Part shown: positions 1 through 33,988 of the stretch, piece by piece
Layout of the letters: the number at the start of each line of letters is the position of its first letter
Position numbering within the stretch: the stretch's first letter is position 1
DNA from: Bacteroidales bacterium
GTDB taxonomy: Bacteria > Bacteroidota > Bacteroidia > Bacteroidales > GCA-2748055
Direction of reading: 5' to 3'
Assembly (NCBI GenBank): GCA_029938715.1
Contig: JAOZUK010000034.1
Span: 1-33,988 of the forward strand
DNA: 33,988 bases
The notes under the pieces: model-generated
Told to the model about the DNA's origin: nothing
The model's database searches: none
The model's input: the letters and a program-made list of their open reading frames with translations, nothing else
Position numbers and translations under genes: made by a program

Positions 1-1
1 T

Positions 2-250
2 TATCCAAATCCTTTTCATCATACTACAACCATCAGCTATTCCCTTCAGAAAACCACAAATGTCAGGTTGGAAGTATTTGATATTTTTGGTAAAAAAACA
101 GCTAACCTGATTAATGAAATGCAGTCAGCCGGGTTATATGAGGTGGAATGGAAGGCAATGGACCAGTCAGAATTGACCAGTGGTTTCTATTTCATTAGAT
201 TGTCAGCAAATGGCCGGACATATACCAGGAAGATGCTGCTGGTTCTTTAA
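2..250 (+). CDS. C-terminal fragment of a T9SS-secreted protein (5' truncated)
   Basis: The reading frame is open from the left edge to a TAA at 248-250, so only the last 82 residues of the protein are visible. They form a type A T9SS C-terminal sorting domain: YPNPF at the very start, a beta-rich stretch with the IFGKK turn, then SGFYFIRL and a basic end (TYTRKMLLVL). This domain directs a protein through the outer membrane and is normally removed when the cargo is attached to the surface or released. The catalytic or binding part lies outside the window, so the function cannot be told. A TTG at 68 could be mistaken for a start, but the frame is open upstream with the conserved PNP motif, so it is internal. 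The gene is convergent with the FISUMP gene, 22 bp away. Confidence 0.85.
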   Translation, partial: YPNPFHHTTTISYSLQKTTNVRLEVFDIFGKKTANLINEMQSAGLYEVEWKAMDQSELTSGFYFIRLSANGRTYTRKMLLVL

Positions 251-272
251 GAGACACGAAAGGACATTTCAC

Positions 273-1133
273 CTAGTTCTTCATACAACGAACAGAAAAA
301 CCAAGATCCTTATAGAAACAGGCAGGCGGGAGCCGGTACAGATCGAGGCTGTAGAAAGCCAGGGATCGGAACCAAGCGTTTAAAGGGCTGTACTCAGTGG
401 TAGACCACCAGAAACCTTCATTTCCTATATAGAAAAAAGCACCCCATTCATCACGATATCCCCCGGGTAGCGCCGAGAAACCTGATCTGTTTTGGTATGC
501 GGGGTAATCAGGATTCCCTACTGTGCCAGTACCGGATGAAAAACGCCATTCGGTAGGAGCTGCAAGGGATTTGCCAATTTTATCTCCGGTTAATGTGCCA
601 TCATAATTAAATCCGTGTGTTATCAAGTAGTGTCTCAAGGTCGACCATTCAGAATCGCTTGGCAAATGCCAACCGTCAGGACATACACCTTGTATTCCAC
701 TTGGATCTGCATCACTCCCTGCACTTCCTTTCATGGCTGCCGGCCATGTGTATAATGCTCCATAAATGCTCGCATTTGTTATACTATCATCGTCATACCA
801 GCAATATGCCCGGTCCGAAACACTAACTTCAGCCCAATTAGCATCGCCTGAAATGCTGGGTATAGCAGTACCGTCTGCATAATGAGTAGTCTTCAGGTTC
901 TCCGCCATCCAGGTCTGCGTACCAATGGTTACAGTTCTGTAGATATTTCCGTCAAAATCGGAGAGCGTACCCTCTACAGCATCAGGAGGGTAGAAAACAA
1001 TACTATCAATCTCTGAAGTATTGAATTTCCCTATGATATTGCCTGACTTCATGATATACATGGTGTCATTCTGAGCAGAAATTGTCACTATTGATATAAC
1101 CGTCGCTATTATTGATAAAACTATTCTTCTCAT
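273..1133 (-). CDS. FISUMP-domain secreted protein
   Basis: The predicted product has 286 residues. It starts with a signal peptide (MRRIVLSIIATVISIVTISAQ), followed by a short region typical of Bacteroidota surface proteins (SEIDSIVFYPPD) and then a FISUMP domain (Fibrobacter succinogenes major paralogous domain). The domain is recognised by IGTQTWMAENLKT, CPDGWHLPSDSEW, the GFSALPGGYR-like segment and the terminal GFSVRCMKN. FISUMP proteins are exported and fold like C-type-lectin/FGE-related domains; their role is unknown, with binding or adhesion usually suggested. The ATG at 1133 is chosen because it directly begins the signal peptide; the longer frame from 1175 would overlap the upstream gene and put 14 polar residues in front. 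It lies 13 bp downstream of the T9SS cargo gene and is probably cotranscribed with it. Confidence 0.8.
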   Translation of the reverse strand: MRRIVLSIIATVISIVTISAQNDTMYIMKSGNIIGKFNTSEIDSIVFYPPDAVEGTLSDFDGNIYRTVTIGTQTWMAENLKTTHYADGTAIPSISGDANWAEVSVSDRAYCWYDDDSITNASIYGALYTWPAAMKGSAGSDADPSGIQGVCPDGWHLPSDSEWSTLRHYLITHGFNYDGTLTGDKIGKSLAAPTEWRFSSGTGTVGNPDYPAYQNRSGFSALPGGYRDEWGAFFYIGNEGFWWSTTEYSPLNAWFRSLAFYSLDLYRLPPACFYKDLGFSVRCMKN

Positions 1134-1146
1134 GGTGTGGCTTTCT

Positions 1147-1662
1147 CTATTGCTTAACAAATCTGATGGTTTCAACAGCTATTCCGTTGGACAGCTTGCA
1201 AACATATATTCCTTTGGTCAGCTCCGATATATTAATCTGATACACATTGCTATTTGGATCGACTACCTGGCTGAAGACTATTCTCCCTTCCATTGAAATA
1301 ATTTCAATAACATCAATGGATTCTATGGTGGATGTGGATTGTATGTTCATCACATCAATTACGGGGTTAGGAAAGAGGTTGATACTTCCGGTAGCTTGCG
1401 CTGGACGTAGGGTTTGAATCCCGGAAATTATTTTATTGAAGTTCAGGCTGCGAAGATCGGAAAGCGTGTAACTATTGGAATGCCCATCAATAGTTGCCAC
1501 CTTGATATTACCCGATGAAAAATCCACCTTCGTGATATCAATCAGGGTGAAGGAGCTTTCTACACCCTCATTGTCCAAGATAAACATCACCTGGGCTTGC
1601 AACCCCAGCAGCCCTACTCCTAATAAGAGAAAAGCGCTAAGTTTTAACCGTTTGTTCTGCAT
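1147..1662 (-). CDS. Small T9SS type A sorting-domain protein
   Basis: The product has 171 residues (175 if the ATG at 1674 is used). MQNKRLKLSAFLLLGVGLLG is a clear signal peptide ending LQAQ. The middle, roughly residues 25-90, has the FTLIDITKVDFSSG and YTLSDLRSLNF repeats seen in Bacteroidota proteins that precede a sorting domain. The last 75 residues are a T9SS type A domain (NLFPNPVIDVMNIQS, then LTKGIYVCKL and VETIRFVKQ). There is no recognisable enzymatic domain, so this is a very small surface cargo. The ATG at 1662 is preferred because it starts the basic n-region of the signal peptide. It sits directly upstream of the FISUMP gene, with which it appears to form a two-gene unit. Function unknown. 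Confidence 0.78.
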   Translation of the reverse strand: MQNKRLKLSAFLLLGVGLLGLQAQVMFILDNEGVESSFTLIDITKVDFSSGNIKVATIDGHSNSYTLSDLRSLNFNKIISGIQTLRPAQATGSINLFPNPVIDVMNIQSTSTIESIDVIEIISMEGRIVFSQVVDPNSNVYQINISELTKGIYVCKLSNGIAVETIRFVKQ

Positions 1663-1674
1663 GATATGTTGCAT

Positions 1675-2018
1675 TTATACTCATTACTTACATCTGCGTT
1701 GAATTAGTAATACTCTTTACCAATCAACTATCACATGTGGGTTAAGTCTAACGAATAATTCTAAAGTGTCAACGGAATGAAAATTCCGGTTAACACAAGA
1801 ATGAAAGGAAATGCGATAGCAAATTTCAGAAATATCCTCCAATCAGACAAGGGGAGGACTTTTTATATTCCTGATCTAGAATCATTCTAAATAAGCGAAT
1901 ACTACTTTTATAATAAACCAAAAGAATTTTAACAAAAACAGTACCATCACTGTTATATAAGCGGATCGGCACAGCGTCAATCCCTGACTTTATTAGTATT
2001 CATTTTTAACAAGATTTC
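1675..2018. other. 344-bp divergent intergenic region
   Basis: AT-rich region between the small T9SS cargo gene (-) and the oxygenase gene (+), so it should hold both promoters. I see no convincing TTTG/TAnnTTTG promoter pair in either direction. It contains a long imperfect inverted repeat (1766-1796) and a short perfect one, TAGAAT-C-ATTCTA, at 1877-1889. No open frame here looks like a gene. Confidence 0.6.
1766..1796. repeat. Imperfect inverted repeat (hairpin or operator)
   Basis: The arm GTGTCAACGGAAT (1766-1778) and the arm ATTCCGGTTAACAC (1783-1796) are complementary except for one extra base and one mismatch, with a GAAA loop between them. There is no following T-tract on either strand, so it is not an obvious terminator; it could be an operator for either divergent gene. 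Confidence 0.5.
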
Positions 2019-2834
2019 ATGAAGAATCAAATAACTGAAGGTCAGATCGACTCTTATCAGAAGAATGGATTTGTCATTATCGAAGATTTTCTCTCCTCTA
2101 ATGAACTTGATGATTGGCGTGAAGCTGTTGCAGAGGCTATTCAGGAAAGGGAGGGTCGAAAATTTCCAGACAAGGATGTCAAAATTGGTGAAGATGACGG
2201 TATCAATGAGGATGCAGATTATTATGGAAAAGTATTTGATCAACTGTTAAATCTCTGGCAAACCAATGAACGAATGAAAAATATCATGTGGGATGAACGA
2301 ATCGGTCAAATGGCCGCCCAACTTTCCCGCCAGGATGGCATCAGGATATGGCATGACCAGACGCTTATTAAACGGCCCTGGGCCAACCCTACCGCATGGC
2401 ATCTGGATACTCCTTTCTGGTCCTTTGATCACCGGGAAGCGCTCTCCATCTGGGTTGCACTGGATGATGCAACCCTGGAAAATGGCTGTTTGTTTTTTAT
2501 TCCCGGTTCTCACAAGAAAACCACATTCGAAAATCCCGGAATTACAAAAAATATGGATGCTGTGTTTGATTTCTACCCCCAATTCAAGCAATCTCAGTCC
2601 ATTCCTGCTGTGATGAAAGCAGGAAGTTGCTCTTTTCACAACGGTTTATGTATCCATGGTGCCCACGCCAATATGACTCCGGGGTTTCGCAGGGCCATGA
2701 CCTGCGCTTATATGCCTGACGGGAGTGTATTCAACGGACAGAAGAATATTCTGTCTGATGAACAGGTGGCAAAACTAAAAGTGGGGGACCCCTTGAATGA
2801 TGATCGTCAAAACCCACTGATATATTCCAGGTAA
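2019..2834 (+). CDS. Phytanoyl-CoA dioxygenase (PhyH) family Fe(II)/2-oxoglutarate oxygenase
   Basis: The 271-residue product is a full-length PhyH-type cupin. The iron-binding facial triad is visible as H128-x-D130 (in TAWHLDTPFWS) and a distal His, most likely H213 in HNGLCIHGAHANMTPG; R224/R225 a few residues later would bind the 2-oxoglutarate carboxylate. The N-terminus YQKNGFVIIEDFLSSNEL is the usual family opening, and ENGCLFFIPGSH the usual central segment. There is no signal peptide, so it acts in the cytoplasm. Members hydroxylate or oxidatively demethylate many small substrates; the natural substrate here cannot be deduced. The gene is 28 bp upstream of a TIM-barrel sugar isomerase gene on the same strand, which suggests a small sugar-like substrate. 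Family assignment is secure, substrate unknown. Confidence 0.88.
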   Translation: MKNQITEGQIDSYQKNGFVIIEDFLSSNELDDWREAVAEAIQEREGRKFPDKDVKIGEDDGINEDADYYGKVFDQLLNLWQTNERMKNIMWDERIGQMAAQLSRQDGIRIWHDQTLIKRPWANPTAWHLDTPFWSFDHREALSIWVALDDATLENGCLFFIPGSHKKTTFENPGITKNMDAVFDFYPQFKQSQSIPAVMKAGSCSFHNGLCIHGAHANMTPGFRRAMTCAYMPDGSVFNGQKNILSDEQVAKLKVGDPLNDDRQNPLIYSR

Positions 2835-2862
2835 TAAGAATATTTAAATACCAGAAGAGAAA

Positions 2863-3696
2863 ATGGATATCAAATATTTTTGCGCATGGTGGGGACTTGA
2901 CCACCTGGGCATGGAAGGCATGCTACATAAAATTAAAGAAGCTGGATTTGACGGTGTAGAGGTTTTTGCTCCTCTTGAGGCTGAAGAAAGAGAGCTATTA
3001 AAAAGGTTGCTTGAAGAACTGGAGCTGGAGCTAATCATTCACCAGTATCGTGCCGATGGCCAGTTCAAGGAGTATTGTTCGACCTTTAAAGAGGAGTTGG
3101 GACTGGCAGCATCTCTCAAGCCTGTATTAATTAATTCGCATACAGGTAGGGATTACTGGTCAATGGACGAAAACGGGAGATTAATAGAAATAGCCGCTGA
3201 TATTGAATCCAGTACAGGTGTAAAAATTGTCCATGAAACCCATAGGGGGAGGTTCCCATTCTGTGCACCGGTTTCAAAACTCTATTTTGACCGATATCCT
3301 GAAATGCGAATTAGCGCGGATCTGTCTCACTGGGTGGTTGTTTCAGAAAGTCTGCTTGAGGGTCAGGAACAGACCATAGAAATGGCCATTCTACGGACTG
3401 AGCATATTCATGCCAGGGTAGGATTTGCCGAAGGACCTCAGATCAGCGATCCTCGTTCTCCCGAATGGGCAAAAGAGATGTCTGTCTTTACTTCCTGGTG
3501 GCAAAGAGTTGTTGATCGATTTCTGGAAGAAAACAGACCAATTCTGACAATTACCCCGGAGTTCGGGCCCATACCCTATAGCTGGACGGTGCCCTTTACC
3601 GGCCTTCCTATGACAGATTTCTTTGATATTAACGTCTATATGAAAGATTACCTGAAAAATAACCTGCATACAGGTCCCTCATACCCTCAAGAGTAA
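2863..3696 (+). CDS. Xylose isomerase-like TIM-barrel protein (sugar phosphate isomerase/epimerase family)
   Basis: The 277-residue cytoplasmic protein belongs to the AP-endonuclease-2/xylose-isomerase-like family. Candidate metal ligands occur in the expected order and strands: E125 (IVHETHRGR), D153 (ISADLSHW), H181 or H183 (EHIHARVG) and E233 (TITPEFGP). The opening IKEAGFDGVEVFAP is typical of the first barrel strands. Relatives isomerise or epimerise sugars, inositols or sugar phosphates, or act as 2-keto sugar hydrolases; I cannot choose among these. It follows the PhyH gene by 28 bp, and the two are probably cotranscribed and act on one small molecule. Its last 68 bp overlap, on the opposite strand, the 3' end of the sulfatase gene. 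Confidence 0.85.
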   Translation: MDIKYFCAWWGLDHLGMEGMLHKIKEAGFDGVEVFAPLEAEERELLKRLLEELELELIIHQYRADGQFKEYCSTFKEELGLAASLKPVLINSHTGRDYWSMDENGRLIEIAADIESSTGVKIVHETHRGRFPFCAPVSKLYFDRYPEMRISADLSHWVVVSESLLEGQEQTIEMAILRTEHIHARVGFAEGPQISDPRSPEWAKEMSVFTSWWQRVVDRFLEENRPILTITPEFGPIPYSWTVPFTGLPMTDFFDINVYMKDYLKNNLHTGPSYPQE

Positions 3697-5206
3697 CCGA
3701 AGAGGCCGAATCTGCTGAAAGGTCATTCATTTCCAGGTGATCTTCAGTCAGGTGATAAAGCTCCTCTGAGGCCGGTCCTTCCTGATTGATGTAATGGATG
3801 TATTTCCACTCCCTGGTTCTCACACCCTCCGACCTTTCAATGTGCATGTAATCCTCCATGTGCCTGTAGAGATGTTCATAAAAGAAATCATCGCGGAAAG
3901 GGAGGTCAGGATCATCAAGCAATGGAAGCAGGCTCTTGCCATCCATATGTGAAGGAATCTCCAGACCAGCCAGATCGATTATGGTGGGCGCCAGGTCAAT
4001 GTTCAGGACCATCTCTTTGCTTCGGCTCTTCTCGTTGGGATGGCGCGGATCAAAGATAAATCCTGGAACACGTAGCGACTCCTCGTACATCAACCATTTG
4101 CCCGTAAATCCATGCTCCCACATAAAATGTCCATTATCGGAGTAGAACACCACCACAGTATTGTCATATAAACCTCTTTCTTTTAATTCATTTACAATAT
4201 CTCCCACTGCCTGGTCCATTCCATTGATCAGCCGGTAATACTGTCTCATGGAGTTCTGTAAGGGACCCTCCAATTCACGGGCCGTACGCATCTTCTCAAT
4301 ATCCCTGATCCCGTTTAATGAAACTTTCAAAAACTCAGGTTGGCCCATGGCCTCCTCTTCTGTCACCGAACCTGCGATATTCATAGGCACACTTTCATAG
4401 GATTGACTGAATTTCTCATCAAAATCGCTCCAGGGCCCATGGGGAGATTTAAAACTGATGGAGAGGCAGAATGGTTTATCTTCATCCCGCTGATCCAGGA
4501 AACTGCTGACTTTACGTGGAATTACATAGGTCTCCTGGTGTACCGGGTCGATTATATTGGCTTTACCCACCCTGATCTCTTCCCCGCGGAAGCCCCTGGC
4601 ATCAGGTGGACAATCACAAAGGAATTGATGTTTTTCAGTAGTACCGTTATTATGCACAAAGTTACAATCCCTTTCATGCCAGAAGTTACTCTGCCCCATG
4701 CTCCCGGCCCAAAAATCAAAGAGATCTGCTGCTTTCATAAAGTAGCCGGTATCCAGCTCCAGGGTTCCCCATTTCCCTATAAAGCCAGTGTAATATCCAC
4801 CCTCTTTTAAATACCTTGGGTAGGTTGTCTCAAGCTCAATGGGAGTAAAGAAGTCCTGTACGCCGTTATTGCGGGCATATTGTCCGGTCAATACACTGGC
4901 CCTGCTTACACAACAGATGGCCGTTGTCACAAAAGCATTGTCAAAATAGGTGCCCTGTGCAGCCAAGGCATCCAGATTGGGAGTCTGGATAATATTATTT
5001 CCCGCATACCCAAGGGCATCCCAACGCTGATCATCAGAAAAAATAAACAGAATATTCACAGGCTTATGGGTGTCCTGCTCTCCCCTGGAATTGCAGCCAA
5101 TAGGCGTAAGTAAAACCCCCAGTACCATTAAAAGAATGAGGAAACAATCATACCTTATAAATGAACAGGCGTTTAGGAAGGTGGCTACAATAGGCTTGTG
5201 ACCCAT
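3629..5206 (-). CDS. Sulfatase of the S1 (formylglycine) family, probable lipoprotein
   Basis: The 525-residue product is a full-length type I sulfatase. An N-terminal hydrophobic segment (FLILLMVLGVLLTPIGC) ends in Cys38, a fair though not ideal lipobox. The metal site begins with D58-D59 (IFSDDQRWDALG), and the activation motif is C98-C-V-S-R-A, where C98 should be oxidised to formylglycine. The usual Pro/Ala of CxPSR/CxASR is Val here, a variant I know from other bacterial sulfatases. FYSDNGHFMWEHG gives the second half of the metal site. It is the last gene of the receptor-led minus-strand unit, 26 bp after the GH99-like gene. It should remove sulfate esters from glycans; the regiospecificity and S1 subfamily cannot be read by eye. 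Maturation needs an FGE or anSME enzyme not encoded here. Confidence 0.9.
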   Translation of the reverse strand: MGHKPIVATFLNACSFIRYDCFLILLMVLGVLLTPIGCNSRGEQDTHKPVNILFIFSDDQRWDALGYAGNNIIQTPNLDALAAQGTYFDNAFVTTAICCVSRASVLTGQYARNNGVQDFFTPIELETTYPRYLKEGGYYTGFIGKWGTLELDTGYFMKAADLFDFWAGSMGQSNFWHERDCNFVHNNGTTEKHQFLCDCPPDARGFRGEEIRVGKANIIDPVHQETYVIPRKVSSFLDQRDEDKPFCLSISFKSPHGPWSDFDEKFSQSYESVPMNIAGSVTEEEAMGQPEFLKVSLNGIRDIEKMRTARELEGPLQNSMRQYYRLINGMDQAVGDIVNELKERGLYDNTVVVFYSDNGHFMWEHGFTGKWLMYEESLRVPGFIFDPRHPNEKSRSKEMVLNIDLAPTIIDLAGLEIPSHMDGKSLLPLLDDPDLPFRDDFFYEHLYRHMEDYMHIERSEGVRTREWKYIHYINQEGPASEELYHLTEDHLEMNDLSADSASSVTLEGMRDLYAGYFSGNLSYRR

Positions 5207-5232
5207 AAGGATAGTTTCTAAAAATCCAGGAA

Positions 5233-7047
5233 TTACTTCATATAAAAGATCTTTTCGACTACCACAGGCATCAACTCGTCAGCGATCCTGTCAAACTCGG
5301 TAAATGACAATTCATACCTGGTGCCCACTCCGTTTGCTGTCACTACCACTTTGTGCTCACCTGGTGAAAGCCCACCCAATGGGATGCTGAGCATAAGCTC
5401 CGATATTCCTTCACCCACCGTTTCTCCATCCAGGGTAACAGTATATGATTCGGGAGTAATACCTATGGTGGTCCACTCCAATACCAGTTCACTTCCGGTT
5501 GAATCTGCCACATGAACGGCCAGTAAGGTTACATCATTCACATTTCCCCGGTAAATATCCATCAGGGCTTTGGTCAGGTTCAGATAATAGTAACCCCAGC
5601 CACCCTGATCCCCTCTGAATCCGGGGGCAGTTAATGACACAGGCTCCAGGTCATCGCTTAATTCATTTGAGTAGGAGTCCACATAGATGCTCTTATCAGG
5701 ACCATACCCATGTCCTTCACCCTGACCGGTATATTCATTAAACTGGTGAAGCATAACAATAAGTGGTCTGTGCTCAAGGGCTGTTTTAAAAGATTCCAGG
5801 TAGGTCCACCCTCCCCTTCTTCCATAGGCTTCAGGAGCTTTCCAACCCTGTTCTGCAAAGAAAGCCGGGGTCACAGTAGTGGATTCAGCTTTCCCGTTCT
5901 TGTAAGTTACTGTGGGACTTAAGGAACCATCCATCCAGCTCCAGTACTCAAGTTCATGATGAAGGGTGGTCTGGTTCTGAGAGGACATCCAACGAATCGT
6001 AAAGTGGGTATCATCCACAGGTCCCTGCTTTTTGCGAAATGCATCAACTTCTTCTTCCGACCAGGCCATGGTCTGTTTAAAGAAAGGGATTCGGAAAGAG
6101 GATTCTGTGCGACCCTCTTTATGTGCCAGCACACCCGTATCCAGGATAATGATCAGCGGTTTACCCTCATAGATCTGCCAGAGACCCTCGAAACGGGGAT
6201 TGCGGATGTAATCCTGGTAGATCCATTCAAGTTGTTCATTGAGTGCAACCATGGTAGCCGGAGGACCATTTGTAAGCCCTGGCATAATGGCTACTTTGGG
6301 TACAGGAAGTCCTTCGTCTCGCATATCAGCAAGTACCTCCAGAAACATCTGGGTACAATGGAGAATCTGATCTGACCCTGTGCTGCGCTCAGACCAGTGC
6401 TTTTTGCCCCAAATGTGATTGGACCAGTCGGGGATAATAAAATCAACTCCCATATCCATAAACCAGAGGATATGCTGGCGAGTCACATCGGGATTGGTGG
6501 ATTCGTAAAGTCCCATTAATGGGATTGCCTGAGCAGTGGTCCATTTCCTGCCGGGTGTAAACCACGGTTCCCACTGCATGGCAAAAAGGGTCTCCTCCTC
6601 TCCTCTCGCCACGAAATCTCTGCTTTTCACTTCCACCAGTACTGTATTGGATCTTAAACCCTCCACAGGCATAAACGTGCCGGCCTGCAAAAGTGAATAA
6701 TCTTCAAGTCCCATCCAATCATCTCTATCTGCCATCAGAGCGATCACCTGGATCATGGCAGGACCAGGATTCGGAAGAGGGATATGGAATGTGGCCTGGC
6801 CACCCTCGTCCGCAAACTCATGGGAGCCCCAGCGCTTTCCATTTACAAAGGGCAACAGGACAATCCTTCCGGTAAAAGCTCCTGGATCAACCACGGCATT
6901 CAGTTCTATTGCTTTGCCCATTTCAATGGACTCCTTGTTAACCTCTATTTGAATTGGACCATCACCATTGCCCGTCTGACAGGAGCATAGTGCCAGGGCA
7001 ATCAGGGAAATGACTGCAACAATGTTATGGAATGCGACCTTTTTCAT
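5233..7047 (-). CDS. Lipoprotein with a GH99/WbsX-like barrel (candidate glycoside hydrolase)
   Basis: The 604-residue protein begins with an SPII signal ending LALCSC (Cys23), so it is a lipoprotein. Residues 30-140 look like a beta-sandwich. Residues about 153-500 form a barrel that resembles the GH99/GH71/WbsX group: FAMQWEPWFTPG, then HILWFMDMGVDFIIPDWSN, then KPLIIILDTG, and the late strand LIVMLHQFNEYTG, whose N437-E438 aligns with the GWNEW motif of WbsX-type domains. A second beta-sandwich (about 505-585) closes the protein. The same barrel type appears in the second half of the 1285-residue protein of this locus. GH99 enzymes cleave inside alpha-mannosides, but these distant relatives are uncharacterised, so the activity is unknown. 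It lies between the beta-helix gene and a sulfatase gene. Confidence 0.7.
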   Translation of the reverse strand: MKKVAFHNIVAVISLIALALCSCQTGNGDGPIQIEVNKESIEMGKAIELNAVVDPGAFTGRIVLLPFVNGKRWGSHEFADEGGQATFHIPLPNPGPAMIQVIALMADRDDWMGLEDYSLLQAGTFMPVEGLRSNTVLVEVKSRDFVARGEEETLFAMQWEPWFTPGRKWTTAQAIPLMGLYESTNPDVTRQHILWFMDMGVDFIIPDWSNHIWGKKHWSERSTGSDQILHCTQMFLEVLADMRDEGLPVPKVAIMPGLTNGPPATMVALNEQLEWIYQDYIRNPRFEGLWQIYEGKPLIIILDTGVLAHKEGRTESSFRIPFFKQTMAWSEEEVDAFRKKQGPVDDTHFTIRWMSSQNQTTLHHELEYWSWMDGSLSPTVTYKNGKAESTTVTPAFFAEQGWKAPEAYGRRGGWTYLESFKTALEHRPLIVMLHQFNEYTGQGEGHGYGPDKSIYVDSYSNELSDDLEPVSLTAPGFRGDQGGWGYYYLNLTKALMDIYRGNVNDVTLLAVHVADSTGSELVLEWTTIGITPESYTVTLDGETVGEGISELMLSIPLGGLSPGEHKVVVTANGVGTRYELSFTEFDRIADELMPVVVEKIFYMK

Positions 7048-7066
7048 AATGGGATGGTATTAATGA

Positions 7067-7100
7067 AAGAGAGGTCCGCCAAAATCAGCGAACCTCTCTT
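7067..7100 (-). other. Strong hairpin between the beta-helix gene and the GH99-like gene
   Basis: Arms 7067-7079 and 7088-7100 pair over 13 bp with one G-U pair in the minus-strand RNA, around an 8-nt loop. It lies between the stop of the beta-helix gene (7134) and the start of the next gene (7047). No proper T-tract follows (only TTTCATT), so it is more likely an RNA-processing or mRNA-stability element, or a weak terminator, that sets the level of the downstream genes. Confidence 0.55.
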
Positions 7101-7133
7101 CAAAATTATAAATAAACTTAATTCAAAGTTATC

Positions 7134-8915
7134 TTATTCAAGGATCATCAATTTCTGGGTTTCAGCTTTGTTTCCAGCTTTGATGCTATAGAAATAGAGT
7201 CCGTGATTTAGCTCGCCACGGTCGAAGGTCACTGTATGAGTTCCTGAAGTTCTCTCTTCATCCATTACGTTTCTTACTTGCTGTCCAACTGCATTGTAAA
7301 TAGCTATTTGAACATTGGAAGAAGTTTCAAGTGTAAACTCAATCATGGCTGTGTTAGACATGGGATTGGGATATACCTTTGAGAAACTTCCGGCAGCTAA
7401 ACTGGAAGGAACACTTACAAAAGAGATTTTCTCAGTATTACCGGCTTTCATGTGTTCAAAGATGGCATCCTTATTCGCTTCCCAATCAGCTTTTTGCTCG
7501 GGGAACCAGTTCAGGTCACCCAATGGCAGACCAGCAACAGAACCTTCCAAGGTAGCTGCATTAGAATAGGTTCCATCAAAAACAGGCCATGTATCATTAA
7601 TGGCTGCGTCTCCGTCCGGATCCCAGTGCCAGCTTGGCCACTCTGATGGAGGAGGCCACAGGTCAGCAGACTGACCCTGTGCGTGGATAAAGTTAGCAGG
7701 ACGTGCCCATGCAATAAAGTTGTCAGAAGCAGTATAGATAGCTGCATCTGTCCATCCCGGATCCAGATCATAGACAGTATTTCCATACTTCCACATTGGG
7801 AAATCCGTATTCACGTTGTTCTCATGATTGAACAGATGACCTTCCCTGGAAGCTGCAAATGCCTCAATTGGGTCTGCACCAAATTTTGGATCGGTAAGTC
7901 CGTCCCAGATCAGTGGATGCAGGTTCACCTTGTTGATACCTGTAGCAGCAGCAGTATCATTCATTTCAGCAACAAGGTCGTAAGCACCCTGTGAATGGTA
8001 CATGTTGTTGTACTGGACATACTGGATACGTGTGGAAGGCAGTACCTCACCAGGAATGGTATCCGAATAGATCAACATGGGCTTGGGCATAGAAGCATCA
8101 CCTCCTGGCATCGGCTGCCAGTGATATGCATATGGTCCGGTCATGAAATCAAAAAAGAGGTTATTGGTCATATAATACTCATTCTCAAACAGCGACCAGT
8201 CTACCTGGCTCTTGGAGTGGAGGAAAGTATTGTGATTGATATAAAGGAAATTGGTTACATGCGCAGTAAAATTAGCACTCAGCCAGTTCATACCAATGGA
8301 AACAAATGTATTGTTCTCGAAATAGGCAGTATCACATCCTGATACAGCAGCAGCCAAATCGAGGATAAACATGTGACCGTCGTTTGCCCCAAGCTCGTTT
8401 CCATGACGGAGGGCCTGGTTATTGGTAAACCAGAGATCGTTATCGCCACCAACCAGCTCAACGCAACTGAACCATCCCGCGGGATCAATAATACAATTAT
8501 CAACCTTTACAAAGCTTGCTGAATCACTTTGAACCAGCCATCTTGCTGGAAGCTGTGCATTCAGATCGGCATTCACAAAGTAGACGTTTTTCAGTGTGAT
8601 ATCACCTTTTGCATCAAACATTAGTCCGAAGGGTGTACCATCACCAAGGGTTCCGGTTTGAAGAGTTGCGGGCATGGTAGCATCATCATAATCTTCACCA
8701 ATGATCTGCAGATGGAAATCCACATTTTCAATGATCTTATCGATTCCGTACCATTGACCTGCCTGCAACTGGTAGATCTTATCGCCTCCATTGGCATCAA
8801 TGGCGGCATTCAAAGTACCCTGACCAGGATCAACTACCAGGATATCCTGTGCAATGACAGTGCTACCCATTAGCAGACCAAGGAGTACAAGTGTAATAGT
8901 GTTAAATTTTCTCAT
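7134..8915 (-). CDS. T9SS-secreted right-handed beta-helix protein
   Basis: The 593-residue protein has a signal peptide (ends STVIAQ) and a C-terminal T9SS type A sorting domain over about the last 75 residues (KVYPNPMSNTAMIEF, then LNHGLYFYSI and TQKLMILE). Between them residues about 20-300 show the irregular N-rich turns of a parallel beta-helix (ITLKNVYFVNADL, FVKVDNCIIDP, LWFTNNQALRHGN, AYFENNTFVSIG, FLYINHNTFLHS). Such folds are common among polysaccharide lyases (PL1, PL6 and others) and some hydrolases, but I cannot identify a known lyase catalytic signature. A Trp/Pro-rich segment at about 395-450 may be a separate region. It directly follows the TonB-dependent receptor gene, so it is a strong candidate for the enzyme or binding protein that meets the polymer first. 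Confidence 0.72.
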   Translation of the reverse strand: MRKFNTITLVLLGLLMGSTVIAQDILVVDPGQGTLNAAIDANGGDKIYQLQAGQWYGIDKIIENVDFHLQIIGEDYDDATMPATLQTGTLGDGTPFGLMFDAKGDITLKNVYFVNADLNAQLPARWLVQSDSASFVKVDNCIIDPAGWFSCVELVGGDNDLWFTNNQALRHGNELGANDGHMFILDLAAAVSGCDTAYFENNTFVSIGMNWLSANFTAHVTNFLYINHNTFLHSKSQVDWSLFENEYYMTNNLFFDFMTGPYAYHWQPMPGGDASMPKPMLIYSDTIPGEVLPSTRIQYVQYNNMYHSQGAYDLVAEMNDTAAATGINKVNLHPLIWDGLTDPKFGADPIEAFAASREGHLFNHENNVNTDFPMWKYGNTVYDLDPGWTDAAIYTASDNFIAWARPANFIHAQGQSADLWPPPSEWPSWHWDPDGDAAINDTWPVFDGTYSNAATLEGSVAGLPLGDLNWFPEQKADWEANKDAIFEHMKAGNTEKISFVSVPSSLAAGSFSKVYPNPMSNTAMIEFTLETSSNVQIAIYNAVGQQVRNVMDEERTSGTHTVTFDRGELNHGLYFYSIKAGNKAETQKLMILE

Positions 8916-9040
8916 TTTCTGTAGTCTTTAATTTAAATTATAATTTGGTTTTACTTAGATAATTACAGCTATTGCTGGTTTAAGTCAAATACCTCCTTTC
9001 TTTGTTTATGTCATTTTATAAAATATTTCCGCGAATATAG

Positions 9041-12013
9041 TTAAAATTTATACCGAACTCCAAGGTCAATTGTCCAACCGTATGCTTCCTGGTAGGTAAA
9101 TCGGGGATCTCCTCTTAAGCGAGATACTTCAGCAAAATTTGTAAGATTGGCAAAGTTGCCGATCACCTGTAACTTTCCCTGCATCTTTACCGGTATATCG
9201 TAGGTCATCTGCAGGTCCATGCGGTAAAAATGCTCCTTGAGCCCATCCAACTCATCAATTGTGAAATTCTTCGAGGTGAAGATCTCTCCATTGTACTGGA
9301 AGGAGAGCCATGTATTGAATCCCTTATAGTTGAACCCAAGGGAAACATTGGCAATATGTGCAGGCTGGAAAAGCATGGGTCCCGTAGTCACAGAATCTAT
9401 CCTCACCGTAACAGGCCGTCCACCTTCAGGAGGAACTACCTGCTCAAGCCGGGTGCTTGGATATTTGGTCTCCGATTGGGTATAGGTATAGTTTAAACTC
9501 AATGTAAAATATTTCAATACACCGGGCAAGTACCAGAAAGAGGTTTGCCACTCAAATTCAACACCTTTCAAAGAGATGTCGTATGGATGATTCTCCCACA
9601 GGCTGACCTGAACAACATCCTGGTCCCTGAAGGGGTAAATTACCTCATCCCCCCTGATTCGATTGTAGACCCGGTGCCAGATCTTATCCTCCACAGTTTT
9701 GTAGAACCCGCTCACTGAAAACAGGCCTATTTTATTTCCATGGAAAGTTACCTGTGCATCGTAATTGTTCCATAGCTCAGCTCTTAATTGCGGGTTCTGG
9801 GAATGGTGCATATAAGGCGTTCTGCCCGGATTTACATAAGTATTTGGAGAGATGGCATTAAAATCTGGCCGGCTGAGGGTCTGGGTATAGGCAAAGTGGA
9901 AATAGACGAATTTGCTGGGCTTAATCCTCAAATGAAGCATGGGCAGAAAAAACTCATCTTCTCGGGTAGCTGTGGTATCCTTACCTACCAGTGGGAATAT
10001 GGTGGATGGTGTATAGAGAGGTTCAGAGGTCGAAAATCCATCCATTGTTGCATTGGTCGCTTCGTACCTGAAACCGGGCATAAACATAACCCACCTGCCA
10101 ATGTTGAATTCTGCCATAGCATAACCAGCATAATAATTCTCCGTGATCTTCTGGTCGTTAATCATGCTGGCCTCAAGACTCTGCCTGTAACCCAAATGGG
10201 CTATATCTCCCACAACTGGTAGCCAGACCTCCTGTCCCAGTTCAGCCAGTGAATCTGAAAAACTCTCCCACCAGTTACTTGTCTCATTTAGCATATCGAA
10301 ATTAAAATATGATCCATAATCATATTCTCCCCCCAGGAAATCTGTCACTATATGATCTTCAAAACCTTCCAGTGTATGATTGGCAAATTCATCCTGACTT
10401 CTTTCAGACATAACCAGCCAGGGCATGGCTTCATACCAGTATTGCGCAGTGAAAGGATGCTGGATCTGACTTCCTGTAAGCTGATCCATAAACCGGTTCT
10501 TCTGTCTGTATTTGCCTCCAAACTTGGCTGTACCGGTAACCTGATCGCCGATGGCAAAAGGTATCGTAAAGTCCAGGTAGGCGGTCAGGTTTTTATCTTC
10601 CTTCTGAATCTCAGTGGTACCAAAACCTTGTTTGACCGTATTGTGTATGGATTCAATGTCGTCAGTAAATAGCGGTATGAGGTCCGCAGAAGTAGAATAC
10701 CTTCGAAGCTCCTGGGTGGTGATATCAGCTGTGGAGGCTTCAGCGAAACTGAAGTTCCATGACCTGGAATCCGGATTGTTCCCTCTGCTAAATGAGTAAG
10801 CCACTCCGTAATCCACCACCATATTCAGGAAATTCGAATTGGTCTGTCCACTCAGGACCGTATGTAACATATCGGTTTCATTCAAGGGATTATGGGCCAT
10901 GCTGTAACCTACACTGCCCGCACCGGTATGACCGTAAGTCTTGGATTGACGACTTTGGTCCACATTCGTATGAGAATAGAGACTATACAGTTTCAATTTG
11001 GTGGAGGAAGTTAGCCGGTAATCCAACGATAAGGTGGCCGATTTCCGGTAGTTGGTCCGATTGATAATATTCAGGTTGGAATTGTTAAGGTAAATGTCCA
11101 CATCTTCACCAATAAGCCCGTAACCGGCACTCATGGTTTGGGTACTCCGATTCACCTTTTCCGCACTAAGTGATAAGAAAAAACCCAGCTTGTTATCAAA
11201 AAAGCGGTTGCTAACCTCGCCCAGGAGTTTGTAGTTCCCGAAATAGCTGTTCAGGTTGTTGTAACCTCCCTGTGCCATTATATTATAATGCAGTCCCTCG
11301 GGAGTATCCTGTAGCATCAGGTTGACCGTTCCTCCCACCGAATTTGCTTCCATATCAGGCGTCAATGACTTGTAAACCTCTACACCCTGGAGGACATACT
11401 GCGAAATCCCGCTGATATTTGCTCCCCGGGTGGTGTTGCTGGAGCTGGGAAGTGTAATACCTTCCAGGGTCACATTTGTATAGCGCGGCTCCAATCCGCG
11501 TATAACGATCTGTGAACCTTCCCCTCCGGAACGTAATACGGAAACCCCCGGAAGCCGTCCAATGGCCTCCACCGCATTGGCATCCGGATTCTCCTGCAGG
11601 CGGTCCGGAGAAACCACATTTACCAGGGTAGTTGAGTTGAGCTGTTGATTTCGGGCCCCGATCTGTCCTTTGGCCTGCATTGTAATAACAACTTCATCAA
11701 GGGATGTAGCATCCGACTCCAGTACTATGTCAATGGTCCGCTGGTTACCCACAGTTACCTCCTGGTCAGTGTATCCAATGAATGAAAATACAAGCACGCT
11801 TTCTTCACCAGCAGTCATGATACTGTAATTTCCATTTAGTTCAGTTATGGTTCCCATTGTTGATCCTTTAACCATAACAGCTGCGCCAGGTAAAGCTTCG
11901 CCTGTTTCTCCGTCGGTGATCTTTCCTGTTACACGTATTCTGCCCTGTTGGGCTGACAAACTGCTTGCAACCAGAAGAAGAATTATTCCACAAAAACTTT
12001 TGAATTTCATCAT
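9041..12013 (-). CDS. TonB-dependent outer-membrane receptor with carboxypeptidase-regulatory-like domain
   Basis: The product has about 990 residues. After a signal peptide (MKFKSFCGIILLLVASSLSAQ) comes a CarboxypepD_reg-like domain (VTGKITDGETGEALPGAAVMVKG ... FIGY), a TonB box-like stretch (LDEVVIT), a plug domain (IGRLPGVSVLRSG, IVIRGLEPRYTNVTLEGI) and a 22-strand-type barrel ending in IDLGVRYKF. The plug motifs resemble the TonB-Xanth-Caul type more than classic SusC, and no SusD gene lies next to it. It should import an oligosaccharide using TonB energy. The frame is open to 12079, but that first codon is a TTG inside the -7 promoter element, so the true start must be lower: ATG at 12034, 12013 or 12010. 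I chose 12013. It heads a unit with the beta-helix, GH99-like and sulfatase genes. Confidence 0.93.
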   Translation of the reverse strand: MMKFKSFCGIILLLVASSLSAQQGRIRVTGKITDGETGEALPGAAVMVKGSTMGTITELNGNYSIMTAGEESVLVFSFIGYTDQEVTVGNQRTIDIVLESDATSLDEVVITMQAKGQIGARNQQLNSTTLVNVVSPDRLQENPDANAVEAIGRLPGVSVLRSGGEGSQIVIRGLEPRYTNVTLEGITLPSSSNTTRGANISGISQYVLQGVEVYKSLTPDMEANSVGGTVNLMLQDTPEGLHYNIMAQGGYNNLNSYFGNYKLLGEVSNRFFDNKLGFFLSLSAEKVNRSTQTMSAGYGLIGEDVDIYLNNSNLNIINRTNYRKSATLSLDYRLTSSTKLKLYSLYSHTNVDQSRQSKTYGHTGAGSVGYSMAHNPLNETDMLHTVLSGQTNSNFLNMVVDYGVAYSFSRGNNPDSRSWNFSFAEASTADITTQELRRYSTSADLIPLFTDDIESIHNTVKQGFGTTEIQKEDKNLTAYLDFTIPFAIGDQVTGTAKFGGKYRQKNRFMDQLTGSQIQHPFTAQYWYEAMPWLVMSERSQDEFANHTLEGFEDHIVTDFLGGEYDYGSYFNFDMLNETSNWWESFSDSLAELGQEVWLPVVGDIAHLGYRQSLEASMINDQKITENYYAGYAMAEFNIGRWVMFMPGFRYEATNATMDGFSTSEPLYTPSTIFPLVGKDTTATREDEFFLPMLHLRIKPSKFVYFHFAYTQTLSRPDFNAISPNTYVNPGRTPYMHHSQNPQLRAELWNNYDAQVTFHGNKIGLFSVSGFYKTVEDKIWHRVYNRIRGDEVIYPFRDQDVVQVSLWENHPYDISLKGVEFEWQTSFWYLPGVLKYFTLSLNYTYTQSETKYPSTRLEQVVPPEGGRPVTVRIDSVTTGPMLFQPAHIANVSLGFNYKGFNTWLSFQYNGEIFTSKNFTIDELDGLKEHFYRMDLQMTYDIPVKMQGKLQVIGNFANLTNFAEVSRLRGDPRFTYQEAYGWTIDLGVRYKF

Positions 12014-12076
12014 GAAGGGTTTGTTTTTAGTCATTAGTAAGGGTGGGTCATTGGGAAATAATGGCTCTATCACTTC

Positions 12077-12108
12077 CAAAATTATATGATTTCCACCACT
12101 TTGTCAAG
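12077..12108 (-). promoter_or_regulatory. Candidate promoter of the TonB receptor unit
   Basis: On the minus strand the sequence reads CTTG, 20 bp, TAATTTTG, a full match to the Bacteroidetes -7 box (TAnnTTTG) with a near-match -33 box. Transcription would begin near 12070, leaving a leader of about 35-60 nt before the ATG candidates at 12034-12010. It also shows that the TTG at 12079 cannot be the start codon. Confidence 0.55.
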
Positions 12109-12247
12109 ACCTTAGATGTTTGTCGTTTTGTGTATTTTGATAGTTTATAAACGTATCTCTATTTATATAAATAATTCTCAAAGCAAAGATTACATATTTT
12201 ACTTCTTCATAAAAATAGAGGTTTGAAGGTGGCGGGACTTTCAGAAC

Positions 12248-12313
12248 TGTCCAATTTGTTTCAAAAATTGTCCATTCTAACCCAGTTGGACAATTTCGTT
12301 GGCTTAATGGACA
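12248..12313. promoter_or_regulatory. Cluster of four TTGTCCA-type half-sites (candidate AraC-type operator)
   Basis: TGTCCA occurs at 12248 and 12269, and its complement TGGACA at 12287 and 12308. Each same-orientation pair is spaced 21 bp, two turns of the helix, and the two pairs face each other, with 18 bp between the inner starts. The flanks agree too (ATTGTCCATT, TTGGACAATT, AATGGACAAA). Direct half-sites 21 bp apart are the classical layout for AraC-family activators. The rightmost site lies just upstream of the likely -33 position of the GH78 gene that starts at 12375. The AraC-family protein encoded at 23883-24758 is the obvious candidate ligand, but this is inference. Confidence 0.6.
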
Positions 12314-12374
12314 AAACTTAAAGTTTCCTAAAGCCATTGGCTCTATTTTTATATTAAACTACAAGTGATCTAAA

Positions 12375-14117
12375 ATGCAGAAAGGAATTGTTTACGCCAC
12401 CCTAATGCTTTTGTCATTGGTTTCATGCCAGCAACCAAGCCAAAATCCATCTACTCATAATACAAGCCGGACAAAAAACGAGATTACCCGGGAATATCTC
12501 TCCCCGGTACGAATACTCTGGACATCCGGCGAAGGAGTGGTGAATGCTGAACGCTTTCTCAAACCGGGAACCGGACAGGCCGACCTGGTGGGTGACGATC
12601 TGTGTACCCTGGTGGGAGGTTCTGAGAACCCACCATCTTTATTGCTTGATTTTGGGAAAGAGCTGCATGGAGGGATCGAGATTGTAACAGGTAGCTTTCC
12701 CGGACAAGATCCGGTTACCGTAAGGATTACACTTGGAGAATCGGTGACGGAGGCAATGAGCCGGGTTGGAGAGTCCAGTGCCACAAATGACCATGCCATC
12801 AGAGACTTTACCCTGCCACTACCCTGGTTGGGAAAGACCGAGATTGGAAACTCTGGATTCCGGTTTGCAAGAATCACGCTGGTAGATTCGGAGCGCACCC
12901 TGCTACTAAAAGAGATTCGGGCCATATCTGTCTACAGAGATATACCCTGGATAGGATCCTTCAACTCCAGCGACGAACGTTTAAACCAGATCTGGGAGAC
13001 CGGTGCACGAACGGTACATCTGAATATGCAGGAGTACTTATGGGATGGCATCAAGCGCGACCGGCTGGTCTGGGTGGGTGATATGCACCCAGAGGTTTCA
13101 ACCATTCTTTCTGTATTCGGTTACAATGAAGTGGTTCCCAAAAGCCTTGATATGATCAGTGAGATCACTGAACTTCCCAACTGGATGAACGGGATCTCTT
13201 CTTACAGCATGTGGTGGATCCTGATCCATTATCAGTGGTATATGAGTAATGGTGATCTTGATTATCTTGCCAAAAACCAGGAGTACCTCTTTGAATTACT
13301 GGACGTATTAGAAACCAGGATCAGTGATTCGGGCAAAGAGGAGCTGGATGGGAATCGCTTCCTGGACTGGCCCACCAGTCCGAATAAAGAGGCTATTCAT
13401 GCCGGACTCCAATCCATGATGGTTATGACCTTCAATGCCGGAGCTGAAATCGCCGACATTCTTGAAAAACCTGAGCTGGCAGCAAAGTACAAGCAGAACG
13501 TCCAGTTACTCAAACAATATGTTCCCGATCCCAACGGCAATAAATCGGGAGGTGCCCTGTTGGCTCTTTCGGGATTAGTGGATCCCGTTGATATGAACAG
13601 AGAGCTGCTGGCCATAGATCCATTATCAGGAGTTTCTACCTTCTACGGATTTTATGTGCTTCAGGCCAGGGCTATGGCAGGAGATTACCAGGGAGCCATG
13701 GATGTGATCAGGAATTATTGGGGAGCCATGCTGGATCTTGGAGCTACCACTTTCTGGGAGGATTTTGACCTGGAATGGGCCAAAAATGCAGGACGCATCG
13801 ACGAAATGCCCACAGAGATTACCAACGATATTCATGCCGATTATGGCAACTACTGTTATGTGGGTCTCAGGCACAGCCTTTGTCACGGTTGGGCCAGCGG
13901 CCCCACCACATGGTTATCACAGCATGTACTGGGTGTACAGGTAATTGAACCAGGTTGTAAGGCAGTTAAGATTGATCCACACCTGGGCGACCTGGATTGG
14001 GTAGAAGGTACCTACCCCACTCCATTAGGAACCATTAAAGTCAGGCATGAAAAACAGTCCGATGGCACCATTAAGTCAGATATTCAACTGCCAAAAGGAG
14101 TCAGATTGGTCAAATAG
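12375..14117 (+). CDS. GH78-like alpha-L-rhamnosidase lipoprotein (short form)
   Basis: The 580-residue protein starts with an SPII signal ending SLVSC (Cys18). Residues about 85-185 form a beta-sandwich like the one preceding GH78 barrels. Residues about 190-520 form the (alpha/alpha)6 barrel with the GH78 signature D224-x3-R228-D229-R230-x2-W233-x-G235-D236 followed by E240. E462 in ATTFWEDFD fits the second catalytic glutamate, and SLCHGWASGPT is the usual late barrel motif; a small beta domain ends the chain. GH78 enzymes remove terminal alpha-L-rhamnose by inversion. At 580 residues it lacks the extra N-terminal modules of many family members. The gene stands alone on the plus strand, divergent from the receptor and convergent with a sulfatase gene 14 bp away, behind the half-site cluster. 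Confidence 0.85.
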   Translation: MQKGIVYATLMLLSLVSCQQPSQNPSTHNTSRTKNEITREYLSPVRILWTSGEGVVNAERFLKPGTGQADLVGDDLCTLVGGSENPPSLLLDFGKELHGGIEIVTGSFPGQDPVTVRITLGESVTEAMSRVGESSATNDHAIRDFTLPLPWLGKTEIGNSGFRFARITLVDSERTLLLKEIRAISVYRDIPWIGSFNSSDERLNQIWETGARTVHLNMQEYLWDGIKRDRLVWVGDMHPEVSTILSVFGYNEVVPKSLDMISEITELPNWMNGISSYSMWWILIHYQWYMSNGDLDYLAKNQEYLFELLDVLETRISDSGKEELDGNRFLDWPTSPNKEAIHAGLQSMMVMTFNAGAEIADILEKPELAAKYKQNVQLLKQYVPDPNGNKSGGALLALSGLVDPVDMNRELLAIDPLSGVSTFYGFYVLQARAMAGDYQGAMDVIRNYWGAMLDLGATTFWEDFDLEWAKNAGRIDEMPTEITNDIHADYGNYCYVGLRHSLCHGWASGPTTWLSQHVLGVQVIEPGCKAVKIDPHLGDLDWVEGTYPTPLGTIKVRHEKQSDGTIKSDIQLPKGVRLVK

Positions 14118-14131
14118 GATCACATGCAATT

Positions 14132-15634
14132 CTAAATCGCTGCGTCCAGGGGAGGAAGTAGTTTCAATGTTTTGAGATGTGCCAGTAAATCCCGGGTCAT
14201 TTCTTCCTGCTTTTCTGCCATGTCCCTGTGTTCATAAAGATTATTCCATTCATTGGAATCCTCTACAAGGTCGTAAAACTCACCTCCAATAATATCAGAA
14301 GAAGTATATGTGCTGGCATCTGGTTTACGCTCCATCCGAATGATCAGCTTGTACTCCGGGGTTCTCCACATAAAGGCAGCTTCATCGGCTCTTTCATGCA
14401 ACCCACAGAAATTGGCGTTTCTCGTCCCTGCCCCTCTTATGAGGTCCTCACCGATTGCATGTTCCGGTATATGAATGCCGGCAGCACTTAACAAGGTGGG
14501 ATAGATATCCACCAACTCGGCCGGTCTATGATCCACTTCACCCTTCAAAGCCTCCGGCAGCGCTGTTCCGGAGAGGATCAGGGGTATCCTGACACTGGAC
14601 TCATAGAGGCAGTATTTATTAAACCGGTAATAGCGCTCTCCCAGCATTTCACCATGGTCCGACACATAGATAATCAGGGCGTTCTCCAATAAGCCTCTAT
14701 TTTCCAGTTCAGCCAGTACCCTGCCATACATATCATCCATCCAGGTACAGTTGGCATAATAGCGCATGGTCATCTCTTTCCACTGCTGCTCTGTGGCATC
14801 CTTCCAGAAGCCCACATATTTCTCCCGGCGATTCACATCATCGGCATGGGGAGAATGATCTTTGTCCCACGGAGGTTGGTCGGCATATTCAATGTTGTTC
14901 AGATCATACTGATCCTCAAAACCCTCCGGCACATTATGACCTGCATGGGGCTTCATAAAAGAGAGATAGAGAAAGAGGGGGCGCTTATCTTCCCTGGATT
15001 CCAGGTAATCCAGGCATCTGTCAGTTATCCAGCCATCCCGGTGAGAACCTTCAGGTATGCCGCTGGTCCGCCCGATATAACCGCTGGGATCTTCCTCACC
15101 GGGTCCATACTCACCAGTTTCAGTATCGTAAGCCTTTTTCTTATCCGGATCCGTATCAATCATCATCACTGCTCCATCTTCACGAATCTCACTACAGTAG
15201 CGGGTTTCAAAACCTCTGGTGGAACTTGATACACCCCAATGAGTCTTACCAAAGCCTGCAGTTTCATACCCTGCATCAAGGAATAACTGTGCCAGTGGAA
15301 TAGCAGGAAGTTCTCCATCCGGTATCCCGGGCTCATTTCTTAACACCCCGACCTGGTTTGGGTAGAGACCAAACATCATGGAATTGCGACTTGCGATACA
15401 CATGGGCGCCTGGCAAACGGTCTGGTCAAAGAAAATACCTTCGCTGGCAAGCCTGTCCAGGTTCGGAGTAACCACCTGAGGATTCACCAACCCCAATGCA
15501 TCCCAGCGGTGCTGATCGTCCATCAGGAATATAATGTTAGGAGGTGCCTGCTCCTCTGATTTCACCTTTGGTTTACAACCAACTGAGATGAAGAGTAAAA
15601 CATTTGCAAAAATGATGACATCTATTTTACTCAT
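14132..15634 (-). CDS. Sulfatase of the S1 family, lipoprotein
   Basis: The 500-residue protein has an SPII signal ending FISVGC (Cys20). The metal site starts at D39-D40 (FLMDDQHRWDALG), the activation motif is C79-I-A-S-R (in APMCIASRNSMMFG), where C79 would become formylglycine, and IYVSDHGEMLGERY supplies the second half of the metal site. The Cx(A)SR form is a normal variant. FSFMKPHAGH-like and FNKYCLYESSVRIPL segments are typical of glycan sulfatases. It is the last gene of the long minus-strand unit that begins with the 1285-residue protein, 14 bp after the DUF362 gene. It should desulfate a glycan in the periplasm or at the outer membrane; the position of the sulfate removed is unknown. 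Confidence 0.9.
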   Translation of the reverse strand: MSKIDVIIFANVLLFISVGCKPKVKSEEQAPPNIIFLMDDQHRWDALGLVNPQVVTPNLDRLASEGIFFDQTVCQAPMCIASRNSMMFGLYPNQVGVLRNEPGIPDGELPAIPLAQLFLDAGYETAGFGKTHWGVSSSTRGFETRYCSEIREDGAVMMIDTDPDKKKAYDTETGEYGPGEEDPSGYIGRTSGIPEGSHRDGWITDRCLDYLESREDKRPLFLYLSFMKPHAGHNVPEGFEDQYDLNNIEYADQPPWDKDHSPHADDVNRREKYVGFWKDATEQQWKEMTMRYYANCTWMDDMYGRVLAELENRGLLENALIIYVSDHGEMLGERYYRFNKYCLYESSVRIPLILSGTALPEALKGEVDHRPAELVDIYPTLLSAAGIHIPEHAIGEDLIRGAGTRNANFCGLHERADEAAFMWRTPEYKLIIRMERKPDASTYTSSDIIGGEFYDLVEDSNEWNNLYEHRDMAEKQEEMTRDLLAHLKTLKLLPPLDAAI

Positions 15635-15648
15635 TTGATGAAAGCTGT

Positions 15649-17634
15649 TTACCGGTTCTTTTGCAATTCAATGGTTCTAACCTGTCCATCCTCGGTTCGC
15701 ATCCTGCAGAAATAGACTCCCGCCGGGTACCTTGTTGCATCCCAGGAAATCTCATGCGCACCGGCTGGAACTCTTTCGTCTGCCAGTGTTTCAATACGCC
15801 TTCCCAACTGGTCATATACAGCAATCTTTATTCCGGTTTCCTGCTCCAGGCTATATGGAATGGTGGTTATCCCAGAGAATGGATTGGGATAATTCTGTTT
15901 CAGGGTAAGCATAATTTCTGTTTCGAAGCGATCATTCAATCCCACCGTATGGTCAACGGTATATAGTTCTATCCCCTCGCCGGTTCCCAGGTTTCTTGAA
16001 TACTCTTTTGCGCCCCAACTGTTGAAATGCTCATGCACTCCAAGGCTCTCCAGTGGAGAATCCTCCGCTCCGGGATTGTAGATTATCCCTGATGGGGGAT
16101 TATTGGCCTGTGCCGCTTCATGAAGCCAGTTGTCCACATTGCCATGTACATTGAGCGAATTGGTTGGTTCAGACCTCATCCAGTCAACACAGACCGATTC
16201 AAGGGCAACCACATCTTGCGACATAAAGAGGCTGGATGTATACTTCCCTCTGTACTGCTGCCAGGTAGAGATCCTGTTCTGCTGGTCGCCTGCATAAAAT
16301 GCATCCACTACATATAGAATGGTTTTATCACGTATTTGAGGGTGCCCCAGGAGGTCCACCAGGTAATTATAAGTTGCATAATCCCTGGCCGGTAATTCTC
16401 CAATATTTCCGTCATAGAAGTTATGCACTGTTGCAGCCCTGTGCATTCCACGGTGAAGATCCGGATTCCCCAGTGAATCGGTCACATTATTGGGACCAAA
16501 TCCCCAGGTATAATTTCCATCGATCCAGATCTCCGGAGAAGCTGTAGGAATAAAGACAGATCCATACAGGTTTTTGGCACATATGGTCACCCCTGCCATG
16601 GTATGTCCCTTCATATTGGTCAGGTTGATCAGGTAGTCAGACTCGGTCACTGATTTCACCCAGTAGATTCCTGCTACTGTGGTATCGGCAAAATGGATCC
16701 GGGCCTCCAGGTCTTCTTCTGCTGCTATGTATCTGCCAGCTCCATCTCCCTCCAGGTATTTTGGATTTCCCACAAACCTCACATTCTGATATTCAGCTCC
16801 AGCATGATTTTTGAAGGGAGTCATAATGTAATCGGGAATACGGGCCGATACATCATACACGGTAATTTTTTCACCAGGCACTCCCACCTCTTCGATAAGG
16901 TCAGTGATAATTGACATCAGCAACTGGGGAGTAGGACCCGGACTGGCTGCCTTCTCTTTTCCACCACCCAGGCCCACCAACAGATTCGCTTTAATGGCAA
17001 TCTTTTCACCGGGTGCATAACCCACATCGCCCACTCCTTTGCGAATATTGGCATACCTGAATAGGTTATCCCAGCCATCATAGGCAGTGGTTGCACCTGA
17101 AACGCCATCCAGTGACAGGTCGAACATCCGGTCTACCCGCTCCGGATTTGTATTCTGGTCTTCCCACCAGAATCCGTCAGGTGCAGATGCATTGTAGGTT
17201 ACAGCATCAGGATCATGGGCCCATGTAACCCTGCCCGGGAATATACCTTTTGCCACTCCTACAGGCTCGTTAGGATTATCAGGAGGTGTGAAAATTTCTG
17301 TATTCTGGCTTCTAACTGCTGCTTTTATCTCCTTGTAGGAGGTCAGCATTACTGTGGTAGTTCCGACTCCAAGGGCCAGCACAATCAGCAATACACCTAA
17401 CGGTATGCGAGATTCTCTTAACTTCCTGAAAGCCTTCTTAAAAAAAGCAGCTGCAATGGCCGTTCCAAATAGCCAGGTAATGAAGGTCACAGCATTTGCT
17501 GCTGCTATCCTCTGACATGGGTAAGTGATGCGGCTTGGTTTTGGGATAACCCGCAACAATAACCATACTACTGATACAATTCCAAGTACAATAAAGTAGA
17601 GCGTTCCCTTCGATTTCTTCCTGTGGGTTTCCAT
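15649..17634 (-). CDS. DUF362-domain protein with N-terminal membrane helices and a T9SS-type C-terminal domain
   Basis: The 661-residue protein begins with three hydrophobic segments (about 10-31, 48-65 and 77-99). The central region is a DUF362 domain: IAIKANLLVGLGGG, ASPGPTPQLLMSIITDLIEE, ITVYDVSARIPDY and the hallmark INLTNMKGHTMAGVTICAKN-LYG. Residues 578-661 are a T9SS type A sorting domain (NYPNPFSGITTIPYS ... YPAGVYFCRMRT). DUF362 is of unknown function and is often linked to iron-sulfur proteins, but no cysteine cluster is visible here. A sorting domain on a protein that appears to be anchored by several helices is odd, since T9SS cargo normally has a cleavable signal peptide. The gene lies between the UroD-like and sulfatase genes. 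Function unknown. Confidence 0.78.
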   Translation of the reverse strand: METHRKKSKGTLYFIVLGIVSVVWLLLRVIPKPSRITYPCQRIAAANAVTFITWLFGTAIAAAFFKKAFRKLRESRIPLGVLLIVLALGVGTTTVMLTSYKEIKAAVRSQNTEIFTPPDNPNEPVGVAKGIFPGRVTWAHDPDAVTYNASAPDGFWWEDQNTNPERVDRMFDLSLDGVSGATTAYDGWDNLFRYANIRKGVGDVGYAPGEKIAIKANLLVGLGGGKEKAASPGPTPQLLMSIITDLIEEVGVPGEKITVYDVSARIPDYIMTPFKNHAGAEYQNVRFVGNPKYLEGDGAGRYIAAEEDLEARIHFADTTVAGIYWVKSVTESDYLINLTNMKGHTMAGVTICAKNLYGSVFIPTASPEIWIDGNYTWGFGPNNVTDSLGNPDLHRGMHRAATVHNFYDGNIGELPARDYATYNYLVDLLGHPQIRDKTILYVVDAFYAGDQQNRISTWQQYRGKYTSSLFMSQDVVALESVCVDWMRSEPTNSLNVHGNVDNWLHEAAQANNPPSGIIYNPGAEDSPLESLGVHEHFNSWGAKEYSRNLGTGEGIELYTVDHTVGLNDRFETEIMLTLKQNYPNPFSGITTIPYSLEQETGIKIAVYDQLGRRIETLADERVPAGAHEISWDATRYPAGVYFCRMRTEDGQVRTIELQKNR

Positions 17635-17666
17635 ATTTGATGAGTTTTATACCGTTTTACAAATTT

Positions 17667-18770
17667 TCAATCTATTTTCCCGTGCTTGTTACACAATTCG
17701 ATAAATTTTAATACCCTCTCAGGTGAAACATCATTTTGAATAATATGGGCCGGAGAGATCATATATCCACCGCCAGCCCCAAGTATATCTATTTTTTCCA
17801 TGATGTCCTTCTCAAGCTCCTCGTCTGTTCCATTGGGCAGAAGGTCCTGCTGATCAATTGCACCCCAAAATGAGAACAAGTCCCCAAAACCATCCTTCAT
17901 GTCTCTGGGAAGATGGCCCGGCACATCAGGCTGGACCGGATTAAATACCTCAAATCCCATTTCGTGGATGTCCTTTAGTAACTCACTCACAGCCCCGTCG
18001 CAATGAAGGATAGGAATAATATCAGGTTTTTTATCCTTAAAGCGCTGAATCATTTCAGTGTAAAAGGGCTTTAGTTGTTTCCTAAAGGTTTCCTGGTCCA
18101 TAATGAGGCTCTGCTGGGTGCCAAAATCATCCCCGAACCAGATGGCATCCACACCTTTATCAATCAGTCGCAATCCTATTTCAGTCTGGAACTCGGCACA
18201 TGCTTTAAAGAGTGGAATCACATACTCGGTTTCCATCATCATATCCACCAGCAGTTTCTCCATTCCTGCCAACTGGTGTGCAAGTGAAAAGACGGTCACC
18301 TCGATATCTCCAAATACCAGGTATTCATCATGGTATTTCTTCACCAGTCTATCTGCATCCCGGTAGCGACCAGGTGCATCAGGATCCGGGAAGGTATAAT
18401 TGTCAATATCTGCCTTGGTTTGTGCCTGTGCCAGTGGATAATCAACCACCTCCACATAGATATCACCCTGACGCATTTTCATTTGATACTCATTCAGCCA
18501 GTGCCCTTTTTCATCAGCTTCAATTTTGAAATCGTCCGAAACTGAGGCCCCTGTAACCACAACATCACTACCCATGGCTGTGCGCAATTCATTGGCACTG
18601 ATCCGGTAGGTTACATCTTCATAGAGGTTATCGGTATAGTGGGCTGGAATACCCAATTCCTTGCTGAAGTGGTCCGTTAACTGCCGGCACATTTCAAATT
18701 GTAAAGGAACCCGATCTGCTTTACCGGGCAATTTTCCAAATGTTTTTAGTACGCGTTCTCTTGAATTCAT
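17667..18770 (-). CDS. Uroporphyrinogen decarboxylase (URO-D) superfamily protein
   Basis: The 367-residue cytoplasmic protein starts MNSRERVLKTFGKLPGKADRVP, the usual beginning of this superfamily, and continues with KGVDAIWFGDDFGTQQSLI, IIPILHCDGAVSELL, LFSFWGAIDQQDLLP and GAGGGYMISPAHII, all standard barrel segments. The superfamily holds true haem-pathway decarboxylases and methyltransferases such as MtaA and CmuA that work with corrinoids; the sequence is closer to the general methyltransferase-like group than to HemE, but the activity is unknown. The ATG at 18770 is preferred over 18818, which would overlap the previous gene and add 16 unrelated residues. It lies 26 bp after the CBM9/PKD gene. 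No corrinoid protein gene is visible nearby. Confidence 0.82.
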   Translation of the reverse strand: MNSRERVLKTFGKLPGKADRVPLQFEMCRQLTDHFSKELGIPAHYTDNLYEDVTYRISANELRTAMGSDVVVTGASVSDDFKIEADEKGHWLNEYQMKMRQGDIYVEVVDYPLAQAQTKADIDNYTFPDPDAPGRYRDADRLVKKYHDEYLVFGDIEVTVFSLAHQLAGMEKLLVDMMMETEYVIPLFKACAEFQTEIGLRLIDKGVDAIWFGDDFGTQQSLIMDQETFRKQLKPFYTEMIQRFKDKKPDIIPILHCDGAVSELLKDIHEMGFEVFNPVQPDVPGHLPRDMKDGFGDLFSFWGAIDQQDLLPNGTDEELEKDIMEKIDILGAGGGYMISPAHIIQNDVSPERVLKFIELCNKHGKID

Positions 18771-18796
18771 TTTATACGGTATTTGTTTAAATGTAT

Positions 18797-19882
18797 CTAT
18801 TTTGTGACCACATCCCATACTTTGGAACGAACCGATTTCCCACCAGGCCCTTGTACGGTTAAAATAACAGTCCAGTTACCTTCTCTTTCATATTTATGCT
18901 GGGGATGCTGAATAGTGGAACTATTCCCGTCTCCAAAATCCCAGTGCCAGCTGTTTACTTCCCCAGCAGAGCGATCCATAAACTGTATGATTCTATCATC
19001 GCGGTCCACTTCCGTAAATGCCCAGTTGGCATCAATATCGTTTCTGTACTTCTCCTCCAGAGGCATCAGCCTGAACGCACAGAGATAGGAAGCATCCCGG
19101 ATCATCCGGATGTCATGGGCCAGGTTTCTGTAAGTCTCCTTTTTCCCGGTTCCATCGTATTCAATGGTGAGCCACGACAACCCGATCAATTCATTCTCCT
19201 TCAGACTGGATACAATGGAATTTTCAAATCCCTCAGGTGAAGCATAATCAAAAGGTGTAATATAAAACTCCATCTTAAGGGTACCACTATCACCGGGCTG
19301 AAGCTGATGGTCATAGGCCACCTGCATATGAGGATAGTCCTTGATCCAGTAAGCATTTCCCCAGATCATGGCCCAATCCTTATCCTTTACCGGGGTGAAT
19401 ATGTGGTAGTTCTGGGCGTGCCCTCCATGTCCTTTGAAATGGAGTTCGTCTGCAGATAGCCTCTCCCGGTGCAAGTTGGAAAAATTGATAAAATTCCCTC
19501 CTGAAAGATCAGCATCCACCACCAGTTCAAAAATATCCTGGGCCAGGGCCTGATCCTCAAAATCCCAGTAATCGTCATAGGCCTCCAGGTAAAAATAGAG
19601 ACGGTTGAGCCCATTTACCCAGCCCACCTTCACTTTCAGGTCATAATCGGCAGGGTCCTGAGGCACACCCTCGGCATACACTGTATTCACCAGCTGATCA
19701 GATCCGATGTAAAAAGAGTCTGGAACTATCTCCCATTCAGAAAAGTCGCCGTCAATTGAAGGAGTCAATTCCCGTGGAAACTGATAGATCATAAATTCTA
19801 CACCTGGACGGGCAAAGGATCCCAGGATCACTAAAATCAGGGAACATGTTAAGATTAATCCCACTCTGGTTATCACCTTCAT
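18797..19882 (-). CDS. Secreted CBM9-like/DOMON plus PKD-domain protein
   Basis: The 361-residue protein has a hydrophobic signal sequence (VGLILTCSLILVILGSFA). Residues about 38-270 resemble a CBM9/DOMON-like carbohydrate-binding fold: it opens with PSIDGDFSEWEIVPDSF and has LYFYLEAYDDYWDF and FELVVDADLSGGN. Residues about 295-361 are a PKD domain with the hallmark WHWDFGDGNSS and HKYEREGNWTVILTV. No catalytic domain is apparent, so a glycan-binding or accessory role is likely. It is 7 bp downstream of the 1285-residue enzyme gene, whose C-terminal domain starts with a similar DLDGGFGQWESVEAIYY, so the two probably bind the same substrate. Confidence 0.72.
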   Translation of the reverse strand: MKVITRVGLILTCSLILVILGSFARPGVEFMIYQFPRELTPSIDGDFSEWEIVPDSFYIGSDQLVNTVYAEGVPQDPADYDLKVKVGWVNGLNRLYFYLEAYDDYWDFEDQALAQDIFELVVDADLSGGNFINFSNLHRERLSADELHFKGHGGHAQNYHIFTPVKDKDWAMIWGNAYWIKDYPHMQVAYDHQLQPGDSGTLKMEFYITPFDYASPEGFENSIVSSLKENELIGLSWLTIEYDGTGKKETYRNLAHDIRMIRDASYLCAFRLMPLEEKYRNDIDANWAFTEVDRDDRIIQFMDRSAGEVNSWHWDFGDGNSSTIQHPQHKYEREGNWTVILTVQGPGGKSVRSKVWDVVTK

Positions 19883-19889
19883 TTCTTAG

Positions 19890-22800
19890 CTATTTCTCGG
19901 TAAATCGATAATTAGATCTACGCTCTGGAGCACTATCTCCTTTCAGGAAGAAATCCTCGATCTTCCCGCTCACAGGTACATTGTCGGTCCAGTGGAAATC
20001 AAATGCGGACGATTCAAGCATTTTGCGGGGGACTTCAATCATCAGCTCATCTCCTTCGTACTTGTAATTCACCTCAACCTGCCTGCCCCACTTCTCCTTC
20101 TTCCATGCCTGTAATGAAGTCGTGGTTTTTGAAGAGTTGGTTGCGTTGATCAATAGATCATACCCATTCCAGCCTGTCTCAGCACTCTGATCACTGTTGA
20201 TATATAGCAGCATCCAATGGTCGCTGGAATGAGCAGTCAGCTCCTCTGCTGTTTTTGCATAGAAATAGAAATTCTGGTCGTCTCTTGCCACCCTCGATTC
20301 AATGAGATCATTTCGGCCGGTCTGATCCACATAGGGCCCGGCCTCTCCTACCCCTTCCCCATTTCTGTGGGCCACATCACCTATGTGATCATAATAAATC
20401 GCTTCCACACTTTCCCACTGGCCAAATCCACCATCGAGATCTATGGTCTTCTCCGCACCAGCCGGAACCAACTTCTGAACACCTTTATATTTTCGCACAT
20501 TATCGATTAACTGGTAATAATAGTTATCGGTATGTCCACCCACCATGGGTTCAATATCCCGACTGTACTCCTGATTATACTGGTCGATAAAAACTTTCGT
20601 TCCTGGTCTGATTGGCCTACCGGCCATCCCAATATGCGCTCCAGGGTAAAAATCAAAAAACAGGATCCTGTCGATTAACTCCTCCTGAGCTGGCATGGTA
20701 CCCATACCTGCGGTCCATTCATTCCATCCTGTGATAAAAATAAACTCCGGGTCCACTTCCAGCGCTCGGTTCCACTGTTCCTGGAAATGAAGTCCCTGGT
20801 CGGTAAAAGGGGTGAGATCATACTGATCATTTTCAGGTTGGTAGAATTGATGATAGCTCCTTCCAATGTTGGAGAAAGGATGCTGTCCGACAGCCACAGG
20901 TACATTTTCCGGAATGCTGGGATCTTCATGCCATCCAATGGTCTGAGGGAAGTGATCCACCCAGGGCCATTCATCCTTCCCATCGTCATACCAGGGCAGG
21001 GAGGTCCATGCCCAGCTTTGCCTCAGGCTAAAGAAGTTCATGATATCCTCTTCAAATACGATTTCATTTACCAGATTCCTCTGAGGTTGTTCATGCTGTC
21101 CGTATAAGAGGAGCGGCTTCCCCTTCCACATAAACCACATATCGGGGTACATACCTTTCTTATAAAAGTCATTCCAGAGGGTATTGACCGAGATCTCACT
21201 TCCCAGGAATGCAATATCGGGAGTTTTCTCGCCTTCCTCTCTCATTTTACGCCACACTTCACAAACAGGCAGGTAAACTTCGGGGAAGGTTCTGTTGTTG
21301 GTTACGTCGAATATAATTACATCCACCCCGGCATCGGCCAGCTGGTAAGCATGTCGGCGAATGGCCCACTCCTCATTATTCAGGTAGTAGCCAATTTCGG
21401 GTTCTCCCCAGAAATGGCTCCCCGATCCCCATTGAGGATCTTCCGGATTCTCAGCCAGTATTTTGGTTACATCATAGGGCCCTTTGCCGTCAGGAGTCAG
21501 ATGTGTCATAAAATAGAACATCCCCACATACCTCTCTCCTTTCTCAGGTCCGGCCTCTCGGTACATGGCCAGTTCCCGTCCCAGTGCATCGGTAGCCACC
21601 CAGGTATCGGACATAATATCTCTGGCAGAACCATGTTTTTTCTGCTGGTCAATCTCACCCTGGTAGATCACCTGGTCCCAATCCTGAATTCCAATGGTTT
21701 CCTTGTATTGATCAAAAACTTCATCTTCGTTGGAGGCATCTGCAGCCTGGTAAACATACCAAACAGGCTTGGCCCCTCCAGGGTCATCTTCATCGTCGGG
21801 GAAGCGACGCAATCCAATGCGAAGACCACCCTCTCCCCTGTTATCAAACCAGTTGTGCCATTGAAATCCGTCAATCCCATCCAGGGTTTTGAATTTCTTC
21901 CAGGCATAGGCAAATCCTGCCGCCTGCTCGATCAAATCCTGTTCGGAGTAGGTCTTTGAATTGGTCCCGTTTTCCGACAGCCACAGAGTCCTTTTTTGCT
22001 CTCCTTTATAAAGAACCTCAGGTAGCTTGATCCAGGCATTGAGCACCTCAATATTTTTAAAAGTGATTAAAGGGGTTTCAAATGTGAAGTCCACCTTCTG
22101 GTCCAGCCAGGTTTTCGGCTCAAATAACGATTCCGGGTATGGATGTTGTGCCACAGCCCATTCAAAGTCTCCTTCTGCCTGTGTATAGTCAAGCAGAATC
22201 TCCATCAGGTCCTTGGAAGGATAGAATTTCGGATGGGAGGTCCATGCCCAGTAGTGGGTCAGTGTGACAAAAACCTCCGAATGTTGGTTATATTTTCTGG
22301 CAATGTTGTAGCACATGCGCATGGACTTCAAATAAGCGTCCATAAAAACCACGTCGGTTTTATCCCCCATATTGGTCCATACCCAACCTGCATCCACCTC
22401 GTTGTGCATGATCCAATGATGAATCCTGCCATACTTTTTATCGGGCCTGCTATACCTGCTGGCCAGGAAATCCAGGGCAGCTGCATATGCATCCACACTT
22501 TCGGGGTTGGTCATATTGGGCATGCTATAGATACCCGCGGGATCCATATCGGGATGTTGCAATAGTTTTCCAATTTCAGGATCGGGACATTGTTCGGCTT
22601 TGCTGATCAGCAGGATGGCAGCTGTAATTATATTTCGTTCGGCGCATTCCCGGAAGGTCTCATCAAACCCTTCCACTGCTTTCTTCTCAAAATAGTAGGA
22701 TTTCCCATTGTAGCTATGCTCGATTCGATCCTCAGCAGGGGTAGTATACATAAAACGGGTAAACCAGATATTCACCGTGGCACTGGTGATATCCAATTCT

Positions 22801-23747
22801 TCCAGGTCCTCCACATGACCTCGACTGGTACTAAAGCCACCCAATCCTTTCTTACTGCCTGGCTTCTCATCTTCAAGGTCATAGATGGCCTCTATTTCAT
22901 CAGCATACCTGGCATGTGATACCAGCTCAAATCCATTTTCGTTTTTCTCATAAAGGGCCCACTTGGAGAGCAGACGATCATAATTGAAACCATTACGTTT
23001 AATAAACCGTGCTTCCTCCAGGGTAAATGATCCTGGTTTCACCGGCGTAATAAACTCAAATTCCTGAATCTCGGTAACATCTGAATAAGGTGGGACCTCA
23101 GCAAGAAAAAGATCTTCAGATGCTTCAGCTGTACCTGTGATTGCTATGGATTGTTTTGAAGCCTTTACTTTTGTAAGGGTTGAATTGTAATTGTCAGACA
23201 GGTAAGAGCTCAGGTTTGCATGCAAGCGTTCATCCCTTTTTCTATTCTCCTCACGGGTAACCGCCAGCTCCTTCTCCCTCACAGTCATGGGTCTTAGTTG
23301 CAAATTCCTGATCTGGATATTAACATTCGGGCGATCACCCAGATCCAGGCGCAATACATCTCCAATTTGTCCCCATTCACCCAGCTCCAGGCTTAAATCG
23401 GCTGCAAAACTCACCCAACCTTCCGACATTCCAATGCGCCTGATCAGCTTTGAATGTTCCTGAGAAATGGGTACTCCAAACCATATATGAAGGTGATCCA
23501 AACCTTTAGGGCAGAAGTACTCAAATGAGAGTACCTGGTGTTCGGCTGGCAGGGGACGTTGCAAGGGCTGAGTATAGAGGAAAGGATCCTTACCTGTGGT
23601 TTCCATCTGAGAGACACCCCTGTTGGTGATTTCCAGGGTCATATGATGGATGCTGTCTTTTTCAATGAATAACATGGTGCTGCCCGACTGCGCAACTCCC
23701 ATCCCTGCAACAAGAAGGAGTGCGGCCAATAGTGTCAATGATTTCAT
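19890..23747 (-). CDS. Large secreted protein with two glycosidase-like barrels (DUF5722-like and WbsX/GH99-like) and a CBM9-like tail
   Basis: The 1285-residue protein has a signal peptide (ends GMGVAQ). Residues 30-155 look like a beta-sandwich. Residues about 215-690 resemble DUF5722, a clan GH-A-like TIM barrel; IMHNEVDAG (E450) and LWLSENGTNS (E592) sit as an acid/base and nucleophile pair would. Residues about 735-1085 form a WbsX/GH99-like barrel (IGYYLNNEEW, AGVDVIIFDVTNN, GKPLLLYG and FIFITGWNEWTAG with E1010). Residues about 1098-1280 are CBM9-like (LDGGFGQWESVEA). Two catalytic-type barrels in one chain suggest a bifunctional glycosidase, but neither is known to me to have a proven activity of this kind. 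It is the first gene of the minus-strand unit, with a promoter candidate just upstream and the AraC-family gene 135 bp beyond. Confidence 0.72.
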   Translation of the reverse strand: MKSLTLLAALLLVAGMGVAQSGSTMLFIEKDSIHHMTLEITNRGVSQMETTGKDPFLYTQPLQRPLPAEHQVLSFEYFCPKGLDHLHIWFGVPISQEHSKLIRRIGMSEGWVSFAADLSLELGEWGQIGDVLRLDLGDRPNVNIQIRNLQLRPMTVREKELAVTREENRKRDERLHANLSSYLSDNYNSTLTKVKASKQSIAITGTAEASEDLFLAEVPPYSDVTEIQEFEFITPVKPGSFTLEEARFIKRNGFNYDRLLSKWALYEKNENGFELVSHARYADEIEAIYDLEDEKPGSKKGLGGFSTSRGHVEDLEELDITSATVNIWFTRFMYTTPAEDRIEHSYNGKSYYFEKKAVEGFDETFRECAERNIITAAILLISKAEQCPDPEIGKLLQHPDMDPAGIYSMPNMTNPESVDAYAAALDFLASRYSRPDKKYGRIHHWIMHNEVDAGWVWTNMGDKTDVVFMDAYLKSMRMCYNIARKYNQHSEVFVTLTHYWAWTSHPKFYPSKDLMEILLDYTQAEGDFEWAVAQHPYPESLFEPKTWLDQKVDFTFETPLITFKNIEVLNAWIKLPEVLYKGEQKRTLWLSENGTNSKTYSEQDLIEQAAGFAYAWKKFKTLDGIDGFQWHNWFDNRGEGGLRIGLRRFPDDEDDPGGAKPVWYVYQAADASNEDEVFDQYKETIGIQDWDQVIYQGEIDQQKKHGSARDIMSDTWVATDALGRELAMYREAGPEKGERYVGMFYFMTHLTPDGKGPYDVTKILAENPEDPQWGSGSHFWGEPEIGYYLNNEEWAIRRHAYQLADAGVDVIIFDVTNNRTFPEVYLPVCEVWRKMREEGEKTPDIAFLGSEISVNTLWNDFYKKGMYPDMWFMWKGKPLLLYGQHEQPQRNLVNEIVFEEDIMNFFSLRQSWAWTSLPWYDDGKDEWPWVDHFPQTIGWHEDPSIPENVPVAVGQHPFSNIGRSYHQFYQPENDQYDLTPFTDQGLHFQEQWNRALEVDPEFIFITGWNEWTAGMGTMPAQEELIDRILFFDFYPGAHIGMAGRPIRPGTKVFIDQYNQEYSRDIEPMVGGHTDNYYYQLIDNVRKYKGVQKLVPAGAEKTIDLDGGFGQWESVEAIYYDHIGDVAHRNGEGVGEAGPYVDQTGRNDLIESRVARDDQNFYFYAKTAEELTAHSSDHWMLLYINSDQSAETGWNGYDLLINATNSSKTTTSLQAWKKEKWGRQVEVNYKYEGDELMIEVPRKMLESSAFDFHWTDNVPVSGKIEDFFLKGDSAPERRSNYRFTEK

Positions 23748-23764
23748 GGGTAGTTTATTTCCCG

Positions 23765-23795
23765 AAAAAGTAGACTAAATAATCCATCAGCGCAA
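23765..23795 (-). promoter_or_regulatory. Candidate promoter of the 1285-residue enzyme unit
   Basis: The minus strand reads TTG, 20 bp, TACTTTTT, one base short of the Bacteroidetes -7 box and with exactly the same spacing as the other two promoter candidates. An inverted repeat ATCCAT (23782-23787) / ATGGAT (23795-23800) overlaps the -33 end; ATGGATAA is one base away from the TGGACAA half-site found at 12287. Confidence 0.42.
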
Positions 23796-23856
23796 TGGAT
23801 AAAATGGTTCATCCTTTGCATATTTTGAGCCTGATGAGGAAAGAATCCGAATCCTG

Positions 23857-23880
23857 GGAAAGCTTTCCAACCCTGGAAAG
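23857..23880. repeat. Nested palindromes just after the AraC-family gene
   Basis: GGAAAGCTTTCC (23857-23868) is a perfect 12-bp palindrome, and CTTTCCA (23863-23869) can alternatively pair with TGGAAAG (23874-23880) around a 4-nt loop. They begin 2 bp past the stop codon of the regulator gene (23883). No T-tract follows, so they could be a weak terminator or an operator. Confidence 0.45.
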
Positions 23881-23882
23881 AA

Positions 23883-24758
23883 TCAGACCCTTACTGTCTT
23901 CCTGATCTCTGAGGGAGAGACCCCCAATTTGTTCTTGAAGATGCGACTGAAATAGTAGATGGACTGAAAGCCAAGTTCGTAACTGATCTCCTTAATGCTT
24001 TTATCGGTATAGAGCAACATCTCTTTAGCCCTAAGGATCTTCAGATCCAGGTGATACTGAACAGGAGGAACTCCGGTATATTTCTTAAACATCTTACGGA
24101 AGTAGGAATACCCAATGTTATTCTCTTCTGCAAAGGATTGGAAATTAATCTCAGCTTCCACATTCTCCCGAATGGTAAAACAGGCATTCTGGATAATCTT
24201 CTCCACCCTCTTACCACTGAAATCTTTCTGTTTATCCATGGAGACAATAAACCCAAGTAATTTCATAATCATTCCTGCAGCCACCTGCTGGTACCCGGGT
24301 TTTTCCTCCTTTACGTAGTTAAAAATTTTAAAATAGGTATCTATGATCTCCTCCCTGTATCCCACTTCCACCACAGAGTTCTTCTGAGTAAACCAGGGAC
24401 GTCCAAACAATTGATGAGCGATGTATCCCGAAAATCCAACATATTGCTCCACCCACCCTGTGCTCTTTTTTGGTTTGTAACGGTGCCATTCTCCAGGCTT
24501 AATAAAGATCAGGGACCCGGGAGCTATTTTGACCTTTCCCCCCTGGTTCTCATAAACTCCTGTACCTTCAGTGATATAATTAATCTGGTACTCATTCAGA
24601 GTCCTGCCATTCTCATAACTAAAATAATAACCTGAAGGATGTGTGGTTGGAGGATAGATCACACCAGGTTTAATATCAGCCCTGCCAGCGCAATTAAGGA
24701 ATAGTCCCCAGTCCTTATCCTCTTGCCCGGGATTAACGTACTTGAAAAACTCTTCCAC
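23883..24758 (-). CDS. AraC-family transcriptional regulator (cupin sensor, HTH_18)
   Basis: The 291-residue protein has a cupin-like sensing domain at about residues 20-130 (IAPGSLIFIKPGEWHRY) and a C-terminal pair of helix-turn-helix motifs at about 185-288 (FAEENNIGYSYFRKMFKKYTG and IKEISYELGFQSIYYFSRIFKN) typical of AraC/XylS. The start codon is GTG at 24758: an in-frame stop lies only six codons upstream and the nearest ATG upstream is out of frame. It is divergent from rhaT and lies between the rhamnose operon and the polysaccharide units, so it is probably the rhamnose-responsive activator of the whole locus. An AraC-type protein, RhaR, activates rhamnose genes in Bacteroides thetaiotaomicron, but I cannot tell whether this is its orthologue. 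Confidence 0.88.
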   Translation of the reverse strand: MEEFFKYVNPGQEDKDWGLFLNCAGRADIKPGVIYPPTTHPSGYYFSYENGRTLNEYQINYITEGTGVYENQGGKVKIAPGSLIFIKPGEWHRYKPKKSTGWVEQYVGFSGYIAHQLFGRPWFTQKNSVVEVGYREEIIDTYFKIFNYVKEEKPGYQQVAAGMIMKLLGFIVSMDKQKDFSGKRVEKIIQNACFTIRENVEAEINFQSFAEENNIGYSYFRKMFKKYTGVPPVQYHLDLKILRAKEMLLYTDKSIKEISYELGFQSIYYFSRIFKNKLGVSPSEIRKTVRV

Positions 24759-25056
24759 TGATCCTGAATTTAATCATAAATTACTATGACATTGAGGTGG
24801 CAATTTATCCAAATTAACCGGGCTGGCAAGGATTTAGCCATAAATAATGCAAATAGAGATTTAAACTTTTTGAGATTGAATTCTGCATCTTTTTGAACTT
24901 CCTGCTATGTAATTTTGATATTCGCTTCGAATTTGTCTCATTTTGTGCAAACAATAGACCATATTATTCATTGATCACATGATCTGTATCCTCTATTTTT
25001 GATAAACAAATTCTCAATAAATAGAACATTGACTGAATCTTAATAATTAAGACATC
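24759..25056. other. Divergent intergenic region between regulator and rhaT
   Basis: This 298-bp AT-rich region holds the rhaT promoter candidate (24971-25001) and three short dyads: ATTCG-CTT-CGAAT (24920-24932), TTTG-TG-CAAA (24942-24951) and GATCA-CA-TGATC (24973-24984). I find no clear copy of the TGTCCA half-site cluster seen at 12248-12313. A promoter for the regulator gene on the minus strand is not obvious. Confidence 0.6.
24971..25001 (+). promoter_or_regulatory. Candidate promoter of the rhamnose operon
   Basis: TTG at 24971-24973, a 20-bp spacer and TATTTTTG at 24994-25001 match the Bacteroidetes -33/-7 consensus. Transcription would start near 25008, giving a leader of about 50 nt. 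A perfect dyad, GATCA-CA-TGATC (24973-24984), lies within the spacer and could be bound by a regulator. Confidence 0.58.
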
Positions 25057-26085
25057 ATGATCGGAATTCTTCTTATTGCCATCGGAAGTATAGGTGCTGC
25101 CAGCTTCTATGTTCCCTTTAAAAAAGTTAAACAATGGTCCTGGGAATCCTACTGGATCGTACAGGGCCTGGCAGCCTGGATCATCGCCCCCTGGGTATTT
25201 GCATTAATTACGGTACCATCAGGAGAATTGATGAACATCCTGCGAGAAGCTCCTACATCAGCCAAATGGCTCACAATTATGTTCGGAGCACTATGGGGTG
25301 TGGGGAGCCTGACATTCGGGCTCAGCATAAGGTACATGGGTATTGCGTTGGGTCAGAGCATGGTGCTTGGGCTTGCAGCTGCACTGGGCACATTGATACC
25401 AGCCATTGTGAACGGTGATGACCTCTTTTCTTCCCGGGCAGGGATACTAACCATTGTGGGTGTCTCCATTGCCCTTGCCGGTATCGCTATTATCGGTTAT
25501 GCCGGGTTCCTTAGAAGTAAAGGTCTTTCAGAAGAAGAGAGAAAGGCTGCTGTGAAGGATTTTGCACTCAAGAAGGGTCTTTTTATCGCGCTTATTTCTG
25601 GTGTGATGAGTTCTGCTTTTGCCTACGGTCTGAATGGCAACGCAAGCGGGAAGCTTATCGAAAAAATGGCACTGGAACACGGCACAAATGAACTATACCT
25701 GAGTAATCCGACTTTGATCTTCATACTGTTTGGTGGATTTATAGTAAACTTAATCTATTGTGTCGGCCTGAATATTAAAAACAAGACCTATAAGGATTAT
25801 ATATCGGTCTCTGCCGGTGTCTTCCTGAACAACATTGCTTTCACTTTCCTTGCCGGATTTCTCTGGTTTCTGCAATTCCACTTCTATGGGATGGGGAAGA
25901 GTCTGGTTCCGCCAGCTATGGAAGCCTTTTCATGGAGTATCCTCATGGCCCTGGTTATTGCCATGAGTAACATATGGGGACTTTTCCTCAAGGAATGGAA
26001 AGGAGTAAGCAGGAAAACCATTGTGGTGCTTCTGATAGGGATCCTGGTATTGATCCTGTCAACATTTGTAATTAGTTTAAATTAA
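25057..26085 (+). CDS. rhaT: L-rhamnose/H+ symporter
   Basis: The 342-residue protein is an integral membrane transporter with about ten hydrophobic segments, recognised as RhaT of the drug/metabolite transporter superfamily: it begins IGSIGAASFYVPFKKVKQWSWESYW, with IAPWVFALI, LWGVGSLTFGLSIRYMGIALG, and the later GVMSSAFAYGLNGNA and NIAFTFLAGFLWFLQFHFYGMG. The E. coli protein is of nearly identical length. It brings L-rhamnose into the cytoplasm with protons. It is the first gene of the operon, behind the promoter candidate at 24971-25001, and its stop codon overlaps the Shine-Dalgarno sequence of rhaM, so the two are likely translationally linked. Confidence 0.93.
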   Translation: MIGILLIAIGSIGAASFYVPFKKVKQWSWESYWIVQGLAAWIIAPWVFALITVPSGELMNILREAPTSAKWLTIMFGALWGVGSLTFGLSIRYMGIALGQSMVLGLAAALGTLIPAIVNGDDLFSSRAGILTIVGVSIALAGIAIIGYAGFLRSKGLSEEERKAAVKDFALKKGLFIALISGVMSSAFAYGLNGNASGKLIEKMALEHGTNELYLSNPTLIFILFGGFIVNLIYCVGLNIKNKTYKDYISVSAGVFLNNIAFTFLAGFLWFLQFHFYGMGKSLVPPAMEAFSWSILMALVIAMSNIWGLFLKEWKGVSRKTIVVLLIGILVLILSTFVISLN

Positions 26086-26090
26086 GGAGG
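26085..26090 (+). promoter_or_regulatory. Strong Shine-Dalgarno sequence for rhaM
   Basis: AGGAGG lies 8 bp before the ATG of rhaM and begins at the last base of the rhaT stop codon. Strong SD sequences are uncommon in Bacteroidota, which usually rely on AT-rich leaders, so this copy stands out among the starts in this window. Confidence 0.6.
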
Positions 26091-26098
26091 AAATAGAG

Positions 26099-26416
26099 AT
26101 GCACAAGCGTATCGGTTTTAAAATGAAAGTCAATCCAGGGGTGATTGAAGAGTATAAAAAGAGACACAATGAGCTCTGGCCTGAACTTCATAAGCTGTTA
26201 AAGGACGCTGGAATTTCTGAATACAGCATATTTTTTGATGAAGACACCAATTATCTGTTTGCTTTCCAAAAGCAAGAAGGTGAGCAGGGATCACAGGATC
26301 TTGGTAAAACTGAAATAGTTAAAAAATGGTGGAAATTCATGGCAGATATCATGGAAACAAATTCCGATAATTCACCGGTTTCCATTCCTCTTGAAGAGGT
26401 TTTTTATATGGAATAG
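26099..26416 (+). CDS. rhaM: L-rhamnose mutarotase
   Basis: The 105-residue protein matches RhaM (EC 5.1.3.32), which interconverts the alpha and beta anomers of L-rhamnose so that the isomerase gets its preferred form. Family landmarks are MKVNPGVIEEYKKRHNELWPEL with the active-site His at H23, YSIFFDEDTNYLFAF, the KKWWKFMADIM helix and SDNSPVSIPLEEVFYME at the C-terminus. The length equals that of the E. coli enzyme. It lies 13 bp after rhaT and 28 bp before rhaI, in one operon. Confidence 0.95.
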   Translation: MHKRIGFKMKVNPGVIEEYKKRHNELWPELHKLLKDAGISEYSIFFDEDTNYLFAFQKQEGEQGSQDLGKTEIVKKWWKFMADIMETNSDNSPVSIPLEEVFYME

Positions 26417-26444
26417 CAACAATACTAACATTAATTAATATCAC

Positions 26445-27713
26445 ATGAGCAAATCAGATACAGTAACAAAAGCATTTGAAGCAGCTAAAGGACAGTATGC
26501 CCAGATCGGGGTAGATGTGGAAGCTGCCATGAATAAACTGGATGAATTTCCTATTTCACTTCATTGCTGGCAGGCCGATGATGTGGGGGGATTTGAAACT
26601 CCGGATTCAACACTTTCGGGAGGTGGTATTCAGGCCACCGGTAACTATCCTGGCAAGGCGACAAATATTCCTGAACACCGCATGGACCTAGAGAAATCCA
26701 TGAGTCTGATCCCTGGCAAGCAGCGACTGAACCTTCACGCCATCTATGGGGACTTCCAGGGCCAATTTGTGGACCGCGACCAGATTGAGATAAAGCATTT
26801 TCAGAGCTGGATTGACTGGGCAAAAGATCAGGGAATCGGTATGGATTTCAACTGCAGTGTATTTTCCCATGCGAAAGCCAGCGACGACCTGACCCTCTCG
26901 CACAAAAACAAAGAGATTCGTGATTTCTGGATTGAGCACACCAAAAGGTCCCGTGCCATTGGAGCCGAGATGGGGAAACAGTTAGGAAGCCCCTCAATTC
27001 ACAACATTTGGATCCAGGATGGTTCCAAAGACATTCCGGTAGACCGATATGGCCACCGTGCTATTCTAAAGGATTCGCTGGATGAGATCTTCGCAGAAAA
27101 ATTCTCCACCGACCACCTGAAGGATGCCATTGAGAGCAAGCTCTTCGGCATCGGATTGGAAGCCATGACTGTGGGTAACTCTGAGTTTTACCTGGGTTAT
27201 GCAGTGGAAAATCAGACCTTGATCTGCCTGGATAGCGGTCACTTCCATCCTACCGAGCAGGTGGGCGATAAAATTTCTTCGGTCTTACTGTTTGTACCTG
27301 AGATTCTGTTACATGTGACCAGACCCATCCGTTGGGACTCCGATCATGTGGTGACCATGAACGACGATACCATGATGATCGCACAGGAGATTGTTCGTTG
27401 CGATGCACTGGACAGAGTACATATGGGACTCGACTTTTTCGATGCCAGTATCAACAGGATCGGCGCCTATGTGGTGGGAACCAGGGCTGCTCAGCAATCT
27501 ATGTTATTTGCATTGTTGGAGCCCAGGGATATATTGCTGAAGTATGAAGAAGGTGGACAGTTTTTTGAGCGCCTGGCTATGCTGGAATTACTCAAAACAA
27601 AACCCTTTGGTGCAGTATGGGATTACTATTGTCTGAAAAATGACGTTCCCGTAGCCCAGGACTTTATCACCGAGATTCAGCAGTATGAAAAGGATGTTCT
27701 AAGCAAAAGATAG
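26445..27713 (+). CDS. rhaA: L-rhamnose isomerase
   Basis: The 422-residue protein is an RhaA/RhaI-type isomerase (EC 5.3.1.14) converting L-rhamnose to L-rhamnulose. It shows FPISLHCWQADDVGGFE near the N-terminus, PGKQRLNLHAIYGDF, GMDFNCSVFSH, IWIQDGSKDIPVDR, and the metal-binding series GLEAMTVGNSEFY, LICLDSGHFHPTE and RWDSDHVV that supplies the Glu, Asp and His ligands of the two metal sites. The length is close to that of the E. coli enzyme (419). It is the third gene of the operon. Its mRNA is followed by a TAG microsatellite and an intrinsic-terminator-like hairpin before the kinase gene. Confidence 0.96.
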   Translation: MSKSDTVTKAFEAAKGQYAQIGVDVEAAMNKLDEFPISLHCWQADDVGGFETPDSTLSGGGIQATGNYPGKATNIPEHRMDLEKSMSLIPGKQRLNLHAIYGDFQGQFVDRDQIEIKHFQSWIDWAKDQGIGMDFNCSVFSHAKASDDLTLSHKNKEIRDFWIEHTKRSRAIGAEMGKQLGSPSIHNIWIQDGSKDIPVDRYGHRAILKDSLDEIFAEKFSTDHLKDAIESKLFGIGLEAMTVGNSEFYLGYAVENQTLICLDSGHFHPTEQVGDKISSVLLFVPEILLHVTRPIRWDSDHVVTMNDDTMMIAQEIVRCDALDRVHMGLDFFDASINRIGAYVVGTRAAQQSMLFALLEPRDILLKYEEGGQFFERLAMLELLKTKPFGAVWDYYCLKNDVPVAQDFITEIQQYEKDVLSKR

Positions 27714-27735
27714 AAAGTAGTAGTTTTTTTTCATA

Positions 27736-27753
27736 TAGTAGTAGTAGTAGTAG
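27736..27753 (+). repeat. TAG trinucleotide microsatellite
   Basis: Six perfect tandem TAG units follow the stop codon of the isomerase gene (itself TAG at 27711-27713), with a shorter TAG run at 27718-27723 separated by a T-tract. In phase the units are tandem stop codons; they may vary in copy number by slippage. Confidence 0.75.
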
Positions 27754-27768
27754 TTTTAGTTGGTAAAG

Positions 27769-27806
27769 ACAGCGGCCTGGACACGTTCTTAGCCGCTGTT
27801 TTTTTT
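27769..27806 (+). terminator. Intrinsic terminator-like hairpin inside the rhamnose operon
   Basis: The perfect 8-bp stem ACAGCGGC (27769-27776) / GCCGCTGT (27792-27799) with a 15-nt loop is followed by eight Ts, the form of a rho-independent terminator. It ends 14 bp before the kinase ATG. It could terminate part of the transcripts or protect the 3' end of a rhaT-rhaM-isomerase mRNA, lowering expression of the downstream genes. Confidence 0.75.
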
Positions 27807-27820
27807 AAATCAAAATAGTT

Positions 27821-29206
27821 ATGAGCAAAGAGGTTGTATTGATATTTGACATTGGGAAAACCAATAAAAAAATCCTGGTATTTGATAAGTCACTTGGAAT
27901 TTTGCATGAAGATGAAACCATTTTCGAAGAGATCCCCGATGACGATGGATTTGATGGAGATGATATAGAAAGGCTTGAAAAGTGGATGCTGGAGGCATGT
28001 ACAAAGTATCTTCAAGATGACCGTTATATTGTACGAGGAATCAACTTCACCACCTATGGAGCCACCCTGATGTACCTGGATAGCCAGGGCAAAAGGTTAA
28101 CACCTGTCTATAACTATTTAAAGCCCATGCCGGAGGGAATTGTGGAAACCCTCTACGAAACAAATGGTGGTGAAGCTGAATTTTGCAGAAATACTGCCTC
28201 TCCCGCATTGGGTATGCTGAATTCGGGTTTCCAGGCTTTGTGGCTCAAGGAAAAAAAGCCCGAAATATTTAGCCAGGTAAAAACCATACTACACTTTCCT
28301 CAGTACCTGTCGTACCTGCTTACCGGTAAAACCTCTTCAGAGCATACCTCCATTGGATGTCATACCGGACTCTGGGATTTTGATCTTATGGCCTATCACC
28401 CATGGACAAAACAATTGGGAGAAACCCTACCAGATCCCGAACTGGTTGAGACAACTTACCCTTCCACTATTTTTGAAAATCAGATTCCGGTGGGTATAGG
28501 GATTCATGACAGCTCATCGTCGCTTGTGCCCTATTTTATGAACTCCCCTGAGGAGTTTATCCTGGTATCTACGGGAACATGGTGTATCTCCATGAATCCA
28601 TTTAATTCAGAACCTTTATCAGCCGACCAGCTAAAGAAGGATTGCCTGGCCTATATGAGTATTCAGCAGAAACCCGTTAAGTCCTCCCGTCTGTTTATGG
28701 GTCGCATTCATGATGTGAATGTGGAAAGGTTAAACGAACAGTTTGGTGTGGATAAGTCGGCCTACAAGACAGTTGCTCTGGACGAAGAGATGATCAGATC
28801 ACTAAACCAAAAGAGCACTGGTGAAAGGGTTTTCTTTCATGGGGGTGTTCCCCAGGATTATGTAGATAATTCCGTTGACAGGGAAACATTTGAAAACTTT
28901 GAAGAAGCCTATCATCAACTGGTCATCGACCTGGTGGATCTTACTGAAGAATCAATCGACCTGATAATAGACAAAGACGATACCACAAAGAATATATACA
29001 TCAGTGGTGGATTTGCCAAGAATCCCATCTTCCTTAAGCTAATGGCCAGCCACTTCCCTGACAAAAAAGTCTACACTTCGGAAGTTGCCAACGCCACATC
29101 CCTTGGTGCAGCACTGGTATTATGGAAGGGCATTGATACTGAATTTAATCCTGCCATTGACCTGGGATTGAAGTCCTTTAACGGAGACCCATCCCTGGTT
29201 GGGTAA
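27821..29206 (+). CDS. FGGY-family sugar kinase, probable L-rhamnulokinase
   Basis: The 461-residue protein is an FGGY kinase. The first phosphate-binding loop is LIFDIGKTNKKILVFD (D10), D230 in GIHDSSSSLVPYF fits the catalytic aspartate, VSTGTWCISMNPF is the conserved adenosine-side loop, and KNIYISGGFAKNP the second ATP segment. It is shorter than E. coli RhaB (489) and has its own sequence character, so it may belong to a Bacteroidota type of rhamnulose/fuculose kinase. Between the isomerase and aldolase genes it is most likely to phosphorylate L-rhamnulose at O-1. It follows the hairpin at 27769-27806 and may be expressed at a lower level than the genes before it. Confidence 0.87.
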   Translation: MSKEVVLIFDIGKTNKKILVFDKSLGILHEDETIFEEIPDDDGFDGDDIERLEKWMLEACTKYLQDDRYIVRGINFTTYGATLMYLDSQGKRLTPVYNYLKPMPEGIVETLYETNGGEAEFCRNTASPALGMLNSGFQALWLKEKKPEIFSQVKTILHFPQYLSYLLTGKTSSEHTSIGCHTGLWDFDLMAYHPWTKQLGETLPDPELVETTYPSTIFENQIPVGIGIHDSSSSLVPYFMNSPEEFILVSTGTWCISMNPFNSEPLSADQLKKDCLAYMSIQQKPVKSSRLFMGRIHDVNVERLNEQFGVDKSAYKTVALDEEMIRSLNQKSTGERVFFHGGVPQDYVDNSVDRETFENFEEAYHQLVIDLVDLTEESIDLIIDKDDTTKNIYISGGFAKNPIFLKLMASHFPDKKVYTSEVANATSLGAALVLWKGIDTEFNPAIDLGLKSFNGDPSLVG

Positions 29207-29219
29207 ATAACTGATTAAC

Positions 29220-30515
29220 ATGGAAAAACTAGATACGCTCTTACAGCATCCCCGTGATCAGATTACGGAGATTATAAAACGAATCTACAACGCCGGATTA
29301 ACCACAACCTCCGGCGGCAATATATCCATTAAAGATGGGGAAGGAAACATCTGGGTAACGCCCAGTGCCATCGATAAAGGAACCCTTCAGCGGAAAGATA
29401 TTGTTCGTGTAAAACCCGATGGCAGCGTTGTTGGGCATTACAAACCATCTTCCGAATTCCCCTTCCACAAGGCCATATATGATGCAAGACCTGAGATCAA
29501 GGCAGTGATCCATGCTCACCCCCCTGCGCTGGTTTCATTCAGCATTGTCAGGAAGCTTCCCAATATGAACATCATTCCACAGGCCAAACATATTTGCGGT
29601 CCCATAGGATATGCTCCATATGCCATCCCTGGTGGAGAAGAGCTGGGTAAGAAAATTGCAACAGAATTTGAAAAGGGAGTAAATGCAGTGATCATGGAGA
29701 ACCATGGAACAGTAGTGGGTGGTACCGACCTGAAAGATGCATATGTCCGGTTTGAAACCCTGGAGTTTTCTGCCAGAACCATTATCAATGCCAGTACCAT
29801 TGGAACTCCCTCCTATCTGGCTGAAGATCAAATTGAAGCATTTGAGTCACAGATACCCAATGATGTACTTGAAATGACCTCTGTTGAGCACACCGAAAAG
29901 GAGCTCTCACTTCGCCGTCACATCAGTACATTGGTAAAGCGCTCATGCAAACAGGGACTGATGATTTCCTCCTATGGAACGGTTTCTACCAGGTTGAAGG
30001 GAAATGATTTTCTGATCACACCCCGCAATGTCCCAAGGTGGGAAATAGAATTGGAAGATATCGTTCAAATTGCGGATGGCAAACGGGAACCCGGAAAATT
30101 ACCCAGCAGGGCTGTGAAAATTCATCAGCAAATCTACAGGGAGAATCCACATGTGAACTCCATAATTCTTACACAGCCGCAACATATTATGGCTTATGGG
30201 GTTTCTGGAAAAAAGCTGGATGTGAGAACCATCCCGGAAAGTTGGATATTCCTGCAGGATATTCCCATGGTAGAGTTTGGAGAACAATTTGATGGATCAG
30301 AAGAATTTGCCAAATTGTTTACTCCCGACACTCCTGCGGTTATCATTAAAAATGATTCCATTATTGTAACAGGAGACAAGCTTCTCCAGACTTTTGACCG
30401 TCTGGAGGTGGCTGAATTCAGTGCTCAGTCATTGATCATGGGGCATCCGCTGGGTGACCTGGTTCCCATAAATGAAGATCAGATTGAAGAGCTGCGCAAG
30501 AAATTTTTAACCTGA
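29220..30515 (+). CDS. Tandem class II aldolase/adducin-domain protein, probable rhamnulose-1-phosphate aldolase
   Basis: The 431-residue protein contains two class II aldolase domains. The first (about 10-205) is complete: E79 in SSEFPFHKAIYD, the zinc pair H98-A-H100 and H162 in MENHGTVVGG. The second (about 225-431) keeps the fold (GLMISSYGTVSTRL, KIHQQIYRENPHVNSIIL) but lacks the active-site residues: R297 replaces the Glu, TQPQH stands where HxH should be, and KNDS replaces ENHG. It should cleave L-rhamnulose-1-phosphate to dihydroxyacetone phosphate and L-lactaldehyde, with the C-terminal half serving a structural or regulatory role. It is 13 bp after the kinase gene and 14 bp before the GH78 gene. 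No lactaldehyde-handling enzyme is present in the window. Confidence 0.85.
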   Translation: MEKLDTLLQHPRDQITEIIKRIYNAGLTTTSGGNISIKDGEGNIWVTPSAIDKGTLQRKDIVRVKPDGSVVGHYKPSSEFPFHKAIYDARPEIKAVIHAHPPALVSFSIVRKLPNMNIIPQAKHICGPIGYAPYAIPGGEELGKKIATEFEKGVNAVIMENHGTVVGGTDLKDAYVRFETLEFSARTIINASTIGTPSYLAEDQIEAFESQIPNDVLEMTSVEHTEKELSLRRHISTLVKRSCKQGLMISSYGTVSTRLKGNDFLITPRNVPRWEIELEDIVQIADGKREPGKLPSRAVKIHQQIYRENPHVNSIILTQPQHIMAYGVSGKKLDVRTIPESWIFLQDIPMVEFGEQFDGSEEFAKLFTPDTPAVIIKNDSIIVTGDKLLQTFDRLEVAEFSAQSLIMGHPLGDLVPINEDQIEELRKKFLT

Positions 30516-30529
30516 CAGGAGATGCCATT

Positions 30530-32866
30530 ATGAAGAGGCCCATATACAGAATCGTTTGGGTTTTGCTTTCGCTGTTTATGGTCCATCAAGGGTATTCTCA
30601 GGATCTTCTCTGGACCAATGAAGGGGATCCGGATGGGTTTGTTGACAGGCATGTGGCATTCCGGGGGAACTTCTCTCTTAATGAAGAGACTGAAATAGAG
30701 GTTCACATATCCGGAGCATCGTGGTACCGGGTTTGGTTGGACGGAGTTCAGTTGACCGAAGGGCCTGACCGGTATAGCCCGGAATTCCCCACATACCAGG
30801 TCAGAAAACTAAGAATACCTGCCGGGGATCACATCATAGCCATTCAGGTACACAGCGAAGGGGTGGATACCCGCATGTTGCAGGGGATTAAACCTTTCCT
30901 CTATTGTGATCTCCTGGCTGATGGGATAAAAAAGAAATTAGGTTGGAAATGCCTCGAACTGTCAGGATACGCCCCTCAATTGAGAAGGGTCAGCGCCCAA
31001 TTCGGATGGCTTGAGTGGTGCGATACCCGATTGCAACCCGATGGCTGGATCAATGCCAATTTTAATGATACAGATTGGGGCCAGCCCATACCTGTATCCC
31101 GTAAGCTGGGGGAATTTACGCCCTCGTTGATTTCTGAGGTTCAAAACCTTGCCACCTCCTTCGAAATCGCAGGATCAGGACCGCTGGCCAGCTATTATGG
31201 TTACGAAACAGACAATCCGTCGGCCAGGTTTTTCCTGCGCGACCTTGAGTGCAAAAGCGTCCCTCCCCAGGGAGTTTGGAAAAGATATGACCTTGGAAAG
31301 ATCAAACTTGTTTCACCCCAATTCATCCTCGATCTTCCCCAGGGAGCCATGGTGGAATTTGCTTTCTGCGAAGCACTGCAACACAACCGGGTCTCTCCCT
31401 GGATCAACCTGTCGGTAAGTGACTCATATAACATGGTCCATTTCAAAGCCCGGGGTGGCGTACAGGTTTTCCATCCCCTGACACCCAAAGCCGGCCGATT
31501 TGTGGAGATGCATATTATCGCTCCTCCTGATCAGATCCATGTAATGGAAGAGCAGTTCCTCGAACGAGCATACCATATGAAGGCTGATGGGGATTTTCAA
31601 AGTGACGACCCATTACTCAACCGGATCTGGCAACTGGGTGCCGAGACCTACATGTCCTGCGCCGAAGATGCCCTGGTGGACAATCCCACCCGTGAGCGCG
31701 GACAATGGATGGGTGATGTGGGTATTGTGGGTTTACAGATTGGTGCTGCCACCTTCTCTGACCTTGGAATCATTAAAAGCGGTTTAAAACATTTTGCCCA
31801 GAGTGCACGTGAAGATGGAATGGTGGCCGGACTGGCACCGGGAAACATCGGATATCTCTCTACGTTTGCTGCCCTGTGGACCAATGCCAACCTCTATTAT
31901 TGGAAATCCACCGGCGACCGGTCCCTAATGGTTGAACTCTATCCTTATGCTGAAAATAACATAGCCGCATTTGAAAAATACAGAACAAGTGATGGCATCA
32001 GTGAGGATGCAGGCTGGGCATTTGTGGACTGGGGTTATGTGCCCAATGAAGGGGAGACTGATATGGGTCTCAACCTGATCTACTATGATGCATTAAGAGC
32101 CATGATCACCTGGTCGCAAGCCATGGGCAAAGAATCCAGGGTGGTGTACTATAGGGATCTTGCCCACCAGATGAAAACGATTATTGAAAGTTACTATGCT
32201 CCTTACCTGCAAGCTTCAGAGGTGAACTGGGTAGGTATTGGATACCACCGCACCGTACTGGGAATGCGCAATGGTTTTATTCCTGGTGAATTAACGGAGG
32301 AAGCCATCAACTATATCAAGCAGCACATGCTTAACTGCTTCCCCAACAATGAGAATGCACCACGACTCTCCGATCCGGCAGCCAACAATCCCCAGCTTAT
32401 CACCCCCTACTTTGCACACTATGCCTATCCCCTGCTAATTGAAAATGGAGAGATGGAATTTATCCTGGATCAGTACAAAACCTGCTGGGGCTGGATGCTT
32501 GACCAGGGGATCACCACCTGTACTGAGGTCTTCGATACCCGTTGGTCTCATTGTCACCAGTGGGCCGGATGTCCCACCTGGCAACTATCAAGGTATGGCC
32601 TTGGATTGCATCCTGCTTTCGACAGAGCAGAGAATTCATTTGATCTGAATCTGGTAACAGGTTATCTTGAAGAAGCTTCAGGGAAAGTTCCCCTGCCCGA
32701 CGGACAAGTCATCCATATGAACTGGAAAAAATCCGGCGGTCAGATTAAATATACAATAGATACCCCTGTAAAAATTGAAGTATACATGGATGATCCTGAA
32801 AAAGCAGGAAAGGTTAAGAAGATGACCATCAAGAATACCAGGACCTTCCACATCCCAGTAGAATGA
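30530..32866 (+). CDS. GH78 alpha-L-rhamnosidase (secreted or periplasmic)
   Basis: The 778-residue protein has a signal peptide (MKRPIYRIVWVLLSLFMVHQ, ending GYSQ). Residues about 25-345 hold beta-sandwich domains, including SWYRVWLDGVQLTEGPDRYSP, the usual N-terminal module of GH78. The (alpha/alpha)6 barrel (about 350-690) has the family signature D384-N-P-T-R388-E389-R390-x2-W393-x-G395-D396, E666 in TTCTEVFDT as the second catalytic glutamate, and WSHCHQWAGCPTW; a C-terminal beta domain follows. It should remove alpha-L-rhamnose from oligosaccharides. It is placed in the rhamnose catabolic operon, 14 bp after the aldolase gene, and its stop codon overlaps the start of the sulfatase gene (ATGA), so release and use of rhamnose are coexpressed. 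Confidence 0.9.
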   Translation: MKRPIYRIVWVLLSLFMVHQGYSQDLLWTNEGDPDGFVDRHVAFRGNFSLNEETEIEVHISGASWYRVWLDGVQLTEGPDRYSPEFPTYQVRKLRIPAGDHIIAIQVHSEGVDTRMLQGIKPFLYCDLLADGIKKKLGWKCLELSGYAPQLRRVSAQFGWLEWCDTRLQPDGWINANFNDTDWGQPIPVSRKLGEFTPSLISEVQNLATSFEIAGSGPLASYYGYETDNPSARFFLRDLECKSVPPQGVWKRYDLGKIKLVSPQFILDLPQGAMVEFAFCEALQHNRVSPWINLSVSDSYNMVHFKARGGVQVFHPLTPKAGRFVEMHIIAPPDQIHVMEEQFLERAYHMKADGDFQSDDPLLNRIWQLGAETYMSCAEDALVDNPTRERGQWMGDVGIVGLQIGAATFSDLGIIKSGLKHFAQSAREDGMVAGLAPGNIGYLSTFAALWTNANLYYWKSTGDRSLMVELYPYAENNIAAFEKYRTSDGISEDAGWAFVDWGYVPNEGETDMGLNLIYYDALRAMITWSQAMGKESRVVYYRDLAHQMKTIIESYYAPYLQASEVNWVGIGYHRTVLGMRNGFIPGELTEEAINYIKQHMLNCFPNNENAPRLSDPAANNPQLITPYFAHYAYPLLIENGEMEFILDQYKTCWGWMLDQGITTCTEVFDTRWSHCHQWAGCPTWQLSRYGLGLHPAFDRAENSFDLNLVTGYLEEASGKVPLPDGQVIHMNWKKSGGQIKYTIDTPVKIEVYMDDPEKAGKVKKMTIKNTRTFHIPVE

Positions 32867-33988
32867 AAAACATCTTTAATTACACCATAGGTCTCGGATT
32901 ACTGATAATTGTGAATGGAGCCCTCACTTCGTGTAGCACAGTTAAAACAGATACACGGCCCAATGTGGTTTTTATTTTCTTAGATGATCTTAACGACTGG
33001 GCACTACATCCCTCGGGCCATCCGGAGGCTCTGGTCCCCCATATTGACAAGCTTGCCAGGGAGAGTGTGAGCTTTACCAATGCCCATGTATCGGTCCCTG
33101 TCTGTGGTCCATCCAGGAAATGCCTGTTTTCAGGACTCTACCCCCAGACCATAAACGATTATCATTTTGATGCCTGGGCCAAATCCCCGGCATTGGAAAA
33201 CTGCGTGGCCATGCCCAGGCATTTTCGGGACAACGGCTACCTGGTCTATGGCGCAGGCAAACTACTCCATGAAGGAGCAGGTGGTGACTTTTATACCGAA
33301 TATGGTTATGGGGTGGATTATGGCCCCCATCCCTGGAAAGGAACAGGACCCGCCGAGTTCACAGCACATCCCGGCCAGTATGAGCAATGGAAGGATTTGT
33401 TACCCGTCCTGGATATGCACAGGGACCTCAATTATGGGCCACTCTCCAATATACCAGTTTACCCTCCCGATCCAAATGGAGAATACCCCGGAGCAGAGGG
33501 CTGGCATTATAAAACCGGAGAACCTTTCCGCTATGTGAGTGAGAAGGACCGGGATCTTATGCCCGATGAGATAAGTGCAGCTTATGCAGCAGATGTACTC
33601 GGGCAGGAACATGAAAAACCATTTTTCCTTGCGGTGGGACTGGTACGGACCCATACCCCTCTATATGCACCCCAGGAATATTTCGACAGGTTTCCCATGG
33701 AGGAGATCACCCTTCCCCCCTACATGGAGAGTGACCTGGAAGATTGTGCTATGGTGCTTCAAAACCGCTGGGAATGGGGATATACCAAATTCGATGCTTT
33801 AATTGGAGCAGGTGGAGAACAGGCCTGGAAGGAATGGGTGCAAGCCTATTTGGCCTGTGCCGCATTTATAGACGATCAGGTAGGCACTATTCTACAGGCA
33901 TTGGAAGAGAGTCCCTATAAAGACAACACCATAATCGTTTTCAGTTCAGATCACGGATACCATATTGGTGAAAAAAACTGTGTCCAGA
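32863..33988 (+). CDS. Sulfatase of the S1 family, lipoprotein (3' truncated by the window)
   Basis: The frame starts at ATG 32863, overlapping the stop of the GH78 gene by four bases (ATGA), and is open to the right edge (375 codons). The signal ends GALTSC (Cys24), a good lipobox. D41-D42 (FIFLDDLNDWAL) starts the metal site, C81-G-P-S-R is a canonical CxPSR activation motif, and FSSDHGYHIGEKN supplies the second metal cluster. The segments PVCGPSRKCLFSGLYPQ and DYHFDAWAKSP resemble iduronate-2-sulfatase-like enzymes, a loose comparison only. Coupling to a rhamnosidase suggests it removes sulfate from rhamnose-containing oligosaccharides before or after the rhamnosidase acts. The C-terminal part is missing. 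Confidence 0.9.
   Translation, partial: MKNIFNYTIGLGLLIIVNGALTSCSTVKTDTRPNVVFIFLDDLNDWALHPSGHPEALVPHIDKLARESVSFTNAHVSVPVCGPSRKCLFSGLYPQTINDYHFDAWAKSPALENCVAMPRHFRDNGYLVYGAGKLLHEGAGGDFYTEYGYGVDYGPHPWKGTGPAEFTAHPGQYEQWKDLLPVLDMHRDLNYGPLSNIPVYPPDPNGEYPGAEGWHYKTGEPFRYVSEKDRDLMPDEISAAYAADVLGQEHEKPFFLAVGLVRTHTPLYAPQEYFDRFPMEEITLPPYMESDLEDCAMVLQNRWEWGYTKFDALIGAGGEQAWKEWVQAYLACAAFIDDQVGTILQALEESPYKDNTIIVFSSDHGYHIGEKNCVQ

Follow-up and report, generated by a model that had tools for sequence, protein, structure and literature searches.

Glycosidases of clan GH-A place an Asn-Glu pair, which supplies the acid/base, after strand 4 of the barrel, and a glutamate that serves as nucleophile at strand 7. 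This placement and the eight-stranded barrel are common to GH39 (5jvk; PslG, 9g17/4zn2), GH1, GH10 and the first half of the protein described here. The second half resembles GH99 and GH71. Both families use both acids of a dyad, which in GH71 reads DxxE, and replacing either acid in GH71 lowers activity by 200- to 15,000-fold (PMC12394665). The GH71 barrel is also packed against a β-sandwich domain (PMC12394665).

The stretch of DNA that we analyzed (the window; 33,988 nucleotides, contig JAOZUK010000034.1 of a Bacteroidales bacterium) encodes on its minus strand a single open reading frame with an ATG start, 1285 amino acids and no internal stop (Table 1). The gene naturally fuses an uncharacterized family of clan GH-A to a family of GH99 fold in which half of the known catalytic dyad is missing, a variant of gene arrangements already seen. 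We lean, with modest confidence, toward reading the product as an exported glycosidase for a sulfated L-rhamnose polysaccharide, in which a retaining GH-A barrel, an altered GH99/GH71-like barrel and a glycan-binding sandwich are fused. This reading builds on the observed domains, their conservation, the missing acid, the gene pairing and the genomic setting; from these we infer the activity, the partner acid, the substrate and the compartment.

Results and Discussion

Domain Organization

The preliminary description of this DNA had proposed two different glycosidase-type barrels in a single chain, and the match to DUF5722 together with GH99-like profile and fold matches bears this out. The N-terminal signal sequence (residues ~1–20) contains no lipobox cysteine, and the N-terminus of the predicted model has low confidence. 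Judged from its sequence, the fused protein is probably exported, and the periplasm would be its probable compartment.

Table 1. Features of the fusion gene, its product and its surroundings (window positions)
Feature	Position	Strand	Basis or remark
Two-barrel fusion gene	19890..23747	-	stop 19890-19892; in-frame counterpart in L025, L026, L028, L030, L106
Probable type I signal peptide, residues ~1-20, MKSLTLLAALLLVAGMGVAQ	23688..23747	-	direct sequence reading
Residues 21-294: β-rich N-terminal domain, long helix 156-184, small β domain	22866..23687	-	predicted secondary structure
Residues 295-693: DUF5722, clan GH-A type (β/α)8 barrel	21669..22865	-	Pfam E 2.7e-126; VIA Z 24.9 to 5jvk
E450, HNE motif, predicted acid/base	22398..22400	-	60/60 conserved; strand assignment
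E592, strand 7 (588-593), predicted nucleophile	21972..21974	-	60/60 conserved; strand assignment
Residues 694-708: inter-module linker with A6 (AAA AAA)	21624..21668	-	relatives have A9/A10 tract or gene boundary there
Residues 709-1093: GH99/GH71-like barrel	20469..21623	-	profile match E 7e-6; fold matches; pLDDT 80
E1010 of GWNEW, equivalent to first GH99 dyad Glu (E333, B. xylanisolvens GH99)	20718..20720	-	42/42; alignment
A1013, position of second GH99 dyad Glu (E336)	20709..20711	-	Ala 41/42, Thr 1/42
D814, end of barrel strand 3, candidate replacement acid	21306..21308	-	42/42; module strand 111-116; role inferred
D1055, long segment past NEW strand, second candidate replacement acid	20583..20585	-	42/42; role inferred
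Residues 1094-1285: C-terminal β-sandwich, carbohydrate-binding-like (CBM74/CBM9-like)	19893..20468	-	Z 11.5 to Sas6 CBM74; CBM9_1 E 0.013, 1/13
Imperfect palindrome GCAAAGGATGAACCATTTTATCCATTGCG, possible regulator site	23791..23819	-	upstream of fusion gene, partly conserved in L025
AraC-type regulator gene	23883..24758	-	upstream, 135 bp from fusion gene, same strand
Gene for 361-aa exported PKD-domain protein	18797..19882	-	next gene, 8 bp downstream
Divergent L-rhamnose operon: RhaT, RhaM, RhaA, FGGY kinase, class II aldolase-like, GH78-like rhamnosidase	25057..32866	+	

The First Barrel

The Pfam family DUF5722 (PF18989) covers residues 295–693 over the whole length of its model (422.1 bits against a cut-off of 30.5; E 2.7e-126), as the preliminary description had proposed, and no other Pfam family matches this region at E ≤ 1. 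Residues 1–700 were modeled with AlphaFold2 from 60 relatives (mean pLDDT 91.8), and 999 of 999 compared PDB chains match this model with Z of at least 5. The best match is the GH39 structure 5jvk (VIA Z 24.9, 3.3 Å, 305 residues), followed by GH1, PslG and GH10. Identity between the first half and GH39, GH1 and GH10 structures is about 10–17%, and PDB sequence searches with the whole protein or with a first-half profile gave zero matches, though the fold is clear.

Read from the model, barrel strands 1 to 8 span residues 300–303, 322–328, 374–380, 444–447, 491–496, 530–534, 588–593 and 627–631. N449–E450 follows directly after strand 4 and E592 lies within strand 7, so that the predicted model displays both the barrel fold and the Asn-Glu/Glu placement of clan GH-A. 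The two glutamates are 142 residues apart and invariant among all 60 relatives, which include records titled Planctomycetota, Akkermansiaceae, Chthonomonadales and Lentisphaerae. Predicted fold and conservation together support the assignment of the DUF5722 barrel as a retaining clan GH-A glycosidase, and the proposed roles of the two residues held up as likely: hydrolysis would proceed with E450 as acid/base and E592 as nucleophile. The same evidence does not by itself identify a substrate.

The Second Barrel

Because Pfam gave no significant match in the second half of the window protein, we studied this half through its relatives. A profile of 42 second-half relatives matches PDB chains of GH99 endo-α-mannosidases (best E 7e-6), with NEWTAG of the window protein opposite NEWHEG of GH99 in the alignment. 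The predicted model is of moderate confidence (pLDDT 80, pTM 0.88, many loops at 60–70). GH99 is its best fold match (Z up to 16.7), followed by GH71 (Z 13.4); the top 29 fold entries (Z 15.6–16.7, rmsd 3.8–5.2 Å) are all GH99 except 5ngw, a 'glycoside hydrolase-like protein' (Z 15.8). With GH99 endo-α-1,2-mannosidase/mannanase (4acz, 6zdc, BxGH99; Z 16.7) the second half has the fold, the NEW motif and the first dyad glutamate in common, but it carries alanine for the second dyad glutamate, a long insertion past the NEW strand and an extra C-terminal sandwich. The GH71 α-1,3-glucanase 9fnf also has the fold in common, with DxxE where the window protein has ExxA.

The preliminary description had considered that the proposed catalytic glutamates might be lost in homologues. 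E450 and E592 are kept in 60 of 60 relatives, and E1010 of the GWNEW motif is invariant in 42 of 42 second-half homologues. What is missing is the second dyad acid of GH99/GH71: position +3 is alanine (A1013) in 41 homologues and threonine in one. Further invariant acids are D809, D814 and D1055 (42/42 each), and D1074 is kept in 41 of 42.

These observations bear on a second enzyme of GH99 type acting through E1010, as first proposed for this barrel. The fold and the invariance of E1010 would suit two classical enzymes in one chain, but GH99 and GH71 need ExxE or DxxE, and the homologues here read ExxA (41/42) or ExxT (1/42). Since alanine replaces the second acid in 41 of 42, the GH99 mechanism via E1010 is unsupported, and we regard this arrangement as improbable; going by the alignment, the second barrel should be unable to use the published GH99 mechanism unchanged. 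The proposed structural comparison of each half thus returned a GH-A fold for the first (Z 24.9), and for the second a GH99 fold (Z 16.7) with an incomplete dyad.

Family assignments were decided accordingly. Membership of GH99 was rejected, despite the barrel fold, on the ExxA/ExxT motif and on Pfam scores: PF16317 reaches 18.3 bits in the window protein, below its cut-off of 33, and 14 of the 42 members match it weakly (best E 3e-6). GH71 membership failed on ExxA instead of DxxE. WbsX (PF14307), the name first given to this barrel, was also dropped, with no match at E ≤ 1 in the window protein or among the families listed for the 42 members. A search of the class for GH99 proper found fewer members than a profile comparison would require.

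The C-terminal ~190 residues of the predicted model resemble the CBM74 region of Sas6 (VIA Z 11.5). The CBM9-like domain of the preliminary description is only faintly echoed, by a CBM9_1 match of E 0.013 in 1 of 13 members. This β-sandwich probably binds glycan.

A binding-type domain at this place would also fit a rather unlikely but possible arrangement, in which only the first barrel is enzymatic, while the second, as a pseudo-enzyme, joins the C-terminal sandwich in holding glycan for it. The acid needed in GH99 and GH71 is alanine or threonine in 42 of 42 homologues, and in GH71 the substitution of either acid costs 200- to 15,000-fold in activity (PMC12394665). Yet E1010 and three aspartates are strictly invariant, and the module occurs as a stand-alone protein in the window's own genome and in many others, as would be expected of an enzyme more than of a helper domain. 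In the reading that we prefer, the second barrel would be a distant relative of GH99 and GH71 that has kept only the first acid of the dyad (E1010). It would most likely act on the same glycan as the first barrel, with another catalytic partner (candidates D814 or D1055) or by another mechanism. D814, at the end of barrel strand 3, is a plausible replacement acid.

Fused and Separate Genes in Related Bacteria

In the genome that the window comes from (945 contigs, 97% complete), the whole protein is encoded once, alongside a stand-alone second half (68% identical) near a sulfatase gene and several more distant copies. DUF5722 is rare: in a sample of 296 genomes from the phylum, 2 had it. We scanned 84,980 named genomes and retained 80 of the 137 relatives that turned up. 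The majority encode DUF5722 alone: these stand-alone proteins of 700–750 amino acids have the same N-terminal part as the window protein and mostly stop near residue 700, whereas the window protein continues into the second barrel. Counting the window, the fusion is in frame in six Bacteroidota genomes or MAGs. The other five are a Bacteroidales MAG (L025), Arenibacter sp. F26102 (L026, probably identical with genome G497), a Flavobacterium MAG (L028, cut off by the contig end within the second half), Echinicola pacifica (L030) and the flavobacterial genome G511 (L106). The architecture is therefore not unique, as had been supposed. It is patchy, since in the genus of G497 one of 18 genomes contains the gene.

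In Alistipes (L046, L047, L092) and Tannerella (L052) both modules are encoded by adjacent genes (about 56–62% identity), the second of which starts with its own signal-peptide-like sequence. In many other Bacteroidota, DUF5722 genes have more distant second-half relatives as neighbors. Such pairing thus recurs as a gene neighborhood, of which the window shows the fused form, and fusion would physically couple two activities that come from neighboring genes in related bacteria. In a tree of second halves, one supported clade (99/97) holds all fused and frame-split copies as well as two from the window's order, one of them encoded in the window's own genome, that have no DUF5722 domain fused to them. 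Codon differences are concentrated at position 3 (0.51–0.67, against 0.08–0.36 at positions 1–2) in both halves, which are under purifying selection.

With separate, adjacent genes in Alistipes and Tannerella, and a frame shift between the halves at the A9 tract of two flavobacteria, one could suspect that the window gene was joined by an assembly or sequencing artefact. We consider this hardly credible and rejected it. Five other assemblies carry the fusion in frame, among them independent cases (L025, L026, L030) and, with L025, a separate MAG 78–90% identical to the window; the junction in the window has only A6, and its second half starts without a signal peptide.

Frame-Split Relatives

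Among the fused relatives, Ulvibacterium marinum and a second flavobacterium (G103) have their halves in -1-shifted frames joined at A9. The first open reading frame ends with GGA AAA AAA AAC TGA in U. marinum and with GGA AAA AAA AAG CCC AAA CCT TAA in G103; in both, the second half in the -1 frame has no nearby ATG and no signal peptide. An in-phase slippery heptamer with an overlapping -1 frame is present in each, A AAA AAC in U. marinum and A AAA AAG in G103, the latter being the slip site of E. coli dnaX (PMC5009743). The tree neighbor of U. marinum is G511 and, in the first-half tree, that of G103 is L028; both neighbors have an in-frame fusion with A10. The downstream halves of the frame-split relatives are under purifying selection, as elsewhere in the gene. 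No stimulatory stem-loop was found within 80 nt downstream (z-scores 0.42 and 0.40 against shuffles).

For these two genomes there are precedents. The fucA gene for a GH29 α-L-fucosidase of S. solfataricus is a split glycosidase gene whose parts are joined when a -1 slip occurs at an A-rich heptamer (PMC8037382), and transcriptional slippage in Thermus dnaX yields short and long products (PMC5009743). They concern U. marinum and G103; the window gene is in frame. Runs of at least nine A or T are not very rare (six in 90 kb of G103, two in 22 kb of U. marinum), so that chance placement or a base-call error is possible for the A9 tract. G658 and L043 match in contig coordinates and junction and are probably one assembly, so that G658 does not confirm the tract independently. 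The frame split may reflect slippage, phase variation, recent inactivation or a base-call error. A more far-reaching proposal, which we hold to be doubtful, would make the second barrel a new GH family for a rhamnose glycan, with a GH99 fold, the second dyad acid lost and another partner in its place (for example E1010 with D814 or D1055); the A9/A10 linker tract of some marine flavobacteria would in addition set the ratio of first enzyme alone to fusion by slippage or phase variation.

Genomic Setting and Substrate

An AraC-type regulator gene precedes the fusion gene in the same orientation, so that a place as first gene of the transcription unit is plausible but unproven. The palindrome between them occurs once, and its pattern was derived from that very place. 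A homologue of the PKD-domain protein encoded next (57% identical) lies near the DUF5722/GH99-like pair in Alistipes.

Besides the divergent rhamnose operon, the window holds sulfatases and a second GH78-like gene. Rhamnose catabolism genes are near the pair in the window, L025, U. marinum and G103, and in the last two they include genes for a rhamnose isomerase-like protein and a bifunctional rhamnulose-1-phosphate aldolase. GH106 is found near the pair in G103 and GH78 in Echinicola, and the window's own genome has ~20 GH78-type and several GH88/105-type matches. These flanking catabolic genes, rhamnosidases and sulfatases support a sulfated L-rhamnose-containing glycan in general as the likely substrate; an ulvan-type glycan is possible. 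Since the Alistipes pairs adjoin a gene of the GH92 α-mannosidase family, some pairs may act on a substrate other than a rhamnose glycan.

Implications

DUF5722, of which our search of 5.39 million papers found no mention, has all elements of the clan GH-A active-site signature, and has them in several phyla. Its fusion and pairing with a GH99-like module, beside rhamnosidases and sulfatases, tie it to a concrete and testable class of substrates. The second module offers a test case for how an enzyme of GH99 fold might function, or fail, when the acid required in GH99 and GH71 is missing.

Frame-Split Homologues

In Ulvibacterium marinum and G103, a second flavobacterium, the halves of the homologous gene meet at a 0/-1 frame junction on an A9 tract (table). 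These frame-split copies sit among fused relatives, two of which carry A10. The junction could represent a slippage-controlled glycosidase fusion, phase variation or a base-call error. G103 also encodes two very long DUF5722 proteins (L012 and L013, open frames of about 1400 residues), in which the N-terminal beta domains are repeated and the C-terminal tail looks like a type IX sorting domain. They represent another DUF5722 architecture within that gene cluster.

Genomic Neighborhood

The imperfect palindrome upstream of the fused gene, partially conserved in the Bacteroidales fusion locus L025, is a candidate operator. The downstream PKD-domain protein is possibly a conserved third partner, since its homologues (54-58% identity) are found alongside the DUF5722 genes of Alistipes (L046, L047, L092), L027 and L035. 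Proteins of the URO-D family (uroporphyrinogen decarboxylase-like) repeatedly adjoin second-half copies within the same genome. Finally, the GH92 gene that comes after the Alistipes pair hints at a different substrate in gut bacteria.

Positions of junctions and neighboring features
Feature	Position	Strand	Remark
0/-1 junction, U. marinum	L043:12055-12064		A9, A AAA AAC
0/-1 junction, G103	L014:18567-18576		A9, A AAA AAG
Imperfect palindrome	window 23791-23819	-	GCAAAGGATG..ATCCATTGC; between AraC gene and fused gene
Exported PKD-domain protein gene	window 18797-19882	-	8 bp 3' of fused gene
URO-D family protein	window 17667-18818	-	PF01208 by Pfam
URO-D family protein	L020:15501-16553		assigned by similarity (24%) to window's URO-D protein
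Putative URO-D family protein	L019:1-1219		assigned by eye only
GH92 (alpha-mannosidase family) gene following DUF5722/GH99-like pair	L046:16297-18609		Alistipes
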